Shown here in pieces: positions 1 to 64,000 of a stretch of 64,000 nt of DNA. The notes beneath the pieces were generated by a model. It saw nothing but the letters and a program-made list of their open reading frames with translations. It made no database searches and had not been told where the DNA came from. Source of the DNA: Stutzerimonas decontaminans (GTDB lineage: Bacteria; Pseudomonadota; Gammaproteobacteria; Pseudomonadales; Pseudomonadaceae). The position numbers and the translations under genes were made by a program. The DNA is taken from NCBI RefSeq assembly GCF_000661915.1, contig NZ_CP007509.1, positions 4,601,501-4,665,500 on the forward strand. Reading direction: 5' to 3'. Each line of letters starts with the position of its first letter. Within the stretch, counting starts at the first letter, position 1.

Positions 1-315
1 CAAGGTTAAGCAGTGCATCATTCAGATTACAACGAATCGGAGGACCGGCACGTTACCTTGTCTTTGAGTTCAACTGTTAAACAAAAACCTACCAGACCTT
101 CGGAGCCGCTTTTAGCCTCTGACCGGTAAACACGAATACAGTCGTTGTACAAATCACGACAGCACATCGCTCAAGTTAAAAAAGGTGGAACCGAACGATG
201 CCCTTACAGTTGAAATACCTCAGCAATGCAGACCCAATAATGCCCGCACATATTGCCATCACCCCTCAAGCCTGCCATAACCGCGCTTTCGCCATGACGC
301 TACAAGGATGTACCG
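1..315. other. Upstream non-coding stretch, no supported gene
   Basis: This stretch is visibly less GC-rich than the rest of the window and shows no open reading frame with convincing codon use. A 67-codon frame starting at 198 runs into the cytochrome leader in another frame and ends in low-complexity Gly/Arg/Ala, so it is not called. The final bases carry an AAGGA-type ribosome binding site at about 304-308, which serves the ATG at 316. It probably holds the promoter of the interrupted cytochrome gene, but no clear promoter boxes were identified. Confidence 0.5.
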
Positions 316-392
316 ATGCGATTGCTGCGCCAAGCCCTGGGGGCTGTCTTGTTGTTGGCCGTGCTGGCCGTGGGGGTCGGGCTGGCGGCGGC

Positions 393-410
393 AAAAACTG
401 AGTGCAACAC
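393..410 (+). repeat. Left terminal inverted repeat of the IS30 element
   Basis: Reads AAAAA followed by CTGAGTGCAACAC. The inner 13 bases match the reverse complement of the right end exactly; the outer five match at one position only. Confidence 0.8.
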
Positions 411-438
411 CTGACCTTTCCGGTACGGTGCTGCCCCC

Positions 439-1467
439 ATGTCTTATACCGAACTCAGCGTTGAAGAGCGCGCCACCATTCAAATCGGTCATGCCCAAGG
501 TTTCAGCCTGCGTGGGATTGCCTGCTTGATCAACCGATCCCCTTCGACCATCAGCCGGGAGCTGCGCCGCAATCGAGATGCCTGTGGTGGCTACTCGGCC
601 CGTGTAGCCCAACAGCAGATGCAAGCCCGCCGCCAGGTGTGTCGACCGATGCGAAAGCTGTTGCCGGGTAGCGAGCGCTTTGAGCTGGTGGTTCATATGC
701 TGCGTGAGCGTTTGTCTCCCGAGCAGATTGCCGGCAAGCTGCGCAGCATGAACATTCCCAGCCTCAGAGAGGCCTACGTCTGTCGTGAGACGATCTATAA
801 CGCGATCTATGCCCTGCCGGTCGGTGAACTGCGCAAGGAGCTGATCATCTGCCTGCGCCAAAGCAAGACGACGCGCAGGCCGCGCTCTGGCGGTGTGGAT
901 CGGCGCGGTCAGATCCCTGAGATGGTCAGTATTCATGTACGTCCGCCGGAGATCGAAGACCGGCTGATGCCAGGGCATTGGGAAGGCGACCTGATCAAGG
1001 GCAAGGCCAACGCCTCGTCTGTAGGTACGCTGGTGGAGCGCACCAGTGGCTACCTGATGCTGGTGAAGATGAACGACGCGACGGCGACCTCGGCGATGGA
1101 AGGCTTCAGTGCAGCGCTCAATGGCATGCCGCTGGCGATGCGCAAGAGCATGACCTACGACCAGGGCCGAGAAATGGCGCGGCATGCTGAAATCACTCAG
1201 CAGACCGGGGTGGCCATTTACTTCTGCGACCCGCACAGCCCTTGGCAGCGCGGCAGCAACGAAAACATCAATGGCTTGATCCGCCAGTACCTGCCCAAAG
1301 GCACAGACCTGTCGGTACACAGCCAGGAAGAACTGGATGCCATCGCACTGCAACTGAACATGCGCCCACGTAAGCGCTTCGACTTCAAATGCCCAATTGA
1401 AGTTATGGGCAAAGTGATGCAGGAAGCCATGGCTATGCGGCATGATGCGCCTGCTTCAATTCAATAA
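439..1467 (+). CDS. IS30-family transposase
   Basis: This 342-residue protein catalyses transposition of the surrounding element. Residues 1-45 form the helix-turn-helix typical of IS30 transposases (ELSVEERATIQ..., then SPSTISRELRRN). The catalytic integrase core has a DDE triad visible as D184 (WEGDLIKG), D241 (TYDQGREM) and E275 (SNENINGL). The D-x33-E spacing between the last two is as expected. Length is normal for the family and no frameshift or internal stop is present, so the element may still be active. The start lies 46 bp inside the left end and the stop 20 bp before the right end. It reads in the same direction as the gene it interrupts. Confidence 0.95.
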   Translation: MSYTELSVEERATIQIGHAQGFSLRGIACLINRSPSTISRELRRNRDACGGYSARVAQQQMQARRQVCRPMRKLLPGSERFELVVHMLRERLSPEQIAGKLRSMNIPSLREAYVCRETIYNAIYALPVGELRKELIICLRQSKTTRRPRSGGVDRRGQIPEMVSIHVRPPEIEDRLMPGHWEGDLIKGKANASSVGTLVERTSGYLMLVKMNDATATSAMEGFSAALNGMPLAMRKSMTYDQGREMARHAEITQQTGVAIYFCDPHSPWQRGSNENINGLIRQYLPKGTDLSVHSQEELDAIALQLNMRPRKRFDFKCPIEVMGKVMQEAMAMRHDAPASIQ

Positions 1468-1469
1468 CC

Positions 1470-1487
1470 GTGTTGCACTCAGCCCCT
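1470..1487 (+). repeat. Right terminal inverted repeat of the IS30 element
   Basis: Reads GTGTTGCACTCAG followed by CCCCT, the inverted counterpart of 393-410. Its first codon, GTG at 1470, happens to be in frame with the downstream cytochrome fragment. Confidence 0.8.
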
Positions 1488-3329
1488 GCAACCGCCCTGT
1501 ATTTTGTGGCCTACCCGAACTTTCCAGAGTACGAAGCGCCCGAGGCGCTGCATTATCTGGAGCAGTGGGACGCCACGCAGCGGCAGACCTACTACTACAC
1601 GCCGCAGGGCACCCAGGTTAAGGGGCTGGAGTACGACTGGTTCCGTGCGCTGGAACTGCCCTTCAGCCGGGACAAGTTCGCCACGCCGGACTACCTCGCC
1701 CGCTTCGGCTTTCTGGTCGATCCCGCGCAACAAGCCACCGCGCTGAACCCCGGCGACCTGCCGGTCGGCTTTGCCCGCCACGAGGATGATGAGACCGGTC
1801 GCGCCTATCTGGATGTGACCTGCGCGGCCTGCCACACCGGCGAGTTGCGCTACGGGGGGCAGGCCATTCGTATCGACGGTGGCGCGGCGATGCATTCGCT
1901 GGCCTCCACCGTGCCGACCCTGCGCGGTGGCGCCTTTGGCCAGGCGCTGGGCATGAGCATGGCCTTCACCTATTACAACCCGCTCAAGTTCCGTCGCTTC
2001 GCCGAGCAGGTGCTGGGCGAGCGTTACGAGCAGGACCGCGCGCAGTTGCGCCACGACTTCAAGCAGGTGCTCGACCGTCTGCTCGGCACCGCCTACAACG
2101 ACTGGCACCACGGGCTCTACCCCACCGAAGAAGGCTTCGGCCGTACCGATGCGTTTGGCCGCATCGCCAACAGCGTGTTCGGCGACGCCATCGATCCAGC
2201 AAACTACCGCGTGGCCAACGCGCCGGTGAACTACCCGCATCTGTGGGATATCTGGAAGTTCGACTGGGTGCAGTGGAACGGCTCGGCCATGCAGCCGATG
2301 GCACGCAATATCGGCGAGGCGCTGGGTGTTGGCGCCACGCTGCGGCTGCTGCACGAGAACGGCCAGCCCATCGCCGAAGCCGAGCGCTACGCATCGGGCG
2401 TTCGCGTACGCGACCTGCACAGGCTGGAAACCACTCTCATGCAGCTGGCCCCGCCTCGCTGGCCTGAAGACGTGCTGGGCGCGATCGATCTCAAACAGGC
2501 CAGCCTCGGTCGCGCGCTGTACAAGGAAAACTGCGCGCATTGCCACGACCCCAGGCCCAAGCCGGTCGACAAGCGTTTCGCTGCCGAACGTGACCCCGAG
2601 TGGCGCGTGAAGGTGATCCCCACCTCCTTCGTCGGTACCGATCCGACCACAGCCGACAATATTGCCGACCACCGCTTCGACCTGACCCGCCTGGGCTGGA
2701 CTCAGGACGAGCTGGATCGTCTGGACGTCCAGCTGTATGGCGCGCCATCCGGCCCGCTCGATCTCGCCAGCCTGTCCAGCGCCAAGGGGCTGGCCTATAT
2801 CACCGCCTATGTCGAGGAGCGCGCCTACCGTGACGCCGGCATCGACGAGACCGAGCGCGCGGAATTCGACGGCTTCGGCCTGCCGATCGGCGTGCAGGAA
2901 CTGCGCGGCTACAAGGCACGCCCGCTGGACGGCATCTGGGCGACGCCGCCCTTCCTGCACAACGGCTCGGTGCCGACGCTGTTCCAGTTGTTGTCGCCGG
3001 TTGCCGAACGGCAGAAGCAGTTCTGGGTCGGCAGCCGCGAATACGATCCACAGCACCTGGGCATCCGCACCGAGCGCTTCGACGGCGGCTTTCTGCTGAA
3101 TACCGCCATCACCGGCAACAGCAACCGCGGCCATGAATTCCGCGCCGGCTGTCGCGGCAATGGCGTGATCGGCCGGGCATTGGCACCGCATGAGCGCTGG
3201 GCGCTGGTCGAGTACCTCAAAGTGCTCGGCGATCCCCGCTTCGAACCGCACCTCGAGGAACTGCCGGCGCGCCCCCACAACCCCGGCCCACGCTGCCCCT
3301 GAACTGCCCTTCGCACAAGGATCTGCCTC

Positions 3330-4466
3330 ATGCTGACAAGACTCTGGCTCTGGATCGGCCGCCTGCTGGGCCGGCTGCTGCTTGCCATTACCATCCTGGG
3401 CCTGGCCGGCTGGGCGATTGCCGCCGTGCACTTTCACCTCACCCATCGTGGCCCCGTCTCCAGCGAAGAAGCCATCGCGCCGAGCGAAGCGGCCGACACC
3501 CAGGCGATCATCGCCGACGCCATTGCCGTGGTGGAGCAGCACAGCGAGAACACCCGTGTGCTGCGCGACGCCCATGCCAAGGCCCACGGCTGCGTTCGTG
3601 CCGAAGTCAGCGTGCGCGCCGACCTGGAGCCCATGCTGCGTCAGGGCGTTTTCAGCGAGCCGGGCAAGACCTGGCAGGCTTGGGTGAGGCTGTCCAACGG
3701 CAACGCCTACCCGCAGTTCGACCGCATCCGGGATGCCCGCGGTATGGCGATCAAGCTGCTCGACGTGCCGGGGGAAAAGCTCAGCCGCGACCCGCGCCAC
3801 GCCGGCGAGCAGGACTTCGTGATGTTCAACCACCCGGTGTTCTTCGTCCGCGACGTCGCCGAATACCGCAGCAATTTCGCCGCCCAGGCGCAGGGCAAGA
3901 AGGCGCTGGCGTTCTTCCCCAGCATCGATCCGCGCAGCTGGGAGCTGCGCCATCTCTTTATCGCGTTACAGACCCTGGCGCCTGCACCGGAAAGCCCGGT
4001 TGCCACCACCTACAGCTCGGTGGCGCCGTACAAGCTCGGTCCGCACAACATCAAGTACCGGGTCATCCCAACACCGGAAAACTGCCCAACCTACCAACTG
4101 CCCGAGCAGAATCGCGACCTGCCGAATTTCCTGCGCAGCGCGCTTTACCAGCAGCTGTCCCTCGACCGCGCCCCCGCCTGCTTCGCCCTGCAGGTGCAGC
4201 GGCAGAACGCCGAGCATTACATGCCCATCGAGGACACCAGCATCGAGTGGGACGAAGCCATCGCGCCATTCGAGACGGTCGCAGACATCCATCTGCCGCC
4301 GCAGGACTTCGACAGCCCCGAGCAGAACCTCGCCTGCGACAACCTCAGCTTCGACCCCTGGCACGCGCTGCCGGAACATCGCCCCATCGGCGGCATCAAT
4401 CGGCTGCGCAAGGCGGTGTACGAGGCGATCAGCAGCTATCGGCTCGAGCGTAACGGCGCACTTTGA
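3330..4466 (+). CDS. Membrane-anchored catalase-family protein
   Basis: A 378-residue haem-catalase-fold protein. Residues about 8-32 form an uncleaved hydrophobic N-terminal segment (LLGRLLLAITILGLAGWAIAA), so the enzyme domain should face the periplasm. Catalase-like core elements are visible: RLSNGNAYPQFD, DARGMAIKLLD and FVMFNHPVFFVRD. It is shorter than classical catalases (about 480 or more residues) and belongs to the divergent catalase-like group whose peroxidase, catalase or lipid-modifying roles are mostly untested. It lies 27 bp after the interrupted di-heme cytochrome, and the two probably form one operon, so the IS element may also lower its expression. Substrate unknown. Confidence 0.85.
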   Translation: MLTRLWLWIGRLLGRLLLAITILGLAGWAIAAVHFHLTHRGPVSSEEAIAPSEAADTQAIIADAIAVVEQHSENTRVLRDAHAKAHGCVRAEVSVRADLEPMLRQGVFSEPGKTWQAWVRLSNGNAYPQFDRIRDARGMAIKLLDVPGEKLSRDPRHAGEQDFVMFNHPVFFVRDVAEYRSNFAAQAQGKKALAFFPSIDPRSWELRHLFIALQTLAPAPESPVATTYSSVAPYKLGPHNIKYRVIPTPENCPTYQLPEQNRDLPNFLRSALYQQLSLDRAPACFALQVQRQNAEHYMPIEDTSIEWDEAIAPFETVADIHLPPQDFDSPEQNLACDNLSFDPWHALPEHRPIGGINRLRKAVYEAISSYRLERNGAL

Positions 4467-4610
4467 CACGATCGTCGTGGTCCATGGATCAGCAGCCGAC
4501 GCCTGCCGCCGATTGCCGACCCAGGGCCACCTGATCCTGTCTTGCCGGGCAGAGCCCTGCTAGCATCAATCAGGTTCCCATCGCCCGACATAGGCACCCG
4601 TTTGCAGCAG

Positions 4611-5759
4611 ATGAGCGCCACCCTGTCCTCGTCTCCCGGTTCGGTGACCCTTGATCAAGGGGTTTCGCCATTGCGGGCGCGCATCGTCGGTGACTGGACC
4701 CTCGCCCATTACGCAGCACTGCGTCGAGAGGTGCAGCGGCTCAGGGCGCGGATCGACGAGCGCAGCCAGATCGAGCTGGGCGGGCTGGGTGCCCTGGATA
4801 CGGCAGGCGCTGGCCTGCTGGTGGAGCTGCTGGGCCGCGAGCGCATCGCTGCCATCGAAGCCTGGGCGCCGCAGTTGCCGGCCGAACGCCTGGCGCTGCT
4901 GCGCACCGTCGCCACCGCCCTGGATAAGCCGGACATCGCCGAGCCGCCCCGCGGCTATGCCTTTGGCGATGTGCTGGCACATATCGGCCGCACCGTAGCG
5001 GCGATATGGAAACAGCAGCGCGCCCTGCTCGGCTTCATTGGCCTGACCCTGCAGACGCTGTTGCTGACGCTGCCACGGCCGCGGCGCTGGCGGCTGACCT
5101 CACTGGCTGTGCATATCGAGCAGACCGGGCTGGACGCGGTGCCGATCGTCGCGCTCCTGACTTTTCTGGTCGGCGCAGTGGTGGCGTTTCTCGGCGCGAC
5201 CGTACTCGCCGACTTCGGCGCGACCATCTACACCGTCAACCTGGTGGGTTTCTCCTTCCTGCGCGAGTTCGGCGTGCTGCTGGCGGCGATCCTGCTCGCC
5301 GGACGCAGCGCCAGCGCCTTCGCCGCGCAGATCGGCTCGATGAAATCCAATGAAGAGATCGACGCCATCCGCACCCTCGGCCTGAGCCCGATCGAGCTGC
5401 TGGTGCTGCCACGGGTGCTGGCGATGCTGATCACCCTGCCGATCCTGACCTTCGTCGGCATGCTCAGCGGCATCGCCGGCGGGCTGGTGGTTTGCGTGCT
5501 GGCGCTGGACATCTCCCCGACCATGTTCTTCACCATCATGGCGCGCGATATTGCCGTCAGCCATTTCCTCGTCGGGCTGGCCAAGGCGCCTGTGTTCGCC
5601 TTCGTCATCGCGGTAATTGGCTGCCTGGAGGGCTTCAAGGTCAGCGGCAGCGCGCAGTCGGTGGGCGAGCACACCACCTCCAGCGTGGTCCAGGCGATTT
5701 TCATGGTGATCTTGCTGGACGCCATCGCCGCAATGTTCTTCATGGAGATGGGCTGGTGA
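4611..5759 (+). CDS. MlaE-type ABC transporter permease with N-terminal STAS domain
   Basis: A 382-residue inner-membrane permease of the Mla/MCE lipid transport type. Residues about 12-110 resemble a STAS domain (IELGGLGALDTAGAGLLVEL). The remainder is the MlaE/YrbE permease with five or so membrane spans and the family signature around GRSASAFAAQIGSMKSNEEI. The ATG at 4611 was chosen over a TTG at 4542 because it starts just before the STAS domain; neither has a strong ribosome site. The stop overlaps the GTG start of the ATPase gene. It is the first gene of a four-gene operon matching the permease, ATPase, MCE protein and lipoprotein order found at PA3211-PA3214 in P. aeruginosa. Confidence 0.88.
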   Translation: MSATLSSSPGSVTLDQGVSPLRARIVGDWTLAHYAALRREVQRLRARIDERSQIELGGLGALDTAGAGLLVELLGRERIAAIEAWAPQLPAERLALLRTVATALDKPDIAEPPRGYAFGDVLAHIGRTVAAIWKQQRALLGFIGLTLQTLLLTLPRPRRWRLTSLAVHIEQTGLDAVPIVALLTFLVGAVVAFLGATVLADFGATIYTVNLVGFSFLREFGVLLAAILLAGRSASAFAAQIGSMKSNEEIDAIRTLGLSPIELLVLPRVLAMLITLPILTFVGMLSGIAGGLVVCVLALDISPTMFFTIMARDIAVSHFLVGLAKAPVFAFVIAVIGCLEGFKVSGSAQSVGEHTTSSVVQAIFMVILLDAIAAMFFMEMGW

Positions 5760-6538
5760 CCAACGACGCGCTGATCCAGGTACGCGGGCTGGTCAATCGT
5801 TTTGGCAGCCAGACCGTGCACGAGAATCTCGACCTGGACATCCGCCGTGGCGAGATTCTCGGCGTGGTCGGCGGCTCGGGCACCGGCAAGTCGGTGCTGC
5901 TGCGCAGCATCGTCGGCCTGCGCCGGCCCAACGCCGGCAGCGTAACGGTATTTGGCGAGAACCTGCTGGAGCTGTCGGCCGAGCGCCGCTCGCAGGTGGA
6001 GCGGCGCTTCGGCGTATTGTTCCAGCGCGGCGCGCTGTTCACCTCATTGAATCTGCAGGAGAACGTCGCCCTGCCGCTGATCGAACACGCCGGGCTCGAC
6101 CGCCGCGACGCCGAGCACTTGGCGCGGCTGAAGCTGGCACTGGCCGGCCTGCCGGCGGATGCCGCTTGCAAATATCCCGACGAGCTGTCCGGCGGCATGG
6201 TCAAGCGCGCCGCCCTGGCTCGGGCGCTGGCGCTCGACCCTGAGGTGCTGTTTCTCGACGAGCCCACCGCCGGCCTCGACCCCATCGGCGCGGCGGCTTT
6301 CGACCAGCTGATCCTGACGCTGCGCGACGCGCTGGGTCTGAGCGTGTTTCTGGTGACCCACGATCTGGATACGCTCTACACCATCTGCGACCGGGTCGCC
6401 GTGCTGTCGCGCAAGCGCGTGCTGGTGGCCGATCGACTGGAGGTGGTGGAAGCCACCGACGACGCCTGGATTCGCGACTACTTCCATGGCCCGCGTGGCC
6501 GGGCGGCGCAACAGGCTGCCGACTTGCAGGAGAACTGA
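5756..6538 (+). CDS. MlaF-type ABC transporter ATP-binding protein
   Basis: A 260-residue ATPase. Walker A is GGSGTGKS, the signature LSGGMVKRAALARA (the LSGGM form is typical of MlaF), and Walker B VLFLDEPTAGLDP, followed by the switch histidine in LVTHDLD. It starts at a GTG overlapping the permease stop by 3 bases, so translation is coupled. It is predicted to power lipid movement between the membranes together with the STAS-MlaE permease, the MCE protein and the lipoprotein. Confidence 0.9.
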   Translation: MTNDALIQVRGLVNRFGSQTVHENLDLDIRRGEILGVVGGSGTGKSVLLRSIVGLRRPNAGSVTVFGENLLELSAERRSQVERRFGVLFQRGALFTSLNLQENVALPLIEHAGLDRRDAEHLARLKLALAGLPADAACKYPDELSGGMVKRAALARALALDPEVLFLDEPTAGLDPIGAAAFDQLILTLRDALGLSVFLVTHDLDTLYTICDRVAVLSRKRVLVADRLEVVEATDDAWIRDYFHGPRGRAAQQAADLQEN

Positions 6539-6539
6539 C

Positions 6540-7478
6540 ATGGAAACCCGCGCCCATCACGTGCTGATCGGCCTGTTCACCGTACTGGCAGTCGGCGGCG
6601 CCCTGCTGTTCGCCCTCTGGCTTGGCAAGTCGAGCATGGACCGCGAGTACAACTACTACGAGATCAGCTTCAATCGCGCGGTCAGCGGGCTGTCCAATGG
6701 CAGCTCGGTGGAGTACAGCGGCATCAAGGTCGGTGACGTCGAAGCGCTGTGGCTGGAGCCGGACGACCCACGCAAGGTGCGGGCGCGCATCCGCGTGTAT
6801 TCCGGCACACCGATCAAGCAGGACACCCGAGCGCGCCTGGCGCTGGCCAACATCACCGGCAGCATGATCATCCAGCTGCACAGCGGCACGCCGCAGAGCC
6901 CGCCACTGGAGGGCAAGCGCGGCGAGCCGCCACTGATCATCGCCGATCCATCGCCGCTGAGCGCGCTATTGGAGAACGGCGAAGACCTGATGACCAACAT
7001 CAACAACCTGCTGCGCAGCGCCAACCTGATGCTCTCCGAGGACAATGCCGGTCGCATCGGCCGCACCCTGGCCAATCTGGAACAGGCGACCAGCGTGCTG
7101 GCCGAACAACGGGGCGACCTCAGCCAGGCCCTGACCCAGCTCGGCCAACTGGGGCAGCAGACCAACACCGCACTGGCGGAAATCACTCGCCTGACGCAGA
7201 ACGCCAACGGTCTGATCGACGAGGAGGGGCGCCAGCTGCTGAGCCGCGCCGGCGAGTCGATGGCTGCGCTGGAGCGTGCCACGTCGCGCCTGGACACGCT
7301 GCTGAGCGACAACCAGGGCGCGCTGAACAACGGCCTGCAGGGCTTCAGCGACCTCGGTCCGGCAATCAATGAACTGCGCGGCACCCTCGGGGCGCTGCGT
7401 CGTGTCACCCAGCGCCTCGAAGACAACCCGAGCGGCTTCCTGCTCGGTCGCGAGAAGATCCAGGAGTTCACCCCATGA
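6540..7478 (+). CDS. MlaD/MCE-domain periplasmic lipid-binding protein
   Basis: A 312-residue protein with one N-terminal membrane helix (residues about 8-28, HVLIGLFTVLAVGGALLFAL) and an MCE domain at about 40-150, including the SGLSNGSSVEYSGIKVGDVE motif typical of the family. A long helical C-terminal part follows, rich in Leu, Asn and Gln, probably the coiled tunnel or bridge region. The start lies 1 bp after the ATPase stop, and its end overlaps the next gene by 4 bp (ATGA). It is predicted to form a hexamer in the periplasm. Confidence 0.9.
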   Translation: METRAHHVLIGLFTVLAVGGALLFALWLGKSSMDREYNYYEISFNRAVSGLSNGSSVEYSGIKVGDVEALWLEPDDPRKVRARIRVYSGTPIKQDTRARLALANITGSMIIQLHSGTPQSPPLEGKRGEPPLIIADPSPLSALLENGEDLMTNINNLLRSANLMLSEDNAGRIGRTLANLEQATSVLAEQRGDLSQALTQLGQLGQQTNTALAEITRLTQNANGLIDEEGRQLLSRAGESMAALERATSRLDTLLSDNQGALNNGLQGFSDLGPAINELRGTLGALRRVTQRLEDNPSGFLLGREKIQEFTP

Positions 7479-8098
7479 GCCGCATAGCGCAGATCCGTTC
7501 CTTCGCCCTCGCGACGCTGCTCGGCGCGCTCTCGGCCTGCACGCTGCTGCCAGAAGCGGAGCCTATCCGGGTCTACCTGCTGCCGATCACGGACGCACCC
7601 ACAAACCAATCCGCTACGCCGCTGCAGCAGGCGCTGCGCATCCACACCCCACATGCCAGCCGTATCCTTGCCGGGCCACGCATCGCCGTGGTGCCGGATG
7701 GCAACCAGATCAGCAGCTATCAGGGCGCGCGCTGGGGCGATGCCGCGCCGACACTGCTGCGCGATCGGCTAATCGAACAGTTCAGACAGAGCGGAACGAC
7801 GCCGGTGAGCAGCGAAGACAGCAACCTGTTCGCCGAGCTGGAGCTGTTCAGCGATCTGAGGGCATTTCAAAGCGAATACATCGACGGCCGCCCTCATGTG
7901 CGGATCCGTCTCGACGCGCAGCTCGCCTCGACCGCTGACCAGCGGATTCTCGCCAGTCGCCGCTTCGACATTCTCCAGCCCGCCCACAGCCCACAACTGG
8001 AAAGCGTCGTCGATGCCTTCGCCCAGGCCAGCGACGAGCTGAGTCAGCAGTTGCAAGGTTGGGTCGTGGCGGTAGCAAAAAGCCATCCCGCGCAGTGA
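7475..8098 (+). CDS. ABC-type transport auxiliary lipoprotein (MlaB/PqiC-like position)
   Basis: A 207-residue lipoprotein with a signal peptide ending in a lipobox (LGALSAC, Cys at about residue 22). It is followed by the short beta-rich ABC-type transport auxiliary (PqiC-like) domain ending near VVAVAKSHPAQ. This type of protein sits in the outer membrane and contacts the MCE component. Translation is coupled to the MCE gene by ATGA overlap. It is the last gene of the lipid transport operon; no MlaC-like soluble carrier is present here. Confidence 0.85.
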   Translation: MSRIAQIRSFALATLLGALSACTLLPEAEPIRVYLLPITDAPTNQSATPLQQALRIHTPHASRILAGPRIAVVPDGNQISSYQGARWGDAAPTLLRDRLIEQFRQSGTTPVSSEDSNLFAELELFSDLRAFQSEYIDGRPHVRIRLDAQLASTADQRILASRRFDILQPAHSPQLESVVDAFAQASDELSQQLQGWVVAVAKSHPAQ

Positions 8099-8215
8099 AA
8101 ACCGGCGAAAAAGTCGATTAAAGGCGCTGAACCGCAGTTTTATTGACGCAGGCTAAACGCAAGCTTCATGGCAATCGCTTAGCATGCGAACTATCGCTTC
8201 ACGTAAGGAACGCTC

Positions 8216-9292
8216 ATGAAAGCGCCAGCCCAGAAAAATCTTCGCCGGGTGCTGTTCGCGCTCGTCGCGCTCGTGGTCATCGGCCTGCTGGCTTGGTCGG
8301 AGCTGCGCACGGATGGCCTGGGCGACGGGTTCGCCAGCGGTAACGGGCGTATCGAGGCGACCGAGATCGACGTGGCGACCAAGCTCGGTGGGCGAATCCG
8401 CGAGATCAGCGTCGACGAAGGCGACTTCGTCCAACCGGGCCAGGTCATCGCTCGCATGGATACCGAAGTGCTCGAGGCCCAGCTCAACCAGGCCCGTGCC
8501 CAGGTGCGTCAGGCGGAGAACGCCATCCTCACCGCCCAGGCGCTGGTTACCCAGCGCGAGAGCGAAAAGGCCACGGCCGAGGCAGTGGTACTGCAACGGC
8601 GCGCCGAACTGACCGCTGCGCAGAAGCGCCACCAGCGCACCGAAACCCTGGTCGGACGCAATGCCCTGCCGCGCCAGCAGCTGGACGACGACCTCGCCGC
8701 CATGCAAAGCGCGCAGGCCGCTCTGGCCGCTTCGCGTTCGCAGGTGCTCTCGGCCGATGCCGGCATCGCCGCCGCCAAATCCCAGGTCATCGAAGCGCAA
8801 TCGGCTCTGGAAGCGGCCCAGGCCAGCGTCGTGCGGCTGCAGGCAGACATCAGCGACAGTGAGCTGAAAACCGATCGTGTGGCCCGGGTGCAGTACCGCG
8901 TGGCACAGCCGGGCGAGGTGTTGGGTGCCGGCGGCAAGCTGCTCAATCTGGTCGATCTGGCCGACGTCTACATGACCTTCTTCCTTCCCGAGCGCCAGGC
9001 CGGCCGAGTGGCGATGGGCAGCGAGGTGCGCCTGGTGATCGATGCAGCGCCGCAGTACGTGATTCCGGCCAAGGTCACCTACGTCGCCAGCGTCGCGCAG
9101 TTCACGCCGAAAACCGTAGAGACCGAGAGCGAGCGCGAAAAGCTGATGTTCCGCGTCAAGGCACGCATCGACCCGGAGCTGCTGAGAAAGCACATGGAGC
9201 AGGTCAAGACCGGGCTGCCGGGCATGGCCTATCTGAAGCTCGACGCTGAGGCCGAGTGGCCGGCGCACCTGCAGATCAATGTCGGCTCATGA
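8216..9292 (+). CDS. HlyD-family membrane fusion protein (YhiI-like)
   Basis: A 358-residue periplasmic adaptor. Residues about 15-30 form the single membrane anchor. The biotinyl-lipoyl-like half starts at [19 protein letters not shown], followed by a long alpha-helical hairpin (about 85-215, rich in Gln/Ala/Glu) and a beta-barrel after [18 protein letters not shown]. The start has an AAGGA ribosome site 7 bases upstream. The stop overlaps the start of the next gene (ATGA). With the two downstream genes it matches the E. coli yhiI-rbbA-yhhJ set, a tripartite ABC exporter probably working with a TolC-like channel encoded elsewhere. Confidence 0.9.
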
Positions 9293-12030
9293 GCCAGTCG
9301 CTCGCGCCTGTGGCGCAAGTGGAAGGGGTCAGCCTGGAGTACGGCAAGACTCGCGCGCTGGACGACCTCAGCCTGTCCCTGCCGGCGCGCTGCATGGTCG
9401 GCCTGATCGGGCCGGACGGGGTCGGCAAATCCAGCCTGCTGGCGCTGATAGCCGGTGCGCGCAAGTTGCAGCAGGGCCATGTGCAGGTGCTCGACGGCGA
9501 CATGGCCGATGCCGGCCACCGCCGCGCCGTCTGCCCGCGCATCGCCTATATGCCGCAGGGGCTGGGCAAGAACCTGTATCCGACGCTGACGGTGTTCGAG
9601 AACCTCGAGTTCTTCGGCCGGCTGTTCGGCCAGGACGCCGAGGAACGGCACTGGCGCATCGCCGAACTGACCCGCAGCACCGGCCTTGGCCCCTTCGTCG
9701 ACCGCCCGGCGGGCAAGCTCTCCGGTGGCATGAAGCAGAAGCTCGGCCTCTGCTGCGCACTGATCCATGACCCCGACCTACTGATCCTCGACGAGCCCAC
9801 CACCGGCGTCGACCCGCTGTCGCGCGCGCAATTCTGGGAGCTGATCGAGCGCATCCGCGGCGAGCGCCCGCAGATGAGCGTGCTGGTCGCCACCGCCTAT
9901 ATGGACGAGGCGCAGCGCTTCGATCATCTGGTGGCGATGGACGCCGGGCGCGTACTCGCCACCGGTACGCCAGCCGAGTTGCTGGCGCGCACCGACAGCG
10001 AGTCGCTTGAGCAGGCTTTCATCCGCCTGCTGCCCGAGGCCAAACGCAGCCAGCATCGCGAACTGGTCATCCCTCCGCAGCCGCACAGTGACAGCATTGC
10101 CATCGAGGCTCACGGCCTGACCATGCGTTTCGGCGATTTCGTCGCAGTGGATCAGGTCAATTTCCGCATTGCCCGCGGCGAGATCTTTGGCTTCCTCGGC
10201 TCCAATGGCTGTGGCAAAACCACCACCATGAAGATGCTCACCGGCCTGCTGCCGGCCAGCGAGGGCGACGCCCTGCTGTTCGGCAAACCGGTGGACCCGC
10301 ACGACATGCAGACCCGCCAGCGCGTCGGCTACATGTCCCAGGCCTTCTCGCTGTACAGCGAGCTGACCGTGCTGCAGAACCTCGAGCTGCATGCGCGACT
10401 GTTCCACCTGCCGGTGGAGCGGCGCGCCACGCGCATTCAGGAGATGCTCACCCGCTTCGACCTCACCGGCGATGCCGAAAGCCTGCCCAGCAGCCTGCCG
10501 CTGGGCGTGCGCCAGCGCCTGTCGCTGGCGGTGGCGGTGATCCACAACCCGGAAATCCTCATCCTCGACGAACCCACCTCGGGGGTCGATCCGGTAGCCC
10601 GCGACGGTTTCTGGGAGTTGCTGGTGCAGCTGTCCCGCGAAGACGGCGTGACCATCTTCATCTCCACCCACTTCATGAACGAGGCGCTGCGCTGCGATCG
10701 CATCTCGCTGATGCACGCCGGGCGGGTGCTCGACAGTGATACTCCGCAGGCCTTGATGGCCAAGCGCGGCCTGCCGACGCTGGAAGAGACCTTTATCGCC
10801 TACCTGGAGGAAGCCGCCGCCGCACATGCCGCCGAACAGCCAGCAGCGCCTCCTGCCGCGACACGCAACCCGATCCAACCGGCCGGCAACAATGGCCGTC
10901 AGGCCCGCTTCAGCCTGCGCCGCCTGCTCAGCTACACCCGTCGCGAGGCCATGGAGCTGCGCCGCGACCCGATCCGCGCCACGCTGGCGATGCTCGGCAG
11001 CGTGCTGCTGATGTTCATCATGGGCTACGGCGTCAGCTTCGACGTGGAGAACCTGACCTATGCCGTGCTCGACCGCGACCAGACCACCACCAGCCAGCAC
11101 TACCTGCTGAACATGGCCGGTTCGCGCTATTTCATCGAGAAGGCACCGTTGGCCAACCATGCCGAACTCGATCAACGCATGCGCAGCAACGACATCAGCC
11201 TGGCCGTGGAGATTCCGCCGAACTTCGGCCGCGATCTCAAACGGGGTGCGGTGCCTCAGGTGGCCTTCTGGATCGATGGCGCCATGCCGATGCGCGCCGA
11301 CACCATCAAGGGCTACGTGCAGGGCATCCACCTGACGTATCTGCAGCAGCTGGCCCGCGAGGCAGGTGTCGATGGGCAGGTGTCGCCAGCCGACGTTGCC
11401 ATCCGTTATCGCTACAACCCCGACGTGCAGAGCCTGCCGGCCATGGCGCCGGCGATGATCCCGCTACTGTTGATGATGATCCCGGCGATGCTCACCGCCC
11501 TGGGTGTGGTGCGCGAAAAGGAGCTGGGCTCGATCACCAACTTCTACGTCACGCCAACCACCCGCCTGGAATTTCTGCTCGGCAAGCAGCTGCCGTACAT
11601 CGCGCTGGGCATGTTCAATTTCGCCACCCTGGCACTGCTGGCGGTGTTCGTCTTCGGCATCCCGATCAAGGGCAGCCTGTTCACCCTCTGCCTCGGCGCG
11701 CTGCTCTATGTGACCTGTGCCACCGGCCTGGGCCTGTTGATGTCGTCGATCCTGAACAGCCAGATCGCGGCGATCTTCGGCACCACCATCGTCACCCTGT
11801 TGCCGGCCATCCAGTTCTCCGGACTGATCCACCCGGTCTCGGCGATGGAGGGCGCCGGCGCCTTCATCGGCAAGCTCTACCCGACCAGTCACTTCCTGAT
11901 CATCAGCCGCGGGGTGTTCTCCAAGGCGCTCGGGCTGGCCGAGCTGTATCCCTACTTCATCCCCATGCTGCTGGCCATCCCGCTGCTGACCCTGCTCAGC
12001 GTCGCCGGGCTGCGCAAGCAGGAGAAGTGA
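9289..12030 (+). CDS. rbbA: RbbA-type fused ABC transporter: two ATPase domains plus permease
   Basis: A 913-residue fusion. ATPase domain 1 (about 8-240) has Walker [10 protein letters not shown], signature LSGGMKQKL and Walker [14 protein letters not shown]. ATPase domain 2 (about 270-500) has Walker [11 protein letters not shown] and Walker [14 protein letters not shown], but a degenerate signature ([12 protein letters not shown]). This also occurs in E. coli RbbA, called ribosome-associated ATPase or transporter. The C-terminal part (about 545-910) is an ABC-2 permease with a large periplasmic loop after the first helix. The start overlaps the HlyD gene by 4 bp, and the stop is 1 bp before the second permease. 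An export role is favoured by the operon context. Confidence 0.92.
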
Positions 12031-12031
12031 C

Positions 12032-13159
12032 ATGGGCTACCTGCAACGCAAACTCGGCAACATCTTCCAGCTCGGCCTCAAGGAGCTGCGCAGCCTCTAC
12101 CGCGACCCGGCGATGCTGGTGCTGATCATCTATTCGTTCACCCTGGCCATCTACGAAGGTGCCACCGCCGTGCCTGAGGCACCGCACCGGGCGAGCATCG
12201 CGGTAGTCGACGAGGATCGCTCGCAAGCCTCGCTGCGCATCATCAACGCCTTCCAGCTGCCCTATTTCATCGAGCCGAAAGCGATCAGCCTGCAGGAAAT
12301 GGACAGCGGCATGGACGACGGCCTCTACACCTTCACCCTGAACATTCCGCCGCGCTTCCAGCAGGACCTGCTCGCCGGCCGCCAGCCGACCATCCAGCTC
12401 AACGTCGATGCCACCCAGGTCAGCCAGGCGTTCACCGGCGCCGGGCATATCCAGCAGATCATCGCCAGCGAGACCGCCGAGTTCGTCCGCCGCTATCGCA
12501 GCAGCGATGCCTTGCCAGTCGAGGCGGTGGTGCGCACGGCCTTCAATCCCAACCTGAGCCGAGCCTGGTTCGGCGCGGTGAACGAGGTGATCAACCAGAT
12601 CACCATGCTGGCGATCATCCTCACCGGCGCGGCGCTGATCCGCGAACGCGAGCACGGCACCATCGAACACCTACTGGTAATGCCGGTGACGCCATTCGAA
12701 ATCATGGTCGGCAAGGTCTGGGCGATGGGCCTGGTGGTGCTGGCCGCAGCGGCGTTCGCCCTGCGCTTCGTGGTGGAAGGCTGGCTGGATATTCCGATTC
12801 AGGGTTCGCTGTGGCTGTTCGCCGGCGGCGCGGCGCTGCACCTGTTCGCCGCCACCTCGATGGGCATCTTCTTCGGCACGGTGGCGCGCTCCATGCCGCA
12901 ACTGGGTCTCTTGGTGATCCTCACCCTGATCCCGCTGCAGATCCTCTCCGGCGGCGTGACGCCGCGTGAGAGCATGCCGGAGCTGGTGCAGAACATCATG
13001 CTGGTAGCGCCAACCACGCACTTCGTCGAGCTGGCCCAGGCGATCCTGTTCCGCAATGCCGGCGCGGCGATCGTCTGGCCGCAGCTACTGGCGCTGGTGG
13101 TGATCGGCGCGGTGTTCTTTCTTGGCGCACTGTCTCGCTTGCGGGTGTCGTTGCGCTAG
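12032..13159 (+). CDS. yhhJ: ABC-2 type transporter permease (YhhJ-like)
   Basis: A 375-residue permease with an N-terminal membrane helix (about 28-48), a large extracytoplasmic domain (about 50-185) and five C-terminal membrane spans. The family motif REREHGTIEHLLVMPVTPFE lies between the first two of these. It is the partner half-permease of the RbbA-like fusion, separated from it by 1 bp. Its 3' end overlaps the convergent diguanylate cyclase gene by 4 bp, so no separate terminator fits between them. Confidence 0.9.
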   Translation: MGYLQRKLGNIFQLGLKELRSLYRDPAMLVLIIYSFTLAIYEGATAVPEAPHRASIAVVDEDRSQASLRIINAFQLPYFIEPKAISLQEMDSGMDDGLYTFTLNIPPRFQQDLLAGRQPTIQLNVDATQVSQAFTGAGHIQQIIASETAEFVRRYRSSDALPVEAVVRTAFNPNLSRAWFGAVNEVINQITMLAIILTGAALIREREHGTIEHLLVMPVTPFEIMVGKVWAMGLVVLAAAAFALRFVVEGWLDIPIQGSLWLFAGGAALHLFAATSMGIFFGTVARSMPQLGLLVILTLIPLQILSGGVTPRESMPELVQNIMLVAPTTHFVELAQAILFRNAGAAIVWPQLLALVVIGAVFFLGALSRLRVSLR

Positions 13160-14109
13160 GCCGATCTACCTGCCACAACGCGATTACGCCCCCTGTGCTT
13201 GGCCCGGAACAGGGCGCCGTCGGCCTCGCTGAGCACAGCGTCGAGGTTGCAGGTGGCGCAATTGCATGCAGCGACACCGAAGCTCGCGGTACAGCGTACT
13301 GTTCGATCACCCTCCGCCACCTGTACCGCCTCGATTACCGCGCGCAGCCGCTCGGCAGTGGCCGCCGCCTGTTCCAACGTCGTATCGGCGAGAATCACTG
13401 CGAATTCCTCGCCCCCCAGACGCCCGAGCACATCGTTCGGGCGCACCAACGGACGCAGCGCCTCACCTACCGAACACAGCAATTGATCGCCTATCGCATG
13501 CCCATAGGTATCGTTGACCTGCTTGAAGTGATCGATATCGAACATGATGACTGCCATCGGCCGCGCCCGACGGTTGTGCGGGAAGAGCCGTTCGCCCAGT
13601 TCGAAGAATGCCCGACGATTGTTCAACCCGGTCAGCTCGTCGGTTCGCGCCAGCGCCTCAGCGCGTGTCACGGCCAGATGCAGTTCCTGTTCGATGCGCT
13701 TGCGCGCGGTAATGTCGGTGGCGATCTCCAGCCGCACGATGCGCCCGTCCGGCCAGGGTATCGCTTGGTCCCGGCATTGGTACCAATGACCGTTGGCGGT
13801 GTTCTGGAATTCCCAGACATGCACGCCCGCCGGCCGCCCCTGAGCATCGAGCAGCCTTCCATTGCTGCAGAAGCGGCATGGCCCGTCCTGGTCGGCCTGC
13901 AATACCTGCCAGCAGGTTTTACCTTGGTAGTCGCCCCAAACGTTGCGGCCGTACTCGTTCAGGTAAAGCAATTCGTAGGTCTGCATGTCGGAGACGTAAA
14001 CCAGCGCATCGAGGCGGTCGAGGATGCTGGCGACACCATGACTCTGCTCGCCGGACGCTGGCACCGCGTGCGTATCGTGGTCAGCACCTGCTGGCGGAAG
14101 CTGCGACAA
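13156..14109 (-). CDS. PAS-GGDEF diguanylate cyclase with clustered cysteines
   Basis: About 317 residues: an N-terminal PAS domain (starting SILDRLDALVYVSDMQTYEL) and a C-terminal GGDEF domain. The active-site motif is GGEEF, with a product-inhibition I-site RxxD (RPND) five residues before it, so it should make c-di-GMP and be feedback-inhibited. It has no membrane segment. Cysteines are unusual: GKTCWQVLQ and PCRFCSN in the PAS domain, and CNCATC near the end of the GGDEF domain, suggesting metal binding or redox sensing. The TTG at 14109 was chosen because an AAGGAGA ribosome site lies 6 bases upstream; an ATG at 14151 is the alternative. Confidence 0.85.
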   Translation of the reverse strand: MSQLPPAGADHDTHAVPASGEQSHGVASILDRLDALVYVSDMQTYELLYLNEYGRNVWGDYQGKTCWQVLQADQDGPCRFCSNGRLLDAQGRPAGVHVWEFQNTANGHWYQCRDQAIPWPDGRIVRLEIATDITARKRIEQELHLAVTRAEALARTDELTGLNNRRAFFELGERLFPHNRRARPMAVIMFDIDHFKQVNDTYGHAIGDQLLCSVGEALRPLVRPNDVLGRLGGEEFAVILADTTLEQAAATAERLRAVIEAVQVAEGDRTVRCTASFGVAACNCATCNLDAVLSEADGALFRAKHRGRNRVVAGRSA

Positions 14110-14331
14110 GACCAATCTCCTTTGCGAGCATCTCGGAACATTCGAGGCCATCGAGCGATTGCTCTGCAACGCGGGGCCGCCCGGTACCGCGATTAACCAT
14201 CAAGCCGTGCCGCACCGTAATCGCCATCCGCTACCGACACCGCTCGGGAATTTTTGTATCGACGGCCGGTCTATCGTGCCGACATGCTAAGAGCCTGACG
14301 CTCGACAGCGCGCCAAGGAAGCCCAATCATT

Positions 14332-15402
14332 ATGCGCATTCTCGTTACCGGCGGGGCCGGATTCATCGGCTCCGCAGTGATCCGCCATCTCATTCTCGAT
14401 ACCGAGCACAGCGTGCTCAACCTGGACAAGCTGACCTATGCCGGCAACCTGGAGTCGCTGGCAGCCGTGGAAGACAACCCGCGCTATCAGTTCCTCCAGG
14501 CCGACATCGCCGATCGTGAGCGGGTCAGCGAGGCGCTGCTGGACTTCCAGCCGGACGCCATCATGCATCTGGCCGCCGAATCCCACGTCGACCGTTCCAT
14601 CGACGGCCCGGCGGAGTTCATCCAGACCAACATCGTCGGCACCTACCAGCTGCTGGAGGCCACCCGCGCCTACTGGCAGAGCCTGCCGACCGAACGCCGC
14701 GAGGCCTTCCGCTTCCACCACATCTCCACCGATGAGGTCTATGGCGACCTGCATGGCGTCGATGACCTGTTTACCGAGACCACACCCTACGCGCCCAGCT
14801 CGCCCTACTCGGCCAGCAAGGCTTCGTCGGACCACCTGGTTCGCGCCTGGCAACGCACCTACGGGTTACCGGTGCTGATCACCAACTGCTCGAACAACTA
14901 CGGCCCGTATCACTTCCCCGAGAAGCTGATCCCGCTGGTGATCCTCAACGCGCTGGATGGCAAGCCGCTGCCAGTGTACGGCGACGGTTCGCAGATTCGC
15001 GACTGGCTGTTCGTCGAAGACCATGCCCGCGCGCTGTTCAAGGTGGTCAGCGAAGGCGTGGTTGGCGAGACGTACAACATCGGCGGCCACAACGAGCAGA
15101 AGAACATCGAGGTGGTGCGCGGCATCTGCGCGCTGCTGGAAGAGCTAGCGCCGAGCAAGCCGGCCGGGCTCGCCCGCTATGAAGACCTGATCACCTTCGT
15201 CAAGGACCGCCCAGGCCATGACCTGCGCTACGCCATCGACGCCAGCAAGATCGAGCGTGAGCTCGGCTGGGTGCCACAGGAAACCTTCCAGACCGGCCTG
15301 CGCAAGACCGTGCAGTGGTATCTGGACAACCTCGAATGGTGCCGTCGCGTTCAGGACGGCAGCTATCAACGCGAGCGCCTTGGCGCACTGGAGAACGCAT
15401 GA
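14332..15402 (+). CDS. rfbB: dTDP-glucose 4,6-dehydratase
   Basis: A 356-residue short-chain dehydrogenase/reductase family enzyme, second step of dTDP-L-rhamnose synthesis. The Rossmann nucleotide-binding motif is at the N-terminus (GGAGFIG). The catalytic region shows the STDEVYGDL motif and the [15 protein letters not shown]yr-x3-Lys pair. An AAGGA ribosome site lies before the ATG at 14332. It is the first of four genes with 4-bp ATGA overlaps (rfbB-A-C-D), supplying rhamnose for lipopolysaccharide or other surface glycans. No glycosyltransferase is nearby. Confidence 0.96.
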
Positions 15403-16271
15403 AAGGAATCATCCTCGCCGGAGGCTCCGGCACCCGTCTGCACCCCATCACCCTTGGCGTATCCAAGCAGCTCTTGCCGATCTACGACAAGCCGATGGCC
15501 TACTACCCGATTTCGGTGCTGATGCTCGCCGGCATCCGCGACATTTTGGTCATTTCCACGCCGCAGGATCTGCCGCAGTACAAGAACCTGCTGGGTGACG
15601 GTAGCCAGTTCGGTGTCAACTTCAGCTATGCCGAGCAGCCCTCGCCGGATGGCCTGGCCCAGGCGTTCCTGATCGGTGAAGAATTCATCGGTGACGACTC
15701 GGTGTGTTTGATCCTCGGCGACAACATCTTCCATGGCCAGCACTTCACCGAGAAGCTGCAGCGCGCCGCGGCCCAGCCGAGCGGCGCCACCGTGTTCGGC
15801 TACTGGGTCAAGGACCCGGAGCGCTTCGGCGTGATCGACTTCGACGAGACCGGCAAGGCGCTGTCCATCGAGGAAAAGCCGAAGAAGCCCAAGTCCAGCT
15901 ACGCGGTGACCGGCCTGTACTTCTACGACAACGACGTGATCGAGATCGCCAAGTCGATCAAGCCATCGCCACGCGGCGAGCTGGAGATCACCGACGTCAA
16001 CATGGCCTACCTCGAGCGCGGCGATCTCAACGTCGAGCGCTTCGGCCGTGGCTTCGCCTGGCTGGATACCGGCACCCACGACAGCCTGCTGGAGGCCTCG
16101 CAGTACGTGCAGACCATCGAGCACCGCCAGGGCCTGAAGGTTGCCTGCCTGGAGGAGATCGCCTACCAGAACAAGTGGATCGACCGCGAGCAGCTGCTGC
16201 GCCGCGCCGATGCCCTGGGCAAGACCGGCTACGGCCAGTACCTGTTCAAACTGGCCGGTGAAGACGCATGA
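15399..16271 (+). CDS. rfbA: Glucose-1-phosphate thymidylyltransferase
   Basis: A 290-residue nucleotidyltransferase making dTDP-glucose from dTTP and glucose-1-phosphate, the first step of the rhamnose pathway. The N-terminal motif [20 protein letters not shown] is the nucleotide/metal site, and [16 protein letters not shown] follows as usual. The length is typical. The ATG at 15399 overlaps the rfbB stop; the longer upstream frame is only read-through of rfbB in another frame. Confidence 0.96.
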
Positions 16272-16813
16272 AGATCATCGAAACCAGCATTCCCGACGTA
16301 CTGATCATCGAGCCCAAGGTCTTCGGCGACGAACGCGGTTTCTTCTACGAGAGCTTCAACGCGGCCGCCTTCGAGGCGGCCACGGGGCTCAAGCGCCAGT
16401 TCGTCCAGGACAACCACTCCAAGTCCCAGCGTGGCGTGCTGCGCGGCCTGCATTACCAGATCCAGCAGCCGCAGGGGAAACTGGTGCGCGTGGTGGCCGG
16501 CGAGGTATTCGACGTCGCTGTCGACCTGCGCAAAAGCTCGCCCAGCTTCGGCCGCTGGTTCGGCACGCACCTGAGTGCACAGAACCAACGCCAGCTGTGG
16601 ATTCCCGAAGGGTTCGCGCATGGTTTCGTGGTGCTCAGCGAAAGTGCCGAGTTCCTCTACAAGACCACTGACTACTACGCGCCGGAGCACGAGCGCAGCC
16701 TGTTGTGGAACGATCCGGAGCTCGGCATCGAGTGGCCGTTCGACGAACCGCCACAACTGTCCGCCAAGGACCAGGCTGGCAAGCGCCTCAGCGACGCGGA
16801 GCTGTTTCCATGA
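16268..16813 (+). CDS. rfbC: dTDP-4-dehydrorhamnose 3,5-epimerase
   Basis: A 181-residue cupin-fold enzyme that epimerises dTDP-4-keto-6-deoxyglucose. Typical elements are [20 protein letters not shown] with the active-site histidine, [18 protein letters not shown], and [15 protein letters not shown]. It overlaps both neighbours by 4 bp in the rfbBACD operon. Confidence 0.96.
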
Positions 16814-17724
16814 AGATCCTGATCACCGGCAGCCAGGGGCAGCTCGCCCGCGAACTGCAGCTGGAGCTGGCGGGCGCCGGCAAGCTGCTGGCGCTCGGGC
16901 ACAACGCCTTGAATCTCGCTGATCCGGACCAGATCCGCGAACAGGTGCGCCTGGTGCGGCCGGACCTGATCATCAACGCGGCGGCCTACACCGCCGTCGA
17001 CCCGGCAGAAACTCATCGTGAGCTGGCCTTTGCGGTCAATGCGCGCGGGCCCGGAGTGCTCGCTGAAGAAGCCGCGCGCCTGGGCGTGCCGCTGATCCAC
17101 TATTCCACCGACTACGTGTTCGACGGCCGCAAGGGCGAACCCTATACCGAAGCGGACGTGCCACAGCCGCTGAGCGTATACGGCGCCAGCAAGCTGGCCG
17201 GAGAACAGGCGATTCAGGCGGTCGGAGGGGAATACCTGATCCTGCGGACCAGCTGGGTCTATTCACAGCACGGCAAGAATTTCCTGCTGACCATGCAGCG
17301 TCTGCTGCAGGAGCGCGATGCGCTTTCGGTGGTCAGCGACGAGATCGGTGCGCCGACCTGGGCCGCCACCATCGCTCGTACCACGGCCGAGATGGTGCGC
17401 AAGCGCAGCACAGGCGAAGCAGGCCCGAGCGGCCTGTATCACCTCACCGCCAGCGGCGAGACATCCTGGTATGGCTTCGCCTGCAGCATCGCCGAGAAGT
17501 TGCGCCAGCAGGGCCGTCTACGCGCCAAGATCACGCCGATCCTGTCAAAGGACTACCCCACCGCGGCGCAGCGCCCGCTCAACTCCCGTCTCAACTGCGC
17601 ACGCCTGCAGAGCGACTGGGGCATCCGCCTACCGGATTGGGAAACTGCGATGCATGACTGCCTTGCCCAGTCGCAGGACTTCGGCATTATTACCCCCCCA
17701 CAGGCCGCCGCAGCCGGTCGCTGA
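16810..17724 (+). CDS. rfbD: dTDP-4-dehydrorhamnose reductase
   Basis: A 304-residue SDR enzyme for the last, NAD(P)H-dependent step to dTDP-L-rhamnose. The nucleotide-binding motif is GSQGQLARE (residues about 7-15), with NAAAYTAVDPAE and the catalytic STDYVFDG and SVYGASKLAGE segments as expected. The start at 16810 overlaps rfbC. It is the last gene of the operon; the gap to dctB is 135 bp. Confidence 0.96.
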   Translation: MKILITGSQGQLARELQLELAGAGKLLALGHNALNLADPDQIREQVRLVRPDLIINAAAYTAVDPAETHRELAFAVNARGPGVLAEEAARLGVPLIHYSTDYVFDGRKGEPYTEADVPQPLSVYGASKLAGEQAIQAVGGEYLILRTSWVYSQHGKNFLLTMQRLLQERDALSVVSDEIGAPTWAATIARTTAEMVRKRSTGEAGPSGLYHLTASGETSWYGFACSIAEKLRQQGRLRAKITPILSKDYPTAAQRPLNSRLNCARLQSDWGIRLPDWETAMHDCLAQSQDFGIITPPQAAAAGR

Positions 17725-17859
17725 GCCCGCATGGCGGCTTGGCGGCGGCAATCTGTCAGCTGTCGTTCGGCCCACCCGCTACGGAGCCGGCTCGATCATC
17801 GACGCTGAACGCCGGCACGCTGTGCGTGCATAATGCGCCGGACACCCAGGCGCCCACGC

Positions 17860-19665
17860 ATGACCGCACTGCATCCTCCCCGTCGCCCTCGCTGGCGCAA
17901 CCTCGCCCTTTTGGCCTTGCTGCTGGCGCCCTTGCTCTGGCCGCTGCAACAGCTCGCCGAGCGCTACTACCGCAATGAACTGACCGAACAGAACCGACAG
18001 ACCCTCGACCTCTACGTGGCCAACCTGCTCGGCACACTGAATCGCTATGAAGTGCTACCGCGCATTCTCGGCGACCTGCCGGCGCTGCGCACCGTGCTGC
18101 AGGCTGACTCACCCGCGGTGCGTGACAACGCCAACCGTCTGCTCAAGCGCCTGCGCAACCAGACCGGCGCCGACGTGATCTACCTCATGGGAACGGACGG
18201 CAACACCCTCGCCGCTTCCAACTGGGACGAGGAAGACAGCTTCGTCGACCGCAACTTCGCCTTCCGCCCGTATTTTCGCCAGGCCATGGAAGGGCGCCTC
18301 GGCCGCTTCTTCGGCCTCGGCACCACCTCCGGCAAGCGCGGCTACTACTTCGGCGCGGCGGTGCGCGACGGCGACCAGGTCCTCGGCGTGCTGGTGGTCA
18401 AGGTCGACCTCGACCACACCGAAACGCTCTGGGGCAGCACACCCGAGCAGCTGCTGGTGACCGACAACTTCGGTGTGGTCATCCTCACCTCGCGGCCGGA
18501 ATGGCGTTTTCGCGCGACCCGCGGGCTGGGCGTCGACGAACGTGAGCAGATCGCCGTCGATCAGCCCTATCCGACCCTGTATCCGCAGGATCTGACGCTG
18601 AACATCGATGCCTGGCTGATCCAGAGCCGGGAGCTCAAGGAGACCGGCTGGACGGTGCGCATCCTCGCGCCAATAAACCTGATCGAGCGACCGGTACGCA
18701 CCGTGGTCGCCATCGGCGCGGCCACGCTGCTGGCGCTATTGCTCTGGATTGGCCTGCTGATGCAGCGCCGTCGCCATTTCCTCGAGCGGCTCGCCCTCGA
18801 TACCCAGGCGCGCCAGCAGCTGGAACAGCGCGTGCTGGAGCGCACCCGTGATCTGGAGGCGCTGAACAGTCGGCTCAAGGTAGAAGTGCTCGAGCGCGAA
18901 CACGCCCAGCAGGAACTGGTGCGCGCCCAGGACGAGCTGCTGCAGGCCGGCAAGCTATCGGCCCTGGGCACCATGTCGGCGAGCATCAGCCACGAACTCA
19001 ACCAGCCGCTGGCAGCCATTCGCAGCTATGCCGATAACGCCGGGGTGCTGCTCGACCAGCAGCGCAACGCCGAAGCACGCGACAACCTGCGACTGATCAG
19101 CGAACTGACCGCCCGCATGGCCTCGATCATCGCCCACCTGCGCGCCTTCGCCCGGCGCGATCAGCACGCACCGGAACGGGTCGCGCTGCAACCGGCGCTG
19201 GACGACGCCCTAGCTCTGCTCGCCAAGCGCCGCCAGGCCATGGGCGTCGAGCTGATTCGCGATCTGCCGGAGGCCACCCTCTGGGTCCAGGCAGGCGAGA
19301 CGCGGCTGCGGCAGATCCTTGCCAATCTGCTGGCCAATGCCCTTGATGCACTGGCCGAACGGCCGCAACCTCGGCGCATCTGGCTGCGCGCGGAGCAGCA
19401 GGGCGATGGCGTGTTGCTCAGCTTGCGCGACAACGGCCCCGGCTTCAGCGAGGAAGCGCTGCAGCGTGCCCGCGAGCCATTCTTCACCACCAAGACCAGC
19501 GCCCAGGGCCTGGGCCTTGGGCTGGCAATTTGCGATACCCTCACCCGCGCCCTCGGCGGTGAGCTGCGCATGAGCAATCATCCCGAGGGTGGCGCACAAC
19601 TTGGCCTGTTTCTGCGCTGCGCCGAACCTGGCGTCGCCTTCCCCACCGAGGACCACTTTCAATGA
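17860..19665 (+). CDS. dctB: C4-dicarboxylate sensor histidine kinase DctB
   Basis: About 601 residues. The first membrane helix is at about 12-32. A double-Cache-type periplasmic domain follows (FAFRPYFRQAMEGRLGRFFGLGTTS is the typical ligand pocket stretch), then helix 2 at about 283-303, a coiled coil, and the kinase core. The phosphoacceptor histidine is in SASISHELNQPLAAI, with N box ILANLLANALDAL and glycine boxes DNGPGFSEE and GLGLGLAICDTL. It phosphorylates DctD in response to succinate, fumarate or malate. The ATG at 17860 is preferred over 17833 on a weak AGG; either is possible. Its stop overlaps dctD by 4 bp. Confidence 0.93.
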   Translation: MTALHPPRRPRWRNLALLALLLAPLLWPLQQLAERYYRNELTEQNRQTLDLYVANLLGTLNRYEVLPRILGDLPALRTVLQADSPAVRDNANRLLKRLRNQTGADVIYLMGTDGNTLAASNWDEEDSFVDRNFAFRPYFRQAMEGRLGRFFGLGTTSGKRGYYFGAAVRDGDQVLGVLVVKVDLDHTETLWGSTPEQLLVTDNFGVVILTSRPEWRFRATRGLGVDEREQIAVDQPYPTLYPQDLTLNIDAWLIQSRELKETGWTVRILAPINLIERPVRTVVAIGAATLLALLLWIGLLMQRRRHFLERLALDTQARQQLEQRVLERTRDLEALNSRLKVEVLEREHAQQELVRAQDELLQAGKLSALGTMSASISHELNQPLAAIRSYADNAGVLLDQQRNAEARDNLRLISELTARMASIIAHLRAFARRDQHAPERVALQPALDDALALLAKRRQAMGVELIRDLPEATLWVQAGETRLRQILANLLANALDALAERPQPRRIWLRAEQQGDGVLLSLRDNGPGFSEEALQRAREPFFTTKTSAQGLGLGLAICDTLTRALGGELRMSNHPEGGAQLGLFLRCAEPGVAFPTEDHFQ

Positions 19666-21056
19666 GCAGTGACCAGCCGATCAGCGCCCAGGCGCAGGTG
19701 CTGCTGATCGACGACGATCCGCATCTGCGTCAGGCCCTGAGCCAGACCCTCGACCTCGCCGGCCTCCAGGTGGTCAGCCTGGGCGATGCCCGCGAGCTGG
19801 CCGCGCGGCTGCCGGCGGACTGGCCGGGCGTGGTGGTCAGCGACATTCGCATGCCGGGGATCGACGGCCTGGAGCTGCTGCAGCAATTGCGCAGCCGCGA
19901 CGGCGAGCTGCCGGTGATCCTGATCACCGGGCATGGCGACATCCAGCTGGCGGTACAGGCCATGCGCGCCGGCGCTTACGATTTCCTGGAAAAGCCCTTC
20001 GCCAGCGAAGCGCTGCTCGACAGCGTGCGGCGTGCCCTGGCACTGCGCCAGCTGGTGTTGGACAACCGCTCGCTGCGCCTGGCCCTGGCGGACCGCCAGC
20101 AGCTTTCGGCGCGCCTGCTCGGCCAATCCAAGGCGATGTTGCGTTTGCGCGAACAGATCGGCGCGCTGGCCGGCACCCAGGCCGATGTACTGATCCTCGG
20201 CGAGACCGGCGCCGGCAAGGAGGTGGTCGCCCGTGCCTTACATGACCTGTCCAGCCGGCGTAACGGGCCCTTCGTCGCAATCAACGCCGGGGCGCTGGCC
20301 GAATCGGTGGTGGAAAGCGAGCTGTTCGGTCATGAGCCGGGTGCATTCACCGGCGCGCAGAAGCGGCGGATCGGCAAGTTCGAGTTCGCCAATGGCGGCA
20401 CGCTGTTTCTCGACGAAATCGAGAGCATGAGCCTGGATGTCCAGGTCAAGCTGCTGCGGCTGCTGCAGGAACGGGTGGTCGAGCGGCTCGGCGGCAACCA
20501 GTCGATCGCGCTGGATATCCGCGTCATCGCCGCGACCAAGGAGGATTTGCGCGTAGCCGCCGACCAAGGCCGCTTCCGTGCCGACCTGTATTACCGGCTC
20601 AACGTCGCACCGCTGCGGATTCCGTCGCTGCGCGAGCGCAACGAGGACATCCTGCTGTTGTTCCAGCATTTCGCCGAAGCCGCTGCCCAGCGCCACGGCC
20701 TGCCGGTTCGCGAACTGCAGCCCGAGCAGCGCGCTGCATTGCTGCGTCACGCTTGGCCGGGCAACGTGCGCGAGCTGCAGAACACCGCCGAGCGCTTCGC
20801 CCTGGGCCTCGGCCTGGGGCTCGATCAGTCGGCGGGCGAACCGGCTGTCGGCATCGCCGGCGCTGGCAACCTCAGCGAGCAGGTCGAGGCTTTCGAGCGC
20901 GCATTGATCGCCGCCGAACTGAGCCGACCGCACGGTTCGCTGCGCAGCGTCGCCGAGGCGCTGGGTCTGCCACGCAAGACGCTGCACGACAAGCTGCGCA
21001 AGCATGGCCTGAGTTTCACCGATGCTGGCGGAAGCCCGCCCGATGAAAGCGAATAG
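19662..21056 (+). CDS. dctD: C4-dicarboxylate response regulator DctD (sigma-54 activator)
   Basis: A 464-residue NtrC-type regulator. The receiver domain (about 8-125) has the acidic pair in LLIDDDPHL, the phosphoacceptor Asp in VVSDIRMPG and Lys in FLEKPF. The AAA+ domain (about 145-385) has Walker A GETGAGKE, the sigma-54 contact loop GAFTGA, and Walker B GGTLFLDEIE. A Fis-type helix-turn-helix ends the protein (VAEALGLPRKTLHDKLRKHG). It is predicted to activate the sigma-54 promoter found 197 bp downstream of its stop, in front of dctP. Confidence 0.95.
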   Translation: MSSDQPISAQAQVLLIDDDPHLRQALSQTLDLAGLQVVSLGDARELAARLPADWPGVVVSDIRMPGIDGLELLQQLRSRDGELPVILITGHGDIQLAVQAMRAGAYDFLEKPFASEALLDSVRRALALRQLVLDNRSLRLALADRQQLSARLLGQSKAMLRLREQIGALAGTQADVLILGETGAGKEVVARALHDLSSRRNGPFVAINAGALAESVVESELFGHEPGAFTGAQKRRIGKFEFANGGTLFLDEIESMSLDVQVKLLRLLQERVVERLGGNQSIALDIRVIAATKEDLRVAADQGRFRADLYYRLNVAPLRIPSLRERNEDILLLFQHFAEAAAQRHGLPVRELQPEQRAALLRHAWPGNVRELQNTAERFALGLGLGLDQSAGEPAVGIAGAGNLSEQVEAFERALIAAELSRPHGSLRSVAEALGLPRKTLHDKLRKHGLSFTDAGGSPPDESE

Positions 21057-21075
21057 ATGGCGGAAAACCGCCATC
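21056..21075 (+). terminator. Stem-loop at the dctD stop codon
   Basis: A perfect 8-bp stem (GATGGCGG / CCGCCATC) with an AAAA loop begins at the last base of the dctD stop codon. No U-tract follows, so it may be a weak terminator or a 3' end stabiliser rather than a strong terminator. Confidence 0.5.
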
Positions 21076-21252
21076 ACCGCCGCCCGCTTGCGCTGCGCCA
21101 GTCAGCAATGACCGTCGTAAGGCCGCGGCCCTAGCGAGTACCGATAATCCCGCGCAAAGGTGCGACTTAGACGCGCTTGCGGGCAATTGGCCATTCAAAC
21201 CTTCATCTATTGCTGGGTAAACTCGCTGCCCACAGGCGGCTCTGCCAGCTAT

Positions 21253-21267
21253 TGGCACAGGCATTGC
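21253..21267 (+). promoter_or_regulatory. Sigma-54 promoter of dctP(QM)
   Basis: TGGCAC-N5-TTGC with the GG (-24) and GC (-12) elements exactly 10 bases apart, close to the RpoN consensus. It lies about 134 bp upstream of dctP in a 344-bp gap after dctD. Transcription would start near 21279. This matches the known dependence of dct TRAP genes on DctD and RpoN. The rest of the gap has no gene; DctD enhancer sites are expected about 21100-21230 but were not identified with confidence. Confidence 0.85.
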
Positions 21268-21307
21268 TCCTGAAACTCAATGAACCGGCCGGATCGAGTA
21301 GCGATAG

Positions 21308-22396
<1,089 letters not shown>

Positions 22397-22406
22397 GCCT
22401 TGCCGA

Positions 22407-22429
22407 GGGGCGGGTACTCCCGCCCCTTT
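22407..22429 (+). terminator. Stem-loop between dctP and dctQ
   Basis: A perfect 8-bp GC stem (GGGGCGGG / CCCGCCCC) with a TACT loop followed by TTT, 11 bp after the dctP stop. It is probably a leaky terminator or RNA-stabilising hairpin that leaves more dctP than dctQM transcript. The remaining 230 bp to dctQ show no gene and no clear second promoter. Confidence 0.7.
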
Positions 22430-22657
22430 GCTGCACCACCCGAAACACTCGACAGCTCAGTGAAAAAACATAGCAGCTGACGAAGGCGAAGCCCGCACCA
22501 AGGGCAGACAGGCCTGGCCAAGGTGATCCCCCGGCTACGCCGCTTCGACAGTGACAACAAGAGTTTTTCATTGCTCTGTCCCCAGCCTGCCCCGGCTGGT
22601 TCACGGCGCACCTCGTGCTGCCTTCGCACAACAGCAGTCCATCGGGAGATGTCATCC

Positions 22658-23284
22658 ATGAACGCCCTCTGGCGCGTCTGGGACCACTTCGAGGAAGGTT
22701 TCATCGCCTTTCTGTTGGCCGCCATGACACTGGTGACCTTCGTCTACGTGATCCTCAACAACCTCTACACGCTCTTCTACGACCTGGGCGACCGGTTCGA
22801 AGGCAGCGCCGACTTCTGGTTCGCCATCGGTGATTTCATCATCGGGCTGGCCCAGGCCATGACCTGGAGCACCGCGCTGACCAAGGCGCTGTTCGCCTGG
22901 CTGATTTTCTCCGGCCTCGCCTATGGCGTGCGCACTGCCGGCCACATCGGTGTCGATGCGCTGGTCAAGCTGGCACCGCGGCATATCCAGCGCGTCATCG
23001 GCATCATCGCCTGCCTGTTCTGCCTGGGTTACGCCGGCCTGCTGACGGTGGCCAGCTTCGAATGGATCCAGACCCTGTTCATCGCCAACATCGGTGCGGA
23101 AGACCTGGGCCATATCGGCATCAAGCAGTGGCATATCGGCATGATCGTGCCATTCGGCTTCGCCATGGTGTTCATCCGTTTCGCCGAAATCTTCGTGCGC
23201 ATCCTGCGCAACGAGCAGACCGGACTCGGCCTCGCCGATGAAGCGGCCGAAGCGGCCAAGCTCGGCGAAGAGGAGCCCAAGTAA
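22658..23284 (+). CDS. dctQ: TRAP transporter small permease DctQ
   Basis: A 208-residue membrane protein with four hydrophobic segments (about 15-40, 75-100, 115-135 and 155-180), including the conserved start WRVWDHFEEGFIAFLLAAMT. The ATG at 22658 was preferred to 22649 because GGGAG sits 9 bases before it. Its stop overlaps the dctM start (TAATG). Confidence 0.93.
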   Translation: MNALWRVWDHFEEGFIAFLLAAMTLVTFVYVILNNLYTLFYDLGDRFEGSADFWFAIGDFIIGLAQAMTWSTALTKALFAWLIFSGLAYGVRTAGHIGVDALVKLAPRHIQRVIGIIACLFCLGYAGLLTVASFEWIQTLFIANIGAEDLGHIGIKQWHIGMIVPFGFAMVFIRFAEIFVRILRNEQTGLGLADEAAEAAKLGEEEPK

Positions 23285-24564
23285 TGACCATTCTGTTCCT
23301 GTTCCTCGCCCTGTTCGCGCTGATGTTCATCGGTGTGCCGGTGGCCGTATCCCTTGGCCTCGCCGGCTCGCTGACCATTATGATTTTCAGCCAGGACTCG
23401 GTGCGTTCGCTGGCGATCAAGCTGTTCGAGACCTCCGAGCACTACACCCTGCTGGCGATCCCGTTCTTCCTGCTCGCCGGTGCCTTCATGACCACCGGTG
23501 GCGTGGCCCGTCGCCTCATCGACTTCGCCAACGCCTGCGTCGGCCACATCCGTGGCGGCCTGGCAATCGGCGCGGTGCTGGCCTGCATGCTGTTCGCCGC
23601 ACTGTCCGGTTCATCGCCGGCTACCGTGGCTGCCGTAGGCTCCATCGCCATCGCCGGCATGGTGCGCTCCGGCTACCCGCAGGCATTCGGCGCCGGCATC
23701 GTCTGTAACGCCGGTACGCTGGGCATCCTGATCCCGCCGTCGGTGGTCATGGTGGTCTACGCCGCCGCTACCGAAACCTCGGTTGGCAAGCTGTTCATGG
23801 CCGGTGTCATCCCCGGCCTCATGCTCGGCCTGGGCCTGATGGTTGCGATCTACATCATCGCGATCAAGAAGAACCTCCCGGCACTGCCGCGCGCCACCTT
23901 CCGCGAGTGGCTCTCCGCCGCGCGCAAGGCGGTCTGGGGCCTGCTGCTGATGGTGATCATCCTCGGCGGCATCTACTCCGGCATGTTCACACCGACCGAA
24001 GCCGCCGCGGTGGCCGCGGTGTACTCGGCCTTCGTCGCGCTGTTCGTCTACAAAGACCTGCGCATCCGCGACTGCCCGAAGGTGCTGCTGGAGTCCGGCA
24101 AGCTGTCGATCATGCTGATGTTCATCATCGCCAACGCCATGCTCTTCGCCCACGTGCTGACCACCGAGCAGATTCCACAGGCGATCACCGCATGGGTCAT
24201 CGAGGCCGGCTTGCAACCGTGGATGTTCCTGCTGGTGGTGAACATCGTGCTGCTGATCGCCGGTGCCTTCATGGAGCCTTCGGCGATCATCCTGATTCTC
24301 GCGCCGATCCTCTTCCCGATCGCCATCCAGCTGGGTATCGACCCGATCCACCTGGGCATCATCATGGTGGTCAACATGGAGATCGGATTGATCACGCCAC
24401 CGGTGGGCCTGAACCTGTTCGTCGCCTCGGCGGTAACGGGCATGCCGGTGACGCAGGTGATCCGCGCCGTGATGCCGTGGCTGGCGCTGCTGCTGAGCTT
24501 CCTGATGATCATCACCTACGTGCCGTCGATTTCCCTGGCACTGCCGAACTGGCTGGGCATGTAG
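23284..24564 (+). CDS. dctM: TRAP transporter large permease DctM
   Basis: A 426-residue permease of the DctM/UIT family with about 12 membrane spans. Typical motifs are SGSSPATVAAVGSIAIAGM, CNAGTLGILIPPSVVMVVY and MEIGLITPPVGLNLFV. It forms the sodium-coupled translocation pathway with DctQ. The length is standard. A rho-independent terminator follows 23 bp later. Confidence 0.95.
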   Translation: MTILFLFLALFALMFIGVPVAVSLGLAGSLTIMIFSQDSVRSLAIKLFETSEHYTLLAIPFFLLAGAFMTTGGVARRLIDFANACVGHIRGGLAIGAVLACMLFAALSGSSPATVAAVGSIAIAGMVRSGYPQAFGAGIVCNAGTLGILIPPSVVMVVYAAATETSVGKLFMAGVIPGLMLGLGLMVAIYIIAIKKNLPALPRATFREWLSAARKAVWGLLLMVIILGGIYSGMFTPTEAAAVAAVYSAFVALFVYKDLRIRDCPKVLLESGKLSIMLMFIIANAMLFAHVLTTEQIPQAITAWVIEAGLQPWMFLLVVNIVLLIAGAFMEPSAIILILAPILFPIAIQLGIDPIHLGIIMVVNMEIGLITPPVGLNLFVASAVTGMPVTQVIRAVMPWLALLLSFLMIITYVPSISLALPNWLGM

Positions 24565-24586
24565 CCCGTAGCGCTTACTTCCCTTT

Positions 24587-24612
24587 AGCCCGGCCTGCGC
24601 CGGGCTTTTTTT
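24587..24612. terminator. Rho-independent terminator after dctM
   Basis: Stem AGCCCGGC / GCCGGGCT (8 bp, perfect) with a CTGC loop followed by T7. The strong U-tract on the + strand ends the dctPQM transcript; the convergent oxygenase gene ends 20 bp further on. Confidence 0.92.
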
Positions 24613-24631
24613 CGCCTGAAGAACAGGTTCG

Positions 24632-25240
24632 TCAGAGGGCGAGTACGTCCGCCGGGCGGCGACGGAACCAGCCGGTCAGCGACAGGCGATCGGCCTGGGT
24701 GACCAGCACTTCATGGGGAAAATGGCCGGAGAGAAATACCACCAGGTTGCCGGCCAGCGGCGGCACGTCGAGCTGCGAGCCGTCGGGCATGTGCATGCGC
24801 AGCTCACCGGCATGGGCGGGCTGCCAGTCCGGGTTCAGGTAGAGCACCGCGGTCACCGAACGGCTGTCGTCATCACGAAAGCGATCCAGGTGGGTCTGGT
24901 AGAAAGCCCCGGGTGGATAGAAGGCGAAATGGCACTCGAATTCTTCCAGGCCGAGAAACAGCTCGCGGTTGAGCGCTTGGCGCAGTTCGTCCATCAGCCC
25001 GAGGTATTGGTCGCAGACCGCCGCCTGGCCCGGCTCCAGCCACTGGATATGATCACTGCGAATACCTTCACGCACCGCCTGTGCCTCGCCACGGCCTACC
25101 CCTGCAGGCGCCAGCGCGCCCTCGGCCTCGCGCCTGCGGCACTCGTCGGCCAGCTTGTGGGTCACATCACTGGGAAGAAAAGAACTCTGCAGCGACCAGC
25201 CGCGCTCGGCCAGGTCGTCGATGATCGAAGAGAACTGCAA
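24632..25240 (-). CDS. 2OG-Fe(II) oxygenase (prolyl 4-hydroxylase-like)
   Basis: About 202 residues. The double-stranded beta-helix core carries the iron-binding facial triad: H and D in FYQTHLDRFRDDDSR, and the distal H in GHFPHEVLVT. This is followed by the Arg expected to hold 2-oxoglutarate (DRLSLTGWFRRR). The substrate is unknown; related Pseudomonas proteins are annotated as SM-20-like oxygenases. No ATG lies near the domain start. A TTG at 25240 with GGAG 8 bases upstream gives the expected N-terminus (LQFSSIIDDLAERGW); the much longer open frame upstream has arginine-rich non-protein-like sequence. Confidence 0.82.
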   Translation of the reverse strand: MQFSSIIDDLAERGWSLQSSFLPSDVTHKLADECRRREAEGALAPAGVGRGEAQAVREGIRSDHIQWLEPGQAAVCDQYLGLMDELRQALNRELFLGLEEFECHFAFYPPGAFYQTHLDRFRDDDSRSVTAVLYLNPDWQPAHAGELRMHMPDGSQLDVPPLAGNLVVFLSGHFPHEVLVTQADRLSLTGWFRRRPADVLAL

Positions 25241-25394
25241 GGAAGTGACTCCGAAGGGATACCGCAGGAGTCTAGGGTCTGTTACGACCCCGCCACAAGC
25301 ACCGTCGCTGCGCCAGATGGCTGCAGCACTCGCGCGCCTCGACAAGCATGCGCCGGGGCACGGAAAATGAACCGCCCGCCAGACAGGAGCTTCC

Positions 25395-26159
25395 ATGCGC
25401 GCCCTTTTAACCTGTGTACTGCTGACCTTCAGCTTCGCCAGCTTCGCCGACACTCATCAAGAACTCTACGAAACCGCCGGCTGGACCGAGCAGCGGGCCA
25501 ATTTCGCCGATGCACTGAGCGCCGCCCAGCAGCGTTACAAGGACACCCTGCCGCCTGCGGTATTCCAGGCGCTGGTGACCAACAGCAACCGCCGTTTCGC
25601 CTCCCATGCCATCGACCAGCGCGCGCAACGGGCGTTGCGGGAACATCTTCCAGAACCGCAAGCGGCGCTGGAATTCTTCCAATCGACCCTGGGCCGCAAG
25701 ATCGTCTCTGCCGAAGTGCTGGCCGCGCGGCGCGAGCAACTGGCTCAGCATAGCAACGGGCTGCCGCGGGTCGAAGCCGGCAGCAATCGGCAGTTGCTGA
25801 TCCGCCATCTGGCCACGGCCATTCCTGCCAGCGAGGCGGGCGCAGAAGTCAGCCTGGCGCTCGCCGGTGTCGCTGCCGACAGCCTGAGTCAGATGATTCC
25901 CGGCCTGCTCGGCGGCAATCAGGCGCAAAACCTCCTGAGCAGTCAGCGCAAGCGGATGATCGAGCAGATCGAAGCCGATCTCGACAACACGCTGCTGTAC
26001 GTCTATCGCGACCTGTCCGACGCCGAGCTGGAGGAGTACGTGCAATTCGCCCAGTCCGACACGGGCAAGGCCTATTACCAGGCCGCGCTGCAGGCGCTGC
26101 GGGCCGGGCTGGCAGTGGGCATGAGCGGCGCCGATCTGGAGCCGCAGCAGGGCATCTGA
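25395..26159 (+). CDS. DUF2059-like secreted protein
   Basis: A 254-residue protein with an N-terminal signal peptide (MRALLTCVLLTFSFASFA, cleavage near residue 18). Two related helical halves follow: residues about 20-95 (LYETAGWTEQRANFADAL...) and about 165-245 (LSDAELEEYVQFAQSDTGKAYYQAAL). The latter stretch is the typical DUF2059 pattern. It is probably periplasmic; function unknown. It is divergent from the oxygenase gene and convergent with the hydrolase gene, so it is likely monocistronic. The start has an AGGAG-type site in ACAGGAGCTTCC. Confidence 0.8.
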   Translation: MRALLTCVLLTFSFASFADTHQELYETAGWTEQRANFADALSAAQQRYKDTLPPAVFQALVTNSNRRFASHAIDQRAQRALREHLPEPQAALEFFQSTLGRKIVSAEVLAARREQLAQHSNGLPRVEAGSNRQLLIRHLATAIPASEAGAEVSLALAGVAADSLSQMIPGLLGGNQAQNLLSSQRKRMIEQIEADLDNTLLYVYRDLSDAELEEYVQFAQSDTGKAYYQAALQALRAGLAVGMSGADLEPQQGI

Positions 26160-26165
26160 GCGGCG

Positions 26166-27104
26166 TTACTTAAGCCGCTCGCGCAGGAAGTCGAAGTAGG
26201 CGCGGCGCAGCTCCTCGCGTTCGTTCACCAGATGATGGCGTGCCTCGGGCAGGCGCAGGACCTCCGCGCCAGCGAACTTGCGCTCGAGGATCGGCAGGTT
26301 GTACTGCCAGTCCACCGTCATGTCCGACTCGCCCTGGATGATCAGCGGCGAGTGCGTGCTGCCTGCTGCCCCTTCGATACGCGGGATCCAGCGTGACAGG
26401 GCGCCGACCCACGCCGTGGGCAGGATGTCCGGCTGCAGCGGGTCCTGGCTCTGGACGAATTCCAGAAAGCGCGGATCGCCGGAATTCTCGCTGAACGTGC
26501 GCGGTATCTGCTGCACGAAACGCCGCAACAACTCGTAGCTGATGCGCGAGCGCAACCAGGCACGCGGGCGAATCAATGGCGCCAGCAGGATGGTACGGCC
26601 CAGATCCGGATTGTCGGCCTGGTGCAGCAGATGATCCAGCGCGATGGCACCGCCGGTGCTCTGGCCGAGCAGATGCCAGGGACGTGGCAGATCGAGCTGA
26701 CGCGCCTGCTCGAACAGCCCGCTGAGCACCGCCTGATATTCATCGAACTCGTTGATGCTCGCCCGCGGACCGCTGGACAGGCCATGGCCGGGCAGGTCGC
26801 AGGCGAGCACGGCGAAGCCCATCTCAAGTCCCCAGTTGACCACATGGCGGTACAGGCCCATGTGATCGTAGTAGCCGTGCAGGATCAGCAGGCTGGCATG
26901 GGGCTGTTCGGGCCACCAGGCCTGAGCGACCACGTCGTAATCGTGCACGCGAAAACGCCCCAGCCGGCGCTGCACATTGCGCCGATGTGGCATGTCCAGG
27001 CCGTAATAGGCCTGGTAGTGCAACGTTTCGGCGGAGGCGCCAGCCGCATCCGCCAGGGCAGGCAGGCTGTTGCGCAGACGATCGGGCTGGATACGCGAAG
27101 GCAT
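26166..27104 (-). CDS. Alpha/beta hydrolase (lysophospholipase/monoacylglycerol lipase-like)
   Basis: A 312-residue cytoplasmic alpha/beta hydrolase. The oxyanion segment is LLILHGYYDHMGLYRHV, the nucleophile elbow GQSTGG (Ser at about residue 168), the acid probably Asp in GESDMTVDW, and the catalytic His in EARHHLVNERE near the C-terminus. HGYYDH and the lid region resemble the Hydrolase_4 group that cleaves mono- or lyso-acyl lipids. It ends 6 bp from the convergent DUF2059-like gene. The substrate cannot be read from sequence. Confidence 0.85.
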   Translation of the reverse strand: MPSRIQPDRLRNSLPALADAAGASAETLHYQAYYGLDMPHRRNVQRRLGRFRVHDYDVVAQAWWPEQPHASLLILHGYYDHMGLYRHVVNWGLEMGFAVLACDLPGHGLSSGPRASINEFDEYQAVLSGLFEQARQLDLPRPWHLLGQSTGGAIALDHLLHQADNPDLGRTILLAPLIRPRAWLRSRISYELLRRFVQQIPRTFSENSGDPRFLEFVQSQDPLQPDILPTAWVGALSRWIPRIEGAAGSTHSPLIIQGESDMTVDWQYNLPILERKFAGAEVLRLPEARHHLVNEREELRRAYFDFLRERLK

Positions 27105-27189
27105 GGGCTTTCTTTGAACGGTTGGGACTCGGGATATTCAGCTCTGGGCCGCGTCATGGCAAGCTTGCGCACCCACATCGGAGCCAGCC

Positions 27190-27759
27190 ATGAGTGCCCG
27201 TCGCAAATACCTGATCGCCGCCCTGATCGCCCTGCTCTGGGGCGGCGCCATGCTGGCCGCGTTCTGGTGGTTCGAAGCGCGCTACCTGCGCACCTTCGAC
27301 GGCGAGCGTGCCGAGCTGTTCTCCGGCGACGCGTTGCGCCTGCCGGCCGAACTGCAGGGGCCAGGGCCGGTGCGCTTCGTGCACTTCTGGGATCCGGGTT
27401 GCCCATGCAACGTCGGCAATCAACAGCACCTTGAGGAATTGCTCAAACGCTTCGCCGGGCAGCCCGTCGAGTTCTATGAAGTGCGCAAGGCCGGCAGCAA
27501 AGGCCGGCTACCCGCGCCGCTGGCTTCGCTGAAGCCACTGAGCGAGCTGCCCGGTGCCGAGCAATTGCCGGCGAGCCCCGCCGTGGGCATCTGGGACCAG
27601 AACGGCGAACTGGTCTATATCGGCCCGTACAGCGAGGGCGCGGTGTGCAGCTCGGACAACAGCTTCGTCGAGCCGATCCTCGATGCGGTGCTCGCCGGGC
27701 GCAAGGTCCGCGCCACCCACTCGCTGGCGGTGGCCTGTTTCTGCGACTGGCAACAGTAA
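27190..27759 (+). CDS. Membrane-anchored thioredoxin-fold protein (DUF6436-like)
   Basis: A 189-residue protein with one N-terminal membrane helix (residues about 7-27) and a periplasmic thioredoxin-like domain. In place of the usual CxxC it has CPC in FWDPGCPCNVGNQQH, with three further cysteines late in the protein (GAVCSSDNS and ACFCDW). The C-x-C arrangement suggests a specialised thiol-disulfide or metal role. The GGAG ribosome site lies 7 bases before the ATG. It is divergent from the hydrolase gene. Confidence 0.78.
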   Translation: MSARRKYLIAALIALLWGGAMLAAFWWFEARYLRTFDGERAELFSGDALRLPAELQGPGPVRFVHFWDPGCPCNVGNQQHLEELLKRFAGQPVEFYEVRKAGSKGRLPAPLASLKPLSELPGAEQLPASPAVGIWDQNGELVYIGPYSEGAVCSSDNSFVEPILDAVLAGRKVRATHSLAVACFCDWQQ

Positions 27760-27926
27760 AGTACGGCCCACAAAGTTGATCGTGCTCAGACGCATCTGCT
27801 GACACCCGGAGTCCTCTCGCGGTGCTCTGCATCGCCGGGCGGGAATCGTTGCTGCGAACAGAAAACCGAGCCATGAAGGCGGACTCGAGGACGGAGAAGG
27901 CCCAGCGGTGGGCAAGCTTCGCGTTA

Positions 27927-27937
27927 TCCACCCTACG
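27927..27937 (-). repeat. Dispersed TCCACCCTACG motif, copy 1
   Basis: TCCACCCTACG, shared with 35191-35201 and 59825-59835. Each copy is intergenic. The surrounding 27760-28020 stretch (261 bp) has no gene. Confidence 0.6.
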
Positions 27938-27970
27938 GCTCGCGCAATTGCGGGGACGGACTACCTGAAA

Positions 27971-28003
27971 CGACAAGGGCGCATCGAAGCGCCCTTGTCG
28001 TTT
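27971..28003. terminator. Bidirectional terminator between the thioredoxin-fold gene and spuH
   Basis: A perfect 12-bp stem (CGACAAGGGCGC / GCGCCCTTGTCG) with a 6-base loop, TTT on the right and AAA on the left, so it can act on both convergent transcripts. It probably ends the long spu operon, whose last gene stops 18 bp away. Confidence 0.85.
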
Positions 28004-28020
28004 AGTGCTCAAACCGACGC

Positions 28021-28923
28021 TCAGCTATGCGCCGAGGGCGGTACCAGCACCTTGCGGCTGTCGATCACCTGACGCCAGGTGGGATTGGCATTGCTTTCAT
28101 CCATCGCTTGCTGCATCGCGCGGATACGGCGCTTTTCGGCACGGCGGGTGAGGTACCAGGCAAGGAAGGTCGCCAGCGAAACGCTGAGCAGGATCAGGCT
28201 GGCCACCGCGTTGATCTCCGGTTTCACACCCAGGCGCACGGCGGAGAAGATCTCCATCGGCAGGGTGGTCGAGCCCGGCCCGGAGACGAAGCTGGCGAGT
28301 ACCAGATCGTCCAGCGACAAGGCGAAGGAGAGCATGCCGCCAGCGGCCAGCGAAGGCGCGATCATCGGCATGGTGATCACGAAGAACACCTTCCACGGTC
28401 GCGCACCAAGGTCCATCGCCGCTTCCTCGATGGACAGGTCCAGCTCGCGCAGACGTGCCATCACCACCACCGCGACATAGGCCGAGCAGAAGGTGGTGTG
28501 CGCAATCCAGATGGTCACCAGGCCGCGCTGCGCCGGCCAGCCGACCAGCTGCGCCATAGCCACGAACAGCAGCAGCAGCGACAGACCGGTAATCACCTCC
28601 GGCATTACCAGCGGCGCGGTGACCAGGCCACCGAACAGCGTGCGGCCACGGAACACCGGGATGCGCGTGAGCACGAAGGCAGCCATGGTGCCCAGCGCCA
28701 CCGCAGCAATCGCGGTGTAGGCCGCGACTTCCAGCGAGCGCATCACCGCACCCATCAGCTGCGAATTGTCGAGCAGCCCGGCGTACCACTTCAGCGACCA
28801 GCCGCCCCACACCGTCACCAGCCGCGAGGCGTTGAACGAGTAGATGACCAGAATCACCATCGGCAGGTAGATGAACAGGAGCCCGAGCACCAGGATCAGG
28901 TTGGAAAAGCTCCAGCGTTTCAT
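28021..28923 (-). CDS. spuH: Polyamine ABC transporter permease SpuH (PotI-like)
   Basis: A 300-residue inner-membrane permease with six spans and the ABC permease EAA motif (EEAAMDLGARPWKVFFVITMP). It forms the channel with SpuG for putrescine/spermidine uptake. The ATG at 28923 was chosen because it gives the normal PotI N-terminus (MKRWSFSNLILVLG) and overlaps the spuG stop by 4 bp; the longer open frame is spuG out of frame. Confidence 0.94.
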   Translation of the reverse strand: MKRWSFSNLILVLGLLFIYLPMVILVIYSFNASRLVTVWGGWSLKWYAGLLDNSQLMGAVMRSLEVAAYTAIAAVALGTMAAFVLTRIPVFRGRTLFGGLVTAPLVMPEVITGLSLLLLFVAMAQLVGWPAQRGLVTIWIAHTTFCSAYVAVVVMARLRELDLSIEEAAMDLGARPWKVFFVITMPMIAPSLAAGGMLSFALSLDDLVLASFVSGPGSTTLPMEIFSAVRLGVKPEINAVASLILLSVSLATFLAWYLTRRAEKRRIRAMQQAMDESNANPTWRQVIDSRKVLVPPSAHS

Positions 28924-29816
28924 AGCTTGCCCTCCAGTTCCTTGGCTTGGTTCCGGTTGAACAGGATGATCGGCACCAGCAGGATCGCCAGCATCACCAC
29001 CGCCAGCGCCGAGGCCACCGGCCAGTCGCGGTTGTTGAAGAACTCCTGCCACAGCACTTTACCGATCATCAACGTCTCCGGACCACCGAGCAGCTCGGGG
29101 ATGACGAACTCGCCGACCACAGGGATGAACACCAGCATGCAGCCCGCGATGATGCCGTTCTTCGACAGCGGCACGGTGATCTTCCAGAAGCTGGTGAGGT
29201 TGCGCGCGCCCAGGTCGGAGGCGGCCTCCAGCAGGCTCGGGTCGTGCTTCACCAGGTTGGCGTAGAGCGGCAGGATCATGAACGGCAGATAGGAATAGAC
29301 CACGCCGATGTACACGGCGATATCGGTGTTGAGTATCTGCAGCGGCCGGTCGATCAGCCCCATGCCGAGCAGCAGGCTGTTGAGCAGGCCGTTGCTGCTG
29401 AGAATGCCCATCCAGGCGTAGACGCGGATCAGAATCGCCGTCCAGGTCGGCATCATGATCAGCAGCAGCAGCACGGTCTGCAGATCCTTGCGCGCCCGGG
29501 CGATGGCGTACGCCATGGGATAGCCGATCAACAGGCAGAGCAAGGTGCTGAAGAAGGCGATCCTCAGCGAGCCCAGATATGCCGCCAGATACAACTCGTC
29601 TTCGCTGAGGAAGATGTAGTTGCCGAGGTTGATCAGCACCTGCAGCTGCTGGTCGGCGTAGGCGAAGATGTCCGTGTACGGCGGTATCGCCACATCCGCT
29701 TCGGCGAAGCTGATCTTCAGCACGATGGCGAACGGCAGCAGGAAGAACAGGAACAGCCAGAGGAAGGGCACGCCGATGACCAGTCGGCGTCCGCTATTCA
29801 ACGGCGAGCGCTTCAT
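28920..29816 (-). CDS. spuG: Polyamine ABC transporter permease SpuG (PotH-like)
   Basis: A 298-residue permease with an N-terminal span (LVIGVPFLWLFLFFLLPFAI), five more spans, and the EAA loop EAASDLGARNLTSFWKITVP. It pairs with SpuH. It overlaps spuF and spuH by 4 bp each, indicating translational coupling within the uptake operon. Confidence 0.94.
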   Translation of the reverse strand: MKRSPLNSGRRLVIGVPFLWLFLFFLLPFAIVLKISFAEADVAIPPYTDIFAYADQQLQVLINLGNYIFLSEDELYLAAYLGSLRIAFFSTLLCLLIGYPMAYAIARARKDLQTVLLLLIMMPTWTAILIRVYAWMGILSSNGLLNSLLLGMGLIDRPLQILNTDIAVYIGVVYSYLPFMILPLYANLVKHDPSLLEAASDLGARNLTSFWKITVPLSKNGIIAGCMLVFIPVVGEFVIPELLGGPETLMIGKVLWQEFFNNRDWPVASALAVVMLAILLVPIILFNRNQAKELEGKL

Positions 29817-30964
29817 GCCTGCAGCACCACGCCGCTGTCATCCCACCAGTAGACGTACACTTCTTCCTCCCAGGTCGGCAGCTTCACGTGACGCTCGGCG
29901 TTGGCCATGAAGGCCTGCAAAACGCCGCCGGACGGCAGCTTGATGTAGTACACCGAATGACCGCCGAGGTAGGCGATATCGTGGACGACGCCCTTGGCCC
30001 AGTTGTAGCCAGGGCGCTCCAATTCCGGCAGTTCGGTGCCGATCAGCAGCTTTTCGGGGCGAATCGCGTAGGTAATCTGTTTGTCCTGCGCGCGGGTACT
30101 GATGCCGTGGCCGACGTAGATCGGGTTTTCCAGGCCGGGGCTGGCGATGACGGCGTGGTCGCCCATGTCTTCGATCAGCTCGCCTTCGAACAGGTTGACG
30201 TTGCCGATGAACTCGCAGACCAGCCGGCTCGCCGGGGTTTCGTAGATGTCCATCGGGCTGCCGACCTGGGCAATCCAGCCCAGATGCATGATGGCGATCC
30301 GTTCGGCCATGGTCATGGCCTCTTCCTGGTCGTGGGTGACCATCACGCAGGTCACGCCGACGCGCTCGATGATCTGCACCAGCTCCAGCTGCATCTGCGA
30401 GCGCAGCTTCTTGTCCAGCGCACCCATGGGCTCGTCGAGCAGCAGTAGCTTGGGCCGTTTGGCCAGCGAACGCGCCAGCGCCACGCGTTGGCGCTGGCCG
30501 CCGGAGAGCTGATGCGGCTTGCGCTTGGCGTACTGGGTCATCTGCACCAGACCGAGCATCTCCTTCACACGCGCCTCGACTTCCTCTTTCGGCAGGCCAT
30601 CCTGCTTGAGACCGAAGGCGATGTTCTGCTCCACCGTCATGTGCGGGAACAGCGCGTAGGACTGGAACATCATGTTGATCGGCCGCTCGTACGGCGGCAT
30701 GTCAGTGATGTCCTGGCCATCGAGGAAGATGCGCCCCTCGGTGGGCCGCTCGAAACCGGCAAGCATGCGCAGCAGGGTCGACTTGCCCGAGCCGGAGCCG
30801 CCCAACAGCGCGAAGATTTCGCCCTGATGGATGCTCAGCGAGACATCATCGACCGCCACCGTTTCATCGAATTTCTTGGTGACGCGGTCGATCTTCAGCA
30901 GCACCTGCTTGTTCTTGCTCTCGCCACTGAGGGCTTTCTTGTAGGCGCTGGAGGCAACGGCCAT
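29813..30964 (-). CDS. spuF: Polyamine ABC transporter ATP-binding protein SpuF (PotG-like)
   Basis: A 383-residue ATPase: Walker A GGSGSGKST, signature LSGGQRQRVALARSL and Walker B LLLLDEPMGALDKK. A C-terminal TOBE-type regulatory domain follows, of the kind found in PotA/PotG proteins (ITYAIRPEKLLIG). The ATG at 30964 has GGGAG at good spacing; the frame extends 25 codons further upstream without a better start. Confidence 0.94.
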   Translation of the reverse strand: MAVASSAYKKALSGESKNKQVLLKIDRVTKKFDETVAVDDVSLSIHQGEIFALLGGSGSGKSTLLRMLAGFERPTEGRIFLDGQDITDMPPYERPINMMFQSYALFPHMTVEQNIAFGLKQDGLPKEEVEARVKEMLGLVQMTQYAKRKPHQLSGGQRQRVALARSLAKRPKLLLLDEPMGALDKKLRSQMQLELVQIIERVGVTCVMVTHDQEEAMTMAERIAIMHLGWIAQVGSPMDIYETPASRLVCEFIGNVNLFEGELIEDMGDHAVIASPGLENPIYVGHGISTRAQDKQITYAIRPEKLLIGTELPELERPGYNWAKGVVHDIAYLGGHSVYYIKLPSGGVLQAFMANAERHVKLPTWEEEVYVYWWDDSGVVLQA

Positions 30965-31114
30965 GCGCGAACTCCCGAAATGAAAAAGGTTGGCCGGCCT
31001 GGGCCGGGTATCTAGTGGTCGTTGCAACGAGCGCGTCATCGGACGCGCCCTTCGTTCAGGCCGCCCCGCTTCGTCCTGGCAGCACCGTGGACGAAATGGA
31101 ACGGACTCCGGGAT

Positions 31115-32215
<1,101 letters not shown>

Positions 32216-32372
32216 TTACAGGCCGCGCGTGATCCCGGCGGGAAAGGCGGGCTGTTTATTGGAAAAACCTCTAAAAATCAACAGATTTGGTGTAATTACC
32301 GGTGCAGTTGCGGGAATAAACGGAAATGCTTGAACCGCCGGCAGACGCCTTCGCCCTGTCATTCCGCACCAG

Positions 32373-32391
32373 CCCGGTGCGCAGCACCGGG
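32373..32391. terminator. Stem-loop between spuD and spuE
   Basis: A perfect 8-bp stem (CCCGGTGC / GCACCGGG) with a 3-base loop in the 263-bp gap downstream of spuD. No U-tract follows on the minus strand. It is probably a stability or partial-attenuation hairpin raising spuD over downstream transport genes. Confidence 0.55.
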
Positions 32392-32463
32392 ACGGCAGTC
32401 AGCTGACCGGCCTCCCATGCCGGGTGCGCACGACTCATGCGACCCGACACAGGAGCGGCCGGA

Positions 32464-33711
<1,248 letters not shown>

Positions 33712-33779
33712 TCAACAAGCCGAACGCATACCAACCTGCAATCGACAACCTTAGCTGAGCGGCGCCAACTGCCGCACGC

Positions 33780-35138
33780 TCAACCCAACACATCCTTGGC
33801 CGTTGCATCCAGACACAGACGCACCTTGCCGATCAGCTCGTCGATCTGCTCCTCGCTGATAACCAGCGGCGGCGAGATGATCATGGTGTCGCCAACCGCA
33901 CGCATGACCAGGCCGTTGCGGAAGCAGTGCTCGCGACAGAGCATGCCCACGCCGGGGTCGGCAAAGCGTTCGCGGGTCCTCTTGTTCTTCACCAGTTCCA
34001 GCGCGCCGAGCAGGCCGACCCCACGGGCCTCGCCCACCAGCGGATGCTCGAGCAGTTCCTGCCAGCGTGACTGCAAATAGGGTGCCGTCTTCGTCTTCAC
34101 CCGCTCGACGATCTTCTCCTCGCGCAGGATGCGGATGTTCTCCAGCGCCACCGCGGCGGCCACCGGGTGCCCCGAGTAGGTGAAGCCGTGGTAGAACTCG
34201 CCACCTTCGTTGAGCGTCTGCACCACTTCGTCGCGTACCACCACGCCACCCATGGGGATGTAGCCAGAGGTCAGGCCCTTGGCGATCGGCATCAGATCCG
34301 GTTCGAGACCGTAGTAGTCGCTGCCGAACCACTCACCGGTACGGCCGAAGCCGCAGATGACCTCGTCGGCGATGAAGAGGATGTCGTAGCGCGCGAGGAT
34401 TTCCTTGACCCGAGGCCAGTAGCTCTCCGGCGGAATGATCACGCCGCCGGCGCCCTGGATCGGCTCGGCGATGAAGGCGGCGACCTTGTCCTCGCCGACC
34501 TCGAGAATCTTCTGCTCCAGCTGGTCGGCGATGCGCACGCCGAACTCTTCCGGGCTCATGTCACCACCCTCGCCGAACCAGTAGGGCTGGTCGATATGCT
34601 CGATGCCGGGGATCGGGCCGTCGCCCTGCTCGTGCATGGCCTTCATCCCGCCCAGGCTGGCGCCGGCGATGGTCGAGCCGTGATAGCCATTCCAGCGACC
34701 GATGACCACCTTCTTCGCCGGCTGGCCCTTGATCGCCCAGTAATGGCGCACCATGCGCAGCACGGTGTCGTTGGCCTCCGAGCCCGAGCCGGTGAAGAAC
34801 ACATGGTTCATCCCGGCTGGCGCGATGTCGGCAATCGCCTTGGCCAGGGCCACGGCCGGCGGGTGGGCGGTCTGGAAGAACAGGTTGTAGTACGGCAGCT
34901 CGCGCATCTGCCTGGTCGCAGCCTCGACCAGCTCCTCGCGGCCATAGCCCAGGTTGACGCACCAGAGCCCGGCCATGGCGTCGAGGATCTTGTGCCCCTC
35001 GCTGTCCCACAGATAGACGCCGGACGCCTTGGTGATGATGCGCGTGCCCTTGGCGTTCAGCGCCTTGTAATCGGTGAACGGCGGCAGATGATGGTCGCGG
35101 CTCAGCGCTTGCCAGTGCAGGGTTTGCGAATCGCTCAT
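33780..35138 (-). CDS. spuC: Putrescine/polyamine:pyruvate aminotransferase SpuC
   Basis: A 452-residue class III PLP aminotransferase. PLP contacts are visible in [12 protein letters not shown] and the YHGST motif; [13 protein letters not shown] carries the cofactor aspartate, and the Schiff-base lysine is in [10 protein letters not shown]. It converts putrescine to 4-aminobutyraldehyde with pyruvate as acceptor. It sits in the spuABC order known from P. aeruginosa. The aldehyde product would be oxidised by KauB (53032-54525). Confidence 0.93.
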
Positions 35139-35170
35139 CAGTCACCTCTCGATAAAGTTCGTGCATGTTC

Positions 35171-35201
35171 GGTGGACGAGCAAAGCGTCATCCACCCTAC
35201 G
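35171..35201. repeat. Dispersed TCCACCCTACG motif, copy 2, in a small hairpin
   Basis: GGTGGA (35171-35176) pairs with TCCACC (35191-35196), followed by CTACG. It lies in the 85-bp gap between spuB and spuC and shares the TCCACCCTACG core with two other intergenic sites in this window. Confidence 0.6.
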
Positions 35202-35223
35202 ACCGGCTCCGGCGGAAGCGGCC

Positions 35224-36582
35224 CTACACCGACAGCATCAGGAATTCCCGCTCCCATGAACTGATCACGCGGTGGTAGTTCTCCTGCTCGGCACGTTTGA
35301 CCGCGACGTAGCCGGTGATGAATTTCGGGCTCAGGTATTTCTCCAGCTCGCGGCAGGTCTCCATCCGCTCCAGCGCCGCTTCCAGGGTCAGTGGCAGGCG
35401 CAGGTTGCGCCGCTCGTAGCCGCGGCCCTTGACCGGCTGGCTTGGCGGCAGCTGCTCGACCATGCCGATGTAGCCGCACAGCAGGCTCGCGGCGATGGCC
35501 AGGTAAGGGTTGGCGTCGGCGCCGGCCAGGCGATTCTCGACACGGCGGTTCTGCGGATCGGAATCCGGCACGCGCAGGCCAACGGTGCGGTTCTCCTCAC
35601 CCCATTCCACGTTCACCGGCGCCGAGGTGTCCGGCAGGAAGCGGCGGAACGAATTGACGTTCGGCGCGAACATTGGCAGCAGTTCGGGGATGTACTTCTG
35701 CAAGCCGCCGACGTGGTGCAGGAACAGCTGGCTCATGGAGCCGTCTTCATTGGAGAAGATGTTGCGCCCGGTCTTGAGGTCGACGACGCTCTGGTGCAGG
35801 TGCATCGCGCTGCCCGGCTCGCCGGTCATCGGTTTGGCCATGAAGGTGGCGGCGACGTTGTGCTTGAGCGCCGCCTCGCGCATGGTGCGCTTGAACACCA
35901 GGATCTGATCGGCCAGGTGCAGCGCCTCGCCATGACGGAAGTTGATCTCCATCTGCGCAGTGCCTTCCTCGTGGATCAGCGTATCCAGATCCAGTCCCTG
36001 CGCCTCGCACCAGTCGTACATGTCCTCGAACAGCGGGTCGAATTCGTTGGCCGCATCGATGGAGAACGACTGCCGGCCGGTCTCCTGACGGCCGGAACGG
36101 CCGACCGGCGGCTGGAATGGCAGGTCCGGGTCTTCGCAGCGCTTGGTCAGGTAGAACTCCATCTCCGGCGCGACGATGGGTTGCCAGCCGCGATCGGCGT
36201 ACATCTTCAGGACGCGCTTCAAGATGTTGCGCGGCGACAGCTCGATGGGATTGCCCATCTTGTCGTAGGTGTCGTGGATCACCTGGGCGGTCGGCTCGAT
36301 AGCCCAGGGCACGAGGAATACGGCGTTCGGGTCGGGCCGGCAGAACATGTCGATGTCGGCCGGGTCGAGCAGCTCGTAGTAGATGTCATCCTCGACGTAA
36401 TCGCCGGTCACGGTCTGCAGCAGCACGCTTTCCGGCAGGCGCATGCCTTTCTCACCGAGGAACTTGTTGGTTGGTGAGATCTTGCCGCGGGCGATCCCGG
36501 TCAGGTCACTGATCAGGCATTCCACTTCGGTAATCTTGTGTTCTTTCAGCCAGCCGGTGAGCTGGTCGAGCTGGATACTCAT
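35224..36582 (-). CDS. spuB: Gamma-glutamylpolyamine synthetase SpuB (glutamine synthetase family)
   Basis: A 452-residue glutamine-synthetase-like enzyme (PuuA type) joining glutamate to putrescine or related amines with ATP. The beta-grasp N-terminal part carries CLISDLTGIARGK. The catalytic part has EMEFYLTKR, QMEINFRHG, GSAMHLHQSV and NRRVENRLAGADANPYLA. It is encoded beside spuA and divergent from the paralogue spuI, so two synthetases serve the same cluster. Confidence 0.93.
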   Translation of the reverse strand: MSIQLDQLTGWLKEHKITEVECLISDLTGIARGKISPTNKFLGEKGMRLPESVLLQTVTGDYVEDDIYYELLDPADIDMFCRPDPNAVFLVPWAIEPTAQVIHDTYDKMGNPIELSPRNILKRVLKMYADRGWQPIVAPEMEFYLTKRCEDPDLPFQPPVGRSGRQETGRQSFSIDAANEFDPLFEDMYDWCEAQGLDLDTLIHEEGTAQMEINFRHGEALHLADQILVFKRTMREAALKHNVAATFMAKPMTGEPGSAMHLHQSVVDLKTGRNIFSNEDGSMSQLFLHHVGGLQKYIPELLPMFAPNVNSFRRFLPDTSAPVNVEWGEENRTVGLRVPDSDPQNRRVENRLAGADANPYLAIAASLLCGYIGMVEQLPPSQPVKGRGYERRNLRLPLTLEAALERMETCRELEKYLSPKFITGYVAVKRAEQENYHRVISSWEREFLMLSV

Positions 36583-36624
36583 GTTGACCTCGGGGTTGCT
36601 GGAAAGGGCCGCCTGGGTCGGCCG

Positions 36625-37371
36625 TCAGCGTTGTCGGGCACGGACCGCGCAGGCTTCGGCGAAGCCCCGGAACAGCGCCAGATAATGCGGATGTTCGTGA
36701 ACCTGCCACTCCGGGTGCCACTGCACCCCGAGGGCAAAGCTGCGTGCCTGCTCGACGGAAAAGGCCTCGATCAGCCCGTCCGGCGCCAGCGCTTCGATGC
36801 GCAAACCGCCACCGAGCCGTTCGACACCCTGACCATGTACTGAGTTGACCTGAATCTGCGCCGGCAGGCCCATTTGCTCGAGCAGGCCGCCTGGCTGCAC
36901 ATGCAATGCGTGGCTGAGACCGTATTGCACCTCCAGCGGGTCATCCTGACGTTCACGGTGATCCTGATAAGGCCCGGCTTCGTGAACCTTCTGGTGCAGG
37001 CTGCCGCCAAAGGCCACGTTCATTTCCTGAAAGCCCCGGCAGATGCCGAACACCGGAATGCCCGCCTCGACAGCTGCACGAATCAGCGGCAGGGTCAGGT
37101 GGTCGCGCAGGGGATCGTGCGGGGTGCCAGCCTCGCTCGGCGGGCCGCCATAATGATGCGGCTCGACGTTTGACGGCGAGCCGGTGAAGAGCAGGCCGTC
37201 GAAGGTTTCCAACAGCGCCGCGGGGTCGATCAGCTCATCCAGTGCCGGGATCACCAGCGGCACACCGGCAATCGCCGCAGCACGCAGGTACTTGTCCCCG
37301 GCGATGTGAAAACTGTGGTGTCCGATCTGCTTGGTACAGGCCGAAACGCCGATCAGGGGCTTGCGAGGCAT
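36625..37371 (-). CDS. spuA: Gamma-glutamyl-polyamine hydrolase SpuA (class I glutamine amidotransferase fold)
   Basis: A 248-residue PuuD-type hydrolase that releases glutamate from gamma-glutamylated polyamine products. The nucleophile Cys111 is in FGICRGFQEMN and the His/Glu pair in GVQWHPEWQ. The start at 37371 gives the usual MPRKPLIGVSACTKQ beginning; an ATG nine codons upstream is possible but has no better ribosome site. It is the first gene of the leftward spu operon, divergent from spuI. Confidence 0.92.
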   Translation of the reverse strand: MPRKPLIGVSACTKQIGHHSFHIAGDKYLRAAAIAGVPLVIPALDELIDPAALLETFDGLLFTGSPSNVEPHHYGGPPSEAGTPHDPLRDHLTLPLIRAAVEAGIPVFGICRGFQEMNVAFGGSLHQKVHEAGPYQDHRERQDDPLEVQYGLSHALHVQPGGLLEQMGLPAQIQVNSVHGQGVERLGGGLRIEALAPDGLIEAFSVEQARSFALGVQWHPEWQVHEHPHYLALFRGFAEACAVRARQR

Positions 37372-37412
37372 GGGATACTCGTCGTTCGAATGGGGCATAC
37401 CGGAGAGTAGTC

Positions 37413-37435
37413 TTGTTCATTTTTATAGACAATAG
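37413..37435. promoter_or_regulatory. Candidate operator in the spuA-spuI divergent promoter region
   Basis: An AT-rich site beginning TTGTTCATTTTTATAGACA, 42 bp from the spuA start. It matches 15 of 19 positions with a site at 54632-54650 between kauB and its divergent aminotransferase. An inverted TGAACA lies at 37539-37544 on the spuI side. The regulator is unknown; a polyamine-responsive factor is inferred. Confidence 0.45.
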
Positions 37436-37611
37436 CCCGAGCATTAGCCCCACGCGCTTTACGTTCAGCGCCTTCGATACGCCCCAAAAAAGGCCCATCG
37501 TGGGCACTCATGGGGCGCTGGCGGGCTACTATTGACAGTGAACAGGCTTTTCGATTGACTCCCAGACAAGCATCTGATGATTGAAATTTTTAACAATTAA
37601 GGTAATTCATC

Positions 37612-38985
37612 ATGGCCCCGCCGCGTGCCGTTCAGCTCAACGAAGCTAACGCATTTCTCAAGGAACATCCGGAGATCCAGTACGTCGATCTGCTGATCAC
37701 CGACATGAATGGAGTCGTGCGCGGCAAGCGCATCGAGCGCGCTAGCCTGCACAAGGTCTACGAAAAAGGCATCAACCTCCCCGCTTCGCTGTTCGCCCTC
37801 GACATCAACGGCATCACCGTTGAAAGCAGCGGGCTGGGCATGGACATTGGCGACTCCGACCGCACCTGCTTTCCGATCCCCAACACCCTGTGCAAGGAAC
37901 CCTGGCAGAAGCGCCCCACCGCTCAGTTGCTAATGACCATGCACGAGCGTGATGGCGACCCTTTCTTCGCCGACCCGCGCGAAGTGCTGCGCCAGGTGGT
38001 GAGCAAGTTCGACGAACTCGGCCTGACCATCTGCGCCGCGTTCGAACTCGAGTTCTATCTGATCGATCAGGAGAACATCAACGGCCGCCCGCAGCCGCCA
38101 CGCTCGCCGATCTCCGGCAAGCGCCCGCATTCGACCCAGGTCTACCTGATCGATGATCTCGACGAGTACGTCGACTGCCTGCAGGACATTCTCGAAGGCG
38201 CCAAGGAGCAAGGCATTCCGGCTGATGCCATCGTCAAGGAAAGCGCCCCGGCGCAGTTCGAAGTCAACCTTCATCACGTCGCCGATCCGATCAAGGCGTG
38301 CGACTACGCAGTGCTGCTCAAGCGACTGATCAAGAACATCGCCTACGACCATGAGATGGACACAACCTTTATGGCCAAACCCTACCCGGGTCAGGCCGGC
38401 AACGGGTTGCACGTACATATCTCGCTGCTCGACAAGAATGGCAACAATATATTCGCCACCGACAACCCACTGGAAAGCCAGACACTGCGCCATGCCATCG
38501 GCGGTCTGCAGCAGACCATGGCAGCGTCGATGGCCTTCCTCTGCCCCAACGTGAACTCCTATCGTCGTTTCGGTGCGCAGTTCTACGTGCCCAACGCGCC
38601 TTGCTGGGGCATGGACAACCGCACCGTGGCGCTGCGCGTACCGACCGACAGCCCGGACGCGGTGCGCATCGAACACCGGGTCGCCGGCGCCGACGCCAAC
38701 CCCTACCTGCTGCTGGCCGGCATACTCGCCGGGGTGCACCATGGTCTGACCAACAAGATCGAGCCGGACGCGCCCATCGAGGGCAACTCCTACGAGCAGG
38801 TCGAGCAGAGCCTGCCGACCAATCTGCGTGATGCCCTGCGTGAGCTGGACGACAGCGAGATCATGGCGCGCTACATCAGCCCCGATTACATCGACATCTT
38901 CGTCGCCTGCAAGGAGAGCGAACTGGCCGAGTTCGAGCATTCGATCTCGGACCTCGAGTACAACTGGTATCTGCACACTGTCTAG
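37612..38985 (+). CDS. spuI: Gamma-glutamylpolyamine synthetase SpuI (glutamine synthetase family)
   Basis: A 457-residue PuuA-like ligase. Core motifs include LLITDMNGVVRGKRIER, AFELEFYLIDQEN, QFEVNLHHVAD, GNGLHVHISLLDKNG and VRIEHRVAGADANPYLLL. It starts the rightward arm of the polyamine cluster; the gap to spuA is 240 bp. A GC hairpin follows the stop. It acts with SpuB on putrescine and other polyamines; their division of labour cannot be read here. Confidence 0.92.
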   Translation: MAPPRAVQLNEANAFLKEHPEIQYVDLLITDMNGVVRGKRIERASLHKVYEKGINLPASLFALDINGITVESSGLGMDIGDSDRTCFPIPNTLCKEPWQKRPTAQLLMTMHERDGDPFFADPREVLRQVVSKFDELGLTICAAFELEFYLIDQENINGRPQPPRSPISGKRPHSTQVYLIDDLDEYVDCLQDILEGAKEQGIPADAIVKESAPAQFEVNLHHVADPIKACDYAVLLKRLIKNIAYDHEMDTTFMAKPYPGQAGNGLHVHISLLDKNGNNIFATDNPLESQTLRHAIGGLQQTMAASMAFLCPNVNSYRRFGAQFYVPNAPCWGMDNRTVALRVPTDSPDAVRIEHRVAGADANPYLLLAGILAGVHHGLTNKIEPDAPIEGNSYEQVEQSLPTNLRDALRELDDSEIMARYISPDYIDIFVACKESELAEFEHSISDLEYNWYLHTV

Positions 38986-38999
38986 TCCAACCGCAGCGG

Positions 39000-39027
39000 G
39001 CACGGCGGTTTGCATCCGCCGCCGTGC
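39000..39027 (+). terminator. Stem-loop after spuI
   Basis: A perfect 9-bp stem (GCACGGCGG / CCGCCGTGC) with a 10-base loop, 15 bp after the spuI stop and 18 bp before aguR. There is no clear U-tract, so termination may be partial. Confidence 0.5.
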
Positions 39028-39044
39028 TGGCTTCAAATAGGCCG

Positions 39045-39695
39045 ATGACCAAACCCAGCCCCGCGCTACCCACTCGCCGTCCGCGCGCCAGCAGCCAGAC
39101 GCGCATCCGCCAGATTCTTTCCAGCGCCCGCGAACTGCTCGCTGAGCAAGGCGCCGCGACGCTGTCGGTGTACGCGGTGGCAGAGCGCGCCGGCATTCCG
39201 CCCTCTTCCGTCTACCACTTCTTCTCCGGCGTACCGGCATTGCTCGCGGCGCTGACCGCGGATGTGCATGCAACGTTCAGGGCCAGTCTCGAGCAGCCCA
39301 TCGACCACCAGAGCCTGACCAGCTGGCGTGATCTGTCGCGGCTGATCGAACAGCGCATGCTGACGATCTACGAGCAGGACAGCGCTGCCCGCCAATTGAT
39401 CCTGGTGCAACACGGCCTCGGCGAAGTGACGCAGACCGATCAGCGTCTGGATCTCGAGCTCGGTCAGGCGATGCAGGCCGTATTCGAACGGCATTTCGCC
39501 CTGCCGCCGCTGCCGCAGGATATCGACGTGTTCGCCATGGCCCTGGAACTCGGCGACCGCGTCTATGCTCGATCCATACAGTTGTACGGCAGCCTGACGC
39601 CGCGCATGGCCGAAGAAGGCCTGCGGGTGTTCGACGCCTACCTCGGTCTGTATCTGCCGCCGTACCTGTCGAAGCGGCAATCGGCAGGGCACTGA
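39045..39695 (+). CDS. aguR: TetR-family regulator AguR
   Basis: A 216-residue TetR-type repressor. The N-terminal helix-turn-helix (about residues 15-65) reads TRIRQILSSARELL... then VAERAGIPPSSVYHFF. The C-terminal helical domain would bind the effector, by analogy agmatine and N-carbamoylputrescine. The start at 39045 gives MTKPSPALPTRRPRA; a start seven codons upstream is possible. It lies directly before aguB and aguA, matching the P. aeruginosa aguRBA order. Confidence 0.85.
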   Translation: MTKPSPALPTRRPRASSQTRIRQILSSARELLAEQGAATLSVYAVAERAGIPPSSVYHFFSGVPALLAALTADVHATFRASLEQPIDHQSLTSWRDLSRLIEQRMLTIYEQDSAARQLILVQHGLGEVTQTDQRLDLELGQAMQAVFERHFALPPLPQDIDVFAMALELGDRVYARSIQLYGSLTPRMAEEGLRVFDAYLGLYLPPYLSKRQSAGH

Positions 39696-39696
39696 T

Positions 39697-39793
39697 CGAT
39701 AAATATCGATAAACGGTTTATTTATTCATGTCAGCAGGCGTTTATATCACTATCAATCCGGATAACTATCGAATAGATTTGCGCCTTCGATAG
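39697..39793. promoter_or_regulatory. aguBA control region with palindromes
   Basis: Right after the aguR stop come two CGATAAA direct repeats (39697-39703 and 39707-39713). The second overlaps a perfect 6-1-6 palindrome ATAAACGGTTTAT (39709-39721). Further on, CTATCGAA (39766-39773) and TTCGATAG (39786-39793) form an 8-bp inverted repeat. The 132-bp AT-rich gap before aguB probably holds its promoter and AguR operators. Confidence 0.55.
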
Positions 39794-39827
39794 CCGCAGC
39801 CCTTTCCACCGCAGCCGCGAGGTTTTC

Positions 39828-40709
39828 ATGTCCCGAGTCGTTACCGTTGCCGCCACCCAGATGGCCTGTTCCTGGGATAGCCAGGCCAACATCGCCAATG
39901 CCGACAGGCTGGTGCGCGAGGCTGCCGCCAAGGGCGCGCAGATCATCCTCATCCAGGAGCTGTTCGAGACGCCCTACTTCTGCCAGAAGCCGAATGCCGA
40001 GTACCTGCAGCTGGCCACGTCGGTCGAGCAAAATCCGGCTATCCAGCATTTCCAGAAGGTTGCCGCCGAGCTGCAGGTGGTGCTGCCGATCAGCTTCTTC
40101 GAGCTCGCCGGCCGCGCGCGCTTCAATTCCATCGCCATCATCGATGCCGACGGCAAGCTGCTCGGCGTCTACCGCAAGAGCCACATCCCGGACGGCCCCG
40201 GCTACCACGAGAAGTACTACTTCAACCCGGGCGATACCGGCTTCAAGGTGTGGAATACCCGCTACGCGAAGATCGGCGTGGCCATCTGCTGGGACCAATG
40301 GTTCCCCGAGACCGCCCGCAGCATGGCGCTGATGGGCGCCGAACTGCTGTTCTACCCGACCGCCATCGGCAGCGAGCCGCATGACCCGAACATCACCTCG
40401 CGCGACCACTGGCAACGCGTGCAGCAGGGCCATGCCGGCGCCAACCTGATGCCGCTGATCGCCAGCAACCGCATCGGCCGCGAAGAGCAGGACGGCTACG
40501 ACATCACTTTCTACGGCTCCTCGTTCATCGCCGACCAGTTCGGCGCCAAGGTCGAGGAAATGGACGAAACCAGCGAAGGCGTGCTGGTGCATCAGTTCGA
40601 TCTGGATCAGCTCGAGCATATCCGCAGCGCCTGGGGGGTCTTCCGCGATCGCCGGCCGAACCTCTACGGCTCGATCAAGACCCTGGACGGCTCGCAGCCG
40701 TCCGAATGA
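39828..40709 (+). CDS. aguB: N-carbamoylputrescine amidohydrolase
   Basis: A 293-residue carbon-nitrogen hydrolase converting N-carbamoylputrescine to putrescine, ammonia and CO2. The catalytic triad is visible as Glu44 (LIQELFETPYF), Lys117 (YRKSHIPDG) and Cys154 (AICWDQWFPE). The length is normal. It is co-transcribed with aguA, 62 bp downstream. Confidence 0.96.
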   Translation: MSRVVTVAATQMACSWDSQANIANADRLVREAAAKGAQIILIQELFETPYFCQKPNAEYLQLATSVEQNPAIQHFQKVAAELQVVLPISFFELAGRARFNSIAIIDADGKLLGVYRKSHIPDGPGYHEKYYFNPGDTGFKVWNTRYAKIGVAICWDQWFPETARSMALMGAELLFYPTAIGSEPHDPNITSRDHWQRVQQGHAGANLMPLIASNRIGREEQDGYDITFYGSSFIADQFGAKVEEMDETSEGVLVHQFDLDQLEHIRSAWGVFRDRRPNLYGSIKTLDGSQPSE

Positions 40710-40771
40710 GCTCCCGCTGACGCAAACGGCGGGAGGGGCCTGTGCCCTTCCCGCCTCATGAGAGATACGCC

Positions 40772-41878
40772 ATGACCACCCTCAGCTCCACGCCCCGCCA
40801 AGACGGCTACTTCATGCCCGCTGAATGGGCACCGCACAGCCAGACCTGGATGGTCTGGCCACAGCGCCCGGACAACTGGCGAGACAACGGCAGTCCCGCG
40901 CAGGCGGCTTTCACTGCGGTCGCCAAGGCCATCGCCCGCTTCGAACCGGTCACCGTCTGCGCCAGCGCCGAGCAGTACCTCGCCGCCCGCGCGGCACTGG
41001 ATGACCCACGCATCCGCGTGGTGGAAATCAGCACGGACGATGCCTGGGTGCGTGACACCGGGCCGACCTTCGTTGTCGACGACAACGGTGGGCTGCGCGG
41101 CGTGGACTGGACGTTCAACGCCTGGGGCGGTGAAGACGGTGGTCTTTATGCCGACTGGCAGCGCGACGACGAAGTGGCGCGCAAGATCCTCGAGATCGAG
41201 TACTGCGACCGCTACCGCACCGAGGGCTTCGTGCTCGAGGGCGGCTCGATCCATGTCGACGGCCAAGGCACGCTGATCACCACCGAAGAATGCCTGCTCA
41301 ATCGCAACCGCAACCCGCAGCTGACCCGCGAGCAGATCGAGACGGTGCTGCGCGAACATCTGGCGGTCGACAGCATCATCTGGCTGCCGCACGGCCTGTT
41401 CAATGACGAGACCGACGGCCACGTCGACAACTTCTGCTGCTTCGTGCGCCCGGGTGAAGTGCTGCTGGCCTGGACCGACGATGCGAACGATCCCAACTTC
41501 GAGCGCTGCCAGGCAGCCATGACCGTGCTGCAGACCGCCCAGGACGCCAAGGGCCGCGCACTGACCGTGCACAAGATGCCGATTCCCGGCCCGTTGCATG
41601 CGTCGGCCGCCGAGTGCGACGGGGTCGTGACGCTGGATGGCAGCCAACTGCGTGATCCGTCGATCCGCCTGGCGGGCAGTTACGTGAACTTCCTCATCGT
41701 CAACGGCGGCATCATCGCCCCGGCCTTCGGTGACCCGCTGGACGCCGAAGCCGAGCGCATTCTGGCCGAAGTGTTTCCGCAGCATCAGGTGGTGATGGTG
41801 CCCGGCCGCGAGATCCTCCTTGGCGGGGGCAATATTCACTGCATCACCCAGCAGCAACCGGCGCCGCTGTCACGCTGA
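40772..41878 (+). CDS. aguA: Agmatine deiminase
   Basis: A 368-residue guanidino-modifying enzyme converting agmatine to N-carbamoylputrescine and ammonia. The catalytic cysteine is Cys357 in GGGNIHC, the same position as in the characterised P. aeruginosa enzyme. Other family motifs are [21 protein letters not shown] and [11 protein letters not shown]. The ATG at 40772 gives [19 protein letters not shown]. Together with AguB it feeds putrescine to the spu genes next door. Confidence 0.96.
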
Positions 41879-41920
41879 CGCGGCGACCTTGAGCCTGACG
41901 GCCAGGCACGAGGGGGTTCG

Positions 41921-42325
41921 ATGAAGTTTCTGGTGAACCTGGATGTCGACGATCTGGAACGGGCTGTCGACTTCTACGGATCAGTGTTCGACCTGCGGGT
42001 CGGTCGCCGTCTCGGCACCTTCGCCGTGGAAATGCTCGGCGGCCCGACACCGATCTATCTGTTGCTCAAGAAGGCAGGTAGCGCCGCAACCCCGGAAGGG
42101 ATCCAGCAGCGCAGCTACGGGCGGCACTGGACGCCGATCCATCTGGATTTCGTCGTCGAGGACATCGAAGCCGTCACCGTCCGGGCGGTCGCCCACGGCG
42201 CGCACCTGGAACAGCCGATAACGACTCAGGCCGGGCACAAGCTCGCGCTGATGGCCGATCCGTTCGGCCATGGCTTCTGTTTGCTGCAGTTCACTGGGCA
42301 GGGTTATGACGAGCTGACCAGCTGA
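41921..42325 (+). CDS. VOC-superfamily (glyoxalase/bleomycin-resistance-like) protein
   Basis: A 134-residue protein with the paired beta-alpha-beta-beta-beta modules of the vicinal oxygen chelate fold (MKFLVNLDVDDLERAVDFYGSVFDLRVG..., then PIHLDFVVEDIEAVTVRAVAHGA and LMADPFGHGFCLLQF). Putative metal ligands include His in PIHLDF. The substrate is unknown. It has a GGGGG-type ribosome site, lies 42 bp after aguA in the same direction and could be the last gene of that operon. Confidence 0.82.
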   Translation: MKFLVNLDVDDLERAVDFYGSVFDLRVGRRLGTFAVEMLGGPTPIYLLLKKAGSAATPEGIQQRSYGRHWTPIHLDFVVEDIEAVTVRAVAHGAHLEQPITTQAGHKLALMADPFGHGFCLLQFTGQGYDELTS

Positions 42326-42374
42326 CCAGCTGAGCCGGCAGACAGGGCGAATAACGCCCGGTCCGCTCAGCTGC

Positions 42375-43373
42375 TCAACCGACGATCACCTGGTTCTTGC
42401 CCAGGCGCTTGGCGGTGTACATCGCCGCATCGGCACGGGCGAAAACGCTGCTCAGCTCGGGGTCGCCGGCTTCGAGATAAGTCAGACCCAGGCTGGCGGT
42501 GACGCGGAAGCGCTCACCATTTTCAGCGGTAAACACCAGGCGCTCGATTTCACGCTGTAGGCGCTCGGCGATCTGCTCGGCCAGGTCCGGCTGGCAGCCC
42601 GGTAGCACAGCGGCGAATTCCTCACCTCCGATGCGCCCGAACAGGTCGCTCTGGCGCAGTACCGACGCACCACAACGAGCGACCTTCTGCAGCACCTGAT
42701 CGCCCATCTGGTGGCCGTGGGTGTCGTTGATGCGCTTGAAGTCATCGATGTCCAGCAGCAGGAAGGCCAGCGACGAGGCGAACTGCCGGGCCCGGTCGAA
42801 CTCAGTGCGGGCGCATTCGAAGAAATGCCGGCGGTTGCTGCTCTGGGTCAGTACATCGGTGGTCGCCAGGCGCTGCAACTCACCTTCGAGCTGCTTCTTC
42901 TCGGTGATGTCCTCGGCGATGCCGACGATGATCGGGCTCTGCCCGTTTTCACCCGGGCGACCGAGAAAGCACTTGTCGCTCAGCCAGCGCAACTGCCCGT
43001 CGCCACGGATGATGCGGTACTCGCGGGTTTCCACCGCCCCCTCATCGAGCACGGCGAGCATGCTCTTCTGCGCATATTCCACATCGTCAGGGTAGATCGC
43101 ATTGCGCCACTCACCGTAATCGGCCAGCAACAGGGCCGGTGAACGGCCAAAAATACGCTCGTAGGCCGGGCTGACATAAATCATCCGCTGCGCCTGCCAG
43201 TCAAAAGCCCAGAGCACCGCATTGACGCCGCCCAGCAGGGTGCTGAACAGCTGCTCGCGCTCGCCCAGACGGGCCGCTTCGGCGCGTGCGTGCATCAGCG
43301 CCAGCAACGTTTGCGCGTCGCCACCCGGAGGCATCCTCATACCCGAATCACTCTGATTGCTCGCCAGCCGCAT
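42375..43373 (-). CDS. PAS-GGDEF diguanylate cyclase
   Basis: About 332 residues, soluble. The PAS domain (about 45-165) contains LGGVNAVLWAFDWQAQRMIYVSPAYERIFG and ends in a PAC segment (EYRIIRGDGQLRWL). The GGDEF domain (about 175-330) has active site GGEEF with an I-site RQSD five residues before it, so an active, feedback-inhibited cyclase is expected. The ATG at 43373 has AGGAAG at good spacing; an ATG two codons upstream (43379) is too close to it. The ligand sensed is unknown. Confidence 0.87.
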   Translation of the reverse strand: MRLASNQSDSGMRMPPGGDAQTLLALMHARAEAARLGEREQLFSTLLGGVNAVLWAFDWQAQRMIYVSPAYERIFGRSPALLLADYGEWRNAIYPDDVEYAQKSMLAVLDEGAVETREYRIIRGDGQLRWLSDKCFLGRPGENGQSPIIVGIAEDITEKKQLEGELQRLATTDVLTQSSNRRHFFECARTEFDRARQFASSLAFLLLDIDDFKRINDTHGHQMGDQVLQKVARCGASVLRQSDLFGRIGGEEFAAVLPGCQPDLAEQIAERLQREIERLVFTAENGERFRVTASLGLTYLEAGDPELSSVFARADAAMYTAKRLGKNQVIVG

Positions 43374-43500
43374 TGCCATTCTTCCTGAAACGACCACCGC
43401 GCATGGCGGCAGCACTGCATAGTTTAGAGTGCAGTTCAGAAAGTCGGCGGGCCACAAAGTTCCGGGTCGGCGGGCTCCCGCAGCGCGAGCCGATCGAAGG

Positions 43501-44691
43501 TCAGGCAGGGACGACGGATGGGCGCAGCGAGTAGGTCCGCAGGTGCTCGGCAAATTCACGCAGCGAGTGGATACCGCTTGCCTCGGCCTCGTGCACCCAC
43601 TGCTTGATGGCGGCAAGCATGTCGTGGCCGTTTGAGCTGGTCCGGGTCCAGATCTGCTGCAGCGCCAGACGCTTCTCGTAGATCACCTTGAGCGCGTGAC
43701 TCTGCGCCAGCATGTCGTCGATATGCGCCTGCTGTTCCTGCTGCAGCAGACTCGGCTCGCGCGCCAGCAGACGCTTGGCGCGGCGCAGCTGATGACGTAC
43801 GGAGGCGTCAGCGCGACCCAGCTCCTGGCGCACCAGCGGCACGATCACCAGCTTGCGGTACTGCGCCATGATCTGGAAACGGTTGTTGAGGATCGCCATG
43901 GCGCTGTCCATGTCCAGCTGCTGCTTGCCCTCGATGCGATGGGCGATCGGCGCCGTGCGGTTGACCTTGGCCAGCCCGAGCAGGCTGAACAGGCGAATCC
44001 AGGCCCAGCCCATGTCGAACTCCCATTTGCGTACCGACAGCTTGGCCGAGTTCGGGTAGGTGTGATGGTTGTTGTGCAACTCTTCACCGCCGATGAGGAT
44101 GCCCCAGGGCACCAGGTTGGTCGCCGCGTCACGGCATTCGAAGTTGCGATAGCCGACCGCATGGCCAAGGCCGTTGACCACACCGGCGGCCCAGAACGGA
44201 ATCCAGATCATCTGCACCGCCCACACCGTCAGGCCGAGCGCACCGAACAGCGCCAGGTCGATCAGCAGCATGAGCACGATGCCGGTATTGGGAAAACGCG
44301 AATAGAGGTTGCGCTCGATCCAGTCGTCCGGGCAGTTCTTGCCGTAGATGCGCAGGGTTTCCTCGTTCTTCGCCTCTTCCATGTACAGCTCGGCGCCCTT
44401 GCGCACGACCGTGGCCAGGCCCTTGTGCACCGGGCTGTGCGGGTCATCAGGCGTTTCGCATTTGGCGTGGTGCTTGCGGTGGATGGCGGTCCACTCACGG
44501 GTGTTCATCGCCGTGGTCAGCCACAGCCAGAAACGGAAGAAGTGTTTGAGCGCCGGATTCAGCTCCAGCGAGCGGTGCGCCGAGTAACGGTGCAGGTAGA
44601 CCGTGACGCTGACGATGGTGACGTGAGTCAGAAGCAGCGTGGTCGCGATGAGTTGCCAGACCGAAAGGTCGAGTAAACCGGTGTGCCACAT
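43501..44691 (-). CDS. desB: Membrane acyl-CoA delta-9 desaturase, DesB type
   Basis: About 396 residues. Four membrane spans carry the three histidine boxes that bind the di-iron centre: HRYSAH, HRKHH and HNNHH. The C-terminal extension (residues about 260-395, ending in REFAEHLRTYSLRP) is typical of P. aeruginosa DesB, the inducible desaturase acting on acyl-CoAs from imported fatty acids. The ATG at 44691 (MWHTGLLDLSVWQL) matches DesB; an ATG six codons upstream (44709) is the alternative. No redox partner or desT-type regulator is adjacent. Confidence 0.9.
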   Translation of the reverse strand: MWHTGLLDLSVWQLIATTLLLTHVTIVSVTVYLHRYSAHRSLELNPALKHFFRFWLWLTTAMNTREWTAIHRKHHAKCETPDDPHSPVHKGLATVVRKGAELYMEEAKNEETLRIYGKNCPDDWIERNLYSRFPNTGIVLMLLIDLALFGALGLTVWAVQMIWIPFWAAGVVNGLGHAVGYRNFECRDAATNLVPWGILIGGEELHNNHHTYPNSAKLSVRKWEFDMGWAWIRLFSLLGLAKVNRTAPIAHRIEGKQQLDMDSAMAILNNRFQIMAQYRKLVIVPLVRQELGRADASVRHQLRRAKRLLAREPSLLQQEQQAHIDDMLAQSHALKVIYEKRLALQQIWTRTSSNGHDMLAAIKQWVHEAEASGIHSLREFAEHLRTYSLRPSVVPA

Positions 44692-45047
44692 AGTAACGGG
44701 GTGCCTCATGGGTTAGGCGCGCCGACGACCTCCGCCGATGCTGACCTTGGAGCAGACTAACACTCCGCCACAGGACGGCGAACACGACGGTTGACCGACC
44801 GTCGCAAATCTGGTGATTTTTTAACCAGTCTCGGCTGCAATCACTCGCCTGCAGCAAAGCCAGGCGAGGCAGGACGCCTGCTAATGCTCGCTATCAGCAA
44901 TGCTGGCATAGAGCTATCATTGCACCTTTTCCCTTCATGATGGATGCGGCCGATGTGTACGTCCTCCGCCGAGTATCGCGCAGAGCCTGCTGATCGTTGC
45001 GCACCGGCGATGCAGGCCGACTATCGCCGTAGACGGCCGGCCCGCCG
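44692..45047. other. Divergent intergenic region between desB and the first histidine kinase
   Basis: 356 bp without a credible gene. It must hold the promoters of desB (leftward) and of the 45-53 kb signalling operon (rightward). The only clear structure is the inverted repeat at 44785-44804. Confidence 0.6.
44785..44804. promoter_or_regulatory. Candidate desB operator, inverted repeat
   Basis: CGACGGT and ACCGTCG form a perfect 7-bp inverted repeat separated by TGACCG, about 94 bp upstream of the desB start. In P. aeruginosa desB is controlled by the TetR-type DesT through a palindrome in this position; the sequence here is not the remembered DesT site, so the assignment is tentative. Confidence 0.4.
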
Positions 45048-48008
45048 ATGAGCAACGTCGGCATCACGCCCCACTGGACCTTCGCGATCGGCAGCCTGCT
45101 GCTCGTGCTGCTGTTCGGCAGCCTGGCGTTCAATGATCACAGCGCCCGCGACGCCGCCTGGCAGCTGGAGATCCAGACCCATGGCGAGTTGCAGAGCCTG
45201 GCGCTGCGCAGTGCGCAGCTCAACCAGCAGCGTCAGGCCGATATGGTGGCCAACGCCCTGGCCGGCAACGCCGAAGTACTGCGCCAGATGCGGCGTATCG
45301 ATAGTGTGCTGCGCACCGGCGCGACGCTCGACGACGCGCGCGTGGAACTGGCGCGTCAGCGCCTGCATGCAGCCCTGACGCCCGCCTGGAACTCGATGCA
45401 GCGCCATCAGGGCATGCTGCTGCAGCTGTTCTGGGGCGACACTGGGCTCGCGCTGCTGCGCATGCAGCAGCCCGAACGTTTCGGCGACGCGCTGGCGGCA
45501 CGGCGGCCGATGCTGCAAAGAGCATTGCGCGACGGCGTCATGCAAACCGGTATCGAAGTCGATCCGCTCGGCGCCAGCAGCCGTGCAATCGTCCCGCTGT
45601 ATGCCGAGGATGACCGCAGCGGCGAGCTCATCGGCGCGCTGGAAGTGGGTTACAACGTGCTGCCGGACCTGAACGCCCTGGGCGATCAGCTGGCCGCCGG
45701 GCTGGCGCTGATCGTCAACCGCGCCGCCCTGCAAGCAGCGGGGCTGGAGGCGCCGAGCGGCGTTCAGCTGCACGCTGGCAGCGACTGGCAACTCACCAGC
45801 CACTCAGCGACGCAAATCCTGCAATGGGCACAGGCTGGCATGCTGCCGGAGCCGGAAAGCGGCATGGCGCTGCGCCTGCTGGTTGCTGGCGACCGCACCT
45901 ATATGCTCAACCAGAGCCCACTGCCAACCGACCATCAGGCCCAGCCTGCGCCCGCACTGCTGGCGGCGGCGCTGGTGTGGCGCGACATCAGTGCGATGGA
46001 GCGCGAGCATCATCAGGCCGAGCGCCGGCTACTGATCAAATGGAGCCTGGCCTGGTTGATTGCCGAAGTGTTGCTGCTGATGCTGGCGATCCTGCTGCAA
46101 CGTCGGCTCAGCGTGCAACAGCAGCACCAGCTGGCGCAGCAGCAGCAGGCCCGTCGGCGCCAACGTCTGCTCGACCGTGCGCAGAAGATCGCCAGCCTGC
46201 TACCCGGCGTGGTGTTCCAGCTCAAGCGCTTTGCCAATGGCCGCTATGCGTTCCTCTACGCCAGCGAAGGCGCCCGCGAACTGTACGGCATCGACCCGCA
46301 GCGGCTGCTGGACGACCCCTCGCAGGCATTGCTGCAGGTGCATCCGCAGGACTTGCCGCGGTTGAAGATCGCCCTGTTGCGCCTGGCTGTGTGCCCAGGG
46401 ACCGGCTCGGTCGAATTCCGCATCCAGCATCCGCAACGGGGCCTGCTCTGGGCCGAAGGGCGTGCGACCGCCGAACGAGGCCCCGACGGGTCGGTGCTTT
46501 GGCACGGCTTCGTAACCGAAATCAGCGAGTTGATGGAAGCCACCCGCGCACTGCAGAAGAGCGAGAGCCGCTTCCGCGCCATGGTCAGCAACCTGCCGGG
46601 CGTGGTCTACCGCTGCCGCAACGACGGGCGCCGGCGCATGAGCTATCTGAGCGACGGTATCGAACGGCTGACGGGCTATCCGGCAAGCGATTTCGTCGGC
46701 GACCGCGTGCGCAGCTTCGCCAGCCTGATCCATCCCGACGACGTGGAGCTGGCCCGACAGCATGCCGAACAGGACACCTTCGAGGGCATCTACCGGCTCA
46801 CCAATGCCGAAGGCCGAACGGTCTATGTGCGGGAGAAGGCGCGTGTGCTGCACGAACGCGACGATCCGGTCGGCTGGTGTGACGGTTTCATCTGGGACGT
46901 CACCGATCAGGCGTTGGCCAAACAAGAGATGCAGGAGCGCGAGCGCTACCTGAGCATGCTGATCGACAACGTGATCGACGCGATCATCATCATCGATGCG
47001 CGCGGCATCATCGAAACCTTCAACCACGCCGCCGAGCAGATCTTCGGCTACAGCAGCGAGGATGTGCTGGGTCGCAACCTGTCGATGCTCATGCCCGAGC
47101 CCGATCGCTCGGCCCACGACGGCTATCTGGACCATTACGCGCAGCGCGGCACCTCGCACGCGCTGGAACAGAACCGCGACCTGACCGCCCTGCGCCGCAA
47201 TGGTGAAACCTTCACCATCGAGCTACGCGTTTCGCAGATCAGCCACCATGGCGAGCGTAAGTTCATCGGCCTGGTACGCGACATCACCGAGCGCAAGCGC
47301 ATAGAGCGGATGAAGAGCGAGCTGGTGTCCATCGTCAGCCATGAACTGCGCACCCCGCTGACGTCTATCTCCGGGGCGCTCGGGCTGATCGTCGGCGGCG
47401 CGGCGGGCGAAACGTCGCCGAACATGCAAAAGATGCTCGACATCGCCCACCAGAACAGCCTGCGCCTGGGCCGGCTGGTGGACGACCTGCTGGACATGGA
47501 CAAGCTGGTCGCAGGGAAGATGGAGCTCAGCCTGCGTGAACACTCACTGCAGCTACAGCTGCAGCTGGCAGCCGATGCCAATCGGGGCTATGCCGCCAAA
47601 CACGGCGTCCATCTGGAACTGTCGCCCGTGCCGACCGTGCAGCTGACGGCAGACGACGACCGGTTGCAGCAGGTACTGGCCAATCTCATCTCCAATGCGG
47701 TCAAATTCTCACCCGCAGGCGGCACGGTGCTGCTGGGCGGCGAACGCCGCGGCGACTGGGTGCGCCTCTGGGTGCGCGACCAGGGCCCTGGCATTGCACC
47801 GGAGTTTCATGCGCGGATTTTCCAGAAGTTTTCCCAGGCCGATTCCTCCGACACCCGCCAAAAGGGCGGCACCGGGCTGGGCCTGGCCATCAGCAAGGAG
47901 CTGATCGAACACATGCACGGCCGGATCGGCTTCGACTCCGAACCCGGCCATGGCGCCTGCTTCTGGTGCGAACTGCCCCGTGCGCCGGCTGCGGCCGAAC
48001 TATCCTGA
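45048..48008 (+). CDS. Membrane sensor histidine kinase with periplasmic domain and three PAS domains
   Basis: 986 residues. Membrane helices at about 10-28 and 328-348 enclose a periplasmic sensor of about 300 residues, probably Cache-like. Then come a Gln-rich linker, three PAS/PAC domains (about 375-500, 505-625 and 630-750), a dimerisation domain with phosphoacceptor His765 (SIVSHELRTPL), and an ATPase domain ending GTGLGLAISKELIEHMHG. There is no receiver or HPt domain, so phosphate must pass to a separate protein, most simply the receiver encoded 48 bp downstream. The C-terminal 260 residues closely resemble those of the second kinase in this operon. The start has only a weak ribosome site. 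The signal is unknown. Confidence 0.88.
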   Translation: MSNVGITPHWTFAIGSLLLVLLFGSLAFNDHSARDAAWQLEIQTHGELQSLALRSAQLNQQRQADMVANALAGNAEVLRQMRRIDSVLRTGATLDDARVELARQRLHAALTPAWNSMQRHQGMLLQLFWGDTGLALLRMQQPERFGDALAARRPMLQRALRDGVMQTGIEVDPLGASSRAIVPLYAEDDRSGELIGALEVGYNVLPDLNALGDQLAAGLALIVNRAALQAAGLEAPSGVQLHAGSDWQLTSHSATQILQWAQAGMLPEPESGMALRLLVAGDRTYMLNQSPLPTDHQAQPAPALLAAALVWRDISAMEREHHQAERRLLIKWSLAWLIAEVLLLMLAILLQRRLSVQQQHQLAQQQQARRRQRLLDRAQKIASLLPGVVFQLKRFANGRYAFLYASEGARELYGIDPQRLLDDPSQALLQVHPQDLPRLKIALLRLAVCPGTGSVEFRIQHPQRGLLWAEGRATAERGPDGSVLWHGFVTEISELMEATRALQKSESRFRAMVSNLPGVVYRCRNDGRRRMSYLSDGIERLTGYPASDFVGDRVRSFASLIHPDDVELARQHAEQDTFEGIYRLTNAEGRTVYVREKARVLHERDDPVGWCDGFIWDVTDQALAKQEMQERERYLSMLIDNVIDAIIIIDARGIIETFNHAAEQIFGYSSEDVLGRNLSMLMPEPDRSAHDGYLDHYAQRGTSHALEQNRDLTALRRNGETFTIELRVSQISHHGERKFIGLVRDITERKRIERMKSELVSIVSHELRTPLTSISGALGLIVGGAAGETSPNMQKMLDIAHQNSLRLGRLVDDLLDMDKLVAGKMELSLREHSLQLQLQLAADANRGYAAKHGVHLELSPVPTVQLTADDDRLQQVLANLISNAVKFSPAGGTVLLGGERRGDWVRLWVRDQGPGIAPEFHARIFQKFSQADSSDTRQKGGTGLGLAISKELIEHMHGRIGFDSEPGHGACFWCELPRAPAAAELS

Positions 48009-48056
48009 TGCTTCCGCTGATGCGGACGCGCACGCAACCCGACCCACGGAGGCACA

Positions 48057-48443
48057 ATGGCCGAACTCCGGCGCATCCTGCACGTTGAAGACGACCCCTC
48101 CATCCAGGCGGTGACCAAACTGGCCCTGGAGGCCATCGGCGGTTACGAGGTGCTGTCCTGCTCCTCGGGTGCCCAGGCGCTGGAGGAGGTCGAAGCCTTC
48201 GCCCCGGATTTCATCCTGCTCGACGTGATGATGCCCGGCATGGACGGACCGCAGACGCTGCTCAACCTGCGCCAGCGCGTCGACCTGGAGCGGATTCCGG
48301 TAACATTCATGACGGCCAAGGTGCAGCCCGGCGAGATCGAACACCTGCGCAAGCTGGGCGCCCGTGATGTGATCATCAAGCCATTCGACCCGATGCAGCT
48401 GGCCGAGCAGATTCGCAGCATCTGGCTCGCTGACCGATACTAG
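48057..48443 (+). CDS. Stand-alone receiver (CheY-like) protein 1
   Basis: 128 residues consisting of a single receiver domain: acidic pair in LHVEDDPSIQ, phosphoacceptor Asp in ILLDVMMPG, Thr/Ser switch in TFMTAK, and Lys in IIKPFDP. It has no output domain. A GGAGG ribosome site lies 5 bases upstream. It follows kinase 1 and precedes kinase 2, and is clearly related to receiver 2 (50933-51319). It may relay phosphate to the HPt domain of the final gene. Confidence 0.92.
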   Translation: MAELRRILHVEDDPSIQAVTKLALEAIGGYEVLSCSSGAQALEEVEAFAPDFILLDVMMPGMDGPQTLLNLRQRVDLERIPVTFMTAKVQPGEIEHLRKLGARDVIIKPFDPMQLAEQIRSIWLADRY

Positions 48444-48520
48444 TCAGACTCAGTCGACGTCCCGCCGCGATATATCGTCAGGCCCGGGCGAAACTCACCG
48501 AATGAAACAAGGCATCGACG

Positions 48521-50932
48521 ATGGAGTTACCGCAAGCAAGTCCGGCGTCGCCACCCTCCATGGCGCCGCTGCGCGAGCTGTCACGCCTGGCAGCGTTGCT
48601 GCGCTACGAAATCCTCGATACGCCGGAAGAAGCGGTCTTCGACGACTTCACCGAACTGGCTGCGCATATCTGCGATACGCCCATCGCGCTGATCTCGCTG
48701 GTCGACGACCGGCGCCAGTGGTTCAAGAGCCGGGTCGGCCTCGAGGTTAGCGAGACCCCGCGGGAAATCTCCTTCTGCACCCACACCATCCTTGGTGAGG
48801 AGATCTTCGAAGTCCCCGACGCCCTGCAAGACCCGCGTTTTCGTCATAACCCGCTGGTGGTCGGCGATCCGCATATCCGCTTCTATGCCGGCACCCCGCT
48901 GACTTCGCCGGATGGACATAACCTCGGCACGCTGTGCGTGATCGACCGCAAGCCGCGCCAGCTCAGCGCCGAACAGCGCGACACCCTCGATCGACTCGGC
49001 CGCCAGGTAATCCGCCTGTTCGAACAGCACCTGCTGGCGCACCGTTACGCGGAGCAGGCCGCACTGCAACAGGCCATGCTCAACAGCGCTTCCAGCGCGG
49101 TGCTGGTGACCCGCCCTGACGGCATCATCACCAGCGTTAACCCGACTGCCGAACGCATGCTCGGCTACAGCGAACAGGACCTGATTGGCCATCCACTGAC
49201 CTCGGCGCTGTTCCGACCGGAGACACTACACCGGCGCGCCGCACTGCTTTCCAGCGAGCTGCAGAGGCCCATCGAGCCAAATTTTGCCGTGCTGACCGCG
49301 CCGCTGCACCGCGGCCGCCGAGAAATGTCCGAATGGCGCCTGCGCCACCAGAACGGCAGCGATGTACCGGTACTACTGGGGGTCACCGCGATTCACGACG
49401 AGCAGGAACTGCTGCGCGGTTATCTGATCAACGCCTACGATCTGGCCTATCAGGAGCAGCTGCAGCTGCGCCTGCAGCAGATCGCCGCACAGGTGCCCGG
49501 CATGCTCTTCCAGTTCCACTGGCGGGGCAACGGCAGCTCGTGCTTTCCCTACGTCAGCGAAGGGGTCGAGCAGATCTACGGACTGAGCCCGGGACAGTTG
49601 GCCGGAAGCTTCGCGCCGATCGTCGGCCGCGTGCATGCGCTCGACCGAAGCGCCCTGCTGTACAGCATTCGCAAAGCTGCCGCCGAGCTCACTCCCTGGC
49701 ACAGCGAGCACCGCGTCGACCATCCGCGCAAAGGGCTGATCTGGGTCGAGGCGCGCGCCACGCCGCTGCGCCAGTTCGACGGTTCGGTGCTCTGGCACGG
49801 GTTCGTCACCGACATCACGGCGCGCAAGGCCGAGCAGCTGGAACTCGACAAGCAGCAAGAAATGAACCGGCGCCTGCTCGAGGCGCTGAGCGAGGCGGTG
49901 ATCGCCTGTGACGCCGAAGGCAATCTGACTCTGTTCAACGAGAAGGCCAAGCAGTGGCATGGCGCCGATGCCGCGCCGGTCTCGCCGCCCGACTGGGCCA
50001 GTCATTACCAGCTGTACCATGCCGACGGCATCACGCCGCTGCAACCCGAAGAAATTCCGCTGCGCCGTGCCCTGCGCGGTGAGCATGTGATCGATCACGA
50101 GATGGTCCTGTTAAGTCAGGGCGAGCCGCGCCACGTGCTGTGCAACGCCGATCCGCTGTACACCTCCGATGGCCAGCTTCTGGGCGCCGTCGCCGTGCTG
50201 CACGACATCACCGAACGCAAACGCATCGAGCGTCTGCAGCGCGAGTTCATCTCCACCGTCAGCCATGAATTGCGTACGCCGCTGACCTCGATTACCGGCG
50301 CGCTGGCGCTGGTTTGCTCCAATGTCATGGGCGAGGTCCCCGCGCCGATGCGCGAACTGCTGGAAATTGCCCAGCAGAACAGCCAGCGGCTGAGTGCGCT
50401 GATCGATGACCTGCTGGACATGGACAAGCTGCACGCCGGCAAGATGCGCTTCGACCTGCTTCGCCAGCCGCTGCAACCCCAGCTGGAGCTGGCCCTGCGC
50501 AGCAATCGCAGTTACGCCGAACAACATGGCGTGGTGCTGCAGCTGGGCGCCTGCCCGGCAGCAACGGTGAATATCGACGCCATGCGCCTGCAGCAGGTGC
50601 TGAGCAATCTGCTGTCCAATGCGGCGAAGTTTTCCCCAGCCGGGGAGCGGGTCGATCTGTCGGCGACCCTGAGTGACGGCTGGGTTCGCGTCAGCGTCCG
50701 AGACCGCGGGCCGGGGATCTCCGCCGATTTCTGCGAGCGGGTATTCCAGAAGTTTGCCCAGGCCGACTCGTCCGACAGCCGCCAGCAAGGTGGCACGGGG
50801 CTTGGCCTGGCGATCAGCAAGGAGCTGATCGAGCGCATGGGTGGGCGCATCGGATTCGATTCCGAACCCGGCCAAGGCGCCTGCTTCTGGTTCGAGTTGC
50901 CCTGTGACGGGCTGGCCAAGGAGAGTCCATAG
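48521..50932 (+). CDS. Soluble GAF-PAS histidine kinase
   Basis: 803 residues without membrane segments. A GAF domain (about 20-165, LRYEILDTPEEAVFDDFTEL and FCTHTILGEEIFEVPDA) is followed by three PAS-like domains (about 185-305, 310-440 and 445-565). Then come the dimerisation domain with phosphoacceptor His582 (STVSHELRTPL) and an ATPase domain ending GTGLGLAISKELIERMGG. The C-terminal half is a paralogue of kinase 1, but the sensor part differs: cytoplasmic GAF instead of periplasmic sensing. It has no attached receiver. The start has AAGG 8 bases upstream, and the stop abuts the next gene. Confidence 0.9.
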   Translation: MELPQASPASPPSMAPLRELSRLAALLRYEILDTPEEAVFDDFTELAAHICDTPIALISLVDDRRQWFKSRVGLEVSETPREISFCTHTILGEEIFEVPDALQDPRFRHNPLVVGDPHIRFYAGTPLTSPDGHNLGTLCVIDRKPRQLSAEQRDTLDRLGRQVIRLFEQHLLAHRYAEQAALQQAMLNSASSAVLVTRPDGIITSVNPTAERMLGYSEQDLIGHPLTSALFRPETLHRRAALLSSELQRPIEPNFAVLTAPLHRGRREMSEWRLRHQNGSDVPVLLGVTAIHDEQELLRGYLINAYDLAYQEQLQLRLQQIAAQVPGMLFQFHWRGNGSSCFPYVSEGVEQIYGLSPGQLAGSFAPIVGRVHALDRSALLYSIRKAAAELTPWHSEHRVDHPRKGLIWVEARATPLRQFDGSVLWHGFVTDITARKAEQLELDKQQEMNRRLLEALSEAVIACDAEGNLTLFNEKAKQWHGADAAPVSPPDWASHYQLYHADGITPLQPEEIPLRRALRGEHVIDHEMVLLSQGEPRHVLCNADPLYTSDGQLLGAVAVLHDITERKRIERLQREFISTVSHELRTPLTSITGALALVCSNVMGEVPAPMRELLEIAQQNSQRLSALIDDLLDMDKLHAGKMRFDLLRQPLQPQLELALRSNRSYAEQHGVVLQLGACPAATVNIDAMRLQQVLSNLLSNAAKFSPAGERVDLSATLSDGWVRVSVRDRGPGISADFCERVFQKFAQADSSDSRQQGGTGLGLAISKELIERMGGRIGFDSEPGQGACFWFELPCDGLAKESP

Positions 50933-51319
50933 ATGAAACAGCTCAAACGCATTCTGCACGTCGAAGACGTACCCTCGATCCAGGTCGTGACGCGCATCGC
51001 GCTGGAGAAGATCGGCGGCTTCGAGGTGCTCAGCTGTCCATCTGGCCAGGCGGCGCTGGACCAGGTGCAGGCCTTCGCCCCGGACCTGATCCTGCTCGAC
51101 GTGATGCTGCCGCAGATGGACGGCATCGAACTCGTTCGCCAGCTCGGTCAACTGATTGACCTGCAGCAGATACCCGTGGTGTTTCTCACCGGCCACCTGC
51201 AGCCCGAGCGGCTGCATGAACTGCGTCAGCTTGGCGTGCGTCAGGTGCTGGGCAAACCGTTCGACCCGCTCCAGCTGGCCGCCCAGCTGCAGAAGGTATG
51301 GGAGGCCGAGCATGGATGA
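50933..51319 (+). CDS. Stand-alone receiver (CheY-like) protein 2
   Basis: 128 residues, a single receiver domain: LHVEDVPSIQ (one acidic residue of the usual triplet replaced by Val), phosphoacceptor Asp in ILLDVMLPQ, switch Thr in FLTGHL, and Lys in GKPFDP. It is strongly similar in sequence and length to receiver 1. It begins immediately after kinase 2 and overlaps the start of the HPt-REC-REC-GGDEF gene by 8 bp, so the two are translationally coupled. Confidence 0.92.
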   Translation: MKQLKRILHVEDVPSIQVVTRIALEKIGGFEVLSCPSGQAALDQVQAFAPDLILLDVMLPQMDGIELVRQLGQLIDLQQIPVVFLTGHLQPERLHELRQLGVRQVLGKPFDPLQLAAQLQKVWEAEHG

Positions 51320-52979
51320 CCAGGCGCGAATTGCGCTGCAGAAACAGCTGGCCCAGCTGGAACAACAGTTCGGCGAGCGCCTGCAGGGCGACCTGGCAGA
51401 GCTCGGCATGCTGGCCGCCGAGCTGCAGCACAACCGCGCGACCGGCCGCCGGCGCCAGCTGATGCTCAGCATCCGCGAGCGCCTGCACCGGCTCGCTGGG
51501 GCCGCCGGCACCTTCGGCTTCGCCAAGCTTGGCGAACGCGCCAGACAGCTCGAACAGCGCGCCGACCGCTGGCTGGATTCAGCAAAACCCGGCAGTCGGG
51601 CAGCGGAAGCCTTCGCCCGTGCGTTGCAGCAGCTGGCCGGCCAGACGCCCGGCCAGGAGCGCGCCGCGGCGGAGTTGCCCGACCATCACGACGAACCAGC
51701 GCCCGGCTGCCGCATCTACCTGCTGGAAGCCGATCCAGCCGCCGCTTCCAACATGGCGTTGACCCTGCGCAACTTCGGCTATCTGGTCAGCCAGTGGCAG
51801 GATTTCGCCGCGCTGCAGGATGCCGTGGCAGACGAGCCGCCCGATGCGCTGATCGCCAGTGTGCAGCACGACAGCGAGCTCGAAGCACTCGCCGCGTTGC
51901 AGCAGGGCCTCGAGCATCCACTGCCATTGCTGGTCATTCACGAACGCATCGATTTCACCAGCCAGCTGGCCGCGGTACGCGCCGGCGCGCAGGGCTTTTT
52001 CACCCGCCCACTGGACATCACGCAACTGGAAAACAGCCTTGAGCGCTGCCTCGACCGCCAGCAGGGCGAGCCTTTCCGGGTGCTTATCGTCGATGACGAT
52101 GCCGAACTCGCCGCACGCTACAGCCTGGTGCTGCGTAATGCGCAGATGCAGGTGCAGATCCTCACCGAGCCGACCCGCGTGCTGGAGACGATGCACAGCT
52201 TCAACCCCGAAGTGCTGTTGCTGGACGTGAACATGCCGGAGTGCTCGGGGCCGGAGCTGGCGCAGATGATCCGCCTGCATGATGAATGGCTGCGAGTGAC
52301 GATCATCTATCTTTCCGCCGAGACCGATACCCACCGGCAGATGGCGGCGCTGCTCAAGGCCGGCGACGATTTCATCACCAAGCCGATCAGCGACAATGCA
52401 TTGGTCGCTGCGGTGTATTCACATGCCCAACGCGCCCGCTCACTGAGCACGGCCCTGGCGCGCGACAGCCTGACCGGCCTGCTCAAGCACGCCGACATCA
52501 AGGAGCAGCTGGCCCTGGAAGTGCAACGGGCAACGCGCAGCGGCAAGCCGGCCAGCGTGGTGATGCTCGACCTCGACCACTTCAAGCGCGTCAATGACAC
52601 CTACGGCCATGCCGCTGGCGACAATGTGATCCGCGCCTTGGCCAACCTGCTGCGCCAGCGTCTGCGTCGTATCGACAGCCTCGGTCGCTACGGCGGCGAG
52701 GAATTCGTCGCGGTGCTGCCGGAATGCACGGCGCTACAGGCACAGCGCATTTTCGACGAGATCCGCGTGCGCTTTGCTGCGTTGAACTTCAATGGTGGCG
52801 ACGGTGAGGAGTTCTACGTGACCTTCAGTGCCGGCATCTGCCAGACCGATGGCCACACCGCCTCGGGCGTGCTGCTGGAACTTGCCGATCAGGCGCTGTA
52901 TGCGGCCAAGCACAAGGGCCGCAATCAGGTGCAGATCGCTGCCGCTGTCAAAGAAGCTCAGCGGGCAAACCGACGCTGA
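51312..52979 (+). CDS. HPt-REC-REC-GGDEF response regulator/diguanylate cyclase
   Basis: 555 residues in four parts. (1) An HPt domain (about 10-110) with candidate phosphoacceptor His59 in LHRLAGAAGTFGF. (2) A degenerate receiver (about 130-250): the usual Asp position reads IASVQHD and the Lys position reads FFTRPLD. (3) An intact receiver (about 255-375): LIVDDDAEL, LLLDVNMPE and FITKPIS. (4) A GGDEF domain with active site GGEEF and I-site RRID. It should make c-di-GMP under control of phosphorylation. It carries the only HPt domain in the operon, so it is the natural end of a relay from the two kinases. The start at 51312 overlaps receiver 2. Confidence 0.9.
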   Translation: MDDQARIALQKQLAQLEQQFGERLQGDLAELGMLAAELQHNRATGRRRQLMLSIRERLHRLAGAAGTFGFAKLGERARQLEQRADRWLDSAKPGSRAAEAFARALQQLAGQTPGQERAAAELPDHHDEPAPGCRIYLLEADPAAASNMALTLRNFGYLVSQWQDFAALQDAVADEPPDALIASVQHDSELEALAALQQGLEHPLPLLVIHERIDFTSQLAAVRAGAQGFFTRPLDITQLENSLERCLDRQQGEPFRVLIVDDDAELAARYSLVLRNAQMQVQILTEPTRVLETMHSFNPEVLLLDVNMPECSGPELAQMIRLHDEWLRVTIIYLSAETDTHRQMAALLKAGDDFITKPISDNALVAAVYSHAQRARSLSTALARDSLTGLLKHADIKEQLALEVQRATRSGKPASVVMLDLDHFKRVNDTYGHAAGDNVIRALANLLRQRLRRIDSLGRYGGEEFVAVLPECTALQAQRIFDEIRVRFAALNFNGGDGEEFYVTFSAGICQTDGHTASGVLLELADQALYAAKHKGRNQVQIAAAVKEAQRANRR

Positions 52980-52988
52980 CAGTAAAGC

Positions 52989-53019
52989 CGGCGGCAGCGA
53001 TGGTTAGGCGCCGCCGCCG
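52989..53019. terminator. Stem-loop between convergent cyclase and kauB genes
   Basis: A perfect 7-bp GC stem (CGGCGGC / GCCGCCG) in the 52-bp gap between the two convergent stops. No U-tract on either side; termination is plausible from position only. Confidence 0.45.
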
Positions 53020-53031
53020 ACTGTGTATCCG

Positions 53032-54525
53032 CTACAGCTGAATCCAGGTCGCCTTCAACTCGGTGTACTTGTCGAAGGCATGCAGCGACTTGTCACGGCC
53101 GTTGCCGGACTGCTTGAAGCCGCCGAACGGCGCAGTCATGTCGCCGCCGTCGTACTGGTTGACCCACACGCTGCCGGCACGCAACGCCCGCGCGGTGCGG
53201 TGCGCCTTGGACAGGTCGGCGGTCCATACGGCCGCGGCCAGGCCGTAGGGCGTGTCATTGGCAATCGCGATCGCTTCCTCGGCGCTGTCGAAGGTGATCA
53301 CCGACAGCACCGGGCCGAAGATTTCTTCCTGGGCGATCTTCATCGCATTGTCGACGCCATCGAAGATGGTCGGCTCGACATACAGCCCGCCGGTTTCCTC
53401 CAGCGTACGCTGGCCGCCGATCAGCACCTGCGCACCCGCTTCACGGCCGGCGTCGATGTAGCCGAGCACGGTGTTAAGTTGCTGGGTATCGACCAGCGCG
53501 CCGACGTTGGTCGCCGGGTCCAGCGGGTTGCCCGGCTTCCAGCCCTTGAGCGCCTCGACCACCATCGGCAGGAAGCGCTCCCTGATCGAACGCTCCACCA
53601 GCAGCCGCGAGCCGGCGGTGCACACCTCGCCTTGGTTGAAGGCAATGGCGCCGGCCGCGGCCTGCGCTGCCGCCTCAAGGTCGGGCGCATCGGCGAAGAC
53701 GATGTTCGGGCTCTTGCCGCCCGCCTCCAGCCAGACGCGCTTCATGTTCGATTCGCCGGCATAGATCATCAGCTGCTTGGCGACCCGGGTGGAGCCGGTG
53801 AAGACCAAGGTATCGACATCCATGTGCAATGCCAGCGCCTTACCGACGGTATGGCCGTAGCCTGGCAGCACGTTGAGCACGCCGGCCGGAATGCCGGCGT
53901 CGATCGCCAGCTGAGCGATGCGGATGGCGGTCAGCGGCGACTTCTCGGATGGCTTGAGCACCACCGAATTGCCGGTGGCCAGCGCCGGGCCGAGCTTCCA
54001 GCAGGCCATCATCAGCGGGAAATTCCACGGCACGATGGCCGCCACCACGCCGACCGGCTCGCGGGTGACCAGGCCAAGCTGGTCATGAGGCGTGGCCGCC
54101 ACCTCGTCGTAGATCTTGTCGATCGCCTCGCCGCTCCAGCGCAGCGCCCGCGCGGCGCCGGGGATGTCGACCGCCAGCGAATCGCCGATCGGCTTGCCCA
54201 TGTCGAGGGTTTCCAGCAGCGCCAGCTCCTCGCGGTTGGCTTCCAGCAGATCGGCAAAGCGGATCAGCACCGCCTTGCGCTTGGCCGGTGCCAGGCGCGA
54301 CCAGCTGCCGGCATCGAATGCGGCACGGGCGCTGGCCACGGCGCGGTCGGCGTCGGCCTGCTCGCAGCTGGCGACCTGCGCCAGCACGCGCCCGTCCACC
54401 GGGCTGATGCAGTCGAACTGGCTGCCATCCGCCGCGGCGCAATACTCACCCTGGATAAAGGCGCGACCTTCGATGTGCAGGTCACGGGCACGCTGTTGCC
54501 AGTCGGCGAGGGTCAGGGTGGGCAT
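53032..54525 (-). CDS. kauB: Aldehyde dehydrogenase KauB (4-aminobutyraldehyde / gamma-glutamyl-aminobutyraldehyde type)
   Basis: A 497-residue NAD(P)-dependent aldehyde dehydrogenase. Catalytic residues are Glu in LEAGGKSPN and Cys in NQGEVCTAGSRLL, with the oxyanion Asn in IVPWNFP and the cofactor motif FTGSTRVAKQ. The sequence closely follows P. aeruginosa KauB and E. coli PuuC, which oxidise aldehydes from putrescine, agmatine and other amine breakdown. It completes the SpuC route to 4-aminobutyrate. It is divergent from an omega-amino-acid aminotransferase. Confidence 0.92.
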   Translation of the reverse strand: MPTLTLADWQQRARDLHIEGRAFIQGEYCAAADGSQFDCISPVDGRVLAQVASCEQADADRAVASARAAFDAGSWSRLAPAKRKAVLIRFADLLEANREELALLETLDMGKPIGDSLAVDIPGAARALRWSGEAIDKIYDEVAATPHDQLGLVTREPVGVVAAIVPWNFPLMMACWKLGPALATGNSVVLKPSEKSPLTAIRIAQLAIDAGIPAGVLNVLPGYGHTVGKALALHMDVDTLVFTGSTRVAKQLMIYAGESNMKRVWLEAGGKSPNIVFADAPDLEAAAQAAAGAIAFNQGEVCTAGSRLLVERSIRERFLPMVVEALKGWKPGNPLDPATNVGALVDTQQLNTVLGYIDAGREAGAQVLIGGQRTLEETGGLYVEPTIFDGVDNAMKIAQEEIFGPVLSVITFDSAEEAIAIANDTPYGLAAAVWTADLSKAHRTARALRAGSVWVNQYDGGDMTAPFGGFKQSGNGRDKSLHAFDKYTELKATWIQL

Positions 54526-54605
54526 GGTGCATCCTCTCTAGTCAGGTCTTCGGGCTGTTGAAAAGGCACCCTAAACCAGCGGCGCGGACCCTATCAATAT
54601 TTTTT

Positions 54606-54650
54606 ACGAACGGCCGGTCAATCGCCTTGTTTTGTTCGTTTTATTAAACA
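54606..54650. promoter_or_regulatory. Candidate operator between kauB and the aminotransferase gene
   Basis: ACGAAC (54606-54611) and GTTCGT (54634-54639) form a 6-bp inverted repeat. The right arm is part of TTGTTCGTTTTATTAAACA (54632-54650), which matches the spuA-spuI promoter site at 37413 in 15 of 19 positions. The AT-rich 188-bp gap must hold both divergent promoters. Confidence 0.45.
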
Positions 54651-54713
54651 TAGACTCGATCGAAACGCTGCGGCGCCGCTGCAGCATAGTCGCTCGTCGC
54701 CGGAGCCCGCCCC

Positions 54714-56039
54714 ATGTCCCAGGATTTCCATCCCAACGTCTCACCCGATCATTTCTGGATGCCCTTCACCGCAAACCGCCAGTTCAAGGCCACGCCGCGC
54801 CTGCTGGAGAGCGCCGAGGGCATGTATTACACGGCGAGCGACGGCCACCAGGTACTCGACGGCACGGCCGGTCTGTGGTGCTGCAATGCCGGCCATGGCC
54901 GCCGCGAGATCAGCGAGGCGGTGAGCAAGCAGATCGCCAAGATGGACTTCGCCCCAACCTTCCAGATGGGCCACCCGCTGCCCTTCGAGCTGGCCGAGAA
55001 ACTCGCCGCCATCAGCCCAGAAGGGCTGAACCGGGTGTTCTTCACCAACTCCGGATCGGAATCGGCGGATACCGCGCTGAAGATCGCCCTCGCCTACCAG
55101 CGCGCCATCGGCCAGGGCTCGCGTACGCGGCTGATCGGCCGCGAGCTGGCCTACCACGGCGTCGGTTTCGGCGGCATGTCGGTGGGCGGCATGGCCAACA
55201 ATCGCCGCGCCTTCGGCCCGATGCTGCCGGGTGTCGACCACCTGCCGCACACCCTCGATCTGCAGCGCAACGCCTTCAGCAAGGGCCTGCCGCAGCATGG
55301 CGTGGAACGGGCCGACGAACTGGAGCGGCTGGTGACGCTGCACGGCGCGGAGAACATCGCCGCGGTGATCGTCGAGCCGATGTCCGGCTCAGCCGGGGTG
55401 ATCCTGCCGCCGGTGGGCTATCTGCAGCGGCTGCGCGAGATCACCGCCAAGCACGGCATCCTGCTGATCTTCGATGAGGTCATCACCGGCTTCGGCCGTG
55501 TCGGCGAGGCGTTCGCCGCGCAACGCTGGGGCGTGACACCGGACATCCTCACCTGCGCCAAGGGCCTGACCAACGGCGCGATCCCCATGGGCGCGGTGCT
55601 GGTCGCCGACCACCTGTTCGATGCGTTCATGAACGGGCCGGAAAGCGTCATCGAGTTCTTCCACGGCTACACCTACTCCGGCCACCCGGTCGCCTGCGCG
55701 GCGGCACTGGCGACCCAGCAGATCTATCAGCAGGAAAACCTGTTCCAGAAGGCCATTGACCTGGAGCCCTACTGGCAGGAAGCGTTGTTCAGCCTCAGGG
55801 ACCTGCCCAACGTGATCGACATCCGCACGGTCGGGCTGGTCGCGGGTATCCAGTTCGCCGCCCATGCCGATGGCGTCGGCAAGCGCGGTTACGAGGTGTT
55901 CCGGGAGTGTTTCGAGAAGGGCTTGCTGGTACGCGCCAGCGGCGACACCATTGCGTTGTCGCCGGCGCTGATCGTCGAGAAGGCCGAGATCGACCAGATG
56001 ATGGAACTGCTCGCCGCCGGCATTCGCAAGGCCGGCTGA
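54714..56039 (+). CDS. Omega-amino acid:pyruvate (beta-alanine) aminotransferase
   Basis: A 441-residue class III PLP aminotransferase beginning FHPNVSPDHFWMPFTANRQF, typical of the beta-alanine:pyruvate (AptA/BauA) group. PLP contacts are FFTNSGSESADTAL and YHGVGFGG; LLIFDEVITGFGRVG carries the cofactor Asp, and the Schiff-base Lys is in TCAKGLTNG. By context with KauB it probably transaminates beta-alanine or 4-aminobutyrate arising from polyamines. The start is supported by GGAG upstream (CGCCGGAGCC). Confidence 0.88.
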   Translation: MSQDFHPNVSPDHFWMPFTANRQFKATPRLLESAEGMYYTASDGHQVLDGTAGLWCCNAGHGRREISEAVSKQIAKMDFAPTFQMGHPLPFELAEKLAAISPEGLNRVFFTNSGSESADTALKIALAYQRAIGQGSRTRLIGRELAYHGVGFGGMSVGGMANNRRAFGPMLPGVDHLPHTLDLQRNAFSKGLPQHGVERADELERLVTLHGAENIAAVIVEPMSGSAGVILPPVGYLQRLREITAKHGILLIFDEVITGFGRVGEAFAAQRWGVTPDILTCAKGLTNGAIPMGAVLVADHLFDAFMNGPESVIEFFHGYTYSGHPVACAAALATQQIYQQENLFQKAIDLEPYWQEALFSLRDLPNVIDIRTVGLVAGIQFAAHADGVGKRGYEVFRECFEKGLLVRASGDTIALSPALIVEKAEIDQMMELLAAGIRKAG

Positions 56040-56056
56040 ACCACTTGGACGCTTTG

Positions 56057-56082
56057 GCCCGGCCTGGCAGATCAGGCCGGGC
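56057..56082. terminator. Bidirectional stem-loop between aminotransferase and znuA
   Basis: A perfect 10-bp stem (GCCCGGCCTG / CAGGCCGGGC) with a 6-base loop in the 49-bp gap between the two convergent stops. There is no long U-tract; it probably serves both transcripts. Confidence 0.65.
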
Positions 56083-56088
56083 GCTGGA

Positions 56089-57087
56089 TCAGAGCGATTC
56101 CAGGCAGCCCGCCAGGGTGTCGCCCAAATCTTCGAGCAGCTGTTCGTAACCCTTGGCATCGGTCGGCAGGCCGACACCCAGCACGTCCAGTTCCGCCATC
56201 TTCACCGGCAGACCGGCGGTCAGCGTTTCGGCCAGACGCGGGCGCGCCGGCGGTTCGCTGAACACGCAGCTCGGCCCGGCCTGCTGCAGGCGCTCACGCA
56301 TCGCTGCGACATGCCGCGCCCCCGGCTGCGCCTCACCACCGACGCTGAATACGCCGGCATGGCGCAGGCCGTAGGCCGCCTCGAAGTAGTCGTAGGCCTC
56401 GTGGAAGACGAAGAACGGCTTGTTCTGCACCTTGCTGAAGCGCTGCTTGAGACGGCCATCTAGCGCCTCGATGCGCTGAGCGAAAGCGACCGAGTTGGCC
56501 TGATAACGCTGGGCATTGGCCGGATCGGCGGCGGCCAGGTCAGCCGCCATGCGCTCGGCGATCACCACGGCATTGGCCGGCAACAGCCACAGGTGCGCAT
56601 CGAGCGTGCCCGGGCGATGGTCGTGGTCGTGATCGTCGGCATGGGCGGTCTCGCCATGCGCGGCCTCTTCGTGCCCGTGAGCATCATGCTCATGGCCGTG
56701 GTGATCGTCGTGATCGTGATGTTCAGCCTCGTCGTGCGCGTGCGCATCACCAAAACGACGCAGGGTCAGCTTCGGCAGTTCCTGCACCGCCACGGTCGTG
56801 CCTTCACGAGCGCTCAGTGCGCGCGGCAGAAAGCTCTCCAGATCAGGGCCGATCCAGTAGAACAGCTGCGCATCGCGAATACGCCGTACGTCGGAAGGGC
56901 GCAGCGAATAATGGTGCGCCGAAGCGCTGGCCGGCAGCAGGACATCAGGCTCACCAACGCCATCCTGCACCGCTGCGGCGATCAGCTGCAGCGGCTTGAT
57001 GCTGGTCAGCACATTGACTTCGGCGTGGGCGGACGCGGCGCCAGCAACCAGCGCCGCGAGCAGGGGAAGGCAAAAAAGACGATTCAC
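56089..57087 (-). CDS. znuA: Zinc ABC transporter periplasmic binding protein ZnuA
   Basis: About 332 residues with a signal peptide ending AGAASAHA and mature start EVNVLTSIKPLQLIAAAV. Zinc ligands of the cluster A-I fold are the His in SAHHYSLRPSD, the His in LDAHLWLLP, the His in FVFHEAYDYFE, and a late Asp/Glu. A loop of about 50 residues between them is extremely rich in His, Asp and Glu, as usual for ZnuA. No ATG is available. GTG at 57087 gives a normal leader (VNRLFCLPLLAAL); GTG at 57096 is the alternative. It is divergent from zur. Confidence 0.93.
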   Translation of the reverse strand: MNRLFCLPLLAALVAGAASAHAEVNVLTSIKPLQLIAAAVQDGVGEPDVLLPASASAHHYSLRPSDVRRIRDAQLFYWIGPDLESFLPRALSAREGTTVAVQELPKLTLRRFGDAHAHDEAEHHDHDDHHGHEHDAHGHEEAAHGETAHADDHDHDHRPGTLDAHLWLLPANAVVIAERMAADLAAADPANAQRYQANSVAFAQRIEALDGRLKQRFSKVQNKPFFVFHEAYDYFEAAYGLRHAGVFSVGGEAQPGARHVAAMRERLQQAGPSCVFSEPPARPRLAETLTAGLPVKMAELDVLGVGLPTDAKGYEQLLEDLGDTLAGCLESL

Positions 57088-57112
57088 GGGCGTCACTCGT
57101 ACGGAGGGAATT

Positions 57113-57126
57113 GGTACATAATAACG
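57113..57126. promoter_or_regulatory. Candidate Zur operator in the znuA-zur intergenic region
   Basis: GGTACATAATAACG (reverse CGTTATTATGTACC) lies in the 64-bp gap between the divergent znuA and zur starts. It is an AT-rich imperfect palindrome resembling half of the gammaproteobacterial Zur box (GTTATAATATAAC type). It is the only such site in the gap, which fits joint zinc repression of both arms. Confidence 0.5.
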
Positions 57127-57151
57127 TCTCTACCCCAACACGTCGCCGCTC

Positions 57152-57633
57152 ATGTCCAAGACCCCGCTGGCCTGTACGCCCCACGACCATGACCACTGCG
57201 TCAGCCACGCGCTGGCCGAAGCCGACAGCCTCTGCGCGCGCCAGGGCGTGCGCCTGACCGCTCTGCGTAAACGCGTGCTGGAGCTGGTCTGGCAGAGCCA
57301 CAAGCCGCTCGGCGCCTACGACATTCTCGCCGTACTGAGCGAGCAGGATGGCCGCCGCGCCGCGCCGCCCACCGTCTACCGCGCACTGGATTTCCTGCTG
57401 GAAAACGGCCTGGTACACCGCATCGCGTCGCTCAACGCCTTCATCGGCTGCAACCATCCGGAGCATCCTCATCAGGGCCAGTTCCTCATCTGTCGTCACT
57501 GCCACACCGCCATCGAACTCGAGCAGCGCACCATCGCCGAGGCCATCGACACGGCGGCGAGCAGCGTGGGCTTCGCGGTCGAGGGGCAGACCGTGGAAGT
57601 GGTCGGTCTCTGCTCGAACTGCCGGAAAGCCGC

Positions 57634-57637
<4 letters not shown>
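57152..57637 (+). CDS. zur: Zinc uptake regulator Zur (Fur family)
   Basis: A 161-residue Fur-family repressor. The winged helix runs about 25-95 ([47 protein letters not shown]), and the metal-binding dimerisation domain has two structural CxxC pairs (ICRHCH and LCSNCRKA). The N-terminus is His/Cys-rich ([12 protein letters not shown]). With zinc bound it should repress znuA and its own operon zur-znuC-znuB. The stop overlaps znuC by 4 bp. The P. aeruginosa counterpart is also called np20. Confidence 0.94.
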
Positions 57638-58404
<767 letters not shown>

Positions 58405-58416
58405 ACAGAGCCTCCG

Positions 58417-59202
58417 ATGCCCGATTTCCTCCTCAACGCCCTGCTCGCCGGCCTCGCCCTGGCATTGGTCGCCGGCCCGCTCGGCTCTTTCGTCGTCTGG
58501 CGGCGCATGGCCTATTTCGGCGACACCCTGTCCCACGCCGCACTGTTCGGCGTCGCCCTCGGGCTGATGCTCGACGTCAACCTGACCCTGGCGGTGACCG
58601 TCGGCTGTGTGCTGCTCGCCCTGCTGCTGGTCACCTTGCAGCAGCGCCAGCCGCTGGCTTCGGACACGCTGCTCGGCATCCTTGCGCACAGCACGCTGTC
58701 GCTCGGGCTGGTCTCGCTGAGCTTCATGAAGGATGTGCGCGTCGACCTGATGGGCTATCTGTTCGGTGATCTGCTCGCCGTCGGGCCGAGCGATCTGGCC
58801 TGGATCATGGGCGGCAGCGCGCTGGTACTGCTGATGCTGATACCGCTGTGGCGGCCGCTGCTGGCGATCACCGTGCACGAGGAACTGGCCAAGGTCGAAG
58901 GCCTGCCGGTGGCCGGCATCCGCCTGGCGCTGATGCTGCTGATCGCCGTGGTGATCGCCGTGGCGATGAAGATCGTCGGCGTGCTTTTGATCACCTCGCT
59001 GCTGATCATTCCCGCCGCGGCCGCACAGCGCCATGCGCGCACGCCGGAGCAGATGGCGCTGGGCGCGAGCATCCTGGGAATCGTCGCCGTGTGCCTGGGG
59101 CTGACGCTGTCCTGGTACGAGGACACTCCGGCCGGCCCGTCCATCGTGGTCAGCGCCGCCGCGCTGTTCCTGCTCAGCTTCGCCTGGCCGAAACGCGACT
59201 GA
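58417..59202 (+). CDS. znuB: Zinc ABC transporter permease ZnuB
   Basis: A 261-residue permease of the ABC-3 type with about eight membrane spans. Family motifs are WRRMAYFGDTLSHAALFGVALG and VGVLLITSLLIIPAAAAQR. It forms the membrane channel of ZnuABC. Its stop overlaps the following metallopeptidase ATG by one base. Confidence 0.95.
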   Translation: MPDFLLNALLAGLALALVAGPLGSFVVWRRMAYFGDTLSHAALFGVALGLMLDVNLTLAVTVGCVLLALLLVTLQQRQPLASDTLLGILAHSTLSLGLVSLSFMKDVRVDLMGYLFGDLLAVGPSDLAWIMGGSALVLLMLIPLWRPLLAITVHEELAKVEGLPVAGIRLALMLLIAVVIAVAMKIVGVLLITSLLIIPAAAAQRHARTPEQMALGASILGIVAVCLGLTLSWYEDTPAGPSIVVSAAALFLLSFAWPKRD

Positions 59203-59699
59203 TGACCGACCTGAAATACCTGCGCGGCTACCCTGAACCGCTGCTGGTTCAGGTGCGCCAGCTGATCGCCGAGGACCGTCTGGGCGACTACCTGCAGCGG
59301 CGTTACCCCGCACGGCACGAAGTGCAGAGTGACAAGGCGCTGTACGGCTACGTGCAGACGCTCAAGCAGGACTATCTGAAAAGCGCGCCGCCGATCGACA
59401 AGGTGCTCTACGACAATCGCCTGGACCTGACCCATCGCGCCCTGGGCCTGCATACCGCGGTTTCACGGGTGCAGGGCGGCAAGCTCAAGGCGAAGAAGGA
59501 GATTCGCGTCGCCGCACTGTTTCGCGAGGCGGCGCCGGAGTTTCTCAGGATGATCGTGGTGCACGAGCTCGCTCACCTGCGCGAGAGCGAGCACAACCGT
59601 GCGTTCTACAAGCTGTGCGAACACATGCTGCCCGGCTATGGACAGATCGAGTTCGACCTGCGGCTGTTTCTGCATTGGCGGGAGCTGCAGGACGGCTGA
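59202..59699 (+). CDS. YgjP-like (DUF45/M48-type) zinc metallopeptidase
   Basis: A 165-residue soluble protein with a zinc-protease motif HELAH in MIVVHELAHLRESEHNRAFY. The third ligand is probably the His of SEHNRAF. The arrangement resembles YgjP/DUF45 proteins, which are often mislabelled UTP pyrophosphatase. The ATG at 59202 overlaps the znuB stop (TGATG), so it is the last gene of the zinc operon. A role in zinc economy is possible from position but not shown. Confidence 0.82.
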   Translation: MTDLKYLRGYPEPLLVQVRQLIAEDRLGDYLQRRYPARHEVQSDKALYGYVQTLKQDYLKSAPPIDKVLYDNRLDLTHRALGLHTAVSRVQGGKLKAKKEIRVAALFREAAPEFLRMIVVHELAHLRESEHNRAFYKLCEHMLPGYGQIEFDLRLFLHWRELQDG

Positions 59700-59725
59700 C
59701 CAGCCGCCCGGCAGTCCTGGAGCTT

Positions 59726-59836
59726 GCGTAGGGTGGAAAACTCGCGAAGCGATTTTCCACGCGTCAGTGCCTGGTTTCGCCTCATGCCGGACCTAGCGCC
59801 TCATCCGCGTGGATGCTTCGGCCATCCACCCTACGC
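59726..59836. repeat. 111-bp inverted-repeat element bounded by GCGTAGGGTGGA / TCCACCCTACGC
   Basis: Perfect 12-bp inverted ends (59726-59737 and 59825-59836) enclose a second hairpin (GTGGAAAA / TTTTCCAC, 59733-59760). It lies between the convergent metallopeptidase and katE stops and could act as a bidirectional terminator. The TCCACCCTACG core also occurs at 27927 and 35191, so it belongs to a dispersed intergenic repeat. Confidence 0.7.
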
Positions 59837-59843
59837 TGACCCG

Positions 59844-61979
59844 TTACGCCGGGATCGCCGCCGCCGCGGCCTCACGCGCCCACACCCGATGCTGACCGAG
59901 CGCCTGGGCGAAGTTGCCGAATACGCCGTCCACATCGTCGCCTTCCAGCAGACCGCTGTCGGGTTGCAGGCCAAGCGATGCCAGCAGCGGACGCGCTGCA
60001 CCGAGCATGACGATCGGCTTCAGGTGCTTGTAGGCTTCCAGCACGTAGTGCTTGGCCTCGCCGGACTTGGCCATGGCCGCCGCTGCATCGGCACCGCCGG
60101 GGACGAACACCGCGTCGAACATCACCGAGGGCATGCCATCCATCGCGGCATCGACGGGCAGCATCTGGCCATCGGCAGTCTTCACTGGAGCCGGTGACGG
60201 CCCGATGATCTTGGCCAGTGCACCCTGCTCGGCCAGCTTGGCCTTGAATGCATCGATCGCTGAACCATCGACGCCGTTGGCCACCAGAATGGCGATCTTG
60301 CGCGACTTGATATTGCCCGGGGCGTGGTTCATCAAGCTCAGCGCCGGCGAGTCTTGCGGGGTTGGCGTCTTCGGCGTCACGGTCGGCGCGCTCGGCACCG
60401 GCAGGCCGAGGTTCTCGGCGACGCGGCGAGCCAGCTCCAGGTCGATGTTAGCGAGGATCTCGTTGACCTGGCGTTCGCGGATGAACACCCGCTCCACCTT
60501 GCCTAGCTCGAAGGTGTAGGCGCCGATGATGTGCTCCTTCTCCGGCGCACTCATGCTGTTCCAGAACAGCGTCGCCTGGGAGAAATGGTCGCCGAAGGAT
60601 TCGCTGCGGTTGCGAATCTTGTGCCCTTCGACGCGCTCCGGATAACTCTCGAAACCGCCGCCCTGGGCCGCCGGCGGGGTTTCCTTGGGCCAGCCACTGT
60701 CGATCGAGTTGGGCTCGTAGTTGGCGCGGCCCTTGTGGATCGTCTGGCGATGGAAAGCATCGCGCTGGTTGTTGTGGAACGGACACAGCGGACGGTTGAT
60801 CGGGATCTCGTGGAAGTTCGGCCCACCGAGACGCAGCAGCTGGGTGTCGGTGTAGGAGAACAACCGGCCCTGCAGCAGCGGGTCGTTGGTGAAGTCGATG
60901 CCCGGCACGATATGGCCGATGTGAAAGGCGGCCTGTTCGGTCTCGGCGAAGAAGTTGTCCGGGTTGCGGTTGAGGATCATCTTGCCGAGCTTCTGCACCG
61001 GCACCAGCTCCTCGGGGAGGATCTTGGTCGGGTCGAGCAGGTCGAAGTCGAACTTGTGCTCGTCAGCCTCTTCCACCACCTGCACGCCCAGCTCCCACTC
61101 GAAGTAGTCGCCCATCTCGATGGACTCCCACATGTCGCGGCGGTTGAAGTCCGGGTCCTTGCCGGCGATCTTCAGCGTCTCGTCCCAGACCAGCGAGAAG
61201 GCGCCGGCCACCGGTTTCCAGTGGAACTTGACGAAGCGGCTGACACCCTCGGCATTGATCAGGCGGAAGGTGTGCACGCCGAAGCCTTCCATCGCCCGGT
61301 AGCTGCGCGGCAAGGCGCGGTCGGACATGGTCCAGAGCACCATGTGCGCCGACTCCGGGGTCAGCGAGACGAAGTCCCAGAAGCTGTCGTGGGCCGACTG
61401 TGCCTGCGGGATCTCGTTGTGCGGCTCGGGTTTCACCGCATGCACGAAGTCCGGAAACTTGATGGCGTCCTGAATGAAGAACACCGGCATGTTGTTGCCG
61501 ACCAGGTCGAAGTTGCCCTCGTCGGTGTAGAACTTGGTGGCGAAGCCGCGCACGTCGCGCACGGTGTCCGCCGAACCGCGCGAGCCCTGCACGGTGGAGA
61601 AACGCACGAATACCGGCGTTTCCTTGCCTTCGGCGGCGAGGAACGAGGCCTTGGTCAGCCAGCTGTGATCGGCGTAGCTCTGGAACACCCCGTGCGCCGC
61701 GGCGCCGCGGGCATGCACGATGCGCTCGGGGATGCGCTCATGGTCGAAGTGGGTGATCTTCTCGCGCATGATGAAATCTTCGAGCAGCGAGGGCCCACGG
61801 TCGCCGGCCTTGAGGGTGTTCTGGTTGTCAGCGATCTTCACGCCCTGATTGGTGCGCAGCGCCTCGCCGGTGGCGTCGCTGCGAAACTCTTCCAGCTGAT
61901 CGAGCTTGGCGTTGTGATTGGCGCGGTCGACGGTATCGGTACCGGCCAGCTCGCTCTGTTTAGGGGTTTTGTCGGTCAT
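59844..61979 (-). CDS. katE: Catalase HPII, clade II large-subunit (KatE)
   Basis: 711 residues, slightly shorter than E. coli HPII (753). The distal haem His89 is in [13 protein letters not shown], the Asn in [12 protein letters not shown], and the proximal Tyr in [16 protein letters not shown]. The C-terminal 150 residues (from about 560, [18 protein letters not shown]) form the flavodoxin/DJ-1-like domain of large catalases. It decomposes hydrogen peroxide, usually in stationary phase. It is monocistronic: divergent from metN, with 264 bp between, and its stop is followed by the inverted repeat. Confidence 0.96.
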
Positions 61980-62243
61980 GATGGGCCTCCATTAGCGGTG
62001 AGCTGAACCGCGAACGATCGGGCCACGTTCTGGACCTGATACGTGATCAATTCACGGCGTACCGGTTAGTGACCCCGCCAGGCGCCGCAAGGTTGCCGTC
62101 GGCGACAATTTGCTTTGCCTATTGCCGTCATGCATTTGCTCAATCGCAGCGGCACAGGCAAGCGACCTCGCCGGCAAACGGGTAGAATGCCCGGCTTTCG
62201 CCGAATATCCCGGCAACGAACGCCGCACCCACAAGGTTCGCCC

Positions 62244-63251
62244 GTGATCGAATTCCATCAAGTCCACAAAACCTATCGGACCGGCGGCAGAGATATCCCC
62301 GCCCTGCAGCCGACGCAGCTGGAGATCGCCTCCGGTGAAGTTTTCGGCCTGATCGGCCATTCCGGCGCCGGCAAGAGCACGCTGCTGCGCCTGATCAACC
62401 GTCTCGAAGAACCCTCCGGCGGACGCATTCTGGTCAACGGCGAAGATGTCACCGCGCTGGATGCCGACGGCCTGCGGCGCTTCCGCCAGCGCGTCGGCAT
62501 GATCTTCCAGCACTTCAACCTGCTGATGTCCAAGACCGTGGCGGACAACGTCGCCATGCCGCTGCGCCTGGCTGGCATCCGCTCGCGCCGTGAGATCGAC
62601 GCCCGCGTCGCCGCCCTGCTCGACCGCGTTGGCCTCAAGGAGCACGCACGCAAGTACCCGGCGCAGCTCTCCGGCGGCCAGAAGCAGCGCGTCGGCATCG
62701 CCCGGGCACTGGCCACCGAGCCGAGCATCCTGCTCTGCGACGAAGCGACCAGCGCCCTCGACCCGCAGACCACCGCATCCGTGCTGCAACTGCTGGCCGA
62801 GATCAACCGCGAGCTGAAGCTGACCATCGTGCTGATCACCCACGAGATGGACGTGATCCGCCGCGTCTGCGACCGCGTAGCGGTAATGGATGCCGGTGCC
62901 ATCGTCGAACAGGGGCCGGTTACCGAGGTGTTCCTGCATCCCAAGCACCCGACCACCCAGCGCTTCGTGCTGGAAGACGAAGCCATGGACGAGAGCGAAC
63001 TGCACGACGATTTCGCCCACGTGCCGGGCCGCATCCTGCGCCTGACCTTCCAGGGCGATGCCACCTACAAGCCGCTGCTAGGCACCGTCGCCCGCGAGAC
63101 CGGGGTCGACTACAGCATCCTGTCCGGGCGCATCGACCGTATCAAGGACACCCCTTACGGCCAGCTCACCCTGGCGCTGATCGGCGGTGACATGGCAGCG
63201 GCAATGGCACAACTGCAGGCCGCTGACGTGCACGTGGAGGTATTGCGCTGA
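62244..63251 (+). CDS. metN: Methionine ABC transporter ATP-binding protein MetN
   Basis: A 335-residue ATPase: Walker [10 protein letters not shown], signature [15 protein letters not shown], Walker [14 protein letters not shown] and switch His in LITHEMD. The C-terminal NIL regulatory domain (from about 260, [17 protein letters not shown]) senses methionine. The GTG at 62244 with AAGG 7 bases upstream gives the normal N-terminus ([15 protein letters not shown]); the longer frame upstream does not look like protein. Confidence 0.95.
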
Positions 63252-63928
63252 TGGAAGCCCTTTTCAGCTCCTTGTTAGGCAATGTCGACTGGTACGAGAT
63301 CTGGCTGGCGACGCTGGACACCCTGCTGATGCTCGGCGGCTCGCTGCTGTTCACCATCCTGCTTGGCCTGCCGCTGGGCGTGCTGCTGTTTCTCTGCGGC
63401 CCGCGCCAGCTGTTCGAAAACGCGCCGCTGTATGCCGCGCTGTCGTTCGTGGTCAACGTATTGCGCTCGCTGCCGTTCATCATCCTGCTGATCGTGATGA
63501 TTCCGTTCACCGTGCTGATCACCGGCACCTCGCTGGGCGTGGCCGGTGCCATCCCGCCGCTGGTGGTAGGCGCCGCGCCATTCTTCGCCCGCCTGGTGGA
63601 AACCGCACTGCGCGAAGTGGACCGCGGCATCATCGAGGCGACCCAGGCGATGGGCGCGACGACGCGGCAGATCATCTTCAGCGCATTGCTGCCGGAGGCG
63701 CGTCCGGGCATCATCGCCGCCATTACCGTCACCGCCATCACCCTGGTGTCCTACACCGCGATGGCCGGTGTGGTGGGGGCCGGCGGCCTCGGCGACCTGG
63801 CCATCCGCTTCGGCTACCAGCGCTTCCAAACCGACGTGATGGTGGTCACCGTTGTCCTGCTGCTGGTGCTGGTGCAGGTGCTGCAAAGCGTCGGCGACAG
63901 GCTGGTCACCCATTTTTCGCGTAAATGA
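63251..63928 (+). CDS. metI: Methionine ABC transporter permease MetI
   Basis: A 225-residue permease with five membrane spans and the EAA loop EATQAMGATTRQIIFSALLPEARPG. Its start overlaps the metN stop (TGATG). The substrate-binding gene metQ is expected next but would lie beyond the window. Confidence 0.95.
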   Translation: MEALFSSLLGNVDWYEIWLATLDTLLMLGGSLLFTILLGLPLGVLLFLCGPRQLFENAPLYAALSFVVNVLRSLPFIILLIVMIPFTVLITGTSLGVAGAIPPLVVGAAPFFARLVETALREVDRGIIEATQAMGATTRQIIFSALLPEARPGIIAAITVTAITLVSYTAMAGVVGAGGLGDLAIRFGYQRFQTDVMVVTVVLLLVLVQVLQSVGDRLVTHFSRK

Positions 63929-63938
63929 ACCATCAGCA

Positions 63939-64000
63939 GGCCGTTGAAAAACGTAGGCGAGGCAGGCAAGACAAGGCAAAAACAGGCGAGGACGCGGAGT
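63939..64000. repeat. Probable left part of a dispersed repeat, cut by the window end
   Basis: After metI comes GGCCGTTGAAAAACG and then a purine-rich run with repeated AGGC-type words. It resembles the TGTTGAAAAACG-type ends of small mobile or repeat elements common in stutzeri-group genomes. The call rests on recollection and on the sequence style; the other end is not visible. Confidence 0.35.

What the first reader, a model, noticed from the sequence alone, without database searches (positions are those of the whole stretch)
45048..52979. Putative split phosphorelay operon: two kinases, two free receivers, one HPt-REC-REC-GGDEF cyclase
Neither kinase has a receiver or HPt domain. Each is followed by a free CheY-like receiver, and the last gene brings the only HPt domain, joined to two receivers and a GGDEF domain. 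The set matches an unfused His-Asp-His-Asp relay in which a periplasmic sensor and a cytoplasmic GAF/PAS sensor converge on c-di-GMP synthesis. Gene overlaps (0 bp and 8 bp) support co-expression. This is the best candidate here for an uncharacterised system.
Basis: partly seen in the sequence, partly recalled or inferred. Interest (0 to 1): 0.72.

Follow-up and report, generated by a model that had tools for sequence, protein, structure and literature searches.

The report
Unfused multi-kinase phosphorelay to c-di-GMP
Two sensor kinases, two free-floating carrier proteins and one enzyme lie in a row and look like a signal chain that turns outside cues into the bacterial messenger c-di-GMP; its core is widespread but we found no test of it in print.

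Summary
The five-gene observation is correct: K1 (dCache, PAS, kinase), R1, K2 (GAF, PAS, kinase), R2 and D (HPt-REC-REC-GGDEF) lie on one strand at 45048-52979 with the stated 0-bp and 8-bp junctions. It is not strain-specific: R-K2-R-D is intact in 38 of 38 Stutzerimonas loci fetched, K1 in 30 of 38. The core, one free receiver beside D, extends to other Pseudomonas, Halopseudomonas and more distant relatives, with changing kinases in front. HPt His59 is kept in 120 of 120 D homologues. Free receivers lack the aromatic 'switch' residue (147 of 148 aliphatic); D's live receiver has it (120 of 121). In this genome that difference separates output receivers from many hybrid-kinase receivers. 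Best reading, not biochemically shown: kinases > free receiver > HPt > REC2 of a PleD-like cyclase. Refinements: REC1 is dead in Stutzerimonas; R1 and R2 are a lineage-specific duplication and R2 changed its partner-facing surface; R1 persists where K1 is missing. The cyclase architecture was described in Halomonas in 2018 as uncharacterised (PMC5907407). New variant of a known kind; direct kinase-to-REC2 transfer remains possible.

The parts
45048..48008 (+). K1: membrane sensor kinase, N-terminal dCache region, PAS repeats, HisKA (His765) and HATPase_c; no REC or HPt
   Evidence: dCache-like fold by model (pLDDT 91.8) and Foldseek
48057..48443 (+). R1: free receiver, Asp56, Thr86, Lys108, Val105 at the switch position; keeps the ancestral residues
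48521..50932 (+). K2: GAF, PAS repeats, HisKA (His582), HATPase_c; no REC or HPt
50933..51319 (+). R2: free receiver, Asp56, Val at the switch position; long-branch Stutzerimonas duplicate with Val13 in place of Asp13
51312..52979 (+). D: HPt-REC1(dead)-REC2-GGDEF diguanylate cyclase
51318..51638 (+). HPt four-helix bundle of D; His59 codon 51486-51488
51711..52049 (+). REC1 of D, pseudo-receiver in Stutzerimonas (Ser183, Arg232)
52077..52427 (+). REC2 of D, intact (Asp305 codon 52224-52226, Lys357), aromatic switch residue Phe354
52461..52934 (+). GGDEF domain, GGEEF active site and RxxD inhibitory site

Best explanation
An unfused, multi-input phosphorelay that makes c-di-GMP. K1 (periplasmic dCache ligand) and K2 (cytoplasmic GAF/PAS signal) autophosphorylate and hand phosphate to free single-domain receivers that act as carriers, not outputs. 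The receivers pass it to His59 of the HPt domain of D, which passes it to Asp305 of REC2. REC2 then switches the cyclase on, probably by PleD-like dimerisation, and the RxxD site limits it by product feedback. REC1 is a structural pseudo-receiver in Stutzerimonas. Shown by sequence: the gene set, intact residues at every step, conservation, the two classes of receiver, the duplication and the loss of REC1's acceptor. Inferred: every phosphotransfer step, its direction and the activation of D.
For: A free REC lies directly upstream of D in 38/38 Stutzerimonas, 20/20 g15 (Pseudomonas), 21/22 g5 (Halopseudomonas) and 23/40 more distant loci (26/40 counting either side). HPt His 120/120, REC2 Asp 118/120, GGEEF acids and RxxD 120/120. 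Free receivers (those scoring over 80 bits to R1 or R2) have an aliphatic residue three before the conserved Lys in 147/148, one gap; D-REC2 has Phe/Tyr in 120/121. Same-genome control: receivers outside kinases Phe/Tyr 44/45, intact hybrid-kinase receivers 10/27, Fisher p 9e-9. This fits the intermediate-versus-terminal receiver idea in PMC9981736 (sections 11 and 18 read). D-like cyclases without the HPt His have no neighbouring free receiver: 0 of 12 informative, against 35 of 59 with the His. D models as a four-helix HPt with His59 in helix 2, two REC folds and GGDEF (pLDDT 89.8); top full-length solved matches are PleD. K1 and K2 cores are 61% identical and R1-R2 58%, while R1-REC2 is 29%. 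A Halomonas record puts a CheA-type kinase (Hpt, H-kinase_dim, HATPase_c, CheW, REC) and a 118-aa receiver just before the D homologue.
Against: No phosphotransfer measured. The HPt domain scores only just over its cut-off. The His-loss comparison rests on about two independent losses (11 of the 12 are one GcbA-like clade). D homologues were chosen by full-length E-value, which favours HPt-bearing ones. A non-aromatic switch residue is not proof: the nearest solved relative, 4ja2 (deposited as 'Response regulator'), also has Val there, 10 of 27 hybrid receivers are aromatic, and the 4 other single-domain receivers of the genome are mixed (2 Tyr, 1 Trp, 1 Val). The FATGUY motif reported for several intermediate receivers lacks its Tyr here. 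Mirror-tree correlations did not favour R-HPt over R-REC2 (partial 0.13 against 0.32, 64 loci). 14 of 40 distant D homologues have no receiver directly beside them, and 9 of 40 none in the fetched stretch. The Halomonas small receiver gave no phmmer match to R1 or R2.
Confidence: 0.6

Rival explanations
1. Direct two-component control: K1 and K2 phosphorylate REC2 of D directly, while R1 and R2 are phosphate sinks or competitors that tune the signal, and the HPt takes phosphate from other (hybrid) kinases.
For: REC2 is a complete receiver with the aromatic switch residue of output receivers. A hybrid-type kinase (K3) follows D in 28 of 38 Stutzerimonas loci and other hybrids exist in the genome. 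Mirror-tree signal is stronger for R-REC2 than R-HPt.
Against: R1 and REC2 share only 29% and differ along helix 1, the helix that kinases read (recalled). The R-D adjacency is more constant in the family than any kinase. K3 is absent from the window and was not seen within about 3 kb after D in 10 of 38 other loci.
Confidence: 0.22
2. Reverse flow: the HPt drains phosphate from REC2 back to the free receivers, so the kinases act as net phosphatases of D at rest.
For: HPt steps are reversible (general knowledge); no feature tested here excludes it.
Against: No sequence feature argues for a one-way drain; an activating kinase for D would be missing from the operon.
Confidence: 0.08
3. R1 and R2 are CheY-like outputs that bind other targets, so the operon has three separate outputs and no relay.
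For: Both are single-domain receivers like CheY.
Against: They lack the aromatic switch residue in 147 of 148 orthologues, unlike 44 of 45 receivers outside kinases in the same genome, and they stay beside D. Other neighbouring genes were not annotated in the relatives.
Confidence: 0.08

Closest known systems
Diguanylate cyclase of chemosensory cluster 2, Halomonas titanicae KHS3 (PMC5907407; sections 24 and 27 and passages read)
   Same: HPt followed by two receivers and GGDEF, I-site present, a relay proposed; a small receiver gene (CheY2) in the cluster. In Halomonas sp. PA16-9 a CheA-type kinase, a small receiver and the D homologue follow each other.
   Different: There the input is one chemoreceptor-CheA2 array and both receivers are intact. 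Here the inputs are two ordinary sensor kinases, there are two free receivers and REC1 is dead.
PleD of Caulobacter (REC-REC-GGDEF; solved structures 1w25, 2wb4)
   Same: Two receivers before GGDEF, one of them dead; best full-length fold match.
   Different: PleD has no HPt (stated in PMC5907407). In PleD the live receiver comes first and the pseudo-receiver second (order in a passage of PMC12632262); here it is reversed. Below the NCBIfam PleD cut-off (190.2 of 474 bits).
GcbA-type cyclases of Pseudomonas (GcbA has two REC domains, passage of PMC9355167; the label for the paralogue is inferred, not tested against GcbA)
   Same: Paralogue at G000:C1:654554-656128 is 39% identical over residues 14-541, with a helical-looking N-terminal region.
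   Different: No Pfam HPt match up to E 1, His replaced, no neighbouring free receiver in 11 of 11.
MrrA hub of Caulobacter (PMC5964349; abstract and outline seen) and Spo0F (passage in PMC9981736)
   Same: A single-domain receiver that collects phosphate from several kinases and passes it to a phosphotransferase.
   Different: MrrA's partner PhyK is a separate protein working as phosphotransferase (abstract); here the HPt is fused to the output, and receiver and cyclase genes overlap.

Membership tests
H. titanicae cluster-2 type cyclase (HPt-REC-REC-GGDEF) | Domain order HPt, REC, REC, GGDEF with conserved His | tested here: met
H. titanicae cluster-2 type cyclase (HPt-REC-REC-GGDEF) | Phosphorylatable residues in both receivers | tested here: not met
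   REC1 site Ser/Gly/Ala in 38 of 38 Stutzerimonas loci; Ser183 in the window
H. titanicae cluster-2 type cyclase (HPt-REC-REC-GGDEF) | Encoded with chemoreceptor, CheA and CheW genes | tested here: not met
   The operon's other genes are HisKA sensor kinases and free receivers
PleD | REC-REC-GGDEF without HPt, NCBIfam cut-off reached | tested here: not met
   HPt present; 190.2 bits against cut-off 474
Multistep phosphorelay | Intact His, Asp, His, Asp acceptors in order | tested here: met
   K1 His765, K2 His582, R1/R2 Asp56, D His59, D Asp305
Multistep phosphorelay | Phosphate actually moves along the chain | not testable with these tools
   needs phosphotransfer assay
Intermediate (shuttle) single-domain receiver | No output domain and no aromatic switch residue | tested here: met
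Intermediate (shuttle) single-domain receiver | FATGUY motif reported for MrrA, SdrG, Sma0114, CckA-Rec | tested here: not met
   R1 FMTAKV and R2 FLTGHL have no Tyr there; no Tyr among the residues listed three after the Thr; motif from PMC9981736 section 18
GcbA-type cyclase | REC-REC-GGDEF without HPt | tested here: not met
   D has HPt over cut-off; the GcbA-like paralogue has none

The most novel reading that the evidence does not exclude
In Stutzerimonas the free receiver was duplicated, the copy beside the cyclase (R2) was rewired on its partner-facing helix in every genome examined, and the cyclase's own first receiver died. R2 may have become a detached regulatory receiver of D, doing in trans what REC1 once did in cis, while R1 alone carries phosphate from the kinases. 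The operon would then be a relay with a built-in second gate.
Probability: 0.12. Interest if true: 0.65.

Novelty: new variant of a known kind. Interest (0 to 1): 0.46.

Why it matters
It points to a widespread signalling module for which we found no experiment: a fixed receiver-HPt-cyclase core into which bacteria plug different sensors (up to four histidine kinases upstream in the loci fetched, or a CheA-type chemosensory kinase in Halomonas). If the relay is real, it is a compact, naturally unfused test bed for how single-domain receivers pool signals, and for whether a non-aromatic switch position marks carrier receivers. The Stutzerimonas duplication gives a natural before-and-after comparison.

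Tried and rejected
A simple tandem duplication of whole kinase-receiver pairs: the receivers are a Stutzerimonas duplicate, but the kinase-core tree (94 rows) does not join K1 and K2 as sisters; its backbone is unresolved and its bootstrap had not settled.

Private pairs K1-R1 and K2-R2: weakened because R1 stays in all 8 loci where K1 was not found. K2 shows some derived residues on its phosphoacceptor helices, suggestive only.

Coupling of receiver duplication with REC1 death: two Pseudomonas records (L245, L262) have a second free receiver with REC1 Asp kept, so the two events need not go together.

Mirror-tree test for R-HPt co-evolution: not decisive and slightly against. Promoter and terminator scan: 1 promoter-like site against 0.8 expected and 2 terminator-like sites against 4.3 expected; no information.

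The switch-residue control: first passes were incomplete or read some minus-strand loci wrongly; one search replaces them. It covers 79 of the genome's 93 receiver matches: 45 outside kinases, 27 intact hybrid, 2 degenerate hybrid (dropped), 4 single-domain and 1 ChpA (kept apart). Two of the 17 non-aromatic hybrid rows (1086860, 388741) lack the Lys-Pro pair and may be misaligned; without them the hybrid figure is 10 of 25 (my subtraction).

Literature: searches found the 2018 Halomonas description and no experimental study of this architecture in the listings; most subscription papers are not held.

Full report
OBSERVATION. Pfam gives K1 = dCache_3, PAS, HisKA, HATPase_c; R1 = one REC; K2 = GAF, PAS, HisKA, HATPase_c; R2 = one REC; D = HPt (27.6 bits, cut-off 24.6), REC in two stretches, GGDEF. 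Neither kinase has REC or HPt. The acceptor residues are present: K1 His765, K2 His582, R1 and R2 Asp56, D His59, D Asp305; D also has GGEEF and RxxD. One correction: D's first receiver has Ser183 at the Asp site and Arg232 at the Lys site. One caution: the HPt score is marginal, and in the precomputed Pfam column I count HPt in only 31 of the 120 close homologues listed.

CONTEXT. The genome is about 4.8 Mb. Named relatives place it in Stutzerimonas; the closest named D is from P. songnenensis, 91% identical (which may leave out the window's own record). Upstream, divergent, is a desaturase-like gene and then a PAS-GGDEF gene; downstream, a convergent aldehyde dehydrogenase gene ends 52 bp after D (the enzyme name is recalled from its sequence).

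CONSERVATION. D-like proteins at E <= 1e-120 occur in 105 of 398 genomes of the family sample and in 3 of 19 genera. With flanks I fetched 38 of the 51 Stutzerimonas genomes with a hit (the window's own not among the 38), 20 of 33 matches in g15 and 22 of 24 in g5. In the order and class samples, hits at E <= 1e-100 were found in 23 of 341 and 29 of 369 genomes; 40 of the 45 outside the family were fetched with flanks. Architecture was read with the window's own domains as phmmer queries, not with Pfam. In Stutzerimonas the order is K1-R-K2-R-D in 30 of 38 and R-K2-R-D in 38 of 38. A free receiver lies directly upstream of D in 38/38, 20/20, 21/22 and 23/40 loci of the four groups; the one g5 miss (L116) has a kinase directly before D and only 1.2 kb upstream on its contig. 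The number of kinases found in the same-strand run before D is 0-4 in g15, 1-3 in g5 and 0-3 in the distant set, where 18 of 40 have none. Among the 80 named loci, 72 of 77 testable have the receiver directly upstream.

KEY RESIDUES. Across 120 D homologues the HPt His is invariant (120), REC2 Asp is 118, the GGEEF acids and RxxD are 120. The homologues were picked by full-length E-value, so HPt-less relatives are under-represented. The REC1 Asp is absent in 38/38 Stutzerimonas but present in 20/20 g15, 21/22 g5 and 28/40 others, so it was most simply lost in the Stutzerimonas lineage. A paralogue in the same genome, 39% identical, keeps two RECs and GGDEF but has no Pfam HPt match. In one search I looked at 72 rows: 59 carry the His and 35 of these have a free receiver beside D; 13 lack it and none has one. 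Of the 13, 11 are this GcbA-like clade, one is L309 and one (L156) is cut off by its contig end, so 12 are informative and stand for about two independent losses. Many rows are the same places as.

TWO CLASSES OF RECEIVER. In terminal receivers an aromatic residue on strand 5 couples phosphorylation to output; intermediate receivers can do without it (PMC9981736, sections 11 and 18; the place three before the Lys is recalled from CheY). Free receivers scoring over 80 bits to R1 or R2 have Val, Leu, Ile or Met there in 147 of 148 (one gap), whereas D-REC2 has Phe or Tyr in 120 of 121. As a control I took 79 of the 93 receiver matches of this genome and sorted them by whether a HATPase_c lies in the same frame: receivers outside kinases have Phe/Tyr in 44 of 45, intact hybrid-kinase receivers in 10 of 27 (Fisher p 9e-9), the four other single-domain receivers are 2 Tyr, 1 Trp, 1 Val. 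This is the strongest sequence argument that R1 and R2 are carriers and REC2 the terminal receiver. It is not absolute: the nearest solved relative (4ja2) also has Val there, and the FATGUY Tyr is missing.

EVOLUTION OF THE STUTZERIMONAS FORM. In a tree of 107 of the 150 receivers, R1 and R2 of Stutzerimonas form one clade (99/90), with R2 on a long, fully supported branch (length 1.0; 100/100); the R1 rows group only weakly (82/47) but on short branches (few columns). R2-specific changes include Asp13 to Val in 38/38, next to the acidic pair, and several helix-1 positions, where R1 mostly keeps the Pseudomonas residue. The equivalent acidic position is thought to help kinase recognition in CckA (PMC9981736). 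Two Pseudomonas records have a separate second free receiver with REC1 Asp kept. Kinase cores in these arrays are related and each Stutzerimonas kinase is monophyletic, but the deeper order is unresolved.

STRUCTURE. D models well (pLDDT 89.8): helices 3-40, 44-68 (with His59), 71-89 and 95-109 form the HPt region, then two REC folds and GGDEF; PleD gives the top solved matches, at low whole-chain TM-score (0.29-0.31 by query length) because domain arrangement differs. K1 residues 1-363 model as a mixed alpha/beta domain between two long helices (pLDDT 91.8), matching dCache-type domains of TlpQ, McpH, DctB and Mlp24 with modest TM-scores. The ligand is unknown.

MECHANISM. Best-supported: K1 and K2 > free receiver(s) > HPt His59 > REC2 Asp305 > active cyclase. 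The gene set, residues and conservation are shown; the transfers, their direction and the activation are inferred. The main rival, direct transfer from the kinases to REC2 with R1 and R2 as sinks, is not excluded; mirror-tree correlations were slightly in its favour.

COMPARISON. The nearest described protein is the cluster-2 cyclase of Halomonas titanicae, with the same domain order, for which a relay was proposed and which was called uncharacterised in 2018 (PMC5907407). A Halomonas plasmid record shows a CheA-type kinase with a C-terminal receiver, then a 118-aa receiver (Pfam REC, 60 bits), then the D homologue in two frames. Read by eye, that small receiver has Cys at the switch place; it gave no phmmer match to R1 or R2. 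The common element may thus be a receiver-HPt-cyclase core that accepts either histidine kinases or a chemosensory array. MrrA is a precedent for a receiver hub (PMC5964349, abstract). No study of this operon showed up in the searches.

VERDICT. Real, conserved beyond the strain and genus, most likely a relay, and a new variant of a known kind.

Noticed in passing
window 52980-53031; L211 11767-14643: A kinase of about 958 aa (hybrid, HK-REC-REC, where read in L211) follows D in 28 of 38 Stutzerimonas loci but is absent here, where the aldehyde dehydrogenase follows directly; in L211 that gene begins about 7 kb after D.
   Followed up: partly
G000:C1:654554-656128 (L120 9546-11249, - strand): GcbA-like paralogue with a helical-looking N-terminal region in the HPt place but no His and no HPt match: perhaps a dead HPt.
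   Followed up: partly
L245 6030-9987 and L262 6030-9987: Two Pseudomonas records have a second free receiver between kinases and a K2-like kinase fused to two receivers.
   Followed up: partly
L281 9983-11635 and L381 6944-8625: D homologue split over two reading frames (HPt apart from the rest in L281, a metagenome assembly); frameshift or real split not settled.
   Followed up: no
window 42375-43616 (- strand): A PAS-GGDEF cyclase gene lies near the operon, and a GGDEF gene lies upstream on the opposite strand in most Stutzerimonas loci listed.
   Followed up: no
window 43501-44709 (- strand): Fatty-acid-desaturase protein with a C-terminal match to a transposase domain (DDE_Tnp_ISL3, 41.5 bits).
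   Followed up: no
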